A DNA stretch of 64,000 nt from contig NZ_LT906662.1 of assembly GCF_900205865.1 (NCBI RefSeq), positions 1,364,001-1,428,000 on the forward strand. The letters are read 5' to 3'. This DNA is from Thermoanaerobacterium sp. RBIITD. GTDB lineage: Bacteria; Bacillota; Thermoanaerobacteria; Thermoanaerobacterales; Thermoanaerobacteraceae. The position numbers were made by a program, and so were the translations under genes. The notes below the pieces were generated by a model. That model was not told the DNA's origin, made no database searches, and saw only the letters and a list, made by a program, of their open reading frames with translations. Shown one piece after another: positions 1 to 64,000 of the stretch (the stretch's first letter is position 1; each line of letters opens with the position of its first letter).

Positions 1-2
1 TC

Positions 3-191
3 CAGGAGATCTTTAATATTGTCAACACAAGATTGCTTTTGAATAAAAAATTTATAATATCAACAAATCTTCCGCTTTCAGAGATAGTTAACATATATCC
101 CGAAAGATTATGTTCCAGGATTTTTGGCAACTTCAAAATGTTAAATTTTTACGGAGAAGACATAAGGCTAAAAAGAAAGATAATAATTTAG
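3..191 (+). CDS. DnaC-like helicase loader, C-terminal end (partial)
   Basis: The window opens inside a gene; only about 62 C-terminal residues are visible, ending in a TAG at 189-191. The visible part contains ISTNLP, then ERLCSRIFGNF and a final GEDIRLKR block. This is the arginine-finger and C-terminal layout of DnaC/DnaI-type AAA+ ATPases that load the replicative helicase. The P-loop lies upstream of the window and cannot be checked. Its stop codon overlaps the convergent M1 peptidase stop by a few bases. IstB-like transposition ATPases share the fold and are the main alternative. Confidence 0.75.
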   Translation, partial: QEIFNIVNTRLLLNKKFIISTNLPLSEIVNIYPERLCSRIFGNFKMLNFYGEDIRLKRKIII

Positions 192-1630
192 TTTAGCCAT
201 TCAGCAAAAAATCCTCCTGTGTCCTTTCCTGTTACACTATCCACTACGTCTATAAGGTTCTGCGTAGTGGCATTTTTATATTTATATTCGCTGTAGTATT
301 TGTCTAAAGCTTCTTTAAATTTCTCATCGCCAATTAAGCTCCTTAATTCACTAAATATCATAGCGCCTTTATTATATACAATATTCGTATAATCTCTCCA
401 ATCTTTAAACTGACCAAGGGTCTTTACCATTGCATCATCTTTATTTGTTTTAATATATTTATTGAATTCTCCTGAAATGATGGATTTAAAGACTGTATCT
501 GCTGTCGCTTTGCCATAGTATTTTTCAATGTACATTATTGTCATGTACTCTGTCAGCCCTTCATCAAGCCAGGCCTCCTTCACTTCATTATTTCCAACAA
601 CACCGTACCACCATTGATGTGCCGTTTCATGTGCAATCACATATTCCAAATTAAATATATTATTCTTAGAATACAAATCCTTTGAAATCATAACTAAATT
701 CGGATATTCCATACCACCCATATAGAAGTCTGACTCTACAACACTATACTGCTTATATGGATATTTACCGATGTAGCTGTTATAGAACTTCACTGCATCT
801 TTTGCATATTTTAATGCCCTTGTACCTACGTCTTCGTCAAAATAATATGACATTACTTTTATTCCATCAACGTCTTCTTCAGCCACTTTGAATTTTGGAC
901 TCAGCACAAAAGCAAAATCCCTAACATTTGATGCATTTATTGACATTACATCATTATTGCCTTTATGCCTATCTGATTTTATTAATCCTGTTGATGCAAC
1001 TACAATGTTTTTTGGCACTGTCAGTGTTACGTTGTAATTTGATACATCACTATAAAATGGGTCCCCAAGTGCATAATATGGATCATTGTTCCACCCATTT
1101 TTATCATAGACTGATACAATCGGGTAAAAATTCGCTATCTGAACAGTATTTTTGCCGTAGCCGAATCTTCCTGCCGATGGCGACAGTTGTACTTTGAAAT
1201 TTATAGTGAATTTTATTCTGCCATTTTTATTAAGCTTCTTTGGAAGAAGTATTTTCATAACCTGCCCGGTATTTTCATCAATGCTGTATGTAGCTGGCAC
1301 TTTGCCATTAAATGACACATTGCTTATTTCTATATATCCTGGCTTAAATCCATCAGGATATGCTAAGCCTATCTCTTCCTTTGTAAATGGCGCTTTATCC
1401 TTTTCTTTAAAAGCGTTGGGGTATAAATGGAGGTATATTTCGCTTAATTGAACATCATCAGTATTTAAAAAATCTATCGTTTCTGAACCCGATATTATCT
1501 TATTTGCATCATCATATTTTAAATCCATTGTGTATGATGTAAGGTTGCTCTTTCCAAACGGTGCAAAGTGGATCAAAAGAGCAATGATAAAAATCAAGAC
1601 TACCGCCCATATAAATTTTTTACTTCTCAT
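188..1630 (-). CDS. Membrane-anchored M1 family zinc metallopeptidase
   Basis: A 480-residue protein with an N-terminal hydrophobic anchor (about residues 7-24), so the enzyme is probably exposed outside the membrane. The zinc-binding HETAH motif lies near residue 333, and the third ligand Glu sits in WLDEGLTEY about 20 residues later. The upstream GGMEYPN segment matches the substrate-binding GXMEN loop of M1 aminopeptidases. An N-terminal beta domain precedes the catalytic part; the protein is shorter than typical 850-residue M1 enzymes because the C-terminal helical domain is absent. GGAGG sits 10 nt before the ATG. The substrate is unknown; the aminopeptidase role is inferred from family. 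Confidence 0.88.
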   Translation of the reverse strand: MRSKKFIWAVVLIFIIALLIHFAPFGKSNLTSYTMDLKYDDANKIISGSETIDFLNTDDVQLSEIYLHLYPNAFKEKDKAPFTKEEIGLAYPDGFKPGYIEISNVSFNGKVPATYSIDENTGQVMKILLPKKLNKNGRIKFTINFKVQLSPSAGRFGYGKNTVQIANFYPIVSVYDKNGWNNDPYYALGDPFYSDVSNYNVTLTVPKNIVVASTGLIKSDRHKGNNDVMSINASNVRDFAFVLSPKFKVAEEDVDGIKVMSYYFDEDVGTRALKYAKDAVKFYNSYIGKYPYKQYSVVESDFYMGGMEYPNLVMISKDLYSKNNIFNLEYVIAHETAHQWWYGVVGNNEVKEAWLDEGLTEYMTIMYIEKYYGKATADTVFKSIISGEFNKYIKTNKDDAMVKTLGQFKDWRDYTNIVYNKGAMIFSELRSLIGDEKFKEALDKYYSEYKYKNATTQNLIDVVDSVTGKDTGGFFAEWLN

Positions 1631-1715
1631 ACCACCAGCTCCTCCATATTTTTGTTCACTATATATTAGTACAAATAATCAAATATTAGAACAAAATTTA
1701 AATAAATATGGAAAA

Positions 1716-1744
1716 GCAAAAAGCACTATGATGTACATAGTGCC
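1716..1744 (-). terminator. Intrinsic terminator of the phosphatase gene
   Basis: On the minus strand GCACTATG and CATAGTGC form an 8-bp stem around a 5-nt loop, followed by TTTTTGCTTTT. It lies just downstream of the phosphatase stop codon. Confidence 0.8.
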
Positions 1745-1762
1745 TTTTGGATAATTATTAAA

Positions 1763-3433
1763 TTATTTTACGAACATGAGCATGTTTGTATTTGAATCAT
1801 ATTTATAGCTGAAACCAAATAATGTCTTTAAATCATCTGCTGATATCCATGTTAAACCTTTATCTAATACTATTTGATCTGATATTGTCAAATCTTTGCC
1901 ATTTAATTTTGCAGCAGTGCTATTTATAGCAATGTCTGCTTTTATTTTCCCATATGTTAGATTTATTGTACCATTGTCGTTCCAGTCTACATTGCTGCCA
2001 AGGTATTGCATAAATGCTCTTGCAGGTACATACCATTTGCCATTTATCTGTTTTGGATTTGCTGGTATAATCGGCTGTTGAAGCATATTGCCATATATAG
2101 TCAGCATAGTTGCATTGAATTTTGTTGGTACAATTGTTTTTGGTGAATCTGTCTCTGTTCCATCAGAGTTCTTTGTTATTGAATATGTGTCAATAAGTGT
2201 TCCATCCTGTTTTACAGCCTTTATTGTAAGTGTATTCCCATTGACATCTGCAACAATGTAGTTTGGCTGATCTTGCGGGTCATAGAAGAAAGCATCCCAT
2301 ACTTTCTGTGAAAGGTCTGGATAGTATTTATTACCGCTTCTTCCTGTAACTACATACACTGTTCCTTTTGCAGGACTATTTACATATTGATCATTATTAA
2401 TTGGATATGTCCTTGAGTAACCGTGGTCATGTCCATTGAAAACTATGTCAACATGATATTTGTCAAATATAGGTTGGAATGCTGCTTTTATCTGTTCATT
2501 TGATCTTGTCGCTTTATTGTAATATGGTGTCTTGTGGAAGAAAACTATTTTCCATGTCTTATTTGTGCTACTTAAATCTTTATCAAGCCATACTTTCTGT
2601 GCTTCTAATATATCACCTGCAACAGGCTCTTCCTCATCTTCTTGGCTGTCAAGCATTACTATATGTGCATTGCCATAGTCAAATGAATATGTCTGACCTT
2701 TTAAACTATCAGGCCCATTTTGTGGTACTACAAATTGATTCACAAAATCTTTTGGTTTAGCTGAATCATAATTTTTCGATTGATATGTCTCGTGATTACC
2801 TTGCACTGGCATTTCTGGTATTGTGTCAATTACACCTTTTGCTGCATCAAACCAATTGTTCCAATGTGCGTACATCTGTCCAATTTCAACTAGGTCCCCA
2901 ACATTAACAAAGAATTTTGCATCTGGATTTGCTTTAAATGAATTTTGGATTGTTGTTTTCCATGGACCGTATTGCGGATCTGTTGCAACTCCGCTCTGGC
3001 TATCACCAAATATTAAAAACTTAAATGAATTTGTATCTTTTGCTTCCGTTGTGAAAGTATGTATATCACTCCAGTTTGTACCATCTCCGACTTTGTAATA
3101 ATATTTTGTTCCAGGTTCTAATTCTGTTAAAGTTACTGAGTGAATATTCATATCGCCGAGGTCTGATGTGAATTTTCGTGCTTTTTCATCAACTGTCTTT
3201 GCATCTTTTAATGCTGAATCTTTTCCATACTGAACCTTTCCTGAATTAACTGTTGTATCAGTTCTCCATGTAATTGTTTGTGTTGTCATAGGGTCCTGTG
3301 TCCATGTAAGTGTAATATGGTCCGGCATAACTTTCGCACCTGGAGTATTTGTATCAGCAAATATAGCCGTAGGTGCTGCAAAAATAGATACTGCCATAAC
3401 TAATGCAACTAATAACGATAAAAACTTCTTCAT
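1763..3433 (-). CDS. Secreted purple-acid-phosphatase-like metallophosphoesterase
   Basis: About 556 residues with a clear signal peptide (KKFLSLLVALVMAVSIFAAP). An Ig/fibronectin-like N-terminal domain as in purple acid phosphatases is followed by a calcineurin-type core: GDSQSG near residue 143, GDLVE near 178, GNHE near 211 and GHDHGYSRT near 333, which together supply the bimetal ligands. The last roughly 110 residues resemble a copper-amine-oxidase-like N-terminal domain, often used as a cell-surface module in Clostridia. The ATG at 3433 is preferred because GAGGTG lies 8 nt upstream; an in-frame TTG at 3439 sits too close to that site. A candidate Pho box lies upstream, which fits release of phosphate from extracellular esters. 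A broken second copy lies at 10822-11507. Confidence 0.9.
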   Translation of the reverse strand: MKKFLSLLVALVMAVSIFAAPTAIFADTNTPGAKVMPDHITLTWTQDPMTTQTITWRTDTTVNSGKVQYGKDSALKDAKTVDEKARKFTSDLGDMNIHSVTLTELEPGTKYYYKVGDGTNWSDIHTFTTEAKDTNSFKFLIFGDSQSGVATDPQYGPWKTTIQNSFKANPDAKFFVNVGDLVEIGQMYAHWNNWFDAAKGVIDTIPEMPVQGNHETYQSKNYDSAKPKDFVNQFVVPQNGPDSLKGQTYSFDYGNAHIVMLDSQEDEEEPVAGDILEAQKVWLDKDLSSTNKTWKIVFFHKTPYYNKATRSNEQIKAAFQPIFDKYHVDIVFNGHDHGYSRTYPINNDQYVNSPAKGTVYVVTGRSGNKYYPDLSQKVWDAFFYDPQDQPNYIVADVNGNTLTIKAVKQDGTLIDTYSITKNSDGTETDSPKTIVPTKFNATMLTIYGNMLQQPIIPANPKQINGKWYVPARAFMQYLGSNVDWNDNGTINLTYGKIKADIAINSTAAKLNGKDLTISDQIVLDKGLTWISADDLKTLFGFSYKYDSNTNMLMFVK

Positions 3434-3458
3434 AATCAAAACACCTCTTTTGAATTTT

Positions 3459-3474
3459 TATGTACAAGTACATA
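3459..3474. promoter_or_regulatory. Palindrome upstream of phosphatase gene
   Basis: TATGTAC and GTACATA form perfect 7-bp arms around 2 nt, between the candidate Pho box and the phosphatase start codon. It could be an operator or an mRNA leader hairpin; the sequence does not say which. Confidence 0.4.
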
Positions 3475-3486
3475 ATAATACTTTCT

Positions 3487-3545
3487 TGTTAAATCAATGT
3501 TACGAAGATGTAAAAATTGTTAAAAGCATGTTATGTAATTGTTAA
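3487..3545 (-). promoter_or_regulatory. Candidate Pho box: two triads of TTAACA-like hexamers
   Basis: Read on the minus strand there are six TT(A/T)ACA-like hexamers. On the plus strand they are TGTTAA 3487, TGTTAC 3498, TGTAAA 3509, TGTTAA 3518, TGTTAT 3529 and TGTTAA 3540. Within each triad the starts are exactly 11 bp apart, the helical spacing of PhoP dimer repeats in Bacillus; the two triads are offset by 9 bp. A TATTAT -10-like element follows at 3475-3480, so the box would take the place of a -35. It lies directly upstream of a phosphatase gene. Confidence 0.7.
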
Positions 3546-3634
3546 ATATAAAAAACATGGACGCAACACATATTTGTTTTTCAATCATATAATGTCAATG
3601 TACGTAATAAGTATCACAAAGGGGGAAGCCTAAA

Positions 3635-4252
3635 ATGCATTTCTTATATACAATTTTTATAGCACTCGCAAACAATCTTGATAATATTAGTGTTAGGATA
3701 GCATATAGTATACGAGGTATAAAAATTCCTATAATGAAAAATTTATGGATATCTCTCATTACTTTTATTATTTCTACTATTGCAGCCTTATCAGGTAGTA
3801 TAATATCAAATTTCCTAAGTAGACATATCACATCCTTATTAAGTATGTTATTACTTACCGCTATAGGATTATGGATAATGCTTGAACCGTATTTCAAAAA
3901 GAACTATAATTCAAATGAAGAACTAAATAATAGTGAAGAAGATAAAAGCATATATGCGATAATTAGAAAACCCGAAAAAGCAGATGTTGACAATTCTAAG
4001 GATATTGATTATAAGGAAGCGACATTTCTCGGTATAGCACTTTCAATAAACAATATTGGTGGAGGGTTTAGTGCTGGCATGATAGGCCTTAATTCATTTT
4101 TTATCGGACTTTTTTCAGCCTTAATAAGCTTTTTAGCACTTTGGATAGGAAACTATATTACAGATTTCTTCAATAGATGGAACCTAAACAAAAAAGCAAC
4201 CATAATTGCGGGTATTTTACTTATATTAATAGGTCTAAAACAAATTATGTAA
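3635..4252 (+). CDS. ytaF: Sporulation membrane protein YtaF-like (MntP superfamily)
   Basis: A 205-residue polytopic protein built as two halves of about three membrane helices each, joined by a charged cytoplasmic loop (about residues 87-130). Both halves carry the inverted-repeat signatures of the DUF204/MntP superfamily: ALANNLDNISVRIAY near the start and ALSINNIGGGFSAGM in the second half, where paired Asn residues replace the acidic residues of MntP. YtaF proteins are sporulation-associated in Bacillus and Clostridia; their substrate is not established. The start has an AAAGGGGGAAGCC leader, a good ribosome binding site. It is divergent from the phosphatase gene. Confidence 0.82.
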   Translation: MHFLYTIFIALANNLDNISVRIAYSIRGIKIPIMKNLWISLITFIISTIAALSGSIISNFLSRHITSLLSMLLLTAIGLWIMLEPYFKKNYNSNEELNNSEEDKSIYAIIRKPEKADVDNSKDIDYKEATFLGIALSINNIGGGFSAGMIGLNSFFIGLFSALISFLALWIGNYITDFFNRWNLNKKATIIAGILLILIGLKQIM

Positions 4253-4305
4253 AGGAACTTATTAATCCCCCTGTCTTTAAGATTTTCTTTTAAATCTTTA
4301 AACAG

Positions 4306-4491
4306 TTATTTAAAAGCTTTTTCAATAATTCCTCTTTTATATACAATACCTGACAATATCTCTGCCTTGAATGCTATATCTTTCTTTTTGTTTATATCTG
4401 CAGGGATGTCTTTAATTGCTTCAACACATCTTTCTAAATATTTTTCCCTTCTTCTTTTCTTCTATTTTTGTCCATCAGAGGCAACTTCCAT
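4306..4491 (-). pseudogene. Remnant of PD-(D/E)XK (Rpn-like) nuclease, C-terminal piece
   Basis: On the minus strand an ATG at 4491 opens a frame that hits an in-frame TAG at 4462-4464. It then reads YLERCVEAIKDIPADINK, KKDIAFKAEILSGIVYKR and GIIEKAFK before a stop. The basic linker and the IEKAF end match the C-terminal half of Rpn/PD-(D/E)XK transposase-like nucleases. The nuclease core is gone, so this is a decayed fragment. A related tail lies at 9419-9616. Confidence 0.6.
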
Positions 4492-4940
4492 TTCTTTTCA
4501 TCTTATATTTATTATATCATATGTAAACAAAAAGCCAGGTTGTTTTCATTTCTTAAATTGCAATAAATAAATGCAAAAAACAATATTTCAAAACTTCGTA
4601 GGATTTATTATATCAACCTCAAATGGTTTCTTTCCTTCATGTGTGATCCAGTATTATAAATTTTTAAAGGATTTTCTATATTTTTATAAAAAATGTATAT
4701 AAAATTAAATAGATAACAAAATTTTACTAAAAATATGGAATTATAGATCTCGGCGGGAATATATTATAAAATTTTTATAACTGTTAAAATTTTGATGTGC
4801 CAAAAAACGGAACTATTTTCACAAATACTAATAAAAAATATAACGAATTTAGGAACTTCCCAAATGTTAGATGAAGACATATAATAACATCAAAAATAAG
4901 ATATGGAATAAAATAAAACATTATAGAGGAGTTGATATTT
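4492..4940. other. AT-rich intergenic stretch, no gene seen
   Basis: I see no supported coding frame, RNA or repeat here. It carries the upstream region of the SH3-domain gene; no convincing -35/-10 pair was picked out. Confidence 0.5.
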
Positions 4941-5324
4941 ATGGTAAAAAAGATTAATTTATTATTTGCTTCTCTGTTGATAATAACATCTATATTTGTA
5001 ATGCCATTAGCTTATGGAAAAACAATTAATAATGCTAACACAAAAAATATCAATAAAATAAATATAACAAATCCCAAAGATGAAATAGTAGAGCCTATGC
5101 AGTTTGGTATGGCTATTGTTACTGCTCCATCAGGTTTAAATGTAAAGACAGGACCTGGAACAAATTATCCTATAAAGGGAGCATATTCATATCATACTAT
5201 ACTTGATATCACCAGTTTTGCAGAAGAAGATAATAACGGAACTTTGTGGTATCCTGTAGAAAATATGGACAAGTCTCTATCTGGCTGGGTAGATGGAGAT
5301 TATATAGAAATGATAGGTGATTAA
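4941..5324 (+). CDS. Secreted bacterial SH3 domain protein
   Basis: About 127 residues with a signal peptide (LLFASLLIITSIFVMPLAYG) and, after an Asn/Lys-rich linker, one bacterial SH3 domain. That domain contains GLNVKTGPGTNYPIKGAY and ends with the typical GWVDGDYIE strand. SH3b domains usually bind peptidoglycan or act as cell-wall targeting modules. There is no catalytic domain, so it may be a wall-binding adaptor. The ATG at 4941 is chosen because GGAG lies 9 nt upstream; an upstream in-frame TTG overlaps the ribosome binding site. Confidence 0.82.
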   Translation: MVKKINLLFASLLIITSIFVMPLAYGKTINNANTKNINKINITNPKDEIVEPMQFGMAIVTAPSGLNVKTGPGTNYPIKGAYSYHTILDITSFAEEDNNGTLWYPVENMDKSLSGWVDGDYIEMIGD

Positions 5325-5376
5325 CCATATGTAAATTTCCATATCCTATCTTTTTTATAAAATATATTATACAATT

Positions 5377-7644
5377 TTAATTTAGTTTAAAATACGCATC
5401 CATTATATCTCTTGCAACATATGCAGTATATGCACCAGAACCACCTTGATATATCAATGCTGTAACTAAAATCTGAGGCTTATCATACGGCGCAAAGCCC
5501 ACATACCATGCATAATTCTGCATAACTTTTGTGCCATGGGATCCTACTTCAGCAGTACCGGTCTTACCACCAACAGGTATTGGATAATTGGTAAATGCAG
5601 CACTTGCAGTACCGTTTTCTTCTGTAACGCGCTTCATACCTAACTTTATAGCATCAAGATACTCCTGTGGTATGCTGATCTTATCTAACACTTCTGGCTT
5701 CTTTTCTTCAACTATTTTACCGTCAGGCGAAACTACCTTATCCACCAAATGCAATCTATATCTTGTTCCACCGTTTAATAGCGTCGATAAATAACTTGCA
5801 ATTTCTATCGGCGTAAATTGATTACTTCCCTGTCCTATAGATGTATTCGTCGTATCTACTAAAGTCCATTTAGTCGCATCCATCAACTGCCATATGGTCA
5901 TCTGCAGCTTTGAATCGGTTATACCCATCTTTTTTAGCTCCAAAAACGTAGAATAGTCGCTAAAATTACCTTTATCAATCAAGCCGACTATTTTATCATA
6001 CTGTTCTTGAGTTATTTTGCCTTCTGGATTTGATTCAGACTTGACCATGGACTTTAGTATTGACAAATTATAGTTTCTCTTGAACTGCTTGCTGGATATT
6101 GTTCCTGTTGTCTCATATAACTCTATTCCTGTCTTTTGATCAAGACCTAACATATGGGCGTATTCATATATTTTGTCAATACCCATTCTTCTTCCCATCT
6201 CGTAAAAGTAGGTATCCGTTGAGTATTGTATTGCATCCGACACATTTACAGCACCCTGCGTCATTCCATATTCTCCATACAGCCAGTTTTCCTGTCCTGT
6301 AGGAGCATATATTCCAGGGTCTACATATCTCTCATTTATTGTCGTGACTCCAGATTCTAAAGCTGCCAATGCAGTTACCATCTTAAATGTAGAACCAGGT
6401 GGTGCAGCACCTTGTGTTACATAATTGAAGATTGGGCTTGGATCAATCGTTGCATTTCTTGATCTAAATAGCTCATTTACGATGATGTTTGAGGGATTGC
6501 CTGAAGCAAATATATTTGGATCATAACCAGGAACACTTGCAAGCGCTAATATTTCGCCGGTATTTATATCAGTGACAACAACAGCGCCAATGTTTGCCGG
6601 CAAGTATTCCCCATGAGGACCTTTCTTAGTCTTTCGAATGTTTTCCATAGTCCTTTGAAGAGATTCCTCTGCTACTTGCTGCAGTTTTCCATCTATAGTT
6701 AAATATACAGTGCCCCCTGGTTTTGGCTTTACTTCATCTAGTTTTTTTATTAGTCTTCCATAGTTATCTACTTCAACTTGCTGCTTTCCATCAGTTCCTC
6801 TTAAATATTTTTCAAGGTAGCTTTCTAGACCGTAGTGTCCCACTAGATCAGATATTTGATAACCTTCCTTGCTGTACTTTTTCCACTCTTCTTGAGTCAT
6901 ACGTCCAATATATCCTAATGTCTGTGACAGTAGCGTCTTAAATGGGTAAAGCCTTATTGGTTTGACATCAATTATCACACCTGGCAGATCTAAATGATTT
7001 TCTTCTATCTGAGCAACTGTCTGCTGATTCGCATCTGTCGCTATTTCAACAGGCTTGTACTGGGAATATCCTTGTTCAAGCATCAATTGTTGAATTGCCA
7101 TTACGCCTCTTATTTCTTGAGGAGCTAATTTTTTTGAGATTTTAAATTTGTTTATCAATATTTCCCACGCTTCACTGGCGGTGGCATTTTGTGGAATATT
7201 ATTGTTTTTCTTCCACTGTTTTTCTCTCTGATTTAACACTGATTGATCGACATTGTTCTCATCTGGATTCTGAAAATTGAAGTACGGTTTATTGTTGCTG
7301 TCTAAAAATATAGGCAAATCATCTTTATACTTAATTCCGTTGTTATTAAGGGTATTTAACAATCTTAATATGACATCATTCAAATTGACATTCTTTGCAT
7401 CGCTTCGCAGCAATTCGATGGAATAGCTTGGCCTATTCGTCGCAAGCTTTACACCATTTCTGTCTACTATATCACCTCTAGGAGCTGTAATCGTAATGGA
7501 TCTTATAGTGTTTCCCAGAGATTGCTCTTTATAGTAATCCCCTTTTATAAGCTGCAAGTATACTAGTCTACCAATAAGAGAAATCAGCATTATGGCTATT
7601 GCCCATCCAAAAATGCGAAATCTTGTTTTTGTATCATCATCCAA
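5377..7644 (-). CDS. Class B penicillin-binding protein, PBP2/MrdA type transpeptidase
   Basis: About 755 residues. One N-terminal membrane helix (GWAIAIMLISLIGRLVYLQ) precedes a PBP dimerisation domain with RGDIVDRNG. The transpeptidase domain has STFK (nucleophile Ser near residue 416), a YSTDTYF motif in the SxN position, and KTGTAE near residue 691. Asp instead of Asn in the second motif also occurs in PBP2-type enzymes. It cross-links peptidoglycan, most likely in the elongation or sporulation machinery, but no RodA-type partner lies in the window. The TTG at 7644 is chosen because GGAGGTG sits 6 nt upstream; the more upstream in-frame TTG overlaps that site. Confidence 0.9.
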   Translation of the reverse strand: MDDDTKTRFRIFGWAIAIMLISLIGRLVYLQLIKGDYYKEQSLGNTIRSITITAPRGDIVDRNGVKLATNRPSYSIELLRSDAKNVNLNDVILRLLNTLNNNGIKYKDDLPIFLDSNNKPYFNFQNPDENNVDQSVLNQREKQWKKNNNIPQNATASEAWEILINKFKISKKLAPQEIRGVMAIQQLMLEQGYSQYKPVEIATDANQQTVAQIEENHLDLPGVIIDVKPIRLYPFKTLLSQTLGYIGRMTQEEWKKYSKEGYQISDLVGHYGLESYLEKYLRGTDGKQQVEVDNYGRLIKKLDEVKPKPGGTVYLTIDGKLQQVAEESLQRTMENIRKTKKGPHGEYLPANIGAVVVTDINTGEILALASVPGYDPNIFASGNPSNIIVNELFRSRNATIDPSPIFNYVTQGAAPPGSTFKMVTALAALESGVTTINERYVDPGIYAPTGQENWLYGEYGMTQGAVNVSDAIQYSTDTYFYEMGRRMGIDKIYEYAHMLGLDQKTGIELYETTGTISSKQFKRNYNLSILKSMVKSESNPEGKITQEQYDKIVGLIDKGNFSDYSTFLELKKMGITDSKLQMTIWQLMDATKWTLVDTTNTSIGQGSNQFTPIEIASYLSTLLNGGTRYRLHLVDKVVSPDGKIVEEKKPEVLDKISIPQEYLDAIKLGMKRVTEENGTASAAFTNYPIPVGGKTGTAEVGSHGTKVMQNYAWYVGFAPYDKPQILVTALIYQGGSGAYTAYVARDIMDAYFKLN

Positions 7645-8135
7645 AATATTCACCTCCAAAATTAAACCAATTACACTTGCACATGTTTAAGTTCATTATT
7701 GTTAATAATTGAAATTGTGAATAGTTGATTCATCAGATTCTTAAAAGATAAGTCTTCCAAAATTTTAATAATAAAAGAAGTATATATCACCTTAATTCGT
7801 ATTTAATAAACTCATTGTAGAGAACAACTTTATTAATATTTTAATACGCCTAAGCATTGAAATAAATTTCTTTAATTTACTAAAACATAATATTATTATT
7901 CACATAAAAATTACAATGTAATCGTAAAAATATTAGCAATAATCTATACCTAATTTGTATTTAATATAAAAACATAAGAATAAAATAATATATTCTTATA
8001 ATATTTTTTAAAACTTTACAACTACACAATGTATATTATATTCTATACTACAAATAATGGCAAGAATTATTACAATTTAATTTTAACGATAAAAATTTAT
8101 TATAATATACCCTTCATCATATAATATTTTTTATA
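7645..8135. other. AT-rich intergenic region, no gene seen
   Basis: About 490 bp with many stops in all frames. No gene, tRNA or clear hairpin was recognised; it should hold the PBP promoter and the 3' end of the glycosidase transcript. Confidence 0.5.
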
Positions 8136-9110
8136 TTATTTTGCATAAAAGATTGTTGGAACCATTCTCTCACCAAGAGGATTTATTGGATTATTTATTA
8201 CTTTTCCTTTATAATAAAGTGTTGTTGAAGAACCACCATCAAGGTTTGCGGCATTAACTGCCCCATAATCTAGCATTATATTCTGAACATCTTTTAAAGT
8301 TGCACCAGTTAAACCTCTAATAAACGTTCCATCAATAACTAAGAATATTACTGTACCATCTTTTCTCTGTCCTATAGCTGTTCTTGATGTTGAACCCCAC
8401 CCGCCATCACCTTTTTTTATCATAGGTTCTCCATTAATAATAAGTGCAGGTCTAAAACTAACAGCCTCTTTTATTGCAACGTTTTTTAGCTCATCTAAAG
8501 TGTATTTACCAACAAGCAGTTTACCATCATTGGTAAAGCCTACAAGATCTATTTTACCATCTGTGCTATATGCATTATTATATAAAATCTTCCCATTGTG
8601 AATAATGATACCACCTGGTGTTCCACCACTGCCTGTCCATGCTCCATTTACAAACCCGATAAAGCCGCCTGCATTAATAGCAGCTACAGCGTTGTTATCT
8701 TTTGCAATCGTACTTACTGTCTCACCTTCTTTAGGCAGTTTACTTGATATGCCAACTTGTATTCTTGTTGGATCATGTATTAATATTACTTTACCTTTAA
8801 ATCTATTGCTTGATATGTCATATACTTCAATTGTGTTATTATGAATGTTTTTGAAATTTAATATATTTTTATCGCTACTTCCTGTAGCAATATTATTCGA
8901 ATTTTTCATAATTTCATCTATCTTACTCTGGGGCAAGAATAATGTTACTATATATTTATGACTAAAAGTTGTCATTGCAGATGTAACTAAAGTATTTCTT
9001 ATATTTGCGAATGGTCCATAAAATATCAGCGCAGGAATAACAATAATTGCTAATATGAATTCAAAAACTAAATATACAATTGCCTTTTTTGCCAAAATCC
9101 TCATAATCAA
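8136..9110 (-). CDS. Membrane-anchored phosphodiester glycosidase (NAGPA domain) protein
   Basis: About 324 residues with an N-terminal membrane anchor and a NAGPA/DUF2233 domain over the C-terminal two thirds. Family marks are AAINAGGFIG, GSGGTPGGIII, SRTAIGQRKDG, IDGTF and the closing NLDGGSSTTLYY. Bacterial members cleave GlcNAc-1-phosphodiester bonds or act on exopolysaccharide and wall polymers; the substrate here is unknown. The TTG at 9110 has AAGGGA 9 nt upstream; an ATG two codons in (9104) is an alternative start. Confidence 0.85.
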   Translation of the reverse strand: MIMRILAKKAIVYLVFEFILAIIVIPALIFYGPFANIRNTLVTSAMTTFSHKYIVTLFLPQSKIDEIMKNSNNIATGSSDKNILNFKNIHNNTIEVYDISSNRFKGKVILIHDPTRIQVGISSKLPKEGETVSTIAKDNNAVAAINAGGFIGFVNGAWTGSGGTPGGIIIHNGKILYNNAYSTDGKIDLVGFTNDGKLLVGKYTLDELKNVAIKEAVSFRPALIINGEPMIKKGDGGWGSTSRTAIGQRKDGTVIFLVIDGTFIRGLTGATLKDVQNIMLDYGAVNAANLDGGSSTTLYYKGKVINNPINPLGERMVPTIFYAK

Positions 9111-9418
9111 TAATTCTCATCCCTTTTATTTCGTTCATACAACAAGAGGCTCATTTTTACTTTAAATTTTAGCTTACATACATGATTACAAAACAGCACG
9201 CAATAATGCTTCTCAATAAAACAATATTAATTATTATCTTCAATAAAACGCTTTATTTCACTTTCAGATTGACATTTTTCAAATACATATAATGGAAAAT
9301 TACTAGAAAGAGTATGGTATTACTTCAAATAAACAAAATATTTCTCACTCACGAAGATATAATGAAAAACGGGCATAACATTTGATTTTTACAAATTGTT
9401 ATGCTCATTACTTATTTT
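9111..9418. other. Intergenic stretch with a possible gene tail
   Basis: No intact gene. On the minus strand, ending at a stop at 9227-9229, about 30 codons read FPLYVFEKCQSESEIKRFIE. This looks like the C-terminus of some protein, but I cannot name the family and no start is present. Confidence 0.35.
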
Positions 9419-9616
9419 TTAATTTATCAATTTTTTTATTTCTTCCTTCATTAATTCTGTAATCTTCGCTATCTTATCAATATCCATGCCTTCTTCTAAT
9501 AGTTTGTTTGCAATCTTTATACTTTTTTCCTTCTTTCCTTTTTCAATTATCATCTTATATGTTTCCGATCCTTCAATTCTAAACATTCTTACCACATCCA
9601 TAAAAGCTTTTTCAAT
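9419..9616 (-). pseudogene. Remnant of Rpn-like PD-(D/E)XK nuclease, C-terminal tail
   Basis: The frame reads IEKAFMDVVRMFRIEGSE, then YKMIIEKGKKEKSIKIANKL and a helical, Lys-rich end. This is the usual tail of Rpn/PD-(D/E)XK family putative transposases (DUF4351-like end). The nuclease domain is missing and the upstream side runs straight into the end of a truncated thioesterase, so the element probably broke that gene. It is the next stretch of the protein whose preceding piece survives at 4306-4491, though the two are separate copies. Confidence 0.65.
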
Positions 9617-9634
9617 AAATAAAAATAAAATTTA

Positions 9635-9985
9635 TTAATTATTAATAATAACTTGGGGTGGATTGATTCCTGAAATAAATAGATTGGTTTTAATCTCTGG
9701 AAGAAACATTACCATTTTCAATGCGATATCAAATGTGGTATAACCACCCATACTATGTCCAAACAATACTATTTCGTCTGCATAAATCTTAGAATACACC
9801 TGTGAAAAGCAATCATTTGAATATTCTGTAAACTCATACAGCAAACCTCCTCTTGATCTGCTACCATGACCTCTTGCTTCTATGCACAAAACATCAAAAA
9901 ACTGTTTAATATCATCAAAATAATTTTTATAATAATTTGCATTTCCTCCCGCAAATGGAAATACCATTAATTGCTTTTTCTTCAT
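9635..9985 (-). pseudogene. Truncated type II thioesterase (SrfAD/GrsT-like)
   Basis: The 116 residues match the first half of an alpha/beta-hydrolase thioesterase of the kind that edits nonribosomal peptide synthetases. FPFAGGNANYYKNYF is the oxyanion region and GHSMGG the nucleophile elbow. Family members run to about 230-250 residues; the part with the catalytic Asp and His is absent. The frame ends just before a nuclease remnant. It lies 23 bp downstream of the nitroreductase gene, probably co-transcribed. Without Asp/His it should be inactive. Confidence 0.75.
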
Positions 9986-10008
9986 TTTTTCTCTCCACTG
10001 TTAACTTT

Positions 10009-10737
10009 TCATTCTGTTCTGTGATATTCTGCATTATTGCCAAATTCCCAATAGCCACCCTCTGCACCCAATTCAAAATGTAACTTTGCAATTCCCATAT
10101 CAATAGGGCCGTAAGGGGATTTATCAGAAACCCGTGCCCTCACAGTACCTGATTGATAAATAAATTTAACTGGTTGCTGGTTCAGTGCAGAAGGTGCTTT
10201 TTGAACTGCATAAATACCGTTCTTAAACCAATTAGGTAATTCAGTAGTATCCGCTTCGACTATTTCATTAAACGACTTTGTTTTTCTATGCATAGCTTTT
10301 GATATTATCTTCTCTTTTAACGAAAATTTATCTGCAACCTGTCCTAATACAATTAAACAATATATTTCCTCATCCTGATTTACAAAACAAACGCAACTCT
10401 TCTTATCAAAACACGTTCCCACCCAACAGGTTCCCAAATTAAGACAGGTAGCCTCTAACACTAATTTTTCTCCATAATATCCAGCTCTTTCTTTAGAAAA
10501 ATCATCTGTTTTACCGACAACAGCAATATAATTATTTACACCAGAAAACATTCCATAACTCCTCTTTAGTCCTGCAAAAGCTTTTCCATTATTCAAAATC
10601 AGTTGCATATTCAAATCAGCTTCCTTATTATATCTATTTATTAATTCTTCCATTTTTTGTACTTTGTTTTGTGGAATTGGAGTATTCAGATACTTTCTGT
10701 TTGAACATCTTACATTAATTGCTTCTTTAAGCGTCAT
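10009..10737 (-). CDS. Nitroreductase family protein
   Basis: A 242-residue protein starting with the FMN-binding RCSNRKY pattern (usual RRSxRxF/Y) and containing LGTCWVGTCF and a KAPSALNQQPV segment, all marks of the nitroreductase-like fold used for FMN-dependent reductions. It has a Cys pair (CWVGTCFDKKSCVC) that might bind metal or be redox active. A strong GGAGGTG lies 5 nt before the ATG. It is followed by a broken thioesterase, so it may be the survivor of a peptide-synthesis or oxidation cassette; that is inference. The substrate is unknown. Confidence 0.82.
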   Translation of the reverse strand: MTLKEAINVRCSNRKYLNTPIPQNKVQKMEELINRYNKEADLNMQLILNNGKAFAGLKRSYGMFSGVNNYIAVVGKTDDFSKERAGYYGEKLVLEATCLNLGTCWVGTCFDKKSCVCFVNQDEEIYCLIVLGQVADKFSLKEKIISKAMHRKTKSFNEIVEADTTELPNWFKNGIYAVQKAPSALNQQPVKFIYQSGTVRARVSDKSPYGPIDMGIAKLHFELGAEGGYWEFGNNAEYHRTE

Positions 10738-10763
10738 ATAAGCACCTCCTTTATTTTCTAGTT

Positions 10764-10781
10764 AGTATCAAGTTTGACACT
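10764..10781. promoter_or_regulatory. Imperfect palindrome upstream of nitroreductase
   Basis: AGTATCAAGTTTGACACT is an 18-bp near-palindrome about 27 bp upstream of the nitroreductase start, a plausible operator. A second inverted repeat, AGTCAG-N12-CTGACT, lies at 10787-10810. No regulator gene is adjacent. Confidence 0.35.
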
Positions 10782-10821
10782 TTGGCAGTCAGTTTTCTCT
10801 TTTTCTGACTATCAATTCCAT

Positions 10822-11507
10822 AGCATGTTTGTATTTGAAAACTATGTCAACATGATATTTGTCAAATATAGGTTGGAATGCTGCTTTTATCTGTTCATTT
10901 GATCTTGTCGCTTTATTGTAATATGGTGTCTTGTGGAAGAAAACTATTTTCCATGTCTTATTTGTGCTACTTAAATCTTTATCAAGCCATACTTTCTGTG
11001 CTTCTAAATATATCACCTGCAACAGGCTCTTCCTCATCTTCTTGGCTGTCAAGCATTACTATATGTGCATTGCCATAGTCAAATGAATATGTCTGACCTT
11101 TTAAACTATCAGGCCCATTTTGTGGTACTACAAATTGATTCACAAAATCTTTTGGTTTAGCTGAATCATAATTTTTCGATTGATATGTCTCGTGATTACC
11201 TTGCACTGGCATTTCTGGTATTGTGTCAATTACACCTTTTGCTGCATCAAACCAATTGTTCCAATGTGCGTACATCTGTCCAATTTCAACTAGGTCCCCA
11301 ACATTAACAAAGAATTTTGCATCTGGATTTGCTTTAAATGAATTTTGGATTGTTGTTTTCCATGGACCGTATTGCGGATCTGTTGCAACTCCGCTCTGGC
11401 TATCACCAAATATTAAAAACTTAAATGAATTCGTATCTTTTGCTTCCGTTGTGAAGGTATGTATATCACTCCAGTTTGTACCATCTCTGACTTTGTAATA
11501 ATATTTT
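10822..11507 (-). pseudogene. Partial, rearranged duplicate of the phosphatase gene
   Basis: Positions 10835-11507 repeat 2436-3107 with three substitutions and one inserted A (near 11008, causing a frameshift), so about 99% identity. The left end (10822-10839) instead matches 1779-1796, near the 3' end of the intact gene. The two segments meet at TTGAA, which is present at both parent sites, so the copy lost about 640 bp by a microhomology-type deletion. It has no signal peptide, no Pho box and no GHDH metal site. It lies on the same strand as the parent. Confidence 0.93.
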
Positions 11508-11583
11508 TGCTTTAAAGGTTAAATCTTTGCATCAGAAAACTCGCTATATATTGTCAACACTTTTAGTTCTTAATAACTTATTT

Positions 11584-12381
11584 TTATTTTGTTTCTATCG
11601 TCTCTTGTTTTAAATCTGATATTTTCTTCATTAAGTCCTCTCTTGCAAAATTAATTAACTCCTGCTCATCTTTGCCGTTATCAGAATATGTAGCTACACC
11701 AAAATACCACTTGCCAGGCAATTTATCTTTTATCTTTTTTATTACAATAGCTACACCAGCAGCTCCTGTTATAGGAAGAATTAAAGCTAAATTGCTATCG
11801 TCAATTTCAAATACTGTGTCTATATCACGAATTTTATGCCTTACTTGTTCTGCAATTTTTGAAATTCCAGCACTGATTTTTCCTTCGCATTGTGCCAGAA
11901 CTAGAGAGAGATTTACATTGCTCCTTTTGGCTCGGTTTATTTCGCTCTTTAATAATTTTTTAAGTTCTGGATAACGATCTTTTTTTGTAGTGTACCCTAT
12001 TAGTTTTACAACACGTTTTACAAGTTCAACTGCTTTAAATGGCTTAATGAGATATTCTACTGCACCAATCTCTATTGCTTGCGTAATTGAAGAGGCCGTA
12101 GCATCTCCACTCAGTATCATCACAGGGATGTTTTTGTATTCTGAATGTGATTTTAATTTCTGTATAAATTCAAAGCCATTTTGATTCGGCAGATTAATAT
12201 CTACAATTACCAAATCGAATAATTCCTTTTTACTACTTTTTATTTTTAATATTGCCTCTTCAGCAGTAGCTGCTGTTTCAACATCATAACCTTCTGCCCC
12301 TAATATATCTTTAACCATAAGTCGTATTAATGCAGTGTCATCTACTATTAAAATGCTTTTACTGTCTCTTCTTTCTTCCAT
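11584..12381 (-). CDS. Response regulator with degenerate GGDEF-like output domain
   Basis: 265 residues. The N-terminal receiver domain is complete: acidic pair DD near residues 14-15, phospho-acceptor Asp in LVIVDINLPNQ near 60, Ser in MILSGDA and Lys in IKPF near 114. The C-terminal half (about 140-255) has the strand-helix spacing of a diguanylate cyclase, but there is no GGDEF, so it is probably not catalytic and may bind nucleotide or a partner. It lies 71 bp downstream of a REC-PAS-GGDEF gene on the same strand, which suggests one signalling module. Confidence 0.83.
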   Translation of the reverse strand: MEERRDSKSILIVDDTALIRLMVKDILGAEGYDVETAATAEEAILKIKSSKKELFDLVIVDINLPNQNGFEFIQKLKSHSEYKNIPVMILSGDATASSITQAIEIGAVEYLIKPFKAVELVKRVVKLIGYTTKKDRYPELKKLLKSEINRAKRSNVNLSLVLAQCEGKISAGISKIAEQVRHKIRDIDTVFEIDDSNLALILPITGAAGVAIVIKKIKDKLPGKWYFGVATYSDNGKDEQELINFAREDLMKKISDLKQETIETK

Positions 12382-12452
12382 AGCTCTTTTATTGAGACTA
12401 ATTTGTAGCCTCTCTACTATCCTCCTTATATGTTAATTTTAGTAAGCAATTT

Positions 12453-14447
12453 TTACTTGCTTTTTACACAGTTCCTTCCTGCACCTTTTGCTTCATACAG
12501 AGTATTGTCTGCTCGTAAAAGAATGGTATCAATGGTGTCTGATGACCTGTAACTGGTTACACCAAAGCTTGCAGTCACATACCCCACTTCTGGTAGGTTC
12601 ATCATACTAACATGCTTTCTGAGCTCTTCAGCTAGATCAGCTGCATCGCTTATAAAAGTTTCCGGCAATAGAATTATAAACTCTTCTCCTCCCCAACGTG
12701 CAAAACAATCTGTCTTGCGTATCCTTCCTTTTACCGTATCGGCAACATTCTTAAGAACCATATCCCCCGCAGCATGACCGAAACGGTCATTTACGCTCTT
12801 GAAGTGATCTAAATCAAACATAATAAGCGAAAAAGGCTTTCTATTTCGTTTTGTTCGTTCTATTTCTTGCTCTAGCATCTGCATGAAAAAACGCCGGTTA
12901 TAAATATTTGTAAGGTGATCTGTAATAGATTGACGGTAAAGCAATTCCTCAAATCTTTTGCGTTCGCTTATGTCGCGAACAATTCCCACTGCATGCCAAG
13001 CATCTTTAATCCTAACAGCAGAAAGTGAAAGTTCTACATCAATTTCATGACCATTTTTATGCCTTGCTTTTAATTCAATCGTTCTACCCACAGTATTCCC
13101 TTTGCCGCTCATTCGGAATTTTTTAAATGCCTCTTTATATGCTTCGTACAATCGTTCGTCTTGTATCATAAATGTGTGTAAGTCTTTACCTATTATTTCT
13201 TCTCTTGAATAGCCAAATATGCGTTCCACTGCAGGATTCCAAAAAGTTACGTTTCCTTTATCGTCAATCATGATGATAGCATCTCCTGCAGATTCCATTA
13301 TAGTGCTTAAAATCTCATTCTTTTCCTGCAGTTCTTTTTCCATTTTTCTACGCTCTGTCATATCAATTACAAGTTCTGCATATACTTTTTCTTTCCCAAA
13401 TTCTACAAATTCCAAGTGAATCTCTGCTGGATAGAGAGAACCATCTTTTCTGCGGTGTACAGTGTTAAAGATAATTTGCTGTTGTTCTCCTTTAGTCAGA
13501 GGAGCAAGAAGTTCTTTAAAGCTTTGCAGATTAAACTCTGGTTTTAAGTCAAGAGGTGTCATTTCTTTGAGCTCTTCCTCACTGTAGCCTAAATTCTCCT
13601 TTGCTCCGCGGTTTACTACAAAGAATTTTAATGTTTCTGGGTGAAATATGTAAATCTCGTTCAATGAGTTTTCAAAAAGGTATTTGTAAAATTTGAGTTC
13701 TTTTTCAGCTTTCCATCGCTCGGTAATATCAAAAATAATTAAATACAATAGTGTTTTTCCTTGACAATTTATAGTAGATGAATAGACCTCTGCCAACCTC
13801 TCTTCTCCGTTAGCCAATCGTTGGATGCAAATGCATGAACTGCAGCACTTTCTTAAAGCTTCTAAACACTTTTGGTCACCACTTATGGTAGAAATACCAA
13901 CATCCATCTGCAGCATGGTCTCTCTGGAATAACCGTAGAAGTGACAGGCAGCTTTGTTAGCATCGATAATGCGTCCATATTGCTGGTCAATAAGCAGCAT
14001 TATTGCATCATGATTTTCAAACATACTGCGGAACAAAGCCTCATTCTGTTTTAACCGTATCTTCGCTTCGTGGAACTTAAAAACCATTTCTATTTGAGAT
14101 ATAAGTACATATTCGTCAACACCCTTGAGCACATAGCCGTAACCTGTAACCGATCGGATTTTTTCCATTATTTCTTTACTGGTATTAGCAGTCAAAAATA
14201 AAACCGGAATATCTTTATGCTGCTGAATTATTCGCGCTGCATCTATCCCGTCGATTGTTCCTCCAAGTTCTATGTCCATAAGAATTAAATCTATACTTTG
14301 ATCACTACGTACCCTTTCTACAGCTTTCTCTCCTGTTAAGACTATTTCTGTTTTGTATCCATATTTACTTAAAATATCTGCTGTTATTTGTGCGTTAAGT
14401 TTGCTATCTTCTACAATCAGGATTTTCTTTGGAAAAGCAGCATTCAT
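12453..14447 (-). CDS. Diguanylate cyclase with receiver and three PAS domains
   Basis: 664 residues. An N-terminal receiver (LIVEDS; DLILMDIELG) is followed by three PAS segments (about 130-245, 250-365, 380-500). The C-terminal GGDEF domain carries an intact GGEEF active site. RKTD lies five residues before it, the exact spacing of the c-di-GMP inhibitory I-site. The enzyme should make c-di-GMP from GTP under control of phosphorylation and PAS ligands. There is no membrane segment, so it is cytoplasmic. GGAGG lies 9 nt before the ATG. The downstream REC-degenerate GGDEF protein probably acts with it. Confidence 0.92.
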   Translation of the reverse strand: MNAAFPKKILIVEDSKLNAQITADILSKYGYKTEIVLTGEKAVERVRSDQSIDLILMDIELGGTIDGIDAARIIQQHKDIPVLFLTANTSKEIMEKIRSVTGYGYVLKGVDEYVLISQIEMVFKFHEAKIRLKQNEALFRSMFENHDAIMLLIDQQYGRIIDANKAACHFYGYSRETMLQMDVGISTISGDQKCLEALRKCCSSCICIQRLANGEERLAEVYSSTINCQGKTLLYLIIFDITERWKAEKELKFYKYLFENSLNEIYIFHPETLKFFVVNRGAKENLGYSEEELKEMTPLDLKPEFNLQSFKELLAPLTKGEQQQIIFNTVHRRKDGSLYPAEIHLEFVEFGKEKVYAELVIDMTERRKMEKELQEKNEILSTIMESAGDAIIMIDDKGNVTFWNPAVERIFGYSREEIIGKDLHTFMIQDERLYEAYKEAFKKFRMSGKGNTVGRTIELKARHKNGHEIDVELSLSAVRIKDAWHAVGIVRDISERKRFEELLYRQSITDHLTNIYNRRFFMQMLEQEIERTKRNRKPFSLIMFDLDHFKSVNDRFGHAAGDMVLKNVADTVKGRIRKTDCFARWGGEEFIILLPETFISDAADLAEELRKHVSMMNLPEVGYVTASFGVTSYRSSDTIDTILLRADNTLYEAKGAGRNCVKSK

Positions 14448-14702
14448 CAGTTAATGCCTCCAATTAACTCTATTTTAGCAGTTTCAAGAATGTAATTTCT
14501 ATCGTTCTAGAAGTGCTCGTGCGCTCTCGAAATATTATTATACTATTTTTACATAAAAACACAATAAAAATTTTCCTGTCATAATATTATCCTCTATGAT
14601 ATTTTTCTGTCAAAAAGCTCACAACCCTATATTGCTCTATATAGTCGGTTCGTCGTATAATCACAAAGTTATGACAATAAGTAATGCAAAAACCACTTTG
14701 TT

Positions 14703-14908
14703 TCATTGGAAGAAGCCAATAATTATCTTTATGAAGTAAGTAAAAAATTAAATAATACAAAGAATCCTTTAAAAAACAATAAGACACCCGCAGAGATATT
14801 TGAAGAAGAAAGGCCATATTTATTACCGAAATTAAGCATTTTGATGCAGCAAGATGCGAAGACCACCATGCATACAAATATTTCAACAATAGTTATAGGC
14901 TCATGTAA
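14703..14908 (+). pseudogene. IS21-family transposase (IstA) remnant
   Basis: The frame reads EEANNYLYEVSKKLNN, then NKTPAEIFEEERPYLLP. After a one-base shift it continues FDAARCEDHHAYKY and stops. This resembles the C-terminal part of IstA transposases, where a DAAR...KYST pattern follows a YLLP block. The DDE core and any istB partner are gone. Confidence 0.55.
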
Positions 14909-15457
14909 TTACTAATTATTTATAACCAATTTGAAACTATCTGGAATAAAAAATGCTTATGAGATGACGCGTAAGATGTTGCAATAAGTGATATAAGCTA
15001 TGATAAAATATTTCAAGATCCAGTTAAGCATAAATAGGTTCTCCAAAGTACTCTGTATTTGATACATCCTTTGTTTTCTTTATAGATAAGTCTCGCTTAT
15101 TCATCCATATCCACCCCAATTCCCGTTTATCCAAATCCGAATTACGTGATCTTTTATAAAAATTTTTTATCATAGATGTCCAACATTTAGAAATTTAAAA
15201 GCAATAGTTTAAATAGTAACGTTATATACAATTTTAGCAATAGTTTAAGCCCTTTTTGTATACGTCACAAATATTTATGCAATTCGTATTCTTTATATCA
15301 TCTTACATACACTATTTGTATATCTCTCTAACTGCTTCATTTCCGTAATTATCCATAATATCACATCTGTAATAGTATATTAGCATAGATAATAGCAAGT
15401 ATCAATTAAAATTTAAAAAATTTTCAAAAATCTATTGACATTACAAATAGATTAGGA
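14909..15457. other. Remnant-rich intergenic region
   Basis: No intact gene. One small minus-strand frame (start 15104, stop at 15024) would encode 26 residues, MNKRDLSIKKTKDVSNTEYF and on, and has GGGGTGG 6 nt before its ATG. I do not recognise it, and it may be the broken end of another gene. The rest is AT-rich with stops in all frames. Confidence 0.35.
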
Positions 15458-15768
15458 GTGCTATTTGAAGTGCTTTTAACATCAGATATGAGACTTGGGA
15501 AAGCATTAGGCCTTAAATGGGGAGATGTGGACTTTAAAAATAGCTGTATTCATGTTAAAAGGACATTGTCAAGAACAAATGAGGGATGGAAACTAGAAGA
15601 GCCAAAAACATCAAGAAGCAGAAGAACCATACCGCTACCGAAAGAGATAATGATTAATGAACATAAGAAAATCAAGCAGAGGAAAAGCTTAAAGCAAAGG
15701 AAACCTTAAATTATGATAAAGGTAAAGATAAGTTTAAGCCGGAAGAATGGCAAGAGAAGTTTAAAGGA
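15458..15768 (+). pseudogene. Tyrosine recombinase/integrase fragment
   Basis: The frame contains MRLGKALGLKWGDVDF with the first catalytic Arg, followed by EEPKTSRSRRTIPLP, the standard layout of phage-type integrases. A one-base frameshift near 15680 is needed to continue into KFKPEEWQEKFKG. Both the N-terminal arm-binding part and the C-terminal HxxR...Y catalytic half are missing. It lies directly beside tRNA-Thr, a common integration site, so it is probably the last trace of an integrated element. Confidence 0.75.
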
Positions 15769-15834
15769 CCCCAAAGTATTTGTAGATTAGGGTTTGTATT
15801 TGCGGCTCAAAAATGCTGTTTTAATTTCGCAATC

Positions 15835-15864
15835 AAAAAGGATATCGACATTTCATCGATACCC
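15835..15864 (-). terminator. Intrinsic terminator of tRNA-Thr
   Basis: On the minus strand GGGTATCGA and TCGATATCC pair around a 7-nt loop and are followed by TTTTT, just downstream of the tRNA. Confidence 0.8.
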
Positions 15865-15882
15865 TCTAATATGCTTTATGTA

Positions 15883-15958
15883 TGGAGCTGGCGATAGGAC
15901 TTGAACCTACAACCCGCTGATTACAAATCAGCTGCTCTGCCGATTGAGCCACGCCAGC
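15883..15958 (-). tRNA. tRNA-Thr (anticodon TGT)
   Basis: A full cloverleaf is visible: acceptor GCTGGCG/CGCCAGC, D arm GCTC...GAGC, anticodon stem GCTGA/TCAGC with loop TTTGTAA, and T arm with GTAGGTTCAAGTCCTAT. CCA is encoded. The anticodon TGT reads ACN threonine codons. It has its own consensus promoter and terminator. Confidence 0.97.
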
Positions 15959-15990
15959 ACTTTATTGGCTTATCGCCCTGACAGTTATAT

Positions 15991-16019
15991 ATTATACCGG
16001 GTTAGCTCCATTATGTCAA
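15991..16019 (-). promoter_or_regulatory. Consensus sigma-A promoter of tRNA-Thr
   Basis: On the minus strand a perfect TTGACA and a perfect TATAAT are separated by 17 bp, about 33 bp upstream of the tRNA 5' end. Confidence 0.9.
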
Positions 16020-16055
16020 CACTTTTTTTATCTATTTTTTGAGGAAATTGATGGA

Positions 16056-17357
<1,302 letters not shown>

Positions 17358-18740
17358 TTATTTTATCCTCTTCAATATTTCCCTTGCAACAACGACGCCT
17401 GATACAGATGCCTGAGCGAGACCCCTTGTGATACCTGCACCATCACCTGCTGCAAAGAGATTTTCAACCTGTGTTTCAAAGTTGTTTGTAAGCTTTACCC
17501 TTGATGAATAAAATTTAACTTCAACACCATATAAAAGTGTATGTTTAGAATATACACCAGGCGAAACTTTATCAAGAGCCTGTAGCATTTCGATTATTGA
17601 TTGCAAAAACCTGTATGGCAATACAAGGCTTAAATCTCCAGGTGTAGCATCTTTCAATGTTGGCTCTAAAAGTCCTCTCTTTAATCTTTCAGGTGTTGAT
17701 CTTCTTCCTGATAAAAGGTCACCGAGCCTCTGCACAATTACACCATCCCCAAGCATGTTTGCAAGTGATGCAATGTATCTGCCATATGCTATAGGTTCTT
17801 TAAAAGGTTCTGTAAATTCTTTACTTACAAGCAATGCAAAATTGGTATTGTCTGTCTTTATATCTTTATAACTGTGCCCATTTACTGTTTTAAGGCCATC
17901 GTTATTTTCAACAACAACTTTTCCATATGGATTCATGCAGAAGGTTCTTACCTTATCATCAAAGGATTTTGAATGATAAATGAATTTTGATTCATATATG
18001 ACATTTGTTATATCTTCCATAACGACTGCAGGTATCTCAACTCTTACACCGACATCAACAGCGTTATTTTGTGTATCAAGTGACAGCCTGTCGGATTCCT
18101 TCTTAAACCACCCTGCACCTTCTCTGCCTGGCACGACAACAATATATTCTCCTCTGTATTCTTCGCCATCTTCTGTTACTACACCATATGCTTTATTATT
18201 TTCAGTAAGTATTTTTGAAACTGGTGTTTTTGTCTTAATTTCAATTTTATCCCTTAGAAAATCTTCCATATTCTTGATTATATCGTAGCACTTCTCCGTG
18301 CCAAGGTGCTTTATTATGGCTGGGATAAGCTTTAAATCGGCTGCTGCAGCTCTTCTTTCAATATCTCTTATCTTATCTTTATCAGTACCATGTACTTCCT
18401 TAGTCCCGCCGAATTTTACATATATACTATCGACATAATTTATAAGCTCATTTAATTCCGACTTTGGCAGGTATTCATCAAGGACGCCGCCGTATTCAGA
18501 TGTTAATGTAAGTTTTCCATCACTAAAGGCACCAGCACCTCCGATTCCACATGTAATTGAACATGGCTTACAATTTATGCACTTCGAACCATATTGGTTA
18601 ATAGGGCATATCCTGCCGCGGATATCTCTTCCTTTTTCAAGCATTAATATTTTTAATCCGCTATTTTCTTTTATAAGTTCTAGGGATGTAAAAAGCCCTG
18701 CCGGACCGCCGCCGACAATTATAACATCATATGCTTTCAT
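17358..18740 (-). CDS. FAD-dependent oxidoreductase (HI0933/Geranylgeranyl-reductase-like)
   Basis: About 460 residues. A Rossmann FAD motif, VIIVGGGPAGLFTSLEL, opens the protein, and a closing motif, LFAAGDGAGITRGLAQA, occurs near the end. A Cys-rich CINCKPCSITCG segment near residue 57 could hold a cluster or be redox active. Family members are annotated only as FAD-dependent dehydrogenases; no substrate can be given. The ATG at 18740 is chosen because AGGAG lies 8 nt upstream; an in-frame GTG at 18749 overlaps that site. It sits just upstream of purA. Confidence 0.85.
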   Translation of the reverse strand: MKAYDVIIVGGGPAGLFTSLELIKENSGLKILMLEKGRDIRGRICPINQYGSKCINCKPCSITCGIGGAGAFSDGKLTLTSEYGGVLDEYLPKSELNELINYVDSIYVKFGGTKEVHGTDKDKIRDIERRAAAADLKLIPAIIKHLGTEKCYDIIKNMEDFLRDKIEIKTKTPVSKILTENNKAYGVVTEDGEEYRGEYIVVVPGREGAGWFKKESDRLSLDTQNNAVDVGVRVEIPAVVMEDITNVIYESKFIYHSKSFDDKVRTFCMNPYGKVVVENNDGLKTVNGHSYKDIKTDNTNFALLVSKEFTEPFKEPIAYGRYIASLANMLGDGVIVQRLGDLLSGRRSTPERLKRGLLEPTLKDATPGDLSLVLPYRFLQSIIEMLQALDKVSPGVYSKHTLLYGVEVKFYSSRVKLTNNFETQVENLFAAGDGAGITRGLAQASVSGVVVAREILKRIK

Positions 18741-19154
18741 GGAAAACACTCCTTTTATTTATTTAAGGTCACAAACATCCCCTACAGTATCTTAACAGAT
18801 ATTTATGATTTAATCAACTAAAATTACGAATAATTAATTATAAATAAACAATAAAGTTCGTCTTTTCTCAATATATATTGCAGATGATATTTTTACAACT
18901 TTAATGATCGCAAAAGAATTTAATGTTTATATAATACTTAATATTTCAATAAGGCCGTCTTACTATAGAACCTGTGTTATTTATATCTAATTAATAAAAA
19001 ACATAAGAACCTAGTCTGATACTCTTTTCACCATCTACTTTGTATTATTATACCCTCAAAATTTGCTTAAATTATTATTGCTGTTTTTTTGGAAATGCAA
19101 ATGATATATAATATAATTTGAGTTTTAATCGTTTTGAAAGGAATGTAAACAAAA
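18741..19154. other. Divergent intergenic region
   Basis: About 410 bp between the divergent FAD enzyme and thrE genes. The only signal picked out is the thrE promoter at 19089-19117; no gene or RNA seen. Confidence 0.5.
19089..19117 (+). promoter_or_regulatory. Promoter of the ThrE-like operon
   Basis: TTGGAA and a perfect TATAAT with a 17-bp spacer, about 37 bp upstream of the GTG start. Confidence 0.65.
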
Positions 19155-19922
19155 GTGAACTATGATGATCTATTGAAATTTGCAGTGCTTGCAGGTCAAA
19201 CTATACTGGAAAATGGCGGAGAAACCTATAGAAGTGAGGATACTATAACAAGGATGTTAGAAAATAAAGTTGAGAGAGTTGAAACTTTTGTAACCCCAAC
19301 AGGAATATTTGCTTCTGTCGAAAATGGTGGTAAGATTCAGACAACAGTGAATAGAGTTAAATTTAGAGGGATTGATTTGAACAAAGTTGCCCTTGTAAAT
19401 GACCTATCACGGAGATTTTGTAGAGAAAATATTCAAACGCTTAATTTAAGTAAGTATATAGAAGAGCTTAATAATATAAGATCAAGAAAGAAATACAATT
19501 ATTTCTTAAGGATTTTCTTCGCAGGAATTGCTGCTGCATCATCAGGTATGCTTGTCGGAAGCACTTTAAGAGACTTCTTGCCTACTTTAATAACTGCTAT
19601 GCTTCTTCAAGTATTTGTCACATATTTTGAAAGGCTGAGATTATCGACATTTATAATAAATATCCTAGGCGGTGGGTTTGCAACTATATTCGGTATCACA
19701 TTTTCACATTTTCATATGGGTACACTTGATGGCATCATAATAGGCTCCATAATGACACTTTTACCAGGTGTCGCCATAACGAACGCTGTAAGAGATGCCA
19801 TATGGGGCGACCTTGTATCAGCTGTATCAAGAGGTGTTGAAGCATTAGTTTCTGCTATCAGCATTGCTGCAGGTGTTGGAGCTCTTTTGAATATTTGGTT
19901 TGTTATAGGAGGTAGACTATGA
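19155..19922 (+). CDS. Threonine/serine exporter family protein, ThrE N-part (DUF1212)
   Basis: 255 residues. The N-terminal cytoplasmic segment carries the family marks LENGGETYRSEDT and VETFVTPTGIFASV. About five membrane helices follow from residue 115, including IIIGSIMTLLPGVAITNAVRD. Together with the next gene it makes a split ThrE: in Corynebacterium the two parts are fused in one exporter of threonine and serine. The start is GTG. Its end overlaps the next start in ATGA, which indicates translational coupling. Confidence 0.88.
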   Translation: MNYDDLLKFAVLAGQTILENGGETYRSEDTITRMLENKVERVETFVTPTGIFASVENGGKIQTTVNRVKFRGIDLNKVALVNDLSRRFCRENIQTLNLSKYIEELNNIRSRKKYNYFLRIFFAGIAAASSGMLVGSTLRDFLPTLITAMLLQVFVTYFERLRLSTFIINILGGGFATIFGITFSHFHMGTLDGIIIGSIMTLLPGVAITNAVRDAIWGDLVSAVSRGVEALVSAISIAAGVGALLNIWFVIGGRL

Positions 19923-20335
19923 TATTGCAGATTTTGTACGGATTCTTTGCAACAGCTGGCTTTGCCTTTCTTTTTAATGTTCCATTAAACTCAATAATAA
20001 TATCTGGAATATCGGGTGCCATAAGTTGGGCTGGATATCTTTTGGTCATAAAAATATATCCATCCGTTATAGCCGCAACATTTATTGCATCATTATTCAT
20101 TGGGATCATGGGTGAAATCTTCGCACGAAAGATGAAAAATCCTTCAACAATTTTTGTCATACCTGGAATCATACCATTGGTACCAGGAGCATACTCATAT
20201 AGAACAATACTTGCCATAATTCAGGGAAATAACAAGCAGGCCTTTGGACTTGGCCTGCAAACGATCGGTATAGCCTTAGCTATTGCCGCCGGTTTAATGT
20301 TTGTTATCTCATTTGCTCGAATCAAGAAATGGTAA
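19919..20335 (+). CDS. Threonine/serine exporter family protein, ThrE C-part (DUF3815)
   Basis: 138 residues with four to five membrane helices and the family motif [19 protein letters not shown]. It is the second half of a split ThrE exporter, coupled by a 4-bp overlap to the first half. Its last 14 bp overlap the 3' end of the convergent chemotaxis receptor gene. Confidence 0.88.
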
Positions 20336-21566
20336 CCTTAGACAAAGCATTGTCGAGAACTTTAACTGAATTCATTAGATTATCAACATTATCTTTAAGT
20401 TCTTGAATAAATTTGGACTGCTCTTCTGCCGACGCAGATACTTCTTCTGTTGATGCGGCCGTTTCTTCAGATACCGCAGAGATATTTTCTATAGATGAAA
20501 TAATCTCATTTTTATACTTAGTAAGTCCTATAACAGCATCATTTAACACATGAGTATTTTCTGTAATCGTGTCAATAGACGTCTTTATCTCGTTAAATGC
20601 TTGTGACATCGTCTCAACATGGCTCGACTGTTCATCTGCTATCTGCTTTACAGTATTGGCTTTTTCAACCGTCGTATCTGTCTTTTGCTTTATATTGCCT
20701 ACTATCTTAGCAATTTCTGATGCAGCTTCTCTTGATTGCTCTGCAAGATTCCTTACTTCTTCTGCGACAACCGCAAATCCCTTTCCAGCTTCCCCTGCTC
20801 TTGCCGCTTCAATTGCCGCATTTAATGCCAAAAGGTTTGTCTGATCTGATATTCCTGTTATAACCTCTATTATCTTCTCTATCTGTCTAGAATTTGACTG
20901 CAATTCATTTATCTCTGTAACTACTTCATCAATGGAATCTTTTGTTTCAGCAGTCTTATCTTTAAGTGAGTTTATTGTTTCAATACCATTCTGACTCAAT
21001 TTATCTGCATTTATTGTAGATTCTTCAACAGCTTTGAAATATTTAGCAGATTCATCGATACTTTGTCCCATCTTTTGTGCCATCTCGGCGGCATTTGATG
21101 CATCTTTTGCCTGTTCTGATGAACCTTGGGCTATTTCTTCAACTGCTTTTGTTATCTGGTCAAATGTAGTATTAGCCTGTTCTATAGAGCTTGAAAAGTT
21201 ATTTACTGTGTATTCTGTACTTTTTGCAAAGTCTGAAACATTTTTTATGATTTCCCTGACATTCTCAACCATTTTATTGTAGGTATCTATCAATGAGCCA
21301 AGTTCATCGCGGCGACTCTCCTTAATATGTACCATAAAGTCCCCATCAGCAAGCTTCTTCATGCCCTCTTTCAACCTCGAAATAGGCTTTTTTATGCTTA
21401 AAGCCATGTATATAGAGAATAAAATTGATAATACTAATGAAACTGCAGCGACAATTATAAATATGCTTAAGGTCTTTTGGTCAACTAAAAACTGATAAAT
21501 TCCTGCTAAAGGTACTATTATTACGATTAAAAATGAAATAATTAGCCTCCAAAATATACTTCTCAT
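20322..21566 (-). CDS. Methyl-accepting chemotaxis protein without an external sensor domain
   Basis: 414 residues. Two membrane helices (about 8-24 and 34-55) are separated by only about 10 residues, so there is no periplasmic ligand domain. A HAMP domain ([18 protein letters not shown]) and the long coiled-coil signalling domain follow, with the highly conserved hairpin [20 protein letters not shown] near residue 265. It likely senses a cytoplasmic or membrane cue and signals to CheA/CheW. No che genes are in the window. GGGGGC lies upstream of the ATG. Confidence 0.94.
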
Positions 21567-21633
21567 AAATTTTGCCCCCTTGTATTTAGATTTTAATGAT
21601 AGTTTACCCCATTCATATAAAGGACTAATTACT

Positions 21634-21804
21634 TTACTTACCTATCAGTTTCATTATATACTGAAATATCTGACCGCCTAAATATATACCTACAATGCCA
21701 GCTATACCTGGTAGTACATTTGGTGCAGGTAATGGAAGCTTTAAAAATGAAAATATAAGCCCGACCAAAAGTCCTGTTAATAAAGCAAATAATGTAGCCT
21801 GCAA
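21634..21804 (-). CDS. XapX domain small membrane protein
   Basis: A 56-residue frame: TTG start with GAGGTG 5 nt upstream, and a TAA stop. The protein reads [19 protein letters not shown], then [19 protein letters not shown] and IYLGGQIFQ. That is the XapX/DUF1427 pattern: two membrane helices around a conserved PxPAPxxLPG turn. Its function is unknown. It stands alone between the chemotaxis receptor and the histidine kinase genes. Confidence 0.85.
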
Positions 21805-21902
21805 AATAACACCTCTTTTATTTCTATCGTCATTATATAATTAAACTTTAGAACTTTTATATTATATCACATAAATTATTTTTTAAAAATTTAAATGGAA
21901 AA

Positions 21903-23264
21903 CTATTTTTTTAGTTTTATTGAAAAGCATATCCCATTATCTAAGTTTAATGCTCTTATACTCCCTTCATGACTTTCTACAATAGCTTTTGTTATTGCAA
22001 GCCCAAGCCCAGTTTCACCTTTATCACCTTTATAAAACCTTTCGAACATGTTTTTCATTTCATCATTCGTAAACTTTCTTCCATCATTTTCAAAGTTTAT
22101 TTCAACAAAGTCCTTATTATCTGTAGCTTTTATATTGATAGTTGTTTTAGCATACCTTATCGCATTTCCTAATATATTCATAAAAGCTTGTACAAGCTTT
22201 TTTCTATCACAATTTATCATAATGTCGTTAACGTTTATATTAAGCAATATATTATTCTTATTTAGTTGTGGCAGTAGTTTATCACTGCATTCTTGAATAA
22301 TATCTTTAAGATTTTCAATGCGTATATTAAGTTTTTCCTGATGTGTTTCAAGTTTCGAAAGATACATAAGGTCATTTACGATGTCTCTAAGTCTCATACT
22401 TTCATCTATTATTATGTCAAGAGACTTTGATATATCATCACCTTCAATAACGCCATCTTTAATCCCTTCAGCATAACCTTGTATAGACATAAGTGGCGTC
22501 TTTAACTCATGTGAAGCATTCTGCAAAAAACGCTTTTGTGAAATATAGTAATTATTTAATTCAATTGACATATCATTAAAAGCGTCGGCCAAAACTCTTA
22601 TCTCTCCATCCGCTTTTATATCTACCTTTTCTCCAAACTTTTTGTTTTTAATTTTATCAACCACTTCGGTAAGTTTTCTAATAGGTGCCGAAATAGATTT
22701 TGAAAGCACATAGCCAATTATAAATGATATGATTCCAGATACCAAAAATCCTTTCAATAAAACGCCAAGTATACGCTGTGAAGCAATCTTAATACCCTTA
22801 ACAAGTGTGTACATTACAATAGAACCTATTATTCTGCCATTTTCACTTCTTATCGGAAATACGGCAGCGACCACATCTAAGTTTCCAATTTTTATACTGT
22901 TATAGGATCCCTCTCTCATTATCTTGTCAAGTATGGCGTATTCGATTTTATTCCCGCCGCCGAGAGGATTCTCCCTTGATGAATATACAATATCGCCATA
23001 TAAATCGACGACTAACAAATCCCCATCAAGAATTCTCTCACCAATTTTGAATTTAGGTCTGTATTTTATGTTTTGTAATGCTTCGGGTGTTTTTATCCTG
23101 CCATTATACAATTTTTGTATCGCAGTACCCTGTCTTACAAGATTTTGCCTTGCATCATTTATTAAAAAATCTTTTATCATTATATTAAACAGAGAACTGA
23201 TTATAGCAAATGAAACCAAAATTAAGAGGATATATGAAAATATAATTTTTAACCTTATTGACAT
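21903..23264 (-). CDS. Sensor histidine kinase (two-component)
   Basis: 453 residues. An N-terminal membrane helix (10-31), an extracellular sensor of about 130 residues, a second helix (about 162-188) and a HAMP domain are followed by HisKA with the phospho-acceptor His in SHELKTPLMS and HATPase_c with NILGNAIRYA and GLGLAITKAIVE. Its ATG shares one base with the TAA of the response regulator gene, a typical coupled pair. The signal is unknown. Confidence 0.93.
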   Translation of the reverse strand: MSIRLKIIFSYILLILVSFAIISSLFNIMIKDFLINDARQNLVRQGTAIQKLYNGRIKTPEALQNIKYRPKFKIGERILDGDLLVVDLYGDIVYSSRENPLGGGNKIEYAILDKIMREGSYNSIKIGNLDVVAAVFPIRSENGRIIGSIVMYTLVKGIKIASQRILGVLLKGFLVSGIISFIIGYVLSKSISAPIRKLTEVVDKIKNKKFGEKVDIKADGEIRVLADAFNDMSIELNNYYISQKRFLQNASHELKTPLMSIQGYAEGIKDGVIEGDDISKSLDIIIDESMRLRDIVNDLMYLSKLETHQEKLNIRIENLKDIIQECSDKLLPQLNKNNILLNINVNDIMINCDRKKLVQAFMNILGNAIRYAKTTINIKATDNKDFVEINFENDGRKFTNDEMKNMFERFYKGDKGETGLGLAITKAIVESHEGSIRALNLDNGICFSIKLKK

Positions 23265-23938
23265 TATGATTCCACCTTATAGCCATAGCCCCAAATAGTT
23301 GTTATATTAAATTTGCACCCATAACCCATTAATTTTTTTCTTATCCTTTTAACCATATCATCAACAGCCCTAGTTTCAACAAAGGAATCATATCTCCATA
23401 CCCTTTCTAAAAGCTGCTCTCTCGTAAATGCCTTATTAACATTTTGAGATAAAAAAAGCACAAGTTCGAACTCCATAGACGTGAAGTCTATTTCCTGCCC
23501 ATTATACAATGCTTTTCTCTCATCAGGAACGATTATAATATCCTTTATCCTTATTTCATTATTTCTTTGTGGTGCCTTAACTCTTCTAAAAATAGACTTC
23601 ATCCTTGCAATAAGCTCCCTTGGTGAAAAAGGCTTTGCAATGTAGTCATCTGATCCAAGCTCTAATCCCAATACTTTATCAAGGTCCTCATCCCTTGCGG
23701 ATACTATTATTATTGGGACATCACTTGTCTTCCTTATCTCCTTGCAAAGCTCATAGCCATCCATACCTGGCATCATAATGTCAAGAATTAACATGTCAGG
23801 TTTGTCTATATTAAAGTTTTTAAGAACATCCTCCGCATTATCAAAGGCTTTTACGGAATATCCTTCTTTTTCAATGTATTTGACAATCAAATCTCTAATA
23901 TTTTTATCATCATCAATAATATATATTAACTCAGCCAC
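23264..23938 (-). CDS. OmpR/PhoB-family response regulator
   Basis: 224 residues. Receiver domain with IDDDKN, phospho-acceptor Asp in LILDIMMPGMDG near residue 53 and KPFSPRE near 103. A C-terminal winged helix (about 125-222) follows with ELVLFLSQNVNKAFTREQLL and RAVDDMVKRIRKKL. It starts at a GTG behind GAGGTGG and is coupled to the downstream kinase gene. The target genes are unknown; a link to the Pho box at 3.5 kb is possible but unsupported. Confidence 0.93.
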   Translation of the reverse strand: MAELIYIIDDDKNIRDLIVKYIEKEGYSVKAFDNAEDVLKNFNIDKPDMLILDIMMPGMDGYELCKEIRKTSDVPIIIVSARDEDLDKVLGLELGSDDYIAKPFSPRELIARMKSIFRRVKAPQRNNEIRIKDIIIVPDERKALYNGQEIDFTSMEFELVLFLSQNVNKAFTREQLLERVWRYDSFVETRAVDDMVKRIRKKLMGYGCKFNITTIWGYGYKVES

Positions 23939-24065
23939 AAAACCACCTCACCTTTAATTTAGCACTATTTAATATTTAAAACAATATTTTAATAAAAATT
24001 ATATAAATAAATTTTTTACTGTTTATGAAATTTCTGTGGCAGAGAAAATATAATTAAATAATCTT

Positions 24066-24839
24066 TCAAACCTTGTCGAAACTTCTACCGACCATAAGTC
24101 TACAAAAGTAGATAATAACAAAGGAGCATATGACCATTAAAATTGAAAGACTCAAAGCGGAATTTAAATCCCCTTGCATTGCAGTATATATTGCAAGTGA
24201 CATTGTCCTTGTCTTGCCTGCCAAATTACCAGCAAAAATAATAGTCGCGCCGAATTCCCCCATGGCTCTTGCCCATGTACTGATTAACCCTGCCATGAGA
24301 AATTTCTTTGTTATAGGAATGTAAACAACCAACATAAGTCTAAAATCATCAACACCAATTAACTGAGATTCTTCCCATATGGTCTTATCAACAGACAAAA
24401 ATGACGAATATGCGGCTTTAATATAATATGTCGACGATATGAATATCTGTGCCATTATTACAGCGACCATTGTAAATGATATTTGTATACCGAAAGCATC
24501 GAGCAACTTACCAATTAAACCTTGCCTCCCAAATGCCATTAAAAGTGCAATGCCTGCAACTGCAGGAGGTAAAACCGCAGGGATATCCACAAGATATTCA
24601 GCAAATGTTGATATCTTTCCTTTTTTAAAAGCAATATAGTATGCAAGAGGTGTTCCAAATATAAATGCAATAATGACAGTTACAACAGATGATATTATGC
24701 TGAGCAACAATGCATCAATAGCAGAACCCGATAAAAGTCCCGCCATTATTATATTTAAAGGAGTTTTTACTATTAGTGAAACAAAGGGTATTAATAAGAA
24801 AAAAAATAGAATTGATGCAATAGAATAAATATATAGCAT
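24066..24839 (-). CDS. modB: Molybdate-type ABC transporter permease
   Basis: About 257 residues with five to six membrane helices and the inner-membrane EAA loop EESQLIGVDDFRLMLVVYIP, which docks the ATPase. The helix arrangement and VDIPAVLPPAVAGIALL match ModB/WtpB permeases. It is the last gene of nifB-nifX-modA-modB. No ATPase gene (modC) follows; the next gene is an unrelated response regulator, so the ATPase must be elsewhere or lost. ATG at 24839 chosen because GGGGTG lies 8 nt upstream. Confidence 0.9.
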   Translation of the reverse strand: MLYIYSIASILFFFLLIPFVSLIVKTPLNIIMAGLLSGSAIDALLLSIISSVVTVIIAFIFGTPLAYYIAFKKGKISTFAEYLVDIPAVLPPAVAGIALLMAFGRQGLIGKLLDAFGIQISFTMVAVIMAQIFISSTYYIKAAYSSFLSVDKTIWEESQLIGVDDFRLMLVVYIPITKKFLMAGLISTWARAMGEFGATIIFAGNLAGKTRTMSLAIYTAMQGDLNSALSLSILMVICSFVIIYFCRLMVGRSFDKV

Positions 24840-24858
24840 TTGAAACACCCCTAATTAA

Positions 24859-25647
24859 TTATTTTTCCATTATAAATCCGTAATCTTTTAATGTCTTTTT
24901 TCCATCGCCATTTAATATAAAGTCTACGAATTTCTTAGATAAAGTCTTGTCTTTAGTACCTCTGACAATAGCAACAGGATATGTTGCGATGACATTGTAT
25001 TTATCAGGTATGTCAATAACTTTTACTTTATCTAAAAAGGGTTTAGCGTCAGTCACATAGACGATGCCAGCATCTGCTTCACCCATTGCAACCTTTTGTG
25101 CAACATCTGTAACAGTTACTTCTTTTGTAATGATATTTTTTAGTGCTGCATCTTTAAATCCTTTATTATCTGCATCGATTTTTGATAATATATCAAATGC
25201 ATATTTACCAGCTGGGACGGATTCATCTGCAAGTGCTAATTTTAAACCTGTATTTTTTATATCCATAAAATTACTGATATTGCTGTCTTTATATGCGATA
25301 ACAATGAGCTTATTATATAATAATATTTTAGGCGCCTCAACAAGGCCTTTATCTTGAAGTGGTTTCATATTTCTTTCATCAGCAGACACAAATATATCGG
25401 CATATGCTCCTTGTTCTATTTGTGTTCGCAATGTTTGGCTTCCTGCGGGATTAAGGATTATTTTAACGCCTGGGTTTAATTTTTCAAACTGCTTAACAAT
25501 TGTATTCATAGAGTCTTTTAGGCTTGCTGCTATAAAAACCGTCAAAGATTTATTATCATTTCCACCAACATTTGTATTACATCCTGTTAACATTATAATA
25601 ATCGAAAAAAGAGCTATAATAAGCCACATTATTTTTAGATACCTCAT
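24859..25647 (-). CDS. modA: Molybdate/tungstate-binding lipoprotein
   Basis: About 262 residues. A lipoprotein signal peptide ends in LTGCN. The mature part carries FIAASLKDSMNTI near the start and NPAGSQTLRTQIEQGAYAD, the ModA pattern for gripping tetrahedral oxyanions through main-chain and Ser/Thr contacts, then ADIFVSAD. It delivers molybdate to the ModB permease. Location in the nifB operon fits supply of Mo for FeMo-cofactor. GGAGG lies 9 nt before the ATG at 25647; a GTG one codon earlier is also possible. Confidence 0.93.
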   Translation of the reverse strand: MRYLKIMWLIIALFSIIIMLTGCNTNVGGNDNKSLTVFIAASLKDSMNTIVKQFEKLNPGVKIILNPAGSQTLRTQIEQGAYADIFVSADERNMKPLQDKGLVEAPKILLYNKLIVIAYKDSNISNFMDIKNTGLKLALADESVPAGKYAFDILSKIDADNKGFKDAALKNIITKEVTVTDVAQKVAMGEADAGIVYVTDAKPFLDKVKVIDIPDKYNVIATYPVAIVRGTKDKTLSKKFVDFILNGDGKKTLKDYGFIMEK

Positions 25648-25653
25648 CACTCG

Positions 25654-25989
25654 TCACCTCCTTATAAAATTTTCTAAATATTCTTTAAGCACATCCTCTA
25701 TAAAGCCGGGATTCACATATGCTTTTATGCCTTTTTCTTTAAGCCTCATTATAGCAGAGCTTCCTATTCTACATACAGCAACTGCTTCACAGTCCTTGAT
25801 TTTATCTATTACTGTGTTCATCCTGTCATTAACATCATCACTACCGCAAGCATTTATACATTCTCTCACATCACTTACAAAATAACTTCCCTCATCGCTT
25901 AAGTCAACAATGATAAATCTCTTTGCATGGCCAAAATGCTCATTGACCATCTTGCCATCCGATGTCGCAATAGCAATTCTGTGTATCAT
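25654..25989 (-). CDS. NifX/NifB-C-type FeMo-cofactor-binding domain protein
   Basis: 111 residues with the dinitrogenase iron-molybdenum cofactor biosynthesis fold: IAIATSDGKMVNEHFGHAKR at the start and AVAVCRIGSSAIMRLKEKGI later. In many organisms this domain is fused to the C-terminus of NifB; here it is a separate gene overlapping nifB by 4 bp. It probably carries NifB-cofactor or iron-sulfur fragments. Confidence 0.87.
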   Translation of the reverse strand: MIHRIAIATSDGKMVNEHFGHAKRFIIVDLSDEGSYFVSDVRECINACGSDDVNDRMNTVIDKIKDCEAVAVCRIGSSAIMRLKEKGIKAYVNPGFIEDVLKEYLENFIRR

Positions 25990-26807
25990 ATGTCCTCACC
26001 TAAAAGTCCAACTGCATCTGCTCTACACTGTCTGCAATGGTACATTTGATTTACAATTTTTGAGTTTTCCATCCTCACTTTTTCCAGTTCCTTGCACTCA
26101 GGTACTTTTATATGTGAAAGCTCCGCCTGTGAAATAAGCGGCATTATATTCATGATGTCTATTCCAAGTTCTTTTACTTTTTGGGCTATTTCTTTTATAT
26201 GTCCATCATTTATACCTGGTATTAAGACAGTATTAATCTTAACAAGTATACCATTATCACAAGCAGCTTCTATTCCCTCTAACTGTTTTTCTATAAGCAA
26301 TTTTGCTGCATCTATTCCTTTGTACACAATATTTTTATATACTGCATAATCATATATTTCTTTACCTATATATGGATCTATAGCATTTATCGTTACTGTA
26401 AGTGTACTGATGCCACAATCTATAAGAAGAGGTAATTTATCACTTAAAAGTAGCCCATTTGTACTTAAGCATTTAATCATATCTTTAAATTCAAGGGAAA
26501 TTAATTTAAAAGTCATAAATGTCTCCTCATTGTAAAGCGGATCACCGGGACCTGCTATTCCTACAACAGAAATGCAAGACTCTTTTTCTAATATATCTTT
26601 CGTATAGCATAATGCTTCATATGGATTCATTACCTTAGTTGTTACGCCGGGTCTATTTTCATTTATACAGCCTGTCTTTCTATCACAGTATTTGCATTTT
26701 ATATTGCACTTAGGTGCTACAGGTAGATGTATTCTGCCGTGATATTTAGTCACATCAGGATTAAAACACGGATGTCCGAAATCTACAATATTAAATTCTT
26801 TATTCAT
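25986..26807 (-). CDS. nifB: NifB: radical SAM FeMo-cofactor core synthase
   Basis: 273 residues. HPCFN near the N-terminus, the radical-SAM cluster motif CNIKCKYC near residue 34, IAGPGDPL, VLIPGINDGH and the C-terminal CRQCRADAVGLLGED are all NifB marks. NifB fuses two 4Fe-4S clusters with a SAM-derived carbide to make NifB-co. It is the core version lacking the NifX domain, which is the next gene. The frame is intact, in contrast to the wrecked structural nif genes on the other side of the divergent promoter region. Confidence 0.93.
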   Translation of the reverse strand: MNKEFNIVDFGHPCFNPDVTKYHGRIHLPVAPKCNIKCKYCDRKTGCINENRPGVTTKVMNPYEALCYTKDILEKESCISVVGIAGPGDPLYNEETFMTFKLISLEFKDMIKCLSTNGLLLSDKLPLLIDCGISTLTVTINAIDPYIGKEIYDYAVYKNIVYKGIDAAKLLIEKQLEGIEAACDNGILVKINTVLIPGINDGHIKEIAQKVKELGIDIMNIMPLISQAELSHIKVPECKELEKVRMENSKIVNQMYHCRQCRADAVGLLGEDI

Positions 26808-26824
26808 TCTCGTCCTCTCCTTTT

Positions 26825-26903
26825 AAAAAATTAAAGGCCTTTAATCAAATGATTAAAGACCTCAATGCCTTTAAAAAAAGTCCTTAACCATGCGGTTAAA
26901 GAC
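26825..26903 (-). promoter_or_regulatory. nifB leader with two tandem terminator-like hairpins
   Basis: In the nifB leader RNA, hairpin 1 (26880-26903) pairs GTCTTTAACC with GGTTAAGGAC and is followed by seven U. Hairpin 2 (26836-26861) pairs GGTCTTTAATC with GATTAAAGGCC and is followed by a U-rich tail. The two units are imperfect tandem copies, each introduced by AAAGGC. They lie between a consensus promoter and the nifB ribosome binding site, so they could act as attenuators. No trans-factor is identifiable. Confidence 0.65.
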
Positions 26904-26938
26904 TTCTTCGCCTTTTTATTATGAAAATTATTGAAAAT

Positions 26939-26967
26939 ATATTATCATAATAGATTTTCAATGTCAA
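26939..26967 (-). promoter_or_regulatory. Promoter of nifB operon
   Basis: Minus strand: perfect TTGACA, 17-bp spacer, TAATAT. It implies a leader of about 125 nt before the nifB ATG. Confidence 0.85.
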
Positions 26968-27118
26968 TACTTTATTTTTTGTGCTTTTCTAATAAGGAAA
27001 AGAACTTTTTTGTTTTGACAATGAAATCATGGATTAACCATAACATAGCTTTATTTTTTAAGGAGGTGATACCTTTTGTCACTATCATAATTAATTTTTT
27101 TTATTAATTAAATATTAA

Positions 27119-27629
<511 letters not shown>

Positions 27630-27649
27630 TTGAAAGGAGGCTTATATAT

Positions 27650-28150
27650 TAAATATTTAAACCAAAAGTTGTAGGCATATATGCTACATGTCCTGTCTAC
27701 CTTATTGGTGATGACATTAAAGCTGTCGCAAAAAAAAGCTGAAGAAGAACTCGGGATAAAAGTCATAACTGTAAGCTGTGAAGGTTATTCTTTGACGACT
27801 CAATGATATACCAATACTGAAAAAATTATTAAAGAAGAGATGGAAAAAGATAAAACCTAAGCTTGATTATTACAGAGAAAGACTTAAAAGAAAAAGAGCA
27901 ATACTTTTTGTACGCGGTTTCTCGCGCACACCATTATAATAAATATCTACTAAAAGATCTTGAAATGGAGGCAATTATTGCCAGTTATGAGTTCGCACAC
28001 CGTGACGATTATGAAGGGCATAAAATAATACCTGAGATAAAAGAAGCACCACATCATAAGATACTCGACACATATCACTTTGAAAGGGTAATAGAAAAGA
28101 TGTCAAAGTTTTTACAGCCAGCACATCGAGTTAAATCGGTTCACATGTGA
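27650..28150 (+). pseudogene. nifD: nifD remnant (nitrogenase alpha chain)
   Basis: Pieces in shifting frames: VVGIYATCPVYLIGDDIKAV with the P-cluster-type Cys, then EEELGIKVITVSCEGY. After a large deletion come LDYYRERLKRKRAILFV and YEFAHRDDYEG. The order matches NifD, but the central part, with most cofactor ligands, is gone and at least three frameshifts are needed. GGAGG lies upstream, but the spaced codon is ATT rather than ATG. Confidence 0.85.
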
Positions 28151-28475
28151 CAGTTTTTTCTAATATGGTAAAATCTGCTATAGATACATTTGCCAAAAAA
28201 AGCTCACCGAATGGAAAAACAAACATTATTCCGGGGTTTATGATCCCCGGTGATTTGCGCGAAATCAAAAGAATATTGAAGCTAATGGGAATAGGTGCAA
28301 TCATTCTTCCAGATATCTCTGATGTGCTTGATGCACCGATGACAGGTGAGATACACCTCTATCAGAAGGGCGGAACGACCATATCTTTGAAATAGAAGAT
28401 ATGGGTAATTCAATAGAAGCACTTGTCCTTGGAAGAGAAGCAGGAATTGGTCCTGCCGAATTATGTATTCAGCTA
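28147..28475 (+). pseudogene. nifK: nifK remnant, central part (nitrogenase beta chain)
   Basis: The frame reads FSNMVKSAIDTFAKKSS, NIIPGFMIPGDLREIKRIL and DVLDAPMTGEIHLYQKGGTT. After a shift comes EIEDMGNSIEALVLGREAG. This is the middle of NifK. The N- and C-terminal thirds are not contiguous with it; a C-terminal piece survives at 29061-29352. Confidence 0.85.
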
Positions 28476-28623
28476 TATTAACAAATCAGACCTTAATTAC
28501 CTTCAATACAGCAAAATCGAATATGACGACAAGTACAATAGATTTTTTATAAGTGTGCCACACAATCTTAATGCACTTCGCTCAAGCTGTTCGAAATATA
28601 ACGATTGTAATTATATTAATTGA
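28476..28623 (+). other. Unassigned open frame inside the nif remnant cluster
   Basis: About 48 codons reading SYINKSDLNYLQYSKIEYDD, then RFFISVPHNLNALRSSCSKY, ending in TGA. It does not fit NifD/K/H or the PII proteins as I know them. It may be the tail of another broken nif-associated gene. Confidence 0.4.
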
Positions 28624-28958
28624 AAGGGAATAAACAATATCTGAAGGTAATACGTGTTATAATAATGCCCGAAAAAGAAAGGCAAGTTGTTGAAGTTCTT
28701 GATAAAAACGGGTACAGCTCAATGACAAAAATGCACATATTTGGCAGTGGAAAACAAAAGGGATTACAAGTAGGACCTATTGTCTATGATGAACTACCTA
28801 AAATCATGCTTATGCTAGTCGTAAAAGATAATGATGCATCAAAAGTAGTAGAATTAATAGAAAATAATGCTCGTACAGGAAACATAGGTGATGGCAAAAT
28901 ATTCATAAGTGAAGTCGATGAAGCATACACGATTAGAACTGGTAATAAAGAATTATGA
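28620..28958 (+). CDS. nifI1: NifI1: PII-type nitrogenase regulator, start codon probably lost
   Basis: The frame is open along the full length of a NifI1 (about 105 residues): KVIRVIIMPEKERQVVEVL, KQKGLQVGPIVYDELPK, TGNIGDGKIFISEVDEAYTI. NifI1/NifI2 bind 2-oxoglutarate and ATP and switch off nitrogenase post-translationally. The codon where Met is expected (28641) is CTG, and AAAGGG lies just upstream at a normal distance from it. The TTG at 28620 overlaps that ribosome binding site and adds seven foreign residues. So the protein may be made weakly or not at all. It is the least damaged gene of the cluster. Confidence 0.8.
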   Translation: MKGNKQYLKVIRVIIMPEKERQVVEVLDKNGYSSMTKMHIFGSGKQKGLQVGPIVYDELPKIMLMLVVKDNDASKVVELIENNARTGNIGDGKIFISEVDEAYTIRTGNKEL

Positions 28959-28970
28959 GGAGGGTTATTT

Positions 28971-29060
28971 ATGAAAGAGATTGTAGCAATCATCAGGAGG
29001 CAGAAACTTCATGAAACAAAGACAGCCCTCGATGGACTTGGTTTTTCACATTGCCTGTAA
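28971..29060 (+). pseudogene. nifI2: nifI2 remnant (N-terminal 29 residues)
   Basis: An ATG behind AGGAGGG opens MKEIVAIIRRQKLHETKTAL, the typical NifI2 start, and stops after 29 codons. Full NifI2 is about 120 residues; the T-loop and nucleotide-binding parts are absent. Confidence 0.75.
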
Positions 29061-29352
29061 TTACCTCTTAGAACATTACAATTTTTAGCTGAAACTGATT
29101 TTAGCGAAATATTAAAAATATCAAAAGAAAGGAAGTTCCATCTGATGGAAAATACCTTACCGAAAAAGGCGATATACCACTTATACGCATAGGATTCCCT
29201 ATACTCGATAGAGTCTGTGGCCAGAGAATCTCCTATCTGTAGATTACACTGGAACTTTAAATTTACTTGATAGAATTACAAATACGCTACTAGAAAATAA
29301 ATATAAGACATATAGGAAAGATATGTATGAAAAATATTATAACGCCATATAA
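29061..29352 (+). pseudogene. nifK/nifN-type C-terminal remnant
   Basis: Frames with shifts read VPSDGKYLTEKGDIPLIRIG, FPILDRVCGQRISYL and, after a stop, DYTGTLNLLDRITNTLLENK. This is the C-terminal part of NifK or the related NifN. It lies after nifI1/nifI2 although the central nifK piece lies before them, so the cluster was rearranged as well as eroded. Confidence 0.7.
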
Positions 29353-29367
29353 AAAAGCAATTCAAAT

Positions 29368-29390
29368 AAAGGGGCAATATTTGCCCCTTT
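29368..29390. terminator. Bidirectional hairpin terminator
   Basis: AAAGGGGCAA pairs with TTGCCCCTTT around a 3-nt loop, between the convergent nif remnants and the Met-rich small gene. U-tracts are short on both sides. Confidence 0.6.
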
Positions 29391-29408
29391 CAATATAAAT
29401 TAATAATA

Positions 29409-29630
29409 TCACATCATTCTTGTCCCATGTGGCCCATAGTACATATATTCTACAAATTCCTCCAGCATGTGCTCTAAAGATTGCATAGCATAATATTTGA
29501 AAAATGGGTCTTTCATTGCCATATGAACTACCATGAAAGGATCCATACCATAACCATGCATCATACCTGCACCATACATATGCATAGGTTTTGCATATGG
29601 ATACATTCCATCCATCCATCTATAATCCAT
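29409..29630 (-). CDS. Small Met/His/Tyr-rich protein, third gene of the M-box operon
   Basis: 73 residues starting MDYRWMDGMYPYAKPMHMYG and ending YYGPHGTRMM, with about 14 Met, 4 His and many Tyr. There is no membrane helix and no family that I recognise. GGAGG lies 8 nt before the ATG. It follows the Nramp-like gene by 61 bp on the same strand and precedes a terminator, so it is probably expressed from the same Mg2+-riboswitch-controlled transcript. A metal-binding role is suggested by composition and context only. Confidence 0.65.
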   Translation of the reverse strand: MDYRWMDGMYPYAKPMHMYGAGMMHGYGMDPFMVVHMAMKDPFFKYYAMQSLEHMLEEFVEYMYYGPHGTRMM

Positions 29631-29691
29631 CACATATACCTCCATATATTTTTTTATTACAATAATAATATATGAAGATATATATAATTTG

Positions 29692-30924
29692 CTACCAAAT
29701 TGACGTAATAACAAGCATAATATTTAATATTATTAAGATAATTATTGTTATCCATGATACAAAATTTAATATTTTTTTATTAGCATAATTACCCATAATT
29801 CTTTTATTGCTTGCTAAAAGTATTACAAATATCAATGTTATAGGCAATAGCACACCTTGTACTACTTGTGTCATCAATATTATACTTATAAGGTTTATTC
29901 CAGGAATTAAAATTGTTATTGACCCTATCAGTATAAGCGCAGTATATAAAGTATAAAAAACAGGGGCATCTTTAAACTTATGATCAAGACCGCTTTCCCA
30001 TCCAAATGCTTCACATATTGCATATGATGTAGTCAATGGCAAAACACCTGCAGCAAGTGCCGATGCTCCGAACAAACCTAAGCCAAACAAAATAAAAGCA
30101 TACTGCCCTGCTAGTGGCTTTAGGGCCAATGCTGCTTGTGCTGCAGTCGTGATTTTGATGCCTTTTGGGTTTAATATCGTTGCTGTCGATACGATTATAA
30201 AAAATTGCACAATAACGCCAAATATGGCACCAAAAACAACATCAAGCTTCTCATAATCATAATGTTTTATAGATATGCCTTTATCAACAATTGATGCCTG
30301 TAGATAAAATTGCATGTACGGTGATATTGTTGTACCGATCATAGCAATAAATGTCATAATAAATCCGCTGTTATACTCAATATAAGGTGTAATAGTTTGT
30401 GCCGTTACAATACCCCAATGAGGCTTTGCCATAAATGCAGATATTATATAACCAAAAAAGCCAAAAGAAAAAAATATAAACACTTTTTCAACTACACTAT
30501 ATGAACCCCTTGTAACCAAATACCATATGACAACCGCCATTATCGGTACTGATATATACTTGCTTATGCCAAACAGCTCCATTGCAGCAGCAATACCAGC
30601 AAATTCTGATATAGTAATACCTATATTAGTTATTAACAATGTCATCATAGCAAGAAATGTAAGCTTTATTCCAAATCTTTCTCTTATTAGGTCAGAAAGG
30701 CCCTTACCAGTGACAGCACCCATTCTAGCACACATTTCTTGTATTATTATTAAGCTTATTGTAATTAAAATAAGACCCCATATCATCCTATAACCATAGG
30801 ATGCTCCAACTGTTGCATATGTCGTAATACCACCAGCATCATTACCTGCATTTGCAGTAATGATGCCGGGACCCAATATAGCAAGAAACATAAATATATT
30901 TGAAAATCTATTTTTCTTCGTCAT
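29692..30924 (-). CDS. Nramp-family divalent metal transporter, atypical (possibly Mg2+)
   Basis: 410 residues with about 11 membrane helices. Helix 1 reads GPGIITANAGNDAGGITTYA, so the classical DPGN metal motif is NAGN. Helix 6 reads TTISPYMQFYLQ, where classical proteins have MPH. The loss of the helix-6 Met, which gives preference for transition metals, points to a different ion. It follows a soluble MgtE_N/CBS gene by 11 bp behind an M-box riboswitch, so Mg2+ uptake is the likely role (compare the Nramp-related magnesium transporters). GGGGGG sits before the ATG. Confidence 0.82.
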   Translation of the reverse strand: MTKKNRFSNIFMFLAILGPGIITANAGNDAGGITTYATVGASYGYRMIWGLILITISLIIIQEMCARMGAVTGKGLSDLIRERFGIKLTFLAMMTLLITNIGITISEFAGIAAAMELFGISKYISVPIMAVVIWYLVTRGSYSVVEKVFIFFSFGFFGYIISAFMAKPHWGIVTAQTITPYIEYNSGFIMTFIAMIGTTISPYMQFYLQASIVDKGISIKHYDYEKLDVVFGAIFGVIVQFFIIVSTATILNPKGIKITTAAQAALALKPLAGQYAFILFGLGLFGASALAAGVLPLTTSYAICEAFGWESGLDHKFKDAPVFYTLYTALILIGSITILIPGINLISIILMTQVVQGVLLPITLIFVILLASNKRIMGNYANKKILNFVSWITIIILIILNIMLVITSIW

Positions 30925-30935
30925 GCTATCCCCCC

Positions 30936-32195
30936 TTAGCTTACCTTTCTTAAATGCTTACGCCATCTCGGGAGGAATACCTCATCAACTATATCATTGA
31001 GTAGAGCCATTCCAATAATATGATATTCTTTGTCAACAACAGGCAACGCTAATAAATTATATTTTGAAATAAGCTCAATAAGGCTTTCGATGCTTTCATT
31101 ATCTCCAATTGATATTACATCATCTTCCATTACATCTTTCAATAATGCATCATCATGCAAAAATATAAATTTTCTTAATGAGATTATCCCCTTTAATATA
31201 TTATTATCATCAACAACATATAGATAATATGGTATATCTTCATTTTCATAATTGCTCTTTAAGTATTCTTTCGCTTCTATAACGGTCATCTTTTCATTTA
31301 ATGTTACATATTCCGATGTCATTATACTTCCTACAGACATGTCTTCATATTTCATTAGTTTTCTTATAGCATCTGCATCATCTTTCTTCATACCTGACAA
31401 TATACTTTCTGCGAATTCATCCTCAAGTTCTTCCAGTATATCTGCAGCCTCATCCGCATCCATTGTACTTAAAATTCTCGATGCCCTACCATTCATCATA
31501 TTCTCAAGCAAATTTACCTGTATATCTGGTTCTATTTCTTCTAACGCGTTTGCAGCCACTTCATCATCAAGGGCTTGAAAGACTTCTGCTCTTTCCTTTC
31601 CGTCAAGGTCTTCTATTATATCCGCTAAATCTGCAGGATGTAGATTGTATAATTTTTCATATGGTACAGATAATTTAAGTTTGTCAATGCCTTTATAGAG
31701 TGTCTCAATGCTGTCCCATGAAATCAAATATTCGGGAATATTGAATTTAAAAATCTTCTCAAAGCTATTTACTATACCCATTACGCCAAGTCTTCTTAAA
31801 ATACCCAAAACACCAACATCGACAGCCAACACGATAATATCGCCGTGTATATAAACGAGTTTTATATCATTTACTCTAACTACTTTTCTTCCATTGAGGT
31901 CTACAACTTGTTTATCCATTATATCTCTATCAAGATTTAGGTAGCTTTCTTCAATAAATGTCTCTATTACTCTTTTGCATTGAAGGATTATTCTCTCATT
32001 TTCTTCTTTTAACTCAATATTTTTTATATCAACTTTAATTGGTTTTTTCCTTGCCTTTATTTTTACTGCAAGTACTTTTGGATGACCCGCTTCAAGTGAT
32101 ACAACTAGGTCAACGATCTTCCCTATAGGCCTATTTCTAATGTCAACTAAATTATGACCCAATATATCGCTTAAATAAAATCTTGTTACATTCAT
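30936..32195 (-). CDS. Soluble PRC-barrel / MgtE_N / CBS-pair protein
   Basis: 419 residues and no membrane helix. PRC-barrel-like segments occupy about 1-150; an acidic MgtE N-domain superhelix (NLHPADLADIIEDLDGKERA to MKKDDADAIRKLMKYED) about 195-300; two CBS repeats (VGSIMTSEYVTL; LKDVMEDDVISIG) about 300-412. These are the Mg2+-sensing cytoplasmic parts of MgtE without its pore. It may gate or sense for the Nramp-like transporter encoded next. AAGGAGGAGG lies 5 nt before the ATG. Expression is behind the M-box riboswitch. Confidence 0.88.
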   Translation of the reverse strand: MNVTRFYLSDILGHNLVDIRNRPIGKIVDLVVSLEAGHPKVLAVKIKARKKPIKVDIKNIELKEENERIILQCKRVIETFIEESYLNLDRDIMDKQVVDLNGRKVVRVNDIKLVYIHGDIIVLAVDVGVLGILRRLGVMGIVNSFEKIFKFNIPEYLISWDSIETLYKGIDKLKLSVPYEKLYNLHPADLADIIEDLDGKERAEVFQALDDEVAANALEEIEPDIQVNLLENMMNGRASRILSTMDADEAADILEELEDEFAESILSGMKKDDADAIRKLMKYEDMSVGSIMTSEYVTLNEKMTVIEAKEYLKSNYENEDIPYYLYVVDDNNILKGIISLRKFIFLHDDALLKDVMEDDVISIGDNESIESLIELISKYNLLALPVVDKEYHIIGMALLNDIVDEVFLPRWRKHLRKVS

Positions 32196-32304
32196 TTAAA
32201 CCTCCTCCTTCAGGGGGAGGAGCCGGTTTAATGATAGACTCCTCTCCCATATTTTTTTGTTTAATTAAAAAAATTATTCGCTTATAATAAGGGCCAGAGT
32301 CCAT
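32152..32304 (-). CDS. Candidate leader ORF between M-box and MgtE_N gene
   Basis: An ATG at 32304 with AGGTGG 5 nt upstream opens 50 codons that run through the leader and overlap the start of the MgtE_N gene in another frame. It reads MDSGPYYKRIIFLIKQKNMG, then EESIIKPAPPPEGGG. The acidic, proline-rich stretch recalls the Mg2+-sensitive mgtL/mgtP-type leader peptides, but no homolog is known to me and chance is possible. The stem formed by AATGATGGACTC with GAGTCTATCATT starts at this ATG. Confidence 0.3.
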   Translation of the reverse strand: MDSGPYYKRIIFLIKQKNMGEESIIKPAPPPEGGGLNECNKILFKRYIGS

Positions 32305-32331
32305 CATTACCACCTGCCTTTAAAATATTAA

Positions 32332-32354
32332 AGCCTTTTACATATGTAAAAGGC
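32332..32354 (-). terminator. Terminator-like hairpin downstream of the M-box aptamer
   Basis: AGCCTTTTAC and GTAAAAGGCT pair around 3 nt, followed by TTAATATTTT on the minus strand. Probably the expression platform that stops transcription when Mg2+ is bound. Confidence 0.65.
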
Positions 32355-32364
32355 TCATTACTCA

Positions 32365-32513
32365 ACATACTCGTTGGGTTTTAGCACTATACGGCATAGG
32401 ATTTACCGGCTGCATTAGATTAAACCTTATTACGGTAGAATCTGTTGACCCATTGGCATCTCTCGATGTTTCCGGGCATCAGCATGTATCCGCATAGGAG
32501 CCTCACTTAACGA
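32365..32513 (-). promoter_or_regulatory. M-box (ykoK leader) Mg2+ riboswitch
   Basis: On the minus strand the hallmark blocks appear in order: GTTAAGTGAGGCTCCTATG, GATGCCCGGAAACATCG, GAGATGCCAATGGGTCAACA, ATAAGGTTTAATCTAATGCA and CCTATGCCGTATAGTGCTAA. They match the M-box aptamer that folds on Mg2+ and turns transporter genes off. It lies between a sigma-A promoter and the MgtE_N/Nramp operon. Confidence 0.95.
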
Positions 32514-32534
32514 TAATTATTTTTTTGTAAGTAA

Positions 32535-32563
32535 ATTATAACACATAATATTTCTTTATACAA
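32535..32563 (-). promoter_or_regulatory. Promoter of the M-box operon
   Basis: Minus strand: TTGTAT, 17-bp spacer, perfect TATAAT, about 20 bp upstream of the aptamer. Confidence 0.75.
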
Positions 32564-32568
32564 TAAAA

Positions 32569-33246
32569 TTATGCCATATTTTTTAATCTATCCATGTCCT
32601 TTATTATTATTTTATGTCTTTCTAATTTTATTACATCTTCTTTGTCAAGTTGGCTTAAAATCCTTATAACATTTTCCCTCGATGTTCCGACCATGTTTGC
32701 AAGGTCTTGCCTGCTTAGATTTAATTCTATTGAAATGCCTTCTTTATTTTTAATGCCTTTTTCCCTTGCAATTGTCAGTAATATAGAAACAGTTCTTCCT
32801 AAAGAATCCTTCAGTGCTAAATTTTCAATTATTACTGCCACATTTTGAAGTCTTTTTGCCATAAGCTTTATTATTCCAAGTGCTATCTCATTGTTTTTTA
32901 AAATCAAGTTCTCAATATCTTTATTTTTTAATACTATTACAACCGAATCTTCTATCGCCTCAGCAGTTGCAGGATACACGCCACCGATAAAAAGCAGTGA
33001 TTCTGCAAAAATATTTCCCTCTTCCATTATCTTTATTATATGCTCTTTCCCTTGTTGTGATATCTTAGATATCTTCACTTTACCTGATTTTACGAAATAT
33101 ATTGCATCGCCCGTATCCCCTTCAAAGAATATGGTGCTTCCTTTTTCGTATTCTTTTATTATGGCTATACTATTTAATTCTTTAAGAGAATTTTCATTAA
33201 GTGTATTAAAATAAGGTATCTTTCTTAAATACTCATAATCACTCAT
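32569..33246 (-). CDS. Crp/Fnr-family transcriptional regulator
   Basis: 225 residues. The cyclic-nucleotide-binding beta barrel (about 10-120; GSTIFFEGDTGDAIYFVKSG) is followed by a winged helix (about 150-220) with LSRQDLANMVGTSRENVIRI. No Cys cluster as in Fnr is seen, so the effector is unknown. It begins 21 bp after dnaB on the same strand, but only a weak ribosome binding site (AAAGG, 12 nt) is visible. Confidence 0.9.
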   Translation of the reverse strand: MSDYEYLRKIPYFNTLNENSLKELNSIAIIKEYEKGSTIFFEGDTGDAIYFVKSGKVKISKISQQGKEHIIKIMEEGNIFAESLLFIGGVYPATAEAIEDSVVIVLKNKDIENLILKNNEIALGIIKLMAKRLQNVAVIIENLALKDSLGRTVSILLTIAREKGIKNKEGISIELNLSRQDLANMVGTSRENVIRILSQLDKEDVIKLERHKIIIKDMDRLKNMA

Positions 33247-33267
33247 ATTAGATACATACCTTTCTGA

Positions 33268-34596
33268 CTACTCTGTCCTGTATTTATCAACACTTACGAA
33301 TTTCGTATATTGTCCCATCCATAAAAGCTCAATTGTCCCTGTCGGTCCATTTCTATGTTTTGCTATTATTAGTTCTGCTATATTTTTCTTTTCAGAATCC
33401 TTATTATAATAATCATCTCTATAAAGAAACATCACAATGTCAGCATCCTGCTCAATCGCACCAGATTCTCTTAAATCACTTAAAATAGGCCTATGGTCTG
33501 ATCTTGCTTCAGGTGCACGGGATAACTGTGATAGTGTTATTATCGGTACCTGCAGCTCCCTAGCAAGCCCCTTTAAAGACCTCGATATCTCTGATACTTC
33601 CTGCTGACGGCTTTCAGGATTACCTTTGCCTTGCATAAGCTGCAAATAATCAATCAAAACCATGCATAGACCTTTCTCTAATTTTAATCTTCTGCATTTT
33701 GCCCTTATGTCCATAACAGATATACCTGGTGTATCATCTATATAAATTGGTGCCGCTGATAGTGGCGCCATAGCAGCTGCAAGTTTTGGCCAATCATCGT
33801 CATCAAGATTTCCTGTTCTCAATTTTTGGCTGTCAATATTTGCTGTAGAGCATATGAGCCTATTGACAAGCTGTTCTTTTGACATTTCAAGGCTAAAAAT
33901 GGCAACAGGCTTTTTCTCAGATAATGCGGCGTTCTCCGCTATATTCAAGGCAAAAGAGGTTTTACCCATAGATGGCCTTGCAGCCAAAAGGATGAAATCA
34001 GATGGTTGAAATCCAGATGTTTTTAAATCAAGGTCCGGAAATCCTGAAGGTACACCAGTAAGATGACCCTTGTTTTTATAAAGGTTCTCTATGTTGTAAA
34101 ATGTATCCATCAAAACATCTTTTATAGGGTAAAAATTCTCTGTATTTCTACCTTGTGCAATGTCAAATATCTTTTGCTCTGCAATATCAAGGACTTCGTG
34201 TATATCACTTCCGCCATATCCTAATTCCATTATCTCAGAAGATGCCTGAATAAGCCTTCTCAACGTGGCTTTTTCCTGTATCATCTTGGCGTAGTATGAC
34301 ACGTTTGCTGTTGTTATTATACTGGAGGACAAATTCGTTATATAATCTATTCCACCTATTGCTTCTAAAAGATTTTGACGCCTCAATTCGTCGACAACGG
34401 TAACTAAATCAACCGGAATGTTTTTTTCAAACATATCCATTATGATACTAAAAAGCTTTTTATTTGCCTCTTTATAAAAGTCATCAGCTTTTACTATCTC
34501 TGATGCATCTATGATTGCATCTCTTGATAAAAGCATTGAACCTAAAACAGCTTGTTCCGCTTCTAAGTTTTGAGGAGGGATTTTATTCCACTCCAT
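33268..34596 (-). CDS. dnaB: Replicative DNA helicase
   Basis: 442 residues, normal length. The N-terminal DnaB domain opens with PPQNLEAEQAVLGSML. The RecA-like core has Walker A ARPSMGKTSFAL near residue 208, IFSLEMSKEQL, LIDYLQLM and the arginine-finger region QLSRAPE. It unwinds DNA ahead of the replisome. It follows rplI and gdpP in the order seen in other Clostridia. AAGGGGG sits 7 nt before the ATG. Confidence 0.97.
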   Translation of the reverse strand: MEWNKIPPQNLEAEQAVLGSMLLSRDAIIDASEIVKADDFYKEANKKLFSIIMDMFEKNIPVDLVTVVDELRRQNLLEAIGGIDYITNLSSSIITTANVSYYAKMIQEKATLRRLIQASSEIMELGYGGSDIHEVLDIAEQKIFDIAQGRNTENFYPIKDVLMDTFYNIENLYKNKGHLTGVPSGFPDLDLKTSGFQPSDFILLAARPSMGKTSFALNIAENAALSEKKPVAIFSLEMSKEQLVNRLICSTANIDSQKLRTGNLDDDDWPKLAAAMAPLSAAPIYIDDTPGISVMDIRAKCRRLKLEKGLCMVLIDYLQLMQGKGNPESRQQEVSEISRSLKGLARELQVPIITLSQLSRAPEARSDHRPILSDLRESGAIEQDADIVMFLYRDDYYNKDSEKKNIAELIIAKHRNGPTGTIELLWMGQYTKFVSVDKYRTE

Positions 34597-34619
34597 TTTT
34601 AAACCCCCTTGAGCCTCAG

Positions 34620-35063
34620 CTATTCACTTACAATGTCAATTTTTATCTTTCCTTGAACACCAGGATACAACTTTACATCAGCATAAAATGTACCGGTCGT
34701 CTTTATCGGCTCAACTAAATTAATCTTCTTCTTATCAATGTCATAGCCTCTTTTATTTAATTCATCCTGTATATCTTTAGATGTTATTGATCCAAATAAT
34801 TTCCCATTTTCTCCTGTCTTTACTTTTAATTGAATTGCCTCTTGCGATAATTTTTTTGCTATCTCTTGCGCATTTTCTACTTCTTTTTGCCTTTTCTTTT
34901 CTTCAGCTTTTTTCTTTTCATTTAAAATATTTATGTTTGATTGTGTAGCATCTATAGCAAAACCACGGGGTAATAAATAGTTTCTCCCATATCCATCACT
35001 TACATTTACTACATCACCTGCTTTACCAATTCCCTTTACATCCTTTTTCAATATAACTTTCAT
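34620..35063 (-). CDS. rplI: 50S ribosomal protein L9
   Basis: 147 residues. The N-domain MKVILKKDVKGIGKAGDVV and VSDGYGRNYLLPRGFA is the L9 signature; a long Lys/Glu central helix and a C-terminal RNA-binding domain (GKLFGSITSKDI) follow. It binds 23S rRNA near the L1 stalk. Its ATG shares a base with the gdpP stop (TAATG). Confidence 0.97.
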   Translation of the reverse strand: MKVILKKDVKGIGKAGDVVNVSDGYGRNYLLPRGFAIDATQSNINILNEKKKAEEKKRQKEVENAQEIAKKLSQEAIQLKVKTGENGKLFGSITSKDIQDELNKRGYDIDKKKINLVEPIKTTGTFYADVKLYPGVQGKIKIDIVSE

Positions 35064-37030
35064 TATGCTTCACCTTCCTTAAAGTAATCATTTATAGCTT
35101 TTTTTAAATCCTCTACAACTTCATTAAGTGGCTTTTTTAATTGCGCCCCTGCTACTGTCAAATGTCCACCACCGCCAAGTTTTTCAAGGATTACCTGTAC
35201 ATTTATATCGCCGAGGGACCTTCCGCTTATTGCAACATCATCTTTCCTTTCAAATATAACAAATGATGCCTGTACTCCCTTTATATTTAAAAGCTCATCT
35301 GCCGCCTGTGCAACAATAACATTATTCGCTTCATTAGGACTTATCGCAATTGCGATTCCTTCTTTACTAATCTCGGCATTTTTAACTATTGTAGATTTTA
35401 TTATATACGATTTTAAATCATTTTGAAATAGCATCTTGACAGAAGTTGTATCAGCTCCTTTTCGTCTCAAATACGAGGCTGCTTCAAATGTCCTTACACC
35501 AGTTCTAAATGTAAAATTCTTTGTATCTACTGTTATACCTGCTAGAAGGGCTTCCGCTTCTATTGGTTTTAAATCTACTTTATCTTTTATATACTGTGTT
35601 ATTTCTGTCACAAGCTCACAAGTTGATGAGGCATATGGTTCAAGATATACAAGCAATGCTTTGTCAATAAATTCCTTGCCCCTTCTGTGGTGGTCTATGA
35701 CGATTATCCTCTCAGTCATCTTCACTATGTCCGGATATGTCAGATAACTGGGTCTATGAGCATCTACAACGATCAGGAGCGTCTTTGGATTAACAAGGCT
35801 CTTCACATCACCCACATCTATAAAAGGATTTTCATATTCTTCAGTCTTTTCAATCCTTTCAAGAAGGGTTTCTATAGCTGGGTTTGATTTATCAAGAATT
35901 ATTTTTGTATCTTTGCCAAGTGATACAGCACACCTGTACATCCCCATTGCCGCACCAAGTGAGTCGAAATCCATAAAATTGTGTCCCATTACAAAAACAT
36001 TTGATGAATCATCGATCAGCTCTCTAATAGCGTGTGACACTACTCTTGCTTTGACTCTTGTCCTTTTTTCAACAGCTTGTGCCCTCCCACCGTATATTAA
36101 TATTTTCTCACCTTTTTTGACAACAGCTTGGTCTCCTCCTCTTCCTAATGCTAAATCCATTGCAGATGATGCATATTCATTAAGTTTCATATATTCTAAA
36201 GATTCTGCACCAACACCAATGCTCAATGTAACGGGAATTTTATTGCCAACATTTATGTCTCTTATAAAGTCAAGTATTTCAAATCGATTTTTCTCTAAAT
36301 TATCTAAATCGCTATTTTGTGTTATAAAAACATATCTGTCATTCGCATATTTTTTAATATATGCGTTCATAGATTGTGCCCATATGTTGAGCCTTCTTTC
36401 AATTTCAGCAGCAACAACCGGCCTTTTAAGGTCCTCTGCCGACTGCAAAGCCTCTTCGTAATTATCGACAAGTATATATCCTAAAACAGGCTTAGAACTA
36501 TTGAACTTAGAGGACATTTCCACATATTCTGTTTCGTCAAATATAAAAATATTGTAATATGTGTGGTTATCTTTTGACTTTCTCTTTTTAGTAGGTGATA
36601 AAATGCTCAATATATAATAATATTTGTCGCCAATTTTAATATGGTATTTATCGTTCCGCTTACTTTTGGCATACTTCACAATTGCATCATTAATATCCTT
36701 TTTATCTTCAAAAGTCTGTGCAAAATTAGAATTGTACCAGATAATATTACCTTCTTCGTTTATCATCGCTGCAGGTATCGGCATCAATGCGACAATATTT
36801 CCAGATGCCCTATCTACACTAAAAAACAGCCTTTCTATATACCTGTCAAATTCTGAACGCTTCTTTTTTGCACCTCTGTATTCACTGAAGAGTATATATA
36901 TAAGTATTAAAAGTGAAATAGAACCTATATATAAATTATAATAAAAAAGAATTATTGTCAAAATCGCAGATAATAATATATTAAGAACGCTTGTAGAGGA
37001 TATTAAATTATAGAACTTTTTATCAAACAT
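35063..37030 (-). CDS. gdpP: Cyclic-di-AMP phosphodiesterase GdpP
   Basis: 655 residues. Two N-terminal membrane helices, a PAS-like domain (about 75-170), a degenerate GGDEF domain (about 175-300) and DHH/DHHA1 domains (about 340-650). Key marks are GHNFMDFDSLGAAMGMY, VDAHRP, IDHHRRG and the GGGGHLTVAGA end. It hydrolyses c-di-AMP to pApA, affecting potassium and wall homeostasis. AAGGGG lies upstream of the ATG; it is coupled to rplI. Confidence 0.95.
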   Translation of the reverse strand: MFDKKFYNLISSTSVLNILLSAILTIILFYYNLYIGSISLLILIYILFSEYRGAKKKRSEFDRYIERLFFSVDRASGNIVALMPIPAAMINEEGNIIWYNSNFAQTFEDKKDINDAIVKYAKSKRNDKYHIKIGDKYYYILSILSPTKKRKSKDNHTYYNIFIFDETEYVEMSSKFNSSKPVLGYILVDNYEEALQSAEDLKRPVVAAEIERRLNIWAQSMNAYIKKYANDRYVFITQNSDLDNLEKNRFEILDFIRDINVGNKIPVTLSIGVGAESLEYMKLNEYASSAMDLALGRGGDQAVVKKGEKILIYGGRAQAVEKRTRVKARVVSHAIRELIDDSSNVFVMGHNFMDFDSLGAAMGMYRCAVSLGKDTKIILDKSNPAIETLLERIEKTEEYENPFIDVGDVKSLVNPKTLLIVVDAHRPSYLTYPDIVKMTERIIVIDHHRRGKEFIDKALLVYLEPYASSTCELVTEITQYIKDKVDLKPIEAEALLAGITVDTKNFTFRTGVRTFEAASYLRRKGADTTSVKMLFQNDLKSYIIKSTIVKNAEISKEGIAIAISPNEANNVIVAQAADELLNIKGVQASFVIFERKDDVAISGRSLGDINVQVILEKLGGGGHLTVAGAQLKKPLNEVVEDLKKAINDYFKEGEA

Positions 37031-37099
37031 ATTTACATCCCCTTAAAATCGTCATATACCCATAAGCATTATCAAATAGATTATGTCTTTATTTATCTT

Positions 37100-37999
37100 C
37101 TATGTGAATCTCCTTAAATTCATTCCTGTATCAATAACGCCTAATAGTGTCATTAAGGAAAATGTTACAGGAAACATAAACAAAAGTATCAAAACAATAT
37201 TGCTTATAGCAGGTTTCACATGAAATTTTCTCGTCATATAATATTTAACATATGCAAGTCCGCTTATTGTAAAACCAGTTGATAAGAGCAACATCAAATT
37301 TATTGATACAATGTTTGTTGGTGCAAAATATTGATACAGAAGTGTACCAATAAATATCCATCCTGTTGTATATGGCATCCTCCACAGCATAAAAGGAGGC
37401 AATTTTTGTACACTTATATCTTTGCCAATCAATATTCTTGTGACCATCATATAGTTTATTACTACCATAAATGCTATCATTATAATGAACATCGAAGGTA
37501 TAGTGATCTTTATTGTATCAACCATCGATGTCAACATACTCCTAACTAAAGCCTCATTTGGGGCATTTTTGTAAAGTGTTATAAATTCATTGCTAACTTT
37601 TGTATATACACTTAATAAATCATTTATAACATTGATGCCAAATAACTTTAGTATGTATAAGATAGCTACAAGCCCTAAAAGGGATATAACACCTGTATCC
37701 TTTACAACTTCTTGTGAAGGTTGCTTTTTTGATATGAGATAGCCCATCACAACTCCCATAAGGCTTATAACAGCAACAGTCGCTGCTATTATTATATCTG
37801 TAAAAATAAATGATGCAATAAAAAGAACTATAATTGCTAAAATGGCATATGATATATTGCTTCTCACACATATTATGCTAATAGGCACAGGTATGAAAAA
37901 TAGTATGAAAAAAAGCGGTGGTATGTATACACCGGCTATTACCATTATAACTGCTATTGCAGCCATAATAGCAGCATTTGTAAGGTTTTTATTACCCAT
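37100..37999 (-). CDS. YybS-like DUF2232 membrane protein
   Basis: 299 residues with about eight membrane helices and the DUF2232 pattern (an opening NAAIMAAIAVIMVIAG helix and a late LAYVKYYMTRKF segment). It sits upstream of gdpP-rplI-dnaB as yybS does in Bacillus. Its function is unknown; a transporter-like fold is usually predicted. Confidence 0.85.
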   Translation of the reverse strand: MGNKNLTNAAIMAAIAVIMVIAGVYIPPLFFILFFIPVPISIICVRSNISYAILAIIVLFIASFIFTDIIIAATVAVISLMGVVMGYLISKKQPSQEVVKDTGVISLLGLVAILYILKLFGINVINDLLSVYTKVSNEFITLYKNAPNEALVRSMLTSMVDTIKITIPSMFIIMIAFMVVINYMMVTRILIGKDISVQKLPPFMLWRMPYTTGWIFIGTLLYQYFAPTNIVSINLMLLLSTGFTISGLAYVKYYMTRKFHVKPAISNIVLILLFMFPVTFSLMTLLGVIDTGMNLRRFT

Positions 38000-38024
38000 T
38001 ATTACTCCTCCACGCTTTTAAACT

Positions 38025-38324
38025 TTATCTTTTCCTTAGATATGTAATAAGCTCTTTGTAATTTAATGTATCCTCTTCTTTAATTTCAGCAGGAATCAAC
38101 CTTATTCTTTTTTCAATTTCTTCATCTAATTCTTTATAATCATAGCCTAATTTATTGCCAAGTAAATATCCTGTAATTATAATATGGCATATATCATCTA
38201 TTAATTCCAATGACATATCGTCTTGATTAAAAGCATTAAATAGTGATGCAGTGCGGTTTAATAGCTCAATCTTTAAATTTTCTATAATTTTAATATTTTT
38301 TGCTATATCAAAATTATTCTCCAT
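38025..38324 (-). CDS. MazG-like family protein
   Basis: 99 residues, all-helical, with LFNAFNQDDMSLELIDDICH and a GNKLGYDYKELDEEIEKRIR end, as in the small MazG-like proteins of Clostridia. The EExxE catalytic cluster of true MazG is not clearly present, so pyrophosphatase activity is uncertain. The ATG at 38324 has AAGGTGG 6 nt upstream, which excludes the longer upstream reading frame. Confidence 0.7.
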   Translation of the reverse strand: MENNFDIAKNIKIIENLKIELLNRTASLFNAFNQDDMSLELIDDICHIIITGYLLGNKLGYDYKELDEEIEKRIRLIPAEIKEEDTLNYKELITYLRKR

Positions 38325-38358
38325 ATTATCCCACCTTAAACATACAAAGAGAAAAACA

Positions 38359-38379
38359 AGAGAGGGCAATGCCCTCTCT
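38359..38379 (-). terminator. Terminator after rpsR
   Basis: AGAGAGGGC and GCCCTCTCT pair around 3 nt; TTGTTTTTC follows on the minus strand. It ends the rpsF-ssb-rpsR operon. Confidence 0.85.
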
Positions 38380-38388
38380 ATTATAACA

Positions 38389-38664
38389 CTATTCAGCTGT
38401 ATATGGTAGTAGTGCAATCTGTCTTGCTCTTTTTATTGCGACAGTAAGCTGTCTTTGATGTATTGCACAGTTTCCAGTTATCCTTCTCGGAAGTATCTTG
38501 CCTCTTTCAGTTATATACTTGCGAAGCTTTCCGACCTCTTTATAATCTATCTGTTCAACTTTATCGGCGCAAAAAGCACATACACGCTTTTTTGCTTTTC
38601 TATTTTTTCTTCTCTGTGCAGAATTTTCTTTACTACTACTATTATTATTATTGTTATTTGCCAT
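38389..38664 (-). CDS. rpsR: 30S ribosomal protein S18
   Basis: 91 residues. The core has [18 protein letters not shown] and [19 protein letters not shown], keeping the Cys set of zinc-type S18. The N-terminus has an unusual run of six Asn then Ser before the conserved basic part. The ATG at 38664 has AAGGAGGG 6 nt upstream. S18 pairs with S6 on the platform of the 30S subunit and is encoded after rpsF and ssb as usual. Confidence 0.96.
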
Positions 38665-38676
38665 TTTCAACCCTCC

Positions 38677-39111
38677 TTAGAATGGAAGATCATCTTCTGA
38701 TTCTACCGGAGCAAATCCATCAAAGTCAACGTTCATAGTATCAATATCTACATCATGATTCTCTTTATTAGCATCATTGTTTCCATTTTTATTTGAATCA
38801 AGAAATTTCACTTCATCTGCAACAACTTCTGTTGCCCAATGACGATTGCCGCTATTATCATCCCATGAACGCGTCTGGATACTCCCAGCAACAGCTACTA
38901 ACCTTCCTTTTTTTAGATTACTTCCACAAATTTCCGCAAGCTTTCTCCATGTCACGATGGGTATAAAATCCGCCGGTCTTTCTCCATTTTGTGATGTATA
39001 GTTCCTGTTTACAGCAATTGTGAATGTTGTAACAGGTGTCATATTTGACGATGCATATTTAAGAACAGGATCTTTTGTAAGTCGGCCTATCAATACAACT
39101 TTATTTAACAT
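38677..39111 (-). CDS. ssb: Single-stranded DNA-binding protein
   Basis: 144 residues. OB fold with LNKVVLIGRLTKDPVLKYA and AVAGSIQTRSWDD, an acidic Asn-rich linker and the C-terminal DDLPF tail that recruits partner proteins. It coats ssDNA as a tetramer. The start at 39111 has GGTGGG 7 nt upstream. It lies between rpsF and rpsR as in most Firmicutes. Confidence 0.97.
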   Translation of the reverse strand: MLNKVVLIGRLTKDPVLKYASSNMTPVTTFTIAVNRNYTSQNGERPADFIPIVTWRKLAEICGSNLKKGRLVAVAGSIQTRSWDDNSGNRHWATEVVADEVKFLDSNKNGNNDANKENHDVDIDTMNVDFDGFAPVESEDDLPF

Positions 39112-39133
39112 AATTAAACCCACCAATCATCAT

Positions 39134-39421
39134 TTATTTATCAAGTTTAACAATAAGATATCTCATTACACCATCTGTTATCTTATAAACTCTCTCAAGC
39201 TCATGGGGAACTTCCACATCGCCGTTAAAATTCATGAGAACATAATAGCCCTCATTCTTTTTATCGATTTCATATGCTAGCTTTCTCTTTCCCCATTCAT
39301 CAACGTTTGTGACTTCTCCACCTTTTTCTGCTATAAGGTTTTTAAACTTTTCAATATAAGATGGTCTTGCCTCATCATTTATCTCCGGTGAGAGAATAAA
39401 AATAGTTTCATACGATCTCAT
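39134..39421 (-). CDS. rpsF: 30S ribosomal protein S6
   Basis: 95 residues: [38 protein letters not shown] and a C-terminal RYLIVKLDK, all S6 marks. AAAGGAGGTG lies just before the ATG. It leads the rpsF-ssb-rpsR operon and is preceded by a likely S6:S18 autoregulatory hairpin. Confidence 0.97.
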
Positions 39422-39436
39422 TATTTCACCTCCTTT

Positions 39437-39483
39437 TGGACTATGCGGCCCTTTCGGGCAAGGCGGCAATCCACATTGATATT
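39437..39483 (-). promoter_or_regulatory. Putative S6:S18-binding leader hairpin
   Basis: On the minus strand TGGATTGC pairs with GCATAGTCCA as an interrupted outer stem. CCG-containing internal strands flank an inner GCCC/GGGC stem capped by GAAA. It lies 16 nt upstream of rpsF, where Firmicutes carry the S6:S18 autoregulatory motif with a conserved CCG bulge. Confidence 0.6.
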
Positions 39484-39486
39484 CTA

Positions 39487-39693
39487 TCATTGTTCATCAA
39501 GTTTTTCAACAGTTTTTATAATTTTTTTGATTCCCTTTTCAAATTTTGGCCTCGGTAGCAATACCATTCTCCCGCATTTTAAGCATTTAATCCTTATGTC
39601 CATCCCGACTCTTAATATTTCCCATTCATCACAGCCACATGGATGGACTTTTTTCATTTTGACTATATCTCCAACATTAAGCTCTTTCGGCAT
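39487..39693 (-). CDS. DUF951 family protein
   Basis: 68 residues: [20 protein letters not shown], then [18 protein letters not shown]. Four Cys in CGC and CLKC suggest a zinc ribbon. This small family sits next to rpsF and mscS in many Firmicutes; the function is unknown. ATG at 39693 chosen over a GTG at 39702 from the position of AAGGTG. It overlaps the end of the mscS-like gene. Confidence 0.88.
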
Positions 39694-40555
39694 CTTTCTC
39701 ACCTTTTTTAATATTTTCTTTTAATAAGATATCCATATGAGGATATGGAAATTCTATTTTCATATCGTCAAATACTTGCTTTATCCTGTACCTTAAATCT
39801 CTTTCAACAGCCCACTGCTGCATAGGCTTTGTTTTTGCTACTACTGTTACCTCAACAGATGAATCATTAAAACCTGTTATACCAAGGACAGATGGACCTT
39901 CTAAGATATCATCTCTATCGTTTTTAATTTCATCACATATTTTAGTTAAAACATTTGTTACTTTATCAACATCTTCTTCATATGAGATACCTATATTCAC
40001 AAGGGCCCTCATACCACCTCTTGTATGATTTGTCACAACTTTAATCTCCCCATTTGGAATTATGTGCAAATCACCTGAAAAATCTCGAACTTTCGTAATC
40101 CTTAAGCCAATTTCTTCAACGATACCTGAAAAATTATTCGTAGTAATATAATCCCCGACCCCAAACTGGTCCTCAAATATGACAAAGAAACCTGTTATGA
40201 CGTCTTTCACAAGGCTTTGAGCGCCAAAGCCCACAGCAAGGCTTCCAACACCTGCGACAGCCAAAATTGATCCCATTCTAAATCCTAATATTTCTAAAAT
40301 TGAATAGACTGCAACAAAATATATTACATATCTTAAAATGTTTTTCATAAGTGATGAAAGTGTCTTCATCTTTCTTTCAGGAAACTGAATTTTAGACCTA
40401 TCCTGCATTATGTAAAACCTATCGATCAAAAAATACCCGATTCTTTTAGAGATATACGCTATTATTACAATTTTCAATATATCAAATATCGTCTTAAAGA
40501 ACTTAATGTCGTACAGGTTCAAAAATTGTTTATAAAAGCTAAGTAAGTTTTCCAA
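39677..40555 (-). CDS. MscS-family mechanosensitive ion channel
   Basis: 292 residues with about three membrane helices. The pore helix region LAVAGVGSLAVGFGAQSLVK is the MscS signature, and GDYITTNNFSGIVEEIGLRI opens the beta domain. A cytoplasmic alpha/beta C-terminal domain follows. It releases solutes on hypo-osmotic shock. It resembles the short YkuT-type channels. The 3' end overlaps the DUF951 start. Confidence 0.93.
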   Translation of the reverse strand: MENLLSFYKQFLNLYDIKFFKTIFDILKIVIIAYISKRIGYFLIDRFYIMQDRSKIQFPERKMKTLSSLMKNILRYVIYFVAVYSILEILGFRMGSILAVAGVGSLAVGFGAQSLVKDVITGFFVIFEDQFGVGDYITTNNFSGIVEEIGLRITKVRDFSGDLHIIPNGEIKVVTNHTRGGMRALVNIGISYEEDVDKVTNVLTKICDEIKNDRDDILEGPSVLGITGFNDSSVEVTVVAKTKPMQQWAVERDLRYRIKQVFDDMKIEFPYPHMDILLKENIKKGEKDAERA

Positions 40556-40644
40556 AATACCACCCTCTCATATTAACGTTAATGCCCTTTATGCTTATCT
40601 ATGAAAGAATCAGATGTAAAGCATATCATGCTTTTATATTATTC

Positions 40645-41181
40645 TCAGAGCAAAAAGATTTTATAAATATAACCGCTATTTAAAAATATTCTTGCAAACT
40701 GTGATTTATCTATATAAATCCAATATTGGAAGGGTATAATATTGCTGATTGTTTTAAATAATCCAAAAGCAATGTAAAGTATTATCACGGCTTCAAATAT
40801 ACCAAGTACACCACCGCCAATCCTATTAAAAATCTTTATAAACGAGTAATTTGCTACAATGTTAAGAAGTACTGCGCATATCCTTAGTAAAATCATAAAA
40901 AATACAAAAGTAAAAATTATGCTTATAAGATTAACAAACGGCCTTAATGTAGCGACATTAAAGAGCATCCCTCTAAATGAACCAGCTAATCTTGAAACAA
41001 AATTTAACAAATACTTATTTTCCATGATATAGTTTGATACATATGGATAAAATTTTATGGTAAAAAACCATGATATAACAAAATTTGCAATTCCATAAAG
41101 TGTCATAATAAAGCCTCTTAAGTAACCAGTATACATGAAGGATATAATTATTATTACAATTATTAAGTCTATGATATTCAT
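40645..41181 (-). CDS. CvpA family membrane protein
   Basis: 178 residues with four membrane helices, opening MNIIDLIIVIIIISFMYTGY followed by RGFIMTLYG, as in CvpA/colicin V production proteins. In Firmicutes the function is not established. The ATG at 41181 has AAGGTGG 5 nt upstream. A promoter lies just upstream, outside the adjacent insertion sequence. Confidence 0.82.
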   Translation of the reverse strand: MNIIDLIIVIIIISFMYTGYLRGFIMTLYGIANFVISWFFTIKFYPYVSNYIMENKYLLNFVSRLAGSFRGMLFNVATLRPFVNLISIIFTFVFFMILLRICAVLLNIVANYSFIKIFNRIGGGVLGIFEAVIILYIAFGLFKTISNIIPFQYWIYIDKSQFARIFLNSGYIYKIFLL

Positions 41182-41208
41182 AAAAACCACCTTAATACCT
41201 TTATTATT

Positions 41209-41237
41209 ATAATACACATTTATTGATTCATTTTCAA
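41209..41237 (-). promoter_or_regulatory. Promoter of cvpA-like gene
   Basis: Minus strand: TTGAAA, 17-bp spacer, TATTAT, about 28 bp upstream of the cvpA start codon. Confidence 0.65.
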
Positions 41238-41271
41238 CCATTTCAATTTGCCAGTTTGTGTCAAGTAGTTG

Positions 41272-43000
41272 TTGGCAAATTTTTTTCTTCAAATTTTATC
41301 CGCATAATGTTTAATGTATTGTGAATTTTCGTGCAATTGTTATTACTCCATTCTTATCTTCATATTGCGCCTTTTATATGACTTTTAATTCACTTAAACA
41401 TTTGTATCTGAGTATTTCTCTTATTGCTTTTCGACTGTTTGTCATTGCACAACCTTCAAACGGCATACCGCCTCTTTGTATGCGATATGTTTTTGCTTTT
41501 TTCTGCTTTTTGTTTACATCCGCTGCTGATAGTTTTATTTCTTCTTTTATCTCTGTTAATTTTTCTTTTGATATTATAACATTGAAGTATGTTTCTACTA
41601 CACTATAAAGTTTTCCACTTGTCTTTAAGGCTAATATCTTTGCTAAATTGTTTGCACCTTTTTCTGTCCAACTCATTTTTCCTGCATTCATTCTGCTTGC
41701 TAATGTGTCAAATATATTGTTTTCCATTGTTCCTAAATGTTTGTATTCTATTCCTTCTGGGGCTTCTGGTATTTTTATTTCTTCTCTCTTTTGGTATGGT
41801 TTTATCCCTTCTTTATTGGCTACTAAATAGTTATATAGTTTTTCTAATTTCTTCATTTGCTTTTCATCATCTTTTTGCTCTATCATTAATTTTGCTATGT
41901 ATTCTAGGCTTTCTTCTGCTTTTCCTTCATCTAGCATTTTCATTAATTTGCGGGCATCTTTTTTGTTCTCTACATTCCTTATTACTGCTTGGCTTTTATG
42001 AAATGGATCTAATTGAAAATATACTCCTTCTTCTCCCAAGCTTTCTTTAATCCAACTTGCTCCATCCCCATTTATTATCTTTATTTCTATTTCGTCTATG
42101 TTGTATTCTTTTGCTATCGTTGCATCTACTAATTCTTTAAATTCTTTGCTGCTTGCAAATCCTGCACATGCTATTTTATTATGTGTTATATATTCATTAC
42201 TTCCTGGGCTTCTTTTTACCCATCCGTCGTATGCTACTGCTAATTTTATTTCTTTCTTCCCTCTGCTTTTTTTGCCTTTTGGTCTATCTTTGCCTTGCAT
42301 AGATAACCATAATCCATCCATTTCTTGAAATAACATTTTTGTTTCTTTTTCTCCTCTTAATTTGTTTTCTTTGAATAGTTTTATATCTTGTTTTTCTAAT
42401 TCCGCTATTTTCTCTCCAATCTTTTGTATTATATTCCATGCAGTTGTATGGCTTATGCTTTGATTTGTTAATGATTCTATATTTTTCGCTGCTTCTCTAT
42501 ATGATATTTCTGTTACATTTTCTACAACTTTTTCAATAAGATTTGTTGATATATGCCCTATTGTATCCATTTTTAAATACTCATCTAAAAGATAAACATA
42601 TTCCTTTTTACCTTCACTATTTATATGTCCATAAATTCTTTTATCAAATTCAACAGTGCCCATAATTGTCTTTACGTTTGTATGCTTTTTACCTTTACAC
42701 CTATATTCTTTTTTGTCCCTTTTTTCTAGTAGCATATCATCTATTTTCATAAGGATTTGAGCCATTATTTTACAAGCTTCTTCGCAGACTAATTTGTAAA
42801 TTTCTACTTCTAAATCCTTGAAATTTATTTCATTTTCGTTTAAACTTATTTCTAGCATGTAATCACCTCTATAACGCTTTTTTGTTTTTTCTATTTAAAC
42901 ATTATAGCGGATGATTCATGTGAATGGAAGGTATCTTTTGGATGCCTTCCTTTTTCTATTTTTTACCGCCTACTAAAATTATACACTAAGAATTTGCCAA
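41272..43000 (-). mobile_element. ISLre2-family insertion sequence
   Basis: About 1.73 kb with one transposase gene. The ends read inward as TTGGCAAATTTTTTTCTTC (left) and TTGGCAAATTCTTAGTGTA (right); 10 terminal bases are identical and AATTTTA is shared near position 21-27. No target-site duplication is seen in the flanking 9 bp. A strong hairpin (GGAAGGTATC/GATGCCTTCC plus T-run, 42926-42960) lies upstream of the transposase. Confidence 0.8.
41374..42858 (-). CDS. ISLre2 family transposase (UPF0236)
   Basis: 494 residues, full family length, no internal stops. The N-terminal part has KTIMGTVEFDKRIYGH, the middle QEMDGLWLSMQGKDRPKGKK and INGDGASWIKESL with candidate catalytic acidic residues, and the C-terminal TMENNIFDTLASRMNAGKMS and WTEKGANNLAKIL. 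The gene looks intact, so the element may still be active. GAGGTG lies 5 nt before the ATG. Confidence 0.92.
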   Translation of the reverse strand: MLEISLNENEINFKDLEVEIYKLVCEEACKIMAQILMKIDDMLLEKRDKKEYRCKGKKHTNVKTIMGTVEFDKRIYGHINSEGKKEYVYLLDEYLKMDTIGHISTNLIEKVVENVTEISYREAAKNIESLTNQSISHTTAWNIIQKIGEKIAELEKQDIKLFKENKLRGEKETKMLFQEMDGLWLSMQGKDRPKGKKSRGKKEIKLAVAYDGWVKRSPGSNEYITHNKIACAGFASSKEFKELVDATIAKEYNIDEIEIKIINGDGASWIKESLGEEGVYFQLDPFHKSQAVIRNVENKKDARKLMKMLDEGKAEESLEYIAKLMIEQKDDEKQMKKLEKLYNYLVANKEGIKPYQKREEIKIPEAPEGIEYKHLGTMENNIFDTLASRMNAGKMSWTEKGANNLAKILALKTSGKLYSVVETYFNVIISKEKLTEIKEEIKLSAADVNKKQKKAKTYRIQRGGMPFEGCAMTNSRKAIREILRYKCLSELKVI

Positions 43001-43074
43001 TATTTTAAAAAGCGTATTAAGTACTCAAATGTTGTAAAAAATATTAATAATAATATGCTAAAAGGAGATGGCTT

Positions 43075-43632
43075 ATGAATTTTATCAATATCAACAATAA
43101 AACTTGCTACAGGGATTTTTATTTAACATTCTCAAAATACTTAAATACACTATTTAATTTTAGAGATGATATTGTAGTTGTCTGTATTGGAACAGATAGG
43201 TCAACGGGTGACAGTTTGGGTCCGATTGTCGGATACAAGCTTAAACCTTTCTTTTCTAATAAAATTGGTATATATGGAACACTAAGTGAACCTGTACATG
43301 CTAAAAATCTGAATGAAACATTGAATATGATAAACAAAACATATAAAAATCCTTTTATAATTGCAATTGATGCCTGCCTCGGATCTTTAAACCATGTAGG
43401 ATATATTTCAATTGGCGAAGGACCGATAAAACCTGGTGCTGGTGTTTTGAAGGACCTGCCAGCCATAGGAAATATGTATGTAACAGGGATAGTAAATATA
43501 TCAGGGTTTATGGAGTTCATGGTGTTACAGAATACAAGACTTAATATTGTGATGAAGATGGCAGACATAATTACATATGGCATAACAAAGTCAATAATTG
43601 GACTTAAAATATACAACGAAGAAAGGGCCTAA
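43075..43632 (+). CDS. yyaC: Sporulation protein YyaC (spore protease-like)
   Basis: 185 residues with VVCIGTDRSTGDSLGPIVGY and GSLNHVGYISIGEGPIKPGA, the YyaC signature related to the GPR/hydrogenase-maturation protease fold. Bacillus yyaC is a sporulation gene in the same oriC-proximal area. AAAAGGAG lies upstream of the ATG. It converges with cphA; the two 3' ends form a shared hairpin. Confidence 0.9.
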   Translation: MNFININNKTCYRDFYLTFSKYLNTLFNFRDDIVVVCIGTDRSTGDSLGPIVGYKLKPFFSNKIGIYGTLSEPVHAKNLNETLNMINKTYKNPFIIAIDACLGSLNHVGYISIGEGPIKPGAGVLKDLPAIGNMYVTGIVNISGFMEFMVLQNTRLNIVMKMADIITYGITKSIIGLKIYNEERA

Positions 43633-43653
43633 AACAATTAAGCCCTTTCTATA
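43618..43653. terminator. Shared convergent terminator of yyaC and cphA
   Basis: GAAAGGGC and GCCCTTTC pair around about 14 nt. The stem arms are the last codons of yyaC and of cphA, which both end in Glu-Arg-Ala. Confidence 0.55.
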
Positions 43654-46265
43654 TTAACAACATTATCATATGCCCTTGTTTTTATAAAACTATTGATGGT
43701 TTCTACAATAGGTGAAAATTTCTCGTAAAATACTATAATAAGATCACCGGGTTGTGCACTATGCATAGCAGCTTTAAGTGCATCTGTCTCTTTTAATATT
43801 ACTTTTATATTATCCTTATTTAAGCCACCTTTTAGTACTCCTATTTCAAGTAACTTTGCTATCTCGCCCGGCTTTCGTCCTCTTAAGTCCAAATCTTCTT
43901 TAATGTATACCATATCAAATCCGTTTCCGCAGATCTCTCCAACTTTTAATGAACTGGAATCGCTTCTATCACCTGGTACACCAATAACACCGATTAATCT
44001 ATTTGGATTAAGCTTTTGTGCCGATTCTATGACATTTTTTATGCCTGCAATATTGTGTCCATAATCTACGAGAACTCTGAAATTTCCGACATTGAAGATG
44101 TTAAATCTACCAGGGTTATGATTTTCATCACAGTAAAATGCTTTTATTCCCTTTGATATAATATTTATAGGAACTTTGACACCATATGATGCTGCAATTG
44201 CTGCCATAGCGTTTTCTACATTATATAGAACTTTTCCATTCAATGTAGCAGGGATTTCATCTACTTTTACTATAGGCACTATCTCACCATTTGCTATTAC
44301 TATAGTATCATCTTTGACATATACAGCGACACCACCATTTTCAATATGCCTTTTTATTGTTAAGTTGTTATCGTGCATTGAAAAATATATTATCTTTCCT
44401 CTCGCTCTTTCAAAAAGGTATGGTGTCATGGGATCGTCTGCATTTAATACAGAGTAACCGTCTTTTTTCACAGCTTCTATTACTAAAGATTTTACAAAAG
44501 CTAAATCTTCCAAGGTTTCTATGCCATCTATGCCAAGGTGGTCTTCAGATATATTTGTAATAACGCCTACATCTGCAAGGTCATATCCAAGTCCTTCTCT
44601 TATAATACCTCCTCTTGCTGTTTCCAAAACTGCTGCATCAATATTTTTATCTGCAAGGCATGTTCTAGCACTTCTTGGTCCTGAATTATCTCCTTTATAT
44701 ATGCACATATCATCTACATATATCCCGTCTGTTGAGGTCATTCCAACCGTATATCCATATATTCTCAATATTTGAGCTATCATTCTAACTGTAGTTGTTT
44801 TGCCATTTGTGCCTGTAACGGATATAATGGGTATTGTCGCTTTGCTTCCTTTAGGATATAACATATTGACAATTGCTTTTGCAACATTGCGCGGTTTACC
44901 CCTTGTTGGATAATGATGCATCCTTATTCCAGGTGCCGCATTAACTTCTATAATTGCACCTGTCTTCAAATTAAGTGGTAGAGCGATATTTTCCATCGTA
45001 ATATCAATACCTGCTATATCAAGCCCAATAGCTTTAGCGGCGCGAATAGCTATCTCTATATTATCAGGATGTATTTCATTAGTCCTATCTACGGCGGTAC
45101 CACCTGAGCTTAAATTAGCACTTTCACGGAAATATACATAGGTATTTTTTGGTGGTATGTCATCTATATCATAACCTTGTTTTTTTAAGACAAACTTTGA
45201 TATTGTGTCAATATTTATCTTTGTCAATGGTTTCTCGTGGCCTTCACCTCTTAAGGGGTTCTGATTTTCGATATCCACAAGTTCTTTAATTGAATGCACA
45301 CCATCGCAGAGAATCCTCGTAGGAATTCTCTCAGAAACTGCTACAACTCTATCACCTACGACAAGAACCCTGTAGTTTTTCCCTTTTATATGTTTTTCGA
45401 CTATTACTAAATCACTAATGTTTTTTGCATTTCTGTATGCTATAATCAAATCTTCCCTATTTGTGAGATTTAAAAATACACCTTTGCCTTGATTTCCATT
45501 AAAAGGTTTTACAACAACAGGATATCCGATTTCTTCAGCTATTGCAATTGCATCATTTTCATTGTATGCAACATCACCTTCTGGAACTGGTAATCCGTAC
45601 TCTTTTATAATTTTTTTAGTTAAAATCTTGTCACAAGCAATATCAACAGCAATACAATTTGTATTTTGCGTTATAGTACCCTCAATCATTTTTTGATATT
45701 TTCCATATCCAAGCCGCAATATGCTTCCATTTCCTACCCTTGTAACAGGTATAGATGCCTCTTCTGCGGCTTTTTTTATTGCCATTGTACTTGGGCCAAG
45801 TTCTGTCTCAATAACTACCTTGTTTATTTCCTCAAGCTTTTTTTCAATGTCAAAATCTTCACCTTTAACAAATTTATTAACCATTTCGACAGCTAATTTA
45901 GCTGACCTTACAGCACATTCTTCAAGGCCATATTCAAATATAACATTATAAATATATTCTTCAATAATCCTGGCTTTTCCGAATTTCACATCGTAGCCAA
46001 GCATATTTTGAAGTTCCAATATGATATGTTCTGTTACATGTGGTAAATATGTTCCCTCATAAAGCCTCTTTACAAATCCTCCTTCATATCCATATGAACA
46101 ACAATGTTTATACAAACCAGGCATATGCTTTAAAAGCTTTTCGTTAAATCCTGGTATATTTTTTGTAGGTATATCTTCATTACCTGTATCAACAATCATT
46201 TTTATAACAGGCCTATGGCAATAAATATTTCTGCCGCGATATACCCTTATGTCTTTAATAACCAT
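43638..46265 (-). CDS. cphA: Cyanophycin synthetase
   Basis: 875 residues, the normal CphA1 length. An N-terminal domain (about 1-160), an ATP-grasp domain (about 210-470; VVKPFNGNQGKGV, EVNAAPGIRMHHYP) and a Mur-ligase-like domain (ISVTGTNGKTTTVRMIA near 488; DYGHNIAGI) are all present. It adds Asp to the backbone and Arg to the side chains to build cyanophycin, a nitrogen reserve. Its ATG overlaps the cphB stop (TAATG) with AGGAGG upstream. Confidence 0.96.
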   Translation of the reverse strand: MVIKDIRVYRGRNIYCHRPVIKMIVDTGNEDIPTKNIPGFNEKLLKHMPGLYKHCCSYGYEGGFVKRLYEGTYLPHVTEHIILELQNMLGYDVKFGKARIIEEYIYNVIFEYGLEECAVRSAKLAVEMVNKFVKGEDFDIEKKLEEINKVVIETELGPSTMAIKKAAEEASIPVTRVGNGSILRLGYGKYQKMIEGTITQNTNCIAVDIACDKILTKKIIKEYGLPVPEGDVAYNENDAIAIAEEIGYPVVVKPFNGNQGKGVFLNLTNREDLIIAYRNAKNISDLVIVEKHIKGKNYRVLVVGDRVVAVSERIPTRILCDGVHSIKELVDIENQNPLRGEGHEKPLTKINIDTISKFVLKKQGYDIDDIPPKNTYVYFRESANLSSGGTAVDRTNEIHPDNIEIAIRAAKAIGLDIAGIDITMENIALPLNLKTGAIIEVNAAPGIRMHHYPTRGKPRNVAKAIVNMLYPKGSKATIPIISVTGTNGKTTTVRMIAQILRIYGYTVGMTSTDGIYVDDMCIYKGDNSGPRSARTCLADKNIDAAVLETARGGIIREGLGYDLADVGVITNISEDHLGIDGIETLEDLAFVKSLVIEAVKKDGYSVLNADDPMTPYLFERARGKIIYFSMHDNNLTIKRHIENGGVAVYVKDDTIVIANGEIVPIVKVDEIPATLNGKVLYNVENAMAAIAASYGVKVPINIISKGIKAFYCDENHNPGRFNIFNVGNFRVLVDYGHNIAGIKNVIESAQKLNPNRLIGVIGVPGDRSDSSSLKVGEICGNGFDMVYIKEDLDLRGRKPGEIAKLLEIGVLKGGLNKDNIKVILKETDALKAAMHSAQPGDLIIVFYEKFSPIVETINSFIKTRAYDNVVNIERA

Positions 46266-47083
46266 TATATATCCTCCTTGTTATATTTAAAAGGCTCTCT
46301 TGCCTTTATATCAAAACCATATCCAGACGGCAGTATATGAAGTGTCACATGTGTAAGTGCCAATATCTCATCAGGACTTGACTCAGATACATTGGTATTA
46401 ATAAGTGTTCTTCCATCAACAATTGTTACGGCATTTGAGCCTATAACTCTAAATTCACTGCCATCCACAATAATTGCTGTATCCTCATCAATTCCCACAC
46501 CGAGATTTTCTGGATTCTCTGCAATTGCAGTTAAAAGTCTACCTATTCTCCCCCTTTGTGCAAAATGCTGGTCTATTACAACTTCATTAAGAAGTCCTAA
46601 ACCAGGTGCCATATTTATTGTACATTTTCTTGGTGCTTCTTCGTCATTTCCCCCTATTATCATTGTTCTTGACATGACAGATGCGCCAGCACTTGTACCG
46701 ACAATCAAAATTCCCTTTTGATTTAATTCATTTAATAGTTTATCAATACCGCTTCCACCAAGAATGCTTGTTATTCTCAGCTGGTCACCACCTGTAAAAA
46801 AGACACAGGTGCTATTTTTTAGCCTTTGTTGTACAATTTTATCGTTTGCATCCTTTCTAGAATTTATATTTACAGTTTCCACATTTCCTGCACCTAATTT
46901 TTTAAAGATATTTATATAATTTTTGCCTACCTCTTCAGGTTTTTCTGTCGCGGTCGTCATAACCACTATTCTGCTGTTTTCACCACCAGATTGTTTTATC
47001 ACTTCCCTCAATATTACGCACTTATCTTTTTTGTCTTCGGCACCACCTATAATAAGAAGTTTTCCTTTCGTAATTTCCTCCAT
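46265..47083 (-). CDS. cphB: Cyanophycinase
   Basis: 272 residues of peptidase family S51. FTGGDQLRITS and VGTSAGASVMS with the nucleophile Ser near residue 137, and NMAPGLGLL..VIDQHFAQRGRIGRL. It cuts cyanophycin to beta-Asp-Arg dipeptides. It is the first gene of a cphB-cphA pair, the usual arrangement for making and using the polymer. Confidence 0.95.
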   Translation of the reverse strand: MEEITKGKLLIIGGAEDKKDKCVILREVIKQSGGENSRIVVMTTATEKPEEVGKNYINIFKKLGAGNVETVNINSRKDANDKIVQQRLKNSTCVFFTGGDQLRITSILGGSGIDKLLNELNQKGILIVGTSAGASVMSRTMIIGGNDEEAPRKCTINMAPGLGLLNEVVIDQHFAQRGRIGRLLTAIAENPENLGVGIDEDTAIIVDGSEFRVIGSNAVTIVDGRTLINTNVSESSPDEILALTHVTLHILPSGYGFDIKAREPFKYNKEDI

Positions 47084-47144
47084 TTATACGCCTCCACAAA
47101 AGAATTTTTTATGTGTGGCATAAAACTATTCTAAAATTTTATAT

Positions 47145-47183
47145 AAAAATACCTTCAGACATATATATTATGGCTGAAGGTAT
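47145..47183 (-). terminator. Terminator after the lipid kinase gene
   Basis: Minus strand: ATACCTTCAG and CTGAAGGTAT form a 10-bp stem around 15 nt, then TTTTTAT. It separates the lipid kinase gene from cphB. Confidence 0.8.
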
Positions 47184-47203
47184 CAAACAATATACTTTAA
47201 TAT

Positions 47204-48076
47204 TTAATTTGTACACAATTTTACAGCACTTTTTTTGACATTTAATTCTATATGTGATGATGGTAGAACCTCACCGTCAACACATATAGCGACTTCCTTT
47301 TCCATATTTACTCGAATATTTTTTGCTTTATATGTTTCAACACATTTTAATAAAGTATGTTTACCAATAATCGCCATAGGAAGTAAAAAAAGCAGTTTTA
47401 ATTTATTAATCTTATTTACTATGATAATGTCGATAAATCCGTCTTTAGGATTAGCATCTGGGAGAATTTTAAACCCGCCGCCGTAAAAGCTACAATTTCC
47501 AAATGCGGCCAACATTATTTTTCTTTTTATCTTTTTACCATCTATGTCAATATTTATATCATATGGCTTATACTTTATAAGCACATTGAAAAGACCTATT
47601 AAATACGCAAAAATTCCTCTTAAAAACTTTTTAAATTTGGCAACTTCTAAAGCAACATCTGCGTCTATCCCAATATTCGCTATGTTGTTACACGTTATAT
47701 ACTTATTTATAATAGCACTATCAATGATATTTACTTTCCCATTTATCAAAATTTCTAATGCTTTTTTAATGTTTTTTGGAATGTTGAAAAACCTTGCAAA
47801 ATCATTTCCTGTTCCAAGCGGTATTATGCCGAGTACAGCATTAGTATCTTTTAACCCATTTATCACCTCGTGAACAGTACCATCACCGCCAACTGCAGCT
47901 ACAATATCATAACCGCTATTTGATGCTTCCTTAGCAAGTCTTGTGCCTTCTCCAGCAAATTTAGTTATAAATATTTTATAATCCTGTGCTTTCTCTTTCA
48001 TTATTTTTTCTATCTTAGGTATCATTTTAATAGCTTTCCCGTTACCAGCTACAGGATTAACAATAAAGGCAATCAA
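47204..48076 (-). CDS. Diacylglycerol kinase-family lipid kinase
   Basis: About 290 residues. IVNPVAGNGKA at the N-terminus, VGGDGTVHEVINGL near residue 55 (ATP-binding GGDGT) and PLGTGNDFARFF match DagK/YegS-type kinases. It likely phosphorylates diacylglycerol or a related lipid. The TTG at 48076 is preferred because AAGGAGGAGG lies just upstream; longer frames run into the preceding DUF4446 gene. Confidence 0.92.
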   Translation of the reverse strand: MIAFIVNPVAGNGKAIKMIPKIEKIMKEKAQDYKIFITKFAGEGTRLAKEASNSGYDIVAAVGGDGTVHEVINGLKDTNAVLGIIPLGTGNDFARFFNIPKNIKKALEILINGKVNIIDSAIINKYITCNNIANIGIDADVALEVAKFKKFLRGIFAYLIGLFNVLIKYKPYDINIDIDGKKIKRKIMLAAFGNCSFYGGGFKILPDANPKDGFIDIIIVNKINKLKLLFLLPMAIIGKHTLLKCVETYKAKNIRVNMEKEVAICVDGEVLPSSHIELNVKKSAVKLCTN

Positions 48077-48089
48077 ATTATCCTCCTCC

Positions 48090-48590
48090 TTATTGGCCCT
48101 TTCTAGCCTTATCAATCGCTTGAATTTCCTCTGCTGATAAAGGATAATTTGATTGTGCTTTCATTATAGGTTTTGCGAAGGTAGCCGTTTCATTTCTCCC
48201 ATATATGCCTGATATGACGACTCCATTATCATTGCTATCCAAAAGCGCAATAGAAAAACTCAAATCTGATCCAACATCGTTAAAAGCGTTGTATCTTACA
48301 ATACCGACCTTTTTTATAGATGTCTTCATCTCATTGTCAATAAAACTAAGCTCTTTTCTAAATTTATCAAGTTTTTCATTGAATTCTTCGTTCTTCATTA
48401 TATCCTTAGATAGGATATCTAAAATGTCACCTGTTTCAAGTTCCTTCATAACCCTTTTATACTGCTTTTTTAGCTTTGTATATTTTGAATTTATAATTGT
48501 TACAACTATCAAATCAAATAAACCAAGTGCAATTGCAAATAATATAAATAATCCTATGTTTTTTTCTAAAAGAGTCATAAGTTGTTGCAT
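48090..48590 (-). CDS. DUF4446 family membrane protein
   Basis: 166 residues. One N-terminal membrane helix (about 12-33), a charged coiled region, then a small domain with IVRYNAFNDVGSDLSFSIAL and a GIYGRNETATFAKPI end, as in DUF4446 proteins found near parB in Clostridia. Function unknown. GGAGG lies before the ATG. Confidence 0.85.
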   Translation of the reverse strand: MQQLMTLLEKNIGLFILFAIALGLFDLIVVTIINSKYTKLKKQYKRVMKELETGDILDILSKDIMKNEEFNEKLDKFRKELSFIDNEMKTSIKKVGIVRYNAFNDVGSDLSFSIALLDSNDNGVVISGIYGRNETATFAKPIMKAQSNYPLSAEEIQAIDKARKGQ

Positions 48591-48701
48591 AATTTCTCCT
48601 CCGAATTTTAAAATTAGTTTATTTTCAATTTTCTTTTCGTAATATGAGAAACAAAAATGTTTCTTCTTTTATACCAAGAGGTGTTTAATCAATCGACTTT
48701 T

Positions 48702-49847
48702 TCATAATGTTTGTTTTGCTATTGTATATAGTGCTTTTGTAGCAATATCAATTTCATCTTTCGTATTAAAATAACCTATTCCAAACCTAACTGTGCCTCT
48801 TTTTAATGTCCCTAAGGTTTTGTGAGCTAATGAGGAACAATGAAGTCCTGACCTTGTTGCAATATCGTAGACTTTATCAAGAATATAGCTAACTTCCCCT
48901 GAATCTATATCTTTTATATTTACTGATACAACGCCTACTTGTTTTTCAGGATCTTTATTGCCATACAAAATAATATTTGGTATTTCTTCTACACCTTCTA
49001 TAAACCTTTCTGTCAGTTCTTTTTCATGTTGCCTTATATTTTCTATTCCTACATTTCTTATGAATTTTACGCCTTCTTTGAGTCCAGCGATACCCGGTGT
49101 ATTAGGTGTTCCACTTTCTAACATGTCAGGCATCATACCAGGTTGATAAATCTTTTCAGAATTGCTTCCTGTACCACCTTCTTTTATCGTCTTTAATTTT
49201 ATCGTATCTCTAATATAAAGTCCACCAGTTCCCTGTGGTCCAAAAAGAGATTTGTGTCCAGGAAATGCTAACATATCAATATTATCTTTTTCAACATCAA
49301 TTGGATAATTTCCCGCGGTTTGGGCAGCATCAACAAGGAAATATATACCCATTTCCCGGGCAATACGTCCTATTTCCCTAATGGGCAATAATGTTCCTGT
49401 GACATTTGATGCGTGTATCATCGCAATCAATTTTGTGTTAGACTTAATTGCTTTTCTAATATCCTCTATATCAATATTTCCCATAGGATCACAGTCTACT
49501 ATTGTTAGATCGACCCCTTGATTATCTTTTAATGCCATCAAAGGCCTTATCATCGAATTATGCTCCATGCTTGATGTTATAACATGGTCACCACTTTTTA
49601 AAAAACCCTTTAAAGCAATATTCAATGAATCTGTGGTATTAAGCGTAAAAATTACTCTCATTGGATTTTTTATATTAAAAAGCTGGCATATTTCCTGCCT
49701 CGCATCCAATATATATTTTCCTGATTCAATTGCCATCTTATGGCTGCCTCTGCCTGGATTTCCACAACTTCTCATCACTCTATCTATTTCATCATATACT
49801 ACATCAGGTTTTGGGTATGATGTTGCTGCATTGTCAAAATAAATCAA
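48702..49847 (-). CDS. Cysteine desulfurase-like class V aminotransferase
   Basis: 381 residues. It opens MIYFDNAATSYPKP; HNSMIRPL, a DAAQTAG strand and the PLP Lys in AFPGHKSLFGPQG near residue 195 follow; GLHCSSLAHKTLG holds the likely sulfur-carrying Cys near 340. It removes sulfur from cysteine as protein-bound persulfide. It lies 22 bp after the DUF3343-HydE gene, whose N-terminal domain is a putative S/Se carrier, so the two may form a sulfur-delivery pair (inference). Confidence 0.92.
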   Translation of the reverse strand: MIYFDNAATSYPKPDVVYDEIDRVMRSCGNPGRGSHKMAIESGKYILDARQEICQLFNIKNPMRVIFTLNTTDSLNIALKGFLKSGDHVITSSMEHNSMIRPLMALKDNQGVDLTIVDCDPMGNIDIEDIRKAIKSNTKLIAMIHASNVTGTLLPIREIGRIAREMGIYFLVDAAQTAGNYPIDVEKDNIDMLAFPGHKSLFGPQGTGGLYIRDTIKLKTIKEGGTGSNSEKIYQPGMMPDMLESGTPNTPGIAGLKEGVKFIRNVGIENIRQHEKELTERFIEGVEEIPNIILYGNKDPEKQVGVVSVNIKDIDSGEVSYILDKVYDIATRSGLHCSSLAHKTLGTLKRGTVRFGIGYFNTKDEIDIATKALYTIAKQTL

Positions 49848-49869
49848 TCTTAACCCCCCTATCTTTACA

Positions 49870-51168
49870 CTAATTCAGTAGTTTTAAAAATTCCTTATTA
49901 ATATATGGAGGCATCTTTCTTTCCGCCTTTATTACAGCCCTATATGCGGTATCAATATCTACCATGTTTTTATTGCTGTATATTCTGTATCTGTTTCTAT
50001 ATTTCTCAGGAGTAGATATAAGCATGATAGTATTTGCACCTGACATCAAAGCTTTTACCTGTGCATCTTTATCGACTGTGGCTAAAGCGGTTGTTGCAGG
50101 GATAAATACATTCTTTAAGACAAGCCTTGTTGCTGCTACAGTTTTTAGTGTCATCTCAACATCTCCATGAGGCAGTGATTCAAATGGAGTACCCTTAGCA
50201 GGAACAAAGGGGCCAATGCCTACCATATGAATTCCCATTTCTTTAAAAAATATTATATCCTTTGCTATATCTCTCGCTGTCTGGCCGGGCAATCCAATGA
50301 TATTGCCGTTACCATTTATATATCCGTATTTTCTCAACCATTCAGAGCATTTTACCCGATAATCAAAATCATCATCCGGATGTATATTTTTAAATATTTC
50401 CCTATTAGTAGTTTCTATTTTTAATAGAAAATTATTTGCACCAGCTTCCTTATAATGTCTGTATTCTTCTTCATTTCTTTCCCCAATACTTAAGGTTATC
50501 CTCATTTTTGTTTCTTTTTTAATCCTCTTTATTATTTCTATTATCTTTTCTTCGGTATACCACAAATCCTCACCAGATTGAAGTATCACGGTTTTTATAC
50601 CTATCTTTTTAAGTTCTTTTGCGGTATCAACTATTTCATCGATGCTCATTCTATACCGTTCAACTAACATGTTGTCCCGCCTTAAACCGCAGTAAAAACA
50701 ATTTTTTCTACAAATATTTGAGAATTCTATAGCAGCCCTTATATCGACGACATCTCCAACAATCGCTTTTCTCATTTCATCTGCAGCATTATATATAGAA
50801 CTGAGGTTCTCATCTCCGTTTGCACTGAGTATTGTTACTATATCATCTTCATCTAACTCTATTCCCATCTCTACTTTTTTCAGAACATCTTTTATGTCAC
50901 TATCCAAACCTTTATTAAGGCGATTAATAAGCCCATCAAGTTTTCTTATTTTATACGGATATATTCCTTTTACAGAAATAGAATTACCATAAAGCAATTC
51001 CTTTGCCATATCAATATTATATGCATTAATTTTAATTGCGGTACTGCATACGGAACCATACTCTGCTGGCGCAGGGACCAATTCTGTTTTAATCCCATTC
51101 TGTTTTAATATTTTATCAGCATTAAGCATATGCTGTGTTGAATTGCAAATTATTATATAGTGTTCCAT
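49870..51168 (-). CDS. hydE: DUF3343 fused to HydE-like radical SAM protein
   Basis: 432 residues. Residues 1-75 are a DUF3343 domain (YIIICNSTQHMLNADKILKQ; AEYGSVCSTAIKI), a putative sulfur/selenium carrier. From about 85 on it is HydE-like: cluster motif CRKNCFYCG near residue 156-164, VILQSGEDLWY, GNIIGLPGQTARD and ATTALATVDKD. HydE takes part in building the H-cluster diiron subsite of [FeFe] hydrogenase. The fusion adds about 80 residues to the usual 350. A HydE-like enzyme for another substrate is the alternative. Confidence 0.85.
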   Translation of the reverse strand: MEHYIIICNSTQHMLNADKILKQNGIKTELVPAPAEYGSVCSTAIKINAYNIDMAKELLYGNSISVKGIYPYKIRKLDGLINRLNKGLDSDIKDVLKKVEMGIELDEDDIVTILSANGDENLSSIYNAADEMRKAIVGDVVDIRAAIEFSNICRKNCFYCGLRRDNMLVERYRMSIDEIVDTAKELKKIGIKTVILQSGEDLWYTEEKIIEIIKRIKKETKMRITLSIGERNEEEYRHYKEAGANNFLLKIETTNREIFKNIHPDDDFDYRVKCSEWLRKYGYINGNGNIIGLPGQTARDIAKDIIFFKEMGIHMVGIGPFVPAKGTPFESLPHGDVEMTLKTVAATRLVLKNVFIPATTALATVDKDAQVKALMSGANTIMLISTPEKYRNRYRIYSNKNMVDIDTAYRAVIKAERKMPPYINKEFLKLLN

Positions 51169-51243
51169 ATATTCGCTCCTAAGAGTTTTAGTATTTTATA
51201 TATTATATTTTATATTTATTTAACCATAGTTACAATAGAAAAA

Positions 51244-51267
51244 ATGCATTTGTCTTAACAAATGCAT
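51244..51267 (-). terminator. Terminator after parB
   Basis: Minus strand: ATGCATTTGT and ACAAATGCAT form a 10-bp stem around 4 nt, followed by TTTTTTC. Confidence 0.85.
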
Positions 51268-52110
51268 TTATGATTTATTTATAATAAGTTCAGTTAGTCT
51301 TGAAAGGTCATCTTCGCCATAATATTCAATCATTATTTTGCCTTTATTTCTTCCAGGCAATATCTTTACCTTCGTCCCGAAAAATCTACAAAAATTATCT
51401 TCAATTTCTTTTATATACACATCATCATATGTCTTCTTCTTTTTCTTTACATTTGAAACTTGTTTTATTAAGTTTTCAGTTTCTCTGACATTTAGATTTT
51501 TATCAATTATTTTGTTGGCTATAAAATTCTGCTTGTCCAAATCTTGGATAGCTAATATCACTTTTGCATGGCCTATGGATATTTTGCCCTCAATTAACAT
51601 TTCCTGCACTTTATCATTTAAGTTTAATAGCCTTATACTATTAGCAATGGCAGATCTGCTTTTGCCAACTCTTTTAGATATTTCTTCTTGTGTTAAATTA
51701 AATTGCTCAATAAGGGATTTATATGCTTTAGCTTCGTCAATAGGGTTTAAATCCTCTCTTTGAAGATTTTCTATCAAGGCTATTTCCATTACCTTCTGGT
51801 CGTCAAATTCTTTTACTAATGCGGGTATTTCTTTAAGACCAGCTAATTTTGCAGCTCTCCACCTTCTTTCACCAGCTACTATCTGGTATCCATAATCAAT
51901 CTTTCGAACTATGATAGGTTGTATAACTCCATTTTCCTTAATTGATTCAGATAGTTCTTGCAATGATTCATCATTAAAATGTCTCCTAGGTTGATATTGA
52001 TTTGGTTCTATATCGGATATTTTAATATATTCAACTCCTCTAGAATTTTCATCATCGAATTCTGGTATAAGAGCTTGTAGACCCCTTCCAAGCCCTCTTT
52101 TACTATTCAA
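51268..52110 (-). CDS. parB: Chromosome partitioning protein ParB/Spo0J
   Basis: About 280 residues. RGLGRGLQALIPEF at the start, CTP-binding motifs IVAGERRWRAAKLAGL and ENLQREDLNPIDEA, the DNA-binding helix-turn-helix (TQEEISKRVGKSRSAIANSI) and a C-terminal dimerisation domain. It loads on parS and slides as a clamp. The start is uncertain: TTG at 52110 overlaps the parA stop and has GTGAGG just upstream; GTG at 52119 or TTG at 52131 are alternatives. Confidence 0.95.
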   Translation of the reverse strand: MNSKRGLGRGLQALIPEFDDENSRGVEYIKISDIEPNQYQPRRHFNDESLQELSESIKENGVIQPIIVRKIDYGYQIVAGERRWRAAKLAGLKEIPALVKEFDDQKVMEIALIENLQREDLNPIDEAKAYKSLIEQFNLTQEEISKRVGKSRSAIANSIRLLNLNDKVQEMLIEGKISIGHAKVILAIQDLDKQNFIANKIIDKNLNVRETENLIKQVSNVKKKKKTYDDVYIKEIEDNFCRFFGTKVKILPGRNKGKIMIEYYGEDDLSRLTELIINKS

Positions 52111-52882
52111 CTGCCTCACCGTCCCTTTCAATCATTTCTAGCGCGAGTTCATCGTATGCTTCAGCACCTTTTGAATGTGGATCATATATAGAAATAGGCT
52201 TACCAAAACTTGGTGCCTCACCTAATCTTATATTTCTCGGTATTATCGTTCCATATACTTTACCCTTAAAATATTTCTTAACCTCATCAACTACCTGAAT
52301 GGATAAATTTGTTCTAGCATTAAACATAGTAAGTACAACACCTTCTATGTCTAATTCATGATTTATATTTTTCTTTATGAGATTTATTGTATTCATAAGC
52401 TGTGTAAGCCCTTCTAATGCATAATATTCACATTGAATCGGTACTAATACAGAATCTGATGCTGTAAGTGCATTAACAGTAAGTAAACCCAATGATGGAG
52501 GACAATCAATCAGGATATAGTCATAATCATCTTTTACATCTTTAAGTGAATTTTTTAGTCTGTACTCTCTAGATAACATTGGAACTAATTCTATTTCTGC
52601 GCCTGCTAATTGAATACTCGATGGAACAATCGTAACATTCTCTATGTCCCTAGGCTTTACAAAAGCTTCCTTTATATCCGTACCTTCAATCAAAACATTA
52701 TATGTAGTATATTTTAGCTGTGTATTATCTATGCCAAAACCACTTGTCATATTACTTTGCGGATCCATATCAACACATAATATTCTTTTCTTATTAGTTG
52801 ATAATGAATACCCTAAGTTTATCGTTGTCGTTGTTTTGCCTACTCCACCCTTTTGATTTGCTATGGCTATTACTTTTCCCAA
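52103..52882 (-). CDS. parA: Chromosome partitioning ATPase ParA/Soj
   Basis: About 259 residues. Deviant Walker A KGGVGKTTTTINLG with its signature Lys, then CVDMDPQSNMTSGFG and IDCPPSLGLLTVNAL. The ATP-dependent dimer binds DNA and works with ParB in segregation and control of DnaA. TTG at 52882 chosen because GGGGTG lies 5 nt upstream. It overlaps parB by a few bases. A parS-like site lies about 45 bp upstream. Confidence 0.96.
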   Translation of the reverse strand: MGKVIAIANQKGGVGKTTTTINLGYSLSTNKKRILCVDMDPQSNMTSGFGIDNTQLKYTTYNVLIEGTDIKEAFVKPRDIENVTIVPSSIQLAGAEIELVPMLSREYRLKNSLKDVKDDYDYILIDCPPSLGLLTVNALTASDSVLVPIQCEYYALEGLTQLMNTINLIKKNINHELDIEGVVLTMFNARTNLSIQVVDEVKKYFKGKVYGTIIPRNIRLGEAPSFGKPISIYDPHSKGAEAYDELALEMIERDGEAVE

Positions 52883-52927
52883 GTTATCACCCCACAAACA
52901 AATTAAAACACATTTTAATTATAACAT

Positions 52928-52943
52928 TGTTCCATGTGGAACA
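52928..52943. promoter_or_regulatory. parS-like site
   Basis: TGTTCCATGTGGAACA, a near-perfect palindrome close to the Bacillus parS consensus TGTTNCACGTGAAACA, between noc and parA. Confidence 0.85.
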
Positions 52944-52973
52944 AAAGATAAATATATCATGGGTGATAATATA

Positions 52974-53777
52974 TTATTTTTTTGGTATTTTTATTTTAAA
53001 TTCAATATAATCATCTTCATTCTGTTCAATATATTCGGCATCAACACCTGATTTCTTCATTATCGTTATTGCTTGTTTAATTGTATTTACAAAAATTCTT
53101 ATATCTTTATAAAACTTCATCATTTTTTTCTTTTCTTGTTTCTTATCCTCATCCATTGTTATTTTATTTATCATATCCTGAACAATTTTTTCTGTTTCTT
53201 TCACATTACACTTCTTTTTAATAATTGTATCAATTGCTTTCTTTTGTAATTCTTCATCAGGTAACCTTAAAAGAGCTCTTGCATGTCTTTCAGTTAAATT
53301 GTTTTCTATAAGCTTGCTTTTTATATAATCATTTAATTTTAGAAGCCTTAATTTGTTTGCTATTGTTGACTGGCTTTTGCCAAGCATCTCTGCAAGCTTT
53401 TCTTGTGTTAAATGATGGTCATTTATTAAATTATTATATCCTTCGGCCTCTTCTAAGAAATTTAAATCTCTCCTTTGAAGATTCTCAATTAATGCAATTA
53501 TAGCTGAATCTTCATCATATGCATCTATTATTATAGCTGGTATAGTTTTTAAACCTGCGAGCTTTGATGCCCTCAATCTTCTTTCACCTGCAATAAGTTC
53601 ATATGAATTTCCATTTACAACTCTGACACTTATAGGCTGAATAACTCCATAAGCTTTTATTGATTCGCATAATTCCTGTAAGTTTCCTGTATCAAATATT
53701 CTACGAGGCTGATATGGATTCGGTCTGATTTCATCTATAGGTAAGTTTTTTATCTCTTGCTGCTTTATTGAAACCAT
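52974..53777 (-). CDS. noc: Nucleoid occlusion protein Noc (ParB family)
   Basis: About 267 residues. It shares the ParB core (LIAGERRLRASKLAGL, ENLQRRDLNFLEEA, TQEKLAEMLGKSQSTIANKL) with the neighbouring ParB but opens with the Noc-like IKNLPIDEIRPNPYQPRR. Its position between rsmG and parA is where Noc is encoded in Bacillus. Noc binds its own sites and blocks division over the nucleoid. ATG at 53777 has GAGGTG 6 nt upstream. A second ParB is the alternative reading. Confidence 0.88.
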   Translation of the reverse strand: MVSIKQQEIKNLPIDEIRPNPYQPRRIFDTGNLQELCESIKAYGVIQPISVRVVNGNSYELIAGERRLRASKLAGLKTIPAIIIDAYDEDSAIIALIENLQRRDLNFLEEAEGYNNLINDHHLTQEKLAEMLGKSQSTIANKLRLLKLNDYIKSKLIENNLTERHARALLRLPDEELQKKAIDTIIKKKCNVKETEKIVQDMINKITMDEDKKQEKKKMMKFYKDIRIFVNTIKQAITIMKKSGVDAEYIEQNEDDYIEFKIKIPKK

Positions 53778-54244
53778 TAATAACACCTCTTAATAAAAAT
53801 AATCTTATTATTAATTATAAATATATATTCGACATATATCTCTAAATTCCTCCTTATCTTCCATTAAAATCCTGTTAAATTTTTTTAAAATGTAACAAAC
53901 ATTATTATCTATATAATTAGATTAGTTATTTTTTCAAAGGTATAGTGGATTCTAAAATTAATATTGTAAAACCTAATAAGCACCATTTAAATATAATATA
54001 TTAAATAAAGCTACAATGCTTATGCATATTACCTTATTCGAATTTACGCAATGCAATTTTTTATTTTTGATCTTTTGAATATATTGTAAAATATAATGAA
54101 ATTTATTGTGTATGACAAAGTACCAGCTAATATATTAATCCAAATCATAGTAATAATACACACCTTTCTACTATTACAAATATTATGGTTCTTGAATGAG
54201 TGAGAATCAAGTGATATTATGAAGAAAAGTTTTTATTATATGAA
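53778..54244. other. AT-rich intergenic region, no gene seen
   Basis: About 470 bp between noc and the Nudix gene. Stops in all frames; no RNA or repeat recognised. Confidence 0.5.
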
Positions 54245-54703
54245 TTATGAATTTAATACATTTAAATATACATCTGGAACATTAATATAATTATTATTAA
54301 ATCCTTCATAAATAAGCTTAGCAAGGTTCTCTGGATAAACTTCATAATTATTTAATTTACATATATCAATCCATTTAACATCTTTTATTATTTGTTTATC
54401 TTTGGATATATCTGGATCACTTCCGATAATAAGATTACCGCCAATTATTGTGCTATTAAAATATGTAACATAATACATGTCAAATTCTTGTAAATAACAA
54501 ACACCATTAACTTTTATATCATAACCAGTTTCTTCTTTACACTCTCTAATGGCAGCATCTACTGTTGTCTCATTCTCTTCAACTCTTCCGCCAGGGAAGA
54601 TCCAAGCACTATCATCACCAATTTGATGTTTTACAAGCAATACTTTATCATTTTCTATTATAACTACTCTTGATACCAGTAAACATGCTCTAAATTTATT
54701 CAT
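54245..54703 (-). CDS. Nudix hydrolase
   Basis: About 152 residues with a complete Nudix box, GGRVEENETTVDAAIRECKE then ETGY, near residue 45. It hydrolyses nucleoside diphosphates linked to some other group; the substrate cannot be told. It is an extra gene in the otherwise canonical rsmG-noc interval. The ATG at 54703 has AAGGGA 10 nt upstream; an upstream in-frame ATG (54745) lacks a ribosome binding site. Confidence 0.88.
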   Translation of the reverse strand: MNKFRACLLVSRVVIIENDKVLLVKHQIGDDSAWIFPGGRVEENETTVDAAIRECKEETGYDIKVNGVCYLQEFDMYYVTYFNSTIIGGNLIIGSDPDISKDKQIIKDVKWIDICKLNNYEVYPENLAKLIYEGFNNNYINVPDVYLNVLNS

Positions 54704-54798
54704 ATTAAAATTATCCCTTCTTAAAAAATAATGTTTAATATTCATATTTCATAGATTTCTCTTTATTTTTATTCATAATGATATATATTATAATCTCT

Positions 54799-55521
54799 TT
54801 ATAATGGTTTTGTTTCTATGGCTTTTGGTTTCCTCGGATATTTTATATCAACCAAATCATATTTTTTAATTACTATTAGTTTATGTAATATATCTGTATA
54901 TGGTAAATTTATATCTATTATGTCTTCTATTTCGCTATTTAAGATTTTTAAAGCGTTATAAGATGCATATATTTCTTCTTCTACATTTGGTCCTTTTAAT
55001 GCAATAAAATAGCCATTTTTCTTTACAAATGGAAGACAATATTCACATATCACATTTAAACTAGCAACAGCCCTTGCTAAAGCTATATCATAATTTTCTC
55101 TCAGTAAACTATCTCTACCTAGGTCTTCAGCTCGTCCATGTAAAATATCTACATCTTTTAACTTTAGATATGATTTCAACTCATTAAGGAATATTGTTCT
55201 TTTTTTTAATGAATCAATAATTGTCAGTTTAAAATTCTGAAAGACAATTTTTACTGGTATTGATGGAAAACCAGCACCAGCTCCTATATCTATGATTTTT
55301 TCATCTTTCTTTATTTTCCCGCTTTTAAATACAGATAGACTATCTAAGAAATGCTTTATCACAACATCATGCTCTTCTGTGATAGCCGTTAAATTCATCT
55401 TATTATTCCATTCTATTAGCAAATTATAATATCTATCAAATTGTTCCACATGGAACATATCCATGTGGATTCCTAATAATTCTGCACCTTTTAATAAGAT
55501 ATCTTTATTTTTTCCTTCCAT
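54799..55521 (-). CDS. rsmG: 16S rRNA (guanine-527-N7)-methyltransferase RsmG
   Basis: 240 residues. SAM-binding IDIGAGAGFPSIPVKI near residue 76, KKRTIFLNEL and ALARAVASLNVICEY are GidB/RsmG marks. It methylates G527 of 16S rRNA. Near its N-terminus, DMFHVEQF is encoded by a parS sequence. It lies 3 bp downstream of mnmG. Confidence 0.96.
   Translation of the reverse strand: MEGKNKDILLKGAELLGIHMDMFHVEQFDRYYNLLIEWNNKMNLTAITEEHDVVIKHFLDSLSVFKSGKIKKDEKIIDIGAGAGFPSIPVKIVFQNFKLTIIDSLKKRTIFLNELKSYLKLKDVDILHGRAEDLGRDSLLRENYDIALARAVASLNVICEYCLPFVKKNGYFIALKGPNVEEEIYASYNALKILNSEIEDIIDINLPYTDILHKLIVIKKYDLVDIKYPRKPKAIETKPL
55442..55457. promoter_or_regulatory. parS site inside rsmG
   Basis: TGTTCCACATGGAACA, the exact reverse complement of the site at 52928-52943, embedded in rsmG codons for MFHVEQ. 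Confidence 0.85.
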
Positions 55522-55524
55522 ATA

Positions 55525-57399
55525 CTATCTCCTTGCTTGTTGAAGATATATAAGAATAACCGATATATCCGCAGGTGAAACACCAGAAATTCTCGATGCC
55601 TGTCCAACAGATGTTGGCATTATAGCTTTTAGTTTTTGCCTTGCTTCTATGCTTATACCTTTTATATCATCATAATTTATCCAGGAAGGTATTCTTTTAT
55701 TCTCTAAGGATTTAAATCTCTCTACTTGCTGCAATTGCTTTTTTATATATCCCTCGTATTTTATATTGATATCAATTTGTTCCGCAACATCTTCCATTAT
55801 ATTATCTGGTCTTCCATTATCTATTATCTTTGATGAATGATAATCGATATCCGGCCTTTTTAATAAATCATATAATGTAATACCCGTTACAATTAATGAA
55901 CTACCTTTTGACTTTAAATATTCATTAACTTCCTGACAAGGTGTAATCATCAAATTTTTTAATCTTTTCATTTCATTCTCTAATTGTGTCTTTTTTTCCA
56001 AATATCTATTATATCTAATATCATCTACAAGTCCTACTTTCCTTCCTTTTTCAGTCAATCTTAAATCTGCGTTATCTTGTCTTAATAATAACCTATATTC
56101 TGCTCTTGATGTAAGCATCCTATATGGTTCATTTGTTCCTTTAGTCACAAGGTCATCAATAAGTACACCTATATATGCTTCAGACCTGTCAAGTATCAAT
56201 GGTTCCTTATTCATTAGCTTCATTGCTGCATTTATACCAGCTATAAGTCCTTGTGCTGCTGCTTCTTCATAGCCCGATGTTCCATTAACTTGACCTGCAA
56301 AAAATAATCCAGATATTGTTTTTAGTTCGAGGTTTTGCCTTAACTGTGTTGGATCAATACAATCATATTCAATTGCATACCCTGTCCTCATAACTTTGAC
56401 ATTCTCAAGACCTTTTATTGTCCTTAAAAATTGAATTTGCACATCTTCCGGCATACTTGATGACATACCTTGTACATACATTTCATTTGTATATAATCCT
56501 TCTGGTTCAATAAATAGCTGGTGTCTTTCTTTTTCAGGGAATTTAATAACTTTGTCCTCTATTGAAGGGCAATACCTTGGACCCACACCTTTTATCATGC
56601 CGCTATATAATGGTGATCTATTTATATTTTTTCTTATTATTTCATGAGTTTTTTCATTTGTATATGTAAGCCAACAAGGAACCTGTTCTATATTTATCTC
56701 ATCGTGCATAAATGAAAATGGTTTTATCACATCATCACCTGGCTGTATCTCCATTTCATCAAAATTTAGAGATTTTTTATCAACTCTTGCAGGAGTTCCT
56801 GTTTTAAACCTCATTAACTTAATATTAAGCCTCTCGAGAGATTTTGATAGCTCATTTGCAGGAAATAATCCATTCGGCCCACCGCTGTAACTTACATCTC
56901 CTATAATAATCCTTCCTCTAAGATATGTTCCTGTCGTTACAATACATGCCTTACATAAATATTTTGCACCAGTTTTTGTTATAACGCTCTTTACCTCATC
57001 ATTTTCTACTTCAATGTCAACTACTTCTGCTTGCTTTATATCTAAGTTCACTTGTTTTTCTAATGTATATTTCATATTAAATTGATATCTCTTTTTATCT
57101 GATTGAGCTCTTAATGCTCTTACAGCCGGTCCTTTGCTTGTATTTAATGTCCTTTCCTGTATCAATGTTTCATCTGTATTAATCCCCATTTGTCCTCCAA
57201 GAGCATCTATTTCCCTAACAAGATTTGACTTTGCTGGACCTCCTATAGCTGGATTACACGGCATTAGAGCAATTGAATCCAAATTAATCGCAAAAGCAAC
57301 TGTCTTAAGACCTAGCCTTGCTGTTGCAAGTGCCGCTTCACAACCTGCATGTCCGAGTCCAATTATTGCGACATCATAACAACCTGCATCGTATACCAT
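55525..57399 (-). CDS. mnmG: tRNA uridine-34 carboxymethylaminomethyl synthase subunit MnmG
   Basis: About 624 residues, normal length. FAD motif [51 protein letters not shown] and the C-terminal helical region [16 protein letters not shown]. With MnmE it modifies U34 of several tRNAs using glycine or ammonium and 5,10-methylene-THF. The ATG at 57399 has TAGGTG 5 nt upstream, which excludes the longer frame. It sits directly after mnmE. Confidence 0.97.
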
Positions 57400-57407
57400 A
57401 TAAACAC

Positions 57408-58784
57408 CTACTTTCCTACACAAAATTTTGAAAACACTTCATTTATCAGATCTTCATTGGCTGTTTCCCCTGTAATAAGACCAAGATTATCTATCGCCGA
57501 ATTTAAATCTATCGAAACAAAATCTTCTGTAAGGCCTTTATTTATTGTATCAAGGCATGATAATAAATTCTCCCTTGCTTTATATAACGCGTCTCTATGC
57601 CTCATATTCGTCAACAAAAACTCGTCATTTGATAATCCATTTTCAAATACCATGTTGTATACTGTATTTTCTAATATATCTAGTCCTTCGTTTGTTTTAG
57701 ATGATATTTTTATATATTTACTATTTGATATTTTACGTATTTCTTCTATATTTATATAAGAAGGTAAATCTATTTTATTCACTACATATATCACATTTTT
57801 GTTTTCAATAATATTTAAAATATCATAATCTTCCTTCTCTAATGGCCTTGAATTATCAAATACAAGAATTATAAGGTCTGCATTATTGATTGCTTCTTTG
57901 CTTCTTTCAACACCTATTTTTTCAACAACCTCTTTAGTCTCTCTTATTCCAGCCGTATCAATTAGCTTAATTGGTATTCCTCTAATATTAAGATACTCTT
58001 CAATTATATCCCTTGTTGTACCAGGTATATCTGTAACTATAGCTCTATTTTCATTTAATAAAGCGTTAAGCAATGATGATTTGCCCGCATTTGGCTTTCC
58101 TATAATTGCTGTATTAAGACCTTCCCGAATTATTCGACCTTTTTCCGATGACTCTATAATTTTATCAATTTTAAATATAGATTCTTTTATTCCATTTACT
58201 AATTCGTCATCCTTAAATAACTCTACATCTTCATCAGGAAAATCCATAAGTGCAAAAATATGTGCTATAAGCTTAACAAGGTCATTTTTTATCTCTTCTA
58301 TGCGGTTTTTTATACTTCCTTTTAATTGCATCATAGCATATTTATTTGAAAGAGATGTTTTAGACCTAATTATATCAATTACTGCTTCTGCTTGTGACAT
58401 GTCAATTCTACCATTTAAAAAAGCTCGTTTTGTAAATTCCCCTGGTTCAGCAAGCCTTGCACCATTTTTTAATACGAGTTCAAGAATTCTTTTTGCTGGT
58501 ATATATCCACCATGACAGTTTATCTCAACTACATCTTCTTTTGTATATGTGTTGGGACTTCTCATGACATTTACAAGCACTTCATCATATATTTCACCAT
58601 TATCTTTTTCATATATAAACCCATAATGTACTGTATGACTTTTCACATTTTTTAAATCAATATTTCTTTTTGATTTAAAAATATTTGATATGATTTGTAT
58701 TGCATTTTTTCCGCTAATTCTAACGATGCTTATTCCTGCCTCACCAACTGCTGTCGATATTGCAGCGATTGTATCATCTATCAT
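57408..58784 (-). CDS. mnmE: tRNA modification GTPase MnmE
   Basis: 458 residues. N-terminal folate-binding domain ([20 protein letters not shown]), inserted G domain with [14 protein letters not shown] near residue 225, DIPGTTRD and VNKID, and the C-terminal FCVGK with the CxGK Cys. It partners MnmG in U34 modification. Confidence 0.97.
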
Positions 58785-58850
58785 ATAACCACCAAACTTT
58801 CTAACTTAAATATGATAATATATCACAATAAAATTATTTTCAATAGAAAA

Positions 58851-58876
58851 AGAAAAAATACCCACTTACGGGTATT
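58851..58876 (-). terminator. Terminator after jag
   Basis: Minus strand: ATACCC and GGGTAT pair around 6 nt with a following TTTTTTC, between jag and mnmE. Confidence 0.8.
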
Positions 58877-59496
58877 TATTTCAGTGAAATTGTAACTCTT
58901 CTATTGGGCTCTTCACCTTCGCTGAAGGTTTCTATATCCGGATCATCCTGAAGTGCTAAATGAATTATCCTTCTCTCATTGGCATTCATCGGTTCCAATG
59001 TTATGCTTTTGTTTTCTTCTTTTACCCTTCGTGCAATTTTGTTTGCCAAATTAATCAATATTTTCTCTCTTTTTTCACGGTAATTTTCTGCATCTATCAG
59101 TACTCTCTTATGAATTCCCTCGTTATTTTTTTTATTTACTACAAGTGATGTTAAATACTGAAGGGAATCCAAAGTCTCGCCCCTATAGCCAATTAATAAA
59201 CCAACGCTTTTACCCTTTAGATTTATCAGTATATTGTTGCCCCTTTCTTCCACATCATACTTTACATCGATATCCATTAAATTTATTATTCCATCTAAAA
59301 ACTTTTTTGCACTTTCCTTTAATATATCTTTAACAATTATTTTAACAATTGCCTGTTTTCCAAGTAAACCAAGAAATCCTTTACTGCCCTCATCAATTAC
59401 CTCAATATCCACCATGTCCCTAGTAATATTCAATTCGCTTAAAGCCGCACCAATAGCATCATCAACTGTTTTTCCCGTTTTTATTATTTCCCTCAT
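58876..59496 (-). CDS. jag: Jag/KhpB RNA-binding protein
   Basis: 206 residues. Jag N-domain (VDDAIGAALSELNI; GFLGLLGKQAIVKI), a KH-like domain with LLIGYRGETLDSLQYL, and an R3H domain near the end (ANERRIIHLALQDD). It binds RNA and is encoded with yidC in most Firmicutes. GGGAGAG lies 7 nt before the ATG, which lies inside the 3' end of yidC. Confidence 0.95.
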   Translation of the reverse strand: MREIIKTGKTVDDAIGAALSELNITRDMVDIEVIDEGSKGFLGLLGKQAIVKIIVKDILKESAKKFLDGIINLMDIDVKYDVEERGNNILINLKGKSVGLLIGYRGETLDSLQYLTSLVVNKKNNEGIHKRVLIDAENYREKREKILINLANKIARRVKEENKSITLEPMNANERRIIHLALQDDPDIETFSEGEEPNRRVTISLK

Positions 59497-60118
59497 TCAA
59501 AGACTCTCCCTTCATAGATACGGTAGGTCTTAAGAAGAAATATTGCTGCAATATCTGAAATATGTTGCTTGTAACCCAATATATTCCTACACCTGCCGGT
59601 AGCGAAACAGTAATCCAAATCATAAAAGCCGACATAATTAAATTCATAGACTTTTGATTACTGTCTGTCTGTATCATTGCAGACGAAATATATGTCGTCA
59701 CACCTGATAAAATCGGCAATATATAATATGGATCTCTGCTTGAAAGACTTTTTAGCCATAAAAAAGATGCAGTATTAAAATCAGGATAAGTTCTCAACAT
59801 AGTAAATAATGGCCACAAAATAATTAGTGGTAGTAACATTGGAAGACATCCACTCATAGGATTTACATTTTTTTCTTTGTATAATTTCATCATTTCTTGA
59901 TTTAATTTTTGTGGATCTTTTGAATATTTTTTCTTTAACTCCTCTATAAGTGGATTTATTTCTTTCATCTTTCTCATCGTTCCCATTTGCTGAACATAAA
60001 ATGGCAAAAGAACAAATCTAATTAAAATTGTAAATATAATTATAGCAATCCCATAATTTCCGACAAAACCATATATAAACTTCAATAGCTGGCCAAGGTA
60101 CATACCAATAGTTGCCAT
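59462..60118 (-). CDS. yidC: Membrane protein insertase YidC/SpoIIIJ
   Basis: 218 residues with about five membrane helices. KFIYGFVGNYGIAIIIFTIL, then MKEINPLIEELKKKYSKDPQ, and NPMSGCLPMLLPLIILWPLF are OxaI/YidC marks. It inserts membrane proteins. It is a little shorter than Bacillus SpoIIIJ and has no obvious lipobox Cys at the start. The 3' end overlaps jag by 35 bp. Confidence 0.95.
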   Translation of the reverse strand: MATIGMYLGQLLKFIYGFVGNYGIAIIIFTILIRFVLLPFYVQQMGTMRKMKEINPLIEELKKKYSKDPQKLNQEMMKLYKEKNVNPMSGCLPMLLPLIILWPLFTMLRTYPDFNTASFLWLKSLSSRDPYYILPILSGVTTYISSAMIQTDSNQKSMNLIMSAFMIWITVSLPAGVGIYWVTSNIFQILQQYFFLRPTVSMKGESLNEGNNKNGKNS

Positions 60119-60133
60119 TTCAAACCTCCTAAA

Positions 60134-60343
60134 CTATTTTACTGGATCATATCCACCAGGATTAAATGGATTACACCTTATTATCCTCCAGATAGCCATT
60201 AATCCACCCTTAAAAATACCATATTTTTTTATAGCATCTATAGCATATTGGGAACAAGTAGGATAAAACCTGCAAGATTTTGGCTTCAATGGGGATAAAA
60301 ATTTTTGATAAAATTTTATTAAATATATAAAAATATACCTCAT
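60134..60343 (-). CDS. yidD: Membrane insertion efficiency factor YidD
   Basis: 69 residues: [38 protein letters not shown] and [12 protein letters not shown] with the conserved Cys residues of the family. It aids YidC-dependent insertion. The start overlaps the rnpA stop by one base. Confidence 0.96.
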
Positions 60344-60678
60344 TATTTATTCACCTTCACAAGAGGTGTCTTTTTAATCAGTCTTTTCATTGCATTTCTT
60401 AATATATAATAGTCTGCCTCAACAATTTTATTCCTTGCAATAAAAATAATATCATAACCTTTAACTAAATCAGCATCTATTTGTCTAAAATTTTCGAATA
60501 ATAATCTTTTATAGCGATTTCTAACAACACTTTTTCCTATCTTTTTACTTACGGAAAAACCAACTCTATTTATATTCATATTATTCGAAATGTAGTACAT
60601 TACAATGTATTGATTTGCAAGAGATTTACCGTTATTATATATATTTTTAAAATCTCTTCTTCTTTTAATTTTTATCAT
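60343..60678 (-). CDS. rnpA: Ribonuclease P protein component
   Basis: 111 residues. [19 protein letters not shown] and the RNR box [18 protein letters not shown] are RnpA marks. It binds RNase P RNA to mature tRNA 5' ends. GGAGG is about 16 nt from the ATG, further than ideal; no better in-frame start is seen. Confidence 0.96.
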
Positions 60679-60704
60679 ATCTATACAATATAAACCTCCG
60701 ATTG

Positions 60705-60728
60705 CAAAAAAGGCCTAATAAAGGCCTT
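60705..60728 (-). terminator. Terminator between rpmH and rnpA
   Basis: Minus strand: AAGGCCT and AGGCCTT pair around 5 nt, followed by TTTT. It probably lets L34 be made in excess of RnpA by partial read-through. Confidence 0.75.
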
Positions 60729-60730
60729 CC

Positions 60731-60865
60731 TTATGCTGTCAACTTATGTCTACCTTTTCTCCTTCTTCTTCTTAAAACATTACGACCGTTTTTTGTAGAC
60801 ATCCTTTTTCTAAAACCATGTTCCATTTTTCTATGCCTAACTTTTGGCTGATGTGTACGTAACAC
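60731..60865 (-). CDS. rpmH: 50S ribosomal protein L34
   Basis: 44 residues: [20 protein letters not shown], then [17 protein letters not shown]. The GTG at 60865 is chosen because AGGAGG lies 7 nt upstream and the length then matches L34 exactly. It is the first gene left of oriC, as in nearly all Firmicutes. Confidence 0.97.
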
Positions 60866-60901
60866 GACAACACCTCCTAATACCTTCAAAATGCTAATAA
60901 G

Positions 60902-60930
60902 ATTATATCGTTTATTTATAAACATGTCAA
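60902..60930 (-). promoter_or_regulatory. Consensus promoter of rpmH
   Basis: Minus strand: perfect TTGACA, 17-bp spacer, perfect TATAAT, about 37 bp upstream of the GTG start. Confidence 0.92.
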
Positions 60931-61356
60931 TAAATTAATCTATCATTGTTGTTATTAACAACTTAAGAAGATTTATTCATATGTTGTTGATAAATTTAAT
61001 TTTTTTATTGATAATATGTTAATAATTTGATATCATATAATCGATATTGTTAATAAGACAGATTTTTTATGCCCAAAAATATTCAGTTATTCACAGATTG
61101 TGTATAAATCTGTGAATAACTTGTTATTATTTCAATATGTTTCTATTTTTAATTCTATATTTAAGGTTTTATAAGCCTTTTTAGATATATATTTTTAATA
61201 AAATTTTATACACAGCATATTAATAACTAATAAAAATGCGTAGTATAAAAATTTTTATTTGATTATTTAACAAGATATATTAACATGTTAAATATATCAA
61301 CAATAATTACTTTCACTTAATTAACAACTTGTTCATATTGTGTAGGAGGTCAAAAA
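60931..61356. other. Replication origin region oriC (rpmH-dnaA interval)
   Basis: A very AT-rich interval with four 9-mer DnaA boxes in 128 bp: TTATTCACA 61087-61095 (+), TGTGTATAA 61099-61107 (-), TGTGAATAA 61111-61119 (-) and TTATACACA 61206-61214 (+). AT-rich tracts on both sides could be the unwinding element. A further TTATTCACA lies at 62774-62782, between dnaA and dnaN, which suggests a bipartite origin as in Bacillus. Confidence 0.85.
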
Positions 61357-62688
61357 ATGTATGATGATTGTTTCGCACTCTGGGACGCTATATTTGAAAA
61401 ACTTAAAAGTGAACTAACATCAACTAGCTATACAACATGGCTTGTTCATTTAAAACCCGTAGCACTTATAGATGATATATTAATACTTTCAACAGTAAAT
61501 GTATTTACAAAAAATATTATAAATGGAAGATATTTAAATGTAATATATGAAGCTGCTAAAGCCATAACAAATAAAAACATCGAAATTAAGATCGTTTCAG
61601 AAGATGAGGAAGAATACAAGAAAATAAAAGAAACTATACAAGATAAAAATGAAAAAGAAAAAGCCGTTTCAAATATGTTAAACCCTAAATATACTTTTGA
61701 TACTTTTGTTGTTGGTAACAGTAATAAATTGGCACATGCCGCATGCTTAGCTGTAGCACAATCACCCGCAAGAGCATACAATCCACTATTTATATACGGC
61801 GGCGTTGGTCTCGGTAAAACACATCTAATGCATGCAATCGGTCATTTTGTGTTAGAACACAATAGCAATACAAAAATAATGTATGTTACATCAGAGACAT
61901 TTACAAATGAATTAGTTAATTCAATAAAAGATGATAAAAATGAAGAATTTAGAAGTAAATACAGGAATATGGATATACTCTTAATTGATGATATACAATT
62001 TATAGCAAAAAAAGAAAGGACACAAGAAGAATTCTTCCATACATTCAATACGCTTTATGAGGCTAATAAACAGATTATCGTATCCAGTGATCGGCCACCA
62101 AAGGAAATACCAACATTAGAAGACAGACTTAGATCACGATTTGAATGGGGTTTAATAGCTGATATTCAGCCACCTGATTTTGAAACAAGAATAGCTATAT
62201 TAAAGAAAAAAGCTCAAAATGAAAATTTAAATATACCAGATGATGTCCTTACATATATTGCTGAAAAAATTCCTTCAAATATAAGAGAATTAGAAGGTGC
62301 ATTGATAAGAATTGTTGCATTTTCATCTCTTACAAAAGCAAATATAGATTTAGATCTTGCTAAAGATGCATTAAAGGACATAATATCAAACAAAGTTAGA
62401 AAAATAACTGTAAAACTCATTCAGGAAGAGGTTTGCAAATATTACAATATTAAATATGAAGATTTTATTTCAAAAAAACGGACAAAAACAATTGCATTTC
62501 CAAGACAGATCGCTATGTATCTTGCAAGGGAAATGACTGATTTATCATTGCCTAAAATAGGTGAAGAATTTGGCAAAGACCATACAACAGTTATACATGC
62601 TTATGATAAAATATCAACCGATATAAAAGATGATGAATCGCTTAAAAATCAGATAGAAGAGTTAAAAAAGAGAATTAAAGGTTTTTAA
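61357..62688 (+). CDS. dnaA: Chromosomal replication initiator protein DnaA
   Basis: 443 residues. N-terminal DnaB-interacting domain, short linker (about 95-105), AAA+ core with Walker [16 protein letters not shown] near residue 148 and [13 protein letters not shown] near 208, and the DNA-binding signature [19 protein letters not shown] near 400. It binds the boxes on either side of its gene and opens the origin. GGAGG lies 9 nt before the ATG. Confidence 0.98.
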
Positions 62689-62773
62689 CATATCCACGTT
62701 GATATGTTGTTGATAACATTAATGTTTTAGAACTTGTTAATATTGTTGATAAAATTTTATAATAGTATATAAG

Positions 62774-62782
62774 TTATTCACA
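62774..62782 (+). promoter_or_regulatory. DnaA box between dnaA and dnaN
   Basis: TTATTCACA, identical to the box at 61087-61095, in the 225-bp dnaA-dnaN spacer. Confidence 0.6.
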
Positions 62783-62913
62783 GCTTATAGTAAGCTTTTA
62801 TCTTTATTTAAGGGCATTTTTGCACAAATTAACAGGTTCTAATACTACTACTATTATTATCTATTATATTCTTTTTTATAATAAAATATGCTTAAAAGGA
62901 GCGAAAATTTTTT

Positions 62914-64000
62914 ATGAAATTTTCTTGTGATAAAAATTCATTATTAGATGCCGTAAATAAAGTTATAAAAGGGGTTACCCCCCGTACTACCCTCCCTATA
63001 TTGCAAGGTATACTAATAAAATCCTTTGATGATAAAATATTGATGTATTCTACAGATATGGAGATCGGTATAGAATGTAAACTTAATGCCAAAATTGAGG
63101 AAAGTGGAAGTATTGTTGTATCATCGAAAGTCTTCTCAGAACTTGTAAGGAAACTTCCAGATGACATTGTTTATTTTAATTCAGATGAAAATAGCATAGT
63201 AAATATTAAATGTGGCTTATCGGACTTTACTATATCAGGTAATTCTTCAGATGAGTTCCCCGAAATTCCTGAGATAATAAAGGAAATGACTATTAAGATT
63301 AATCAGAACATTTTAAAAGACATGATAAGACAGACGTCTTTTTGTGTTGCACAAGAAATGACAAGACCTATATTGACAGGAATACTTTTGGAAATAAACA
63401 AAAATCAAATCAATATGGTGGCACTTGATGGATACCGCATGGCATTAAAAAAATATACATCAGATGATGTATTATTAAAAGACTATGACAATTTTAGTGT
63501 TGTTATACCGGGTACTACGGTAAATGAGCTTATAAGAATCATGAGCGATGATGATAGTATTGTTGAAATTTCTTTTACAAATAACCAAGTATTATTTGAA
63601 ATGGATGATACTAAAGTTATATCAAAGCTTTTAGAAGGGAACTATATGAATTATAAAGCGGTATTGCCGAGGGATTTTAAATTAATTGTGAATGTTGGTA
63701 AAGATGATTTGTTAGGTGCAATAGAGAGGGCATCATTACTTGCATCAGGAAAAAATAATTTGATTAAATTTACTTTTAATGAAAAAGAGCTTGTTATATC
63801 ATCAAATTCTGATAAGGGTAAGATGTTTGAAAAAGTAAATGTTGATATAGAAGGAAATTTAATAGAAATTGCATTTAACTCGAGATACCTATTGGAGGCT
63901 TTAAGGGTTATTGATTCAGATAAAATAAAAATGAATTTAATAAATAGCATTAATCCAATGATAATAACACCTGAAAAAAATGAAGATTATATATATATGG
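62914..64000 (+). CDS. dnaN: DNA polymerase III beta sliding clamp (3' end outside window)
   Basis: About 362 codons are visible with no stop before the window ends, roughly 95% of the protein. MKFSCDKNSLLDAVNKVIKG, TTLPILQGILIKSF, TRPILTGILLEI, VALDGYRMALKKY and a final MIITPEKNEDYIYM block are the three-domain clamp marks. It tethers polymerase to DNA. AAAAGGAG lies upstream of the ATG. Order dnaA-dnaN is standard. Confidence 0.97.
   Translation, partial: MKFSCDKNSLLDAVNKVIKGVTPRTTLPILQGILIKSFDDKILMYSTDMEIGIECKLNAKIEESGSIVVSSKVFSELVRKLPDDIVYFNSDENSIVNIKCGLSDFTISGNSSDEFPEIPEIIKEMTIKINQNILKDMIRQTSFCVAQEMTRPILTGILLEINKNQINMVALDGYRMALKKYTSDDVLLKDYDNFSVVIPGTTVNELIRIMSDDDSIVEISFTNNQVLFEMDDTKVISKLLEGNYMNYKAVLPRDFKLIVNVGKDDLLGAIERASLLASGKNNLIKFTFNEKELVISSNSDKGKMFEKVNVDIEGNLIEIAFNSRYLLEALRVIDSDKIKMNLINSINPMIITPEKNEDYIYM

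Follow-up and report, generated by a model that had tools for sequence, protein, structure and literature searches.

How are the nif genes of anaerobic diazotrophs activated where nifA is missing, as the excerpted text of PMC8209448 reports for most of these organisms, Clostridium included? The leader RNAs described here bear on this question. In the window, by which we mean the whole 64,000-nucleotide stretch of the Thermoanaerobacterium sp. RBIITD genome that was analysed, nifB (radical SAM part, 273 aa, 25986..26807, minus strand) is the first gene of a row that continues on the minus strand with a NifX/NifB C-terminal-like protein (111 aa, 25654..25989), a modA-like gene (24859..25650) and a modB-like gene (24066..24848). 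The earlier note on this DNA had described a promoter and two hairpins with U-runs ahead of nifB, and that description stands. A sigma-70-type promoter (TTGACA-17-TAATAT, 26939..26967, minus strand), conserved in the alignment of relatives, is followed by two copies of AAGGCNNNGANGTCTTTAA, 43 nt apart and with 0 mismatches each, and each copy folds into a 13-bp hairpin with a U-run after it. At up to 3 mismatches, AAGGCNNNGANGTCTTTAA has nine matches in the window, against 2.29 expected. A ribosome-binding-site-like element, AGGAGAGG, was read from the sequence at 26814..26821 on the minus strand.

What the earlier note lacked is an alternative hexaloop hairpin overlapping each terminator. Each unit of the leader can adopt two mutually exclusive folds on the minus strand, a small hairpin (P) or a terminator hairpin (T). 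In the first unit, P1 (AAAGGC-GAAGAA-GTCTTT, 26898..26915, with G1 and G4 in the loop) lends its 3' arm to T1 as 5' arm (AAGTCTTTAACC-GCAT-GGTTAAGGACTT plus U-run, 26873..26905); in the second, P2 (AAAGGC-ATTGAG-GTCTTT, 26855..26872, with A1 and G4) does the same for T2 (AGGTCTTTAATC-ATTT-GATTAAAGGCCT plus U-run, 26825..26862). P1 and P2 are separated by 24-25 nt, with T1 in between. Folded in isolation, T1 and T2 have energies of -15.6 and -15.7 kcal/mol, and P1 and P2 of -4.3 and -5.7 kcal/mol. The whole leader reaches -38.6 when folded freely, into the terminators, against -22.7 when the P hairpins are forced, and the leader of a relative, L009, gives -44.0 against -22.2; stopping is therefore the default, and P must be held by something. 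The P stems are 6 bp each here and 6 and 4 bp in L009. Two overlapping units with an R1..G4 loop, as present in this leader, were seen in none of 1000 dinucleotide shuffles. A consensus terminator scan of the window reported T2 only, not T1. The full-length leader is single-copy, a whole-genome DNA search returning itself alone. Its first 30 nt, the promoter part, have four equal matches of 83 percent each, at 1501-1530 of L004-L007.

The earlier note had named a lack of conservation before other nifB genes as the finding that would count against it. The layout is in fact found in five relatives within the genus, which contribute six loci (L009, L010 and L046-L049, with L010 and L049 on the same contig): all five nifB-bearing genomes keep the promoter, P1/T1 and P2/T2. 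Across 7/7 aligned rows, 25/25 terminator pairs and 10/10 P pairs are standard. Covariation is weak; in the window, two pairs of T2 have both bases changed, which was equalled by 12 of 500 shuffles, and the P pairs vary on one side only, with no two-sided P pair. The G at loop position 4 is present in both nifB loops in all aligned rows, and position 1 of P1 is G in every relative, while P2 has A1. The divergent nifH leaders of the five relatives are likewise built in series, AAGC-AAAGGC-GCTT going with T1 and TGGC-AATGGA-GCCA with T2, although the scanner left the first unit unscored in L010 and L049. In the nifH leader of L009, P2 is preceded at a distance of 1 nt by a candidate partner hairpin rich in A/U; it overlaps T1, and we took it as chance. 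In an order-level relative, G023, nifH is preceded by two terminators in series; the P stem of the first is imperfect, and the second has GGGAGC-GGAGAT-GCTCTC.

Similar leaders occur elsewhere in the source genome. Two serial units precede the second nif cluster (L180), two lie behind nifV of that cluster and before a modB-like gene (L181), and two precede another modA-modB operon (L167), each leader being headed by a TTGACA promoter; of the two units, the scanner missed the first in L180 and the second in L167 and L181, and these were found by eye. P1 and P2 are 65-71 nt apart in these leaders, and both loops carry A1, as they do in the nifH leaders. The pattern GGCANNGRNGCC has 26 matches in the genome, of which three fall in these promoter-led leaders; for the other 23 the scanner found no P/T unit. 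The glnA leader has a single hexaloop (GGAC-AAGGGT-GTCC); its terminator was read by eye in the source genome, and the glnA leaders of seven relatives were scored by the scanner. In G004 and G008 no NifB-like radical SAM gene was found, and the glnA unit is nevertheless present.

The source genome has one ANTAR gene, encoding a REC-ANTAR response regulator, and it lies directly behind glnA. An ANTAR gene is present in 9/9 genomes of the genus, eight of which have just one. The glnA-linked protein matches Rv1626 (1s8n, E 3.8e-29) and EutV (6wsh, E 8e-24). When EutV residue numbers were mapped to the PDB chain (offset +2, ten of ten named residues agreeing), the G4-contacting Arg142, Glu160 and Tyr164 proved to be kept, as was Met172. 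The counterparts of Asn173, Arg175 and Arg177 are Asp, Thr and Pro in the ANTAR protein of the genus, and the joint loss of these three residues of EutV abolished its binding (PMC8934654, in the part of the text available); the stem contacts must therefore differ from those of EutV.

Across a 299-genome sample of the phylum, uncorrected for relatedness, ANTAR was found in 49 of the 50 genomes with nifB (nifB matches being accepted to an E of 1e-60) as against 100 of the 249 without. By a hand count of coordinates, seven of 51 nifB genomes (G021, G040, G082, G089, G101, G178 and G276) carry an ANTAR gene no more than 20 kb from nifB. The row in G021 reads MCP-like sensor, ANTAR, glnB-like, amtB-like, nifH, nifI1, nifI2, and is headed by a P/T unit with loop AAAGGC; ANTAR was named by profile and the nif genes by tblastn, the other names being given by eye. 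At this place (L185, 688-7014), the MCP-like sensor ORF directly before the ANTAR gene is a possible signal input for the protein.

The bases A1 and G4 of the hexaloop define ANTAR RNAs (PMC3369931). A scan that allowed any loop, run over 51 nif loci from the class and the phylum, gave 41 units, of which 27 were R1..G4 (22 A1..G4 and five G1..G4), and all other classes together made up 14; in nif leaders alone the figure was 22/28. These units are not independent, some coming from near relatives such as L141/L142, L148/L151 and L147/L152. Of 43 leaders of at least 250 nt that were used from the 51, 16 had one or more R1..G4 units and six had two or more, while after shuffling, repeated ten times, 0-2 leaders had one unit and none had two. 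The remaining 27, all outside the genus, had no R1..G4 unit by this test; they include Caldicellulosiruptor-side genomes that do have ANTAR. The loop counts, together with the EutV structure in which G4 and not A1 touches the protein (PMC8934654, same excerpt), make G1 a plausible variant of the ANTAR loop. Units also lie downstream of nif clusters and before PII-like genes in L125 (16852-16904) and L127 (16302-16354), a hint that ANTAR regulons may be larger in other clostridia. Taken with the co-occurrence, the leaders suggest that in many diazotrophs of the clostridia ANTAR proteins exert control at the level of RNA.

We therefore consider it probable, at about 0.8 on the evidence of sequence, that the nifB leader mediates ANTAR-controlled transcription antitermination of nifB, the nifX-like gene and modAB. 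Attenuation by an ANTAR-type antiterminator had been among the suggestions of the earlier note, and it is supported by the anatomy of the leader and its conservation, by the statistics of the loops and by the presence of an ANTAR gene next to glnA. By default, the nascent RNA would fold into T1 or T2 and the polymerase would stop. Nitrogen limitation may activate the glnA-linked response regulator, which would then grip the P1 hexaloop as it emerges and block T1, and go on to hold P2, so that T2 is blocked in turn and the polymerase reaches nifB and modAB. Several observations point against ANTAR control: the missing counterparts of EutV Asn173/Arg175/Arg177, the G1 of P1, a P1-P2 spacing beyond the working range of EutV, the weak covariation and the 27 leaders outside the genus in which the test detected no R1..G4 unit. 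How the two units would share the work is a separate matter. The fate of T1 must be settled while P2 is still untranscribed, which should leave P1 to act alone; the spacing of 24-71 nt, the terminator lying in between and the rarity of a close P1 in the genus (1/14 units, and that one doubtful) likewise suggest one hexaloop per terminator, in series. A close canonical P1 stands before 12 of 31 units in other clostridia, with 0.6 expected. We hold only tentatively, at somewhat less than even chances, that a single hexaloop deals with each terminator, and we give the same weight to the fuller proposal of single ANTAR hexaloops in series, in which P1 by itself opens T1 ahead of the synthesis of P2.

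The strongest alternative stays within ANTAR control and excludes single-hexaloop action: P1 would merely recruit the protein for P2, T2 would be the sole controlled terminator and T1 would be incidental or weak. EutV does require both hexaloops (PMC3369931, excerpt), P2 carries the fuller A1..G4 loop, and the nifB gap is just 24-25 nt, which a short inner hairpin could shorten further. This arrangement nonetheless fits less well with a T1 that equals T2 in stability and precedes P2, with the 65-71 nt spacing of L180, L181 and L167, with the one hexaloop of glnA, and with the abolition of EutV action by longer linkers (PMC3369931, PMC8934654, excerpts), and we regard it as doubtful, if worth keeping in mind.

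An unlikely reading is that some other factor, a metal- or nitrogen-responsive riboswitch or another RNA-binding protein, controls both hairpins and that the hexaloops are secondary. The presence of modAB in the operon fits it, as does the best sub-threshold Rfam match, PyrR, whose 24.6 bits fall short of the gathering score of 54. The leader from promoter to ATG is almost all P/T, however, with no conserved region of aptamer size, and the loops are biased toward R1..G4. A search of 4227 Rfam models at gathering and permissive thresholds returned nothing usable at the nifB leader, and with no match at threshold there the earlier note's alternative of a metal-responsive RNA finds no support. 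Elsewhere in the window, an M-box magnesium riboswitch (134.9 bits, 32360-32521, minus strand) lies upstream of a 419-aa ORF that is MgtE-like by eye. We think it very improbable that two strong serial hairpins with U-runs form a plain, unregulated double terminator shielding nifB from read-through: both lie downstream of a promoter conserved in all rows, so that plain terminators would silence their own gene, and the P stems and loops are kept.

The adjoining nif genes are decayed. The divergent cluster at 27131-28958 on the plus strand consists of fragments of nifH, nifD and nifK, followed by a PII-like ORF, and its nifH has ATA in place of the ATG of relatives. The leader of this nifH remnant (26976..27138, plus strand) has no R1..G4 hairpin left, even at 3 bp, where those of the relatives keep such hairpins. 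The broken nifHDK and the likeness of the two unit copies might suggest that the nifB leader is itself a relic of repeats in a decaying region, but this is barely credible for a single-copy leader that is kept in five relatives (L009, the one checked, having intact nif genes) and that is complete beside a decayed nifH leader. Decay of the one leader beside preservation of the other suggests that selection still acts on the nifB-modAB leader, perhaps on account of molybdate uptake or because it serves the second nif cluster. This second cluster (L043, G000:C1:2694001-2713000) has another organisation, an ORF judged transposase-like by eye separating nifH from nifI1. A third, decayed nifB of the genus type (L044, G000:C1:165001-184000) has modA and a truncated modB-like ORF as neighbours, further ORFs of transposase type close by and no convincing leader remnants, which brings this one genome to three nifB loci.

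If ANTAR hexaloops do act in series, the stop signals would multiply, so that nif, molybdate uptake and glnA would be tightly gated, and a natural case of single-hexaloop antitermination would have been found. Molybdate uptake would belong here to the same regulon as nif. The nifB leader may help to explain how clostridia control nitrogen fixation, and its layout makes it possible to test directly if two hairpins are needed for ANTAR antitermination.

The earlier note knew of no described element with this sequence. ANTAR-target RNAs, nitrogenase-linked ones included, were in fact described in 2012 (PMC3369931; this and the following comparisons refer to excerpts of the papers cited), whereas the layout of a single hexaloop per terminator does differ from them. 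The 2012 definition comprises a six-base loop having A1 and G4 on a stem of 3 bp or more, and two such hairpins joined by a short linker, to which an ANTAR protein binds and thereby increases read-through. The nifB leader has the stems and six-base loops, G4 in both, a P2 overlapping an intrinsic terminator and a genome that encodes ANTAR; A1 is found in P2, with G1 in P1, and in place of a short-linked pair the hairpins of these leaders stand 24-71 nt apart, with a terminator between. The minimal site of 2022 is a single hexaloop whose G4 contacts the conserved Tyr, Glu and Arg; the RNA here has such hexaloops, while the protein keeps Arg142, Glu160, Tyr164 and Met172 but not Asn173/Arg175/Arg177. 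Natural single-hexaloop antitermination was left open by that structure paper, which expected it only without the time limit of a transcribing polymerase (PMC8934654).

With the dual-hexaloop RNAs of EutV of Enterococcus faecalis and the NasR and AmiR leaders, the leaders described here share a short stem with a hexaloop, a conserved G4, A1..G4 in P2, a P hairpin overlapping an intrinsic terminator, an encoded ANTAR response regulator and a nitrogen-related target. In the model for EutV, P1 serves to recruit and P2 to antiterminate (PMC3369931); eut linkers measure 5-12 nt, those of 3 or 14 nt are impaired (PMC3369931), and one lengthened by 20 nt no longer works (PMC8934654). Here, each of two hexaloops has its own terminator, P1 and P2 are 24-71 nt apart, the nifB P1 has G1, and glnA has a single hexaloop. 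Nitrogenase-linked ANTAR RNAs were reported in Pelobacter carbinolicus, and Desulfotomaculum acetoxidans has 13 elements in six units, hence several per leader (PMC3369931); these regulons likewise place ANTAR RNAs before nitrogen-fixation or assimilation genes, but molybdate uptake, a target here, is not named in the excerpt. Clostridium nitR, a glutamine synthetase antiterminator mentioned alongside an antisense RNA (PMC4676874), similarly links an ANTAR-type regulator to clostridial ammonia assimilation, the excerpt making no mention of nif leaders. Our literature search brought up no further publication on ANTAR leaders in front of nif or mod genes of clostridia, although Table S2 of PMC3369931 may list some. 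The nifB leader thus looks like a variant of the described ANTAR switch, new in having one hexaloop per terminator.

Follow-up and report, generated by a model that had tools for sequence, protein, structure and literature searches.

An NrmT-type Mg2+-uptake operon of Thermoanaerobacterium sp. RBIITD with a conserved leader open reading frame behind its M-box and a proposed three-layer control

A conserved upstream ORF (uORF) lies between the terminator of an M-box riboswitch and the first gene of an NrmT-type operon in Thermoanaerobacterium sp. RBIITD. The window analyzed here, a stretch of 64,000 nucleotides from this genome, contains three genes behind one promoter-like sequence and one M-box, all on the minus strand (Table 1). 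The locus is very probably a Mg2+ importer operon, and we favor, with reserve, a reading in which uptake is subject to three layers of control, exerted by the M-box, a leader peptide, and a sensor protein. The operon type, in which an M-box precedes genes for a soluble MgtE_N/CBS protein and an Nramp-related importer, has already been published as the NrmT operon (PMC4072509). New here are the conserved leader ORF behind the M-box terminator and, as judged from aligned sequences, the retention of the Mg4 pair in the sensors and its loss together with the ATP site in Acidobacteriaceae.

Table 1. Features of the NrmT locus, listed in the direction of transcription (coordinates refer to the window)
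Feature	Coordinates	Strand	Basis
Promoter-like TTGTAT-N17-TATAAT, extended -10 (TGT)	32535..32563	-	Read directly from sequence
M-box (ykoK) Mg2+ riboswitch aptamer	32360..32521	-	Rfam RF00380, 134.9 bits, E 3.4e-30
Terminator-like hairpin, M-box expression platform, 11 bp, T-rich tail	32331..32356	-	Hairpin scan and folds
R1, uORF SD/start region, complementary to 32241-32230	32297..32314	-	Leader fold
Leader uORF, 50 codons, MDSGPYYKRIIFLIKQKNMGEESIIKPAPPPEGGGLNECNKILFKRYIGS	32152..32304	-	Sequence reading; N terminus conserved among M-box leaders
R2, SD-mimic GGGAGAGGAG within uORF	32239..32248	-	R3 pairing, -16.4 kcal/mol
R3, anti-SD CUCCUCCCC, partner of R2 or R4	32214..32222	-	Score reached by 0/40 shuffles
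R4, Shine-Dalgarno of sensor gene GGAGGAGG	32201..32208	-	Pairing analysis and sequence reading
Soluble sensor, PRC-MgtE_N-CBS-CBS, 419 aa	30936..32195	-	MgtE_N E 1.8e-28, CBS 3.5e-17, PRC 6.8e-08
Nramp-related Mg2+ transporter (NrmT/NRMT), Nramp fold, 410 aa	29692..30924	-	Domain match, ion site, EleNRMT similarity
Met/His/Tyr-rich ORF, 73 aa, 22% Met, lineage-specific	29409..29630	-	Sequence reading, neighborhood survey
Intrinsic-terminator-like hairpin, transcript end	29368..29390	-	Hairpin scan

Results

An earlier, sequence-only reading had described a promoter and a Mg2+ riboswitch followed by three same-strand genes, and this layout was confirmed by motif reading, Rfam, and domain matches. 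The M-box match passes the gathering cut-off of its covariance model (44 bits). The M-box is a transcriptional riboswitch that halts transcription at ample Mg2+. The promoter-like sequence does not reach the threshold set for the consensus scan, and sites in the sigma-70 scan were no commoner than in shuffled sequences. Searching the leader 3' of the aptamer with Rfam at a relaxed threshold gave chance matches only, and the leader hairpin, sought as a repeated element, occurs in one copy within the window.

The gene-neighborhood survey that the same reading had suggested showed co-occurrence of the sensor and NrmT genes but not of the Met-rich third gene. NrmT adjoins the sensor in all 26 sensor genomes of the class, with an M-box in 24 of the 26, and a sensor is present in 35 of the 36 NrmT genomes of the phylum sample. 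Across many phyla, the sensor gene lies directly upstream of NrmT on the same strand in 70 of 78 usable NrmT loci, at a median gap of 28 nt. Four M-box/NrmT loci (L109, L111, L160, and L174) have no adjacent sensor gene, and the sensors of Acidobacteriaceae are often encoded apart from NrmT. Fusions of sensor and NrmT, sought as proof of contact, were not seen among the surveyed loci.

The sensor has the cytosolic domain of MgtE (MgtE_N plus CBS), and similarity to MgtE fixes its fold at the level of sequence. The protein has no membrane part and stops after CBS2; because the pore domain and the plug helix, including equivalents of E258/D259, are missing, we do not class it as an MgtE. The claim that the sensing half of MgtE stands here without its pore, next to an Nramp-fold transporter, thus held for the two proteins listed in Table 1. 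In the alignment, D248, D252, D401, and D404 of the sensor correspond to D91, D95, D247, and D250 of MgtE (Mg-site assignments taken from PMC5882242). Of 109 sensors, 99 retain both Mg4-site residues; the D95 equivalent is kept in 92 of 93, and the equivalents of D91 and D247 change only together. Both the Mg4 and the ATP-site residues are lost in all 30 sensors from Acidobacteriaceae, the family from which the NrmT tested as a Mn2+ transporter comes (PMC4072509). In the window sensor, Asn occupies the Mg7 position, and Lys replaces the ATP-site Asp188.

The closest solved relative of the window NrmT is EleNRMT (Ramanadane et al. 2022, PMC8806188; PDB 7QIA), at 431 bits as compared with at most 99.8 bits for classical Nramps, which places the protein nearer to known NRMTs. 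Its ion site reads D29-A-G-G32/T198-T-I-S201 and thus has the D-x-x-G of α-1 and the Thr that opens the α-6 motif; D29, G32, and T198 are kept in all 104 NrmT relatives. At the last position of the α-6 motif (TxxA/T in NRMTs), the window protein has Ser201, whereas EleNRMT belongs to the Ala/Thr type; the 104 relatives have Ala (59), Thr (39), Ser (5), or Cys (1). Two NrmT proteins have been shown to complement Mg2+ uptake (PMC4072509), and by analogy with such homologues the window NrmT would carry Mg2+. Co-occurrence, a Mg2+-type ion site, and this published complementation together back the earlier suggestion of a Mg2+ sensor/transporter pair, although its term "Nramp channel" is inapt, NrmT being a transporter.

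The uORF begins MDSGP, is preceded by the Shine-Dalgarno sequence (SD) AGGTGG at 32310-32315, and runs, in another frame, across the start of the sensor gene. The sequence-only reading had missed this ORF (32304-32152). Of 139 M-box leaders from Bacillota, 61 have a similar uORF with an M-[D/E]..P start, as compared with 0.27% of background zones, and the other 78 lack the motif; the genes behind these uORFs encode NrmT, CorA, MgtE, and P-type transporters. Among long M-box/NrmT leaders, 36 of 43 contain the uORF, where 0.2 would be expected. Asp or Glu occupies codon 2 in 76 of 106 SD-preceded short ORFs (background, 7.6%), with Pro slightly more constant, and synonymous codon variation and third-position bias are confined to codons 2-7. 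The uORF is very likely translated and functional. As an SD-led short ORF with an acidic/proline N terminus in the leader of a Mg2+ transporter operon, it resembles MgtL in kind, with no claim of descent; the single acidic residue within the first five codons makes MDSGP weaker than the EPDP of MgtL, and most uORFs have one or two Pro codons only.

The 3' parts of uORFs in M-box leaders often hold a mimic of the SD region of the main gene, so that the anti-SD strand is able to pair either way. An R2/R3/R4 pairing unmatched by 40 shuffles was found in 22 of 47 leaders with a uORF and in 3 of 59 without; in about one-third of the uORF-containing leaders, the pairing is not significant. For the window leader, masking R1 raised the openness of the sensor SD from 0.13 to 0.71, whereas masking R2 gave 0.15. 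Equilibrium masking of 39 leaders gave openness values of 0.32 for the free leader and 0.49 for both an early and a late ribosome, the sign not being uniform. The window uORF extends through the sensor SD, so a ribosome completing it could melt the sensor SD as well. Control of the sensor SD by the uORF is somewhat more likely than not.

Discussion

In the operon that we propose, the M-box would stop transcription when Mg2+ is ample. Downstream, the computed structure lets the uORF start pair with its own 3' half and the anti-SD with either the SD-mimic or the sensor SD; these competing pairings suggest that the position of the ribosome on the uORF decides translation of the sensor and perhaps, through coupling, of the importer. 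The acidic/proline N terminus may cause early ribosome drop-off or pausing at low Mg2+, as in MgtL and MgtQ, and either would expose the sensor SD, although the sign is uncertain. That the uORF senses Mg2+ is a tentative suggestion. Finally, the soluble PRC-MgtE_N-CBS protein would bind Mg2+ at the MgtE N/CBS interface and restrain NrmT at high cytosolic Mg2+. Gating of NrmT by the sensor is a plausible prediction, to which we give a slight preference; it is not a new idea, cytoplasmic feedback in the NrmT operon having been proposed in 2014 by Shin et al. (PMC4072509).

The Ca_c0685 NrmT operon of Clostridium acetobutylicum (PMC4072509) likewise combines an M-box, a gene resembling the MgtE cytosolic domain, and an Nramp-related Mg2+ transporter, but its sensor is split, whereas the window has one gene, and neither a leader ORF nor an extra Met-rich ORF like those of the window is mentioned there. 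The window sensor matches the MgtE cytosolic domain (PDB 2YVY, 2ZY9; PMC5882242, PMC5529423) over the N domain and CBS pair (E 4.6e-64), with Mg4 and Mg6 residues kept, and differs in its N-terminal PRC domains and missing pore. Escherichia coli MgtL and Salmonella MgtQ (PMC11282234, PMC8092293) are also SD-led short ORFs with acidic/proline starts in leader or intergenic regions of Mg2+ transporter genes, and MgtQ has competing stems (1:2/3:4 versus 2:3). They belong to another phylum and are likened to the window uORF in form rather than by sequence homology; the latter lies downstream of an M-box, and MgtL works via Rho-dependent termination. The uORF Rv1805A of Mycobacterium tuberculosis (PMC12810186) is a conserved small uORF behind an M-box, with anti-SD/anti-anti-SD pairing and a conserved Pro at position 7, but it is described as mycobacteria-specific, the peptide itself is thought to be the product, and its M-box is translational with Rho-dependent termination.

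The locus could instead be an ordinary NrmT operon under M-box control only, its leader ORF being translated without a Mg2+-specific role (as a Rho shield or for ribosome loading) or sensing proline or tRNA-Pro, as proposed for mgtP and mgtL. Leader ORFs of enteric Mg2+ genes do respond to proline supply (PMC3641672), and both the leaders with nonsignificant pairing and the ambiguous masking test fit such an operon. We nevertheless consider it rather unlikely, given the scarcity of Pro codons in most uORFs, the near-equal constancy of Asp/Glu at codon 2, and the association of uORFs with unrelated Mg2+ transporter families, which points to Mg2+. Somewhat less probable again is that the PRC-MgtE_N-CBS protein is a Mg2+ chaperone, a store, or a regulator of something else in the regulon rather than the gate of NrmT. 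The dispersed sensor genes of Acidobacteriaceae would agree with this, as would the finding that NrmT complements a heterologous host on its own, with no sensor present, and that co-expression of the partner fragment brought no improvement for the Acidobacterium capsulatum pair (PMC4072509). Yet adjacency is near-obligate and gene spacing tight in other lineages, the Mg4 and Mg6 residues are kept, and the A. capsulatum type is exactly the one that has lost the Mg4 and ATP-site residues.

The remaining alternatives concern the genes downstream of the sensor. In vitro, EleNRMT transports Mn2+ as well (PMC8806188), and A. capsulatum NrmT rescues Mn2+ uptake (PMC4072509), but control by an M-box, the D29/G32/T198 site, and closeness to EleNRMT make a Mn2+/Fe2+ importer highly improbable, and the genome already encodes two further, canonical Nramps. 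The Met-rich protein, which the earlier reading had counted as a small third member, might serve the uptake system as an additional subunit or as a metallochaperone: its ORF lies on the same strand, 61 nt downstream of NrmT, with a good SD and a terminator behind it (29390-29368), and its product is rich in Met and His. However, among the 26 class-level operons this ORF comes after NrmT only here, the 25 others lacking it at that place, and its detectable relatives, found in two genomes only, adjoin tatD, between that gene and a G5/3D-domain gene. We rejected the candidate, hardly credible as a subunit or chaperone, because it is NrmT-adjacent in this genome only; the ORF is a bystander.

Beyond the window, Bacillota M-box leaders may often combine two Mg2+ sensors in series for CorA, MgtE, P-type, and NrmT-operon genes, with the aptamer acting on transcription and an MgtL-like peptide and ribosome acting on translation through an SD-mimic/anti-SD switch; we put this forward as a possibility. 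If it is true, many of these leaders would work in two stages, a feature that would have escaped notice because reporters were assayed at the transcript level (S1 mapping, PMC4072509) or truncated at the terminator. Ribosome-based sensing of Mg2+ would then have arisen a second time, by convergence with the enterobacterial MgtL and MgtQ. For the sensor, the combined loss of Mg4 and ATP sites in the family with the Mn2+-type NrmT would make the question of the "MgtE fragment" raised in 2014 directly testable by mutation.

The operon and the NrmT system

M-box-controlled Nramp-related genes were described, and named NrmT, by Shin et al. 2014; two of them rescue Mg2+ growth and not Mn2+ uptake, a gene resembling the MgtE cytosolic domain neighbors most of them, and cytoplasmic feedback was already proposed for the system (PMC4072509). 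The operon reported here is a new member of this published system. As the sequence-only reading had it, an M-box and promoter-like sequence precede three same-strand genes, in an apparent single transcription unit ordered as promoter-like sequence, M-box, terminator-like hairpin, leader ORF (uORF), sensor, Nramp-fold transporter, 73-residue Met-rich ORF, and hairpin. The pairing of a poreless MgtE-like sensing half with an Nramp-fold transporter was likewise borne out, and the sensors, when aligned with Thermus MgtE, lack the plug-helix residues E258/D259 that face the pore in MgtE. The transporter scores 431 bits against EleNRMT, with classical Nramps much more distant. For the D-x-x-G/T-x-x-A/T signature described with the EleNRMT structure (Ramanadane et al. 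2022, PMC8806188), it carries D29-A-G-G32 and T198-T-I-S201; a motif-final Ser is infrequent (5/104 relatives).

Coordinates of the operon and of related features
Feature	Location	Strand	Remark
Apparent single transcription unit	32563-29368	minus	promoter-like sequence through final hairpin
Leader ORF	32304-32152	minus	starts MDSGP
R2, SD mimic inside uORF	32239-32248	minus	GGGAGAGGAG
R3, anti-SD	32214-32222	minus	CUCCUCCCC
R4, sensor SD	32201-32208	minus	GGAGGAGG
Sensor	30936-32195	minus	soluble, PRC-MgtE_N-CBS-CBS
NrmT	29692-30924	minus	
Met-rich ORF	29409-29630	minus	73 residues
Nif-like ORFs	25986-29340		adjoining the operon
Decayed Nramp gene	G000:C1:572283-572715		host genome (L004, L005)
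Relatives of the Met-rich ORF	L009:1330-1671; L010:1423-1854		long Met-Pro-Gly tails
Tandem M-boxes	L164:3001-3177; 3319-3490		Pelosinus
Long sensor ORF frame	L125:2997-4904		Coriobacteriales

The 3.4-Mb host genome has one CorA and two canonical Nramps besides NrmT, and its only further MgtE_N candidate is a weak match in a 193-residue ORF. Elsewhere, this genome holds a decayed Nramp gene interrupted by several stops. By translation, ORFs next to the operon resemble NifB-type radical SAM proteins, NifH, and PII/NifI fragments; a nitrogen-fixation cluster seems to be decaying here.

Co-occurrence of the sensor and NrmT

The proposed coupling of the two genes was checked by gene neighborhood, and they do co-occur. 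Among 37 genomes of the class, 26 have the full sensor and the same 26 a close NrmT, adjoining in all, with an M-box at 24 of these loci; both genes are missing from ten genomes of one sister genus. NrmT was found in 36 of 398 genomes of the phylum, 35 of which also have the full sensor. A cross-phylum sample comprised 80 loci, taken from named genomes in many phyla; two end at a contig edge, and in 70 of the 78 usable loci the sensor lies immediately upstream of NrmT (median gap, 28 nt). Four of the eight exceptions (L109, L111, L160, and L174) carry an M-box directly ahead of NrmT and no adjoining sensor gene. No fusion of the two in a single ORF was found among the cross-phylum loci or the Acidobacteriaceae sensors. 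One Pelosinus operon is preceded by tandem M-boxes.

The small third member suggested for the uptake system was not borne out. Among the class operons compared, the Met-rich ORF follows NrmT in the window genome only, and a search of 398 genomes returned relatives (44-49% identity) in just two, both from another family, where tatD lies on one side and a G5/3D-domain gene on the other. The proteins share the core DPFF.Y.AM...EH..EE, which belongs to no Pfam family. The third gene is unrelated to the NrmT system.

Conservation of MgtE sites in the sensors

In MgtE, sites Mg2-Mg7 mediate closure (PMC5882242), and Y170, R187, D188, and F227 form the ATP site (PMC5529423). Alignment of 93 sensors against Thermus MgtE showed that D95 (Mg6) is kept in 92 and an acidic residue at the E59 position (Mg7) in 85. 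The Mg4 pair D91/D247 is D/D in 82, S/N in 10 that form one clade, and G/Q in one, with no mixed pairs. One Coriobacteriales sensor frame, of 636 residues, has about 200 extra residues at its C-terminal end.

The sensor is present in 110 of 120 Acidobacteriaceae genomes. The best 30 of these sensors (L188-L216 and L179) have all lost the Mg4 pair along with the ATP-site residues, and retain D95 and the acidic residue at the Glu59 position; the Mg4 pair of 109 other sensors is D/D in 99 and S/N in 10. Many of the 30 do not adjoin NrmT, which directly follows the sensor in L196. NrmT of Acidobacterium capsulatum restores Mn2+ uptake, and Mg2+ growth only weakly (Shin et al., PMC4072509). Because the 30 sensors are best matches to one member and represent a single lineage, the association of site loss with metal is a correlation from a single loss event.

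A leader ORF behind the M-box

In leaders of related operons, an SD-led ORF starting with MDSGP or similar lies between terminator and sensor. Defined as M[DE].{0,4}P behind an SD, it occurs in 36 of 43 M-box/NrmT leaders of at least 120 nt (0.2 expected from shuffles) and in no leader shorter than 80 nt. Within the first five codons, those for D, S, G, and P show synonymous variation. A comparison within one genus gave only third-position differences in codons 2-7, against differences at all positions in codons 11-20, and past codon 7 the reading frame is shifted in one species. Such variation at the start, with the frame free further on, argues for peptide-level selection on the first few residues.

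Whether the uORF is bound to this operon or to the M-box was addressed by collecting M-boxes from 299 genomes of the phylum, fetching 60 more, and classing the downstream genes. The same ORF type precedes corA (MDDPDADL, MDDPYPG), mgtE (MDPDPGS, MDADPDD, METDPGR), a P-type ATPase gene (MDHPS), and NrmT operons. It was found in 61 of 139 distinct M-box leaders (35-140 nt past the aptamer) versus 42 of 15,535 zones taken from other parts of this DNA. The 61 leaders span about 18 families, with 33 distinct starting hexapeptides; the sequences are not independent, yet the pattern recurs widely. The uORF is also able to stand alone, since it lies within 330 nt at ten sensor loci (L014, L026, L069, L070, L074, L078, L108, L112, L169, and L182), none of which has an Rfam match to the M-box. 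Two of these belong to the window's own order, and in L014 and L026 the ORF starts MDSSPYYQ. Four M-box leaders (L260, L276, L243, and L250) have the pairing described below or similar complementarity and no ATG-started motif ORF; they may hold a uORF with a different start or motif.

Possible alternative pairing in the leader RNA

In many uORF-containing leaders, a strand past the uORF (R3) is complementary to the main-gene SD (R4) or to a mimic inside the uORF (R2). R2, R3, and R4 read CAUGGAGGGAUG, CAUCCCUCCAUG, and AUGGAGGGAUG in leader L077 and GGGGGGAUGU, ACAUCCCCCC, and GGGGGGAUGU in leader L073. The joint pairing score was unmatched by 40 shuffles in 22 of 47 leaders with a uORF versus 3 of 59 without. 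R2 is read in different frames in different species (VEGC-stop in L019, WRGAN in L023), which argues that its action is at the RNA level. In the window, pairing energies are -14.0 (3:4) and -16.4 kcal/mol (2:3), and openness of the sensor SD is 0.13 free, 0.71 with the uORF start masked, and 0.15 with R2 masked. Since the masking effect was not uniform in sign over 39 leaders under cruder masks, and kinetic folding and uORF overlap matter, we only infer the direction of the switch.

MgtL opens with a destabilizing EPDP motif and shows ribosome drop-off at low Mg2+ (PMC11282234); in MgtQ (Asp2, Pro4, and Glu5), 2:3 pairing frees the mgtB SD (PMC8092293). The Bacillota leaders resemble these two in layout, but belong to a different phylum and lie downstream of an M-box. 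An M-box uORF is already known from mycobacteria, though reported as genus-specific (PMC12810186). The literature searched, mostly open-access papers, yielded no description of Bacillota M-box leader ORFs, so priority is uncertain. The leader peptide is the part of the operon worth following, and the Mg4 pair of the sensor is a second testable lead.
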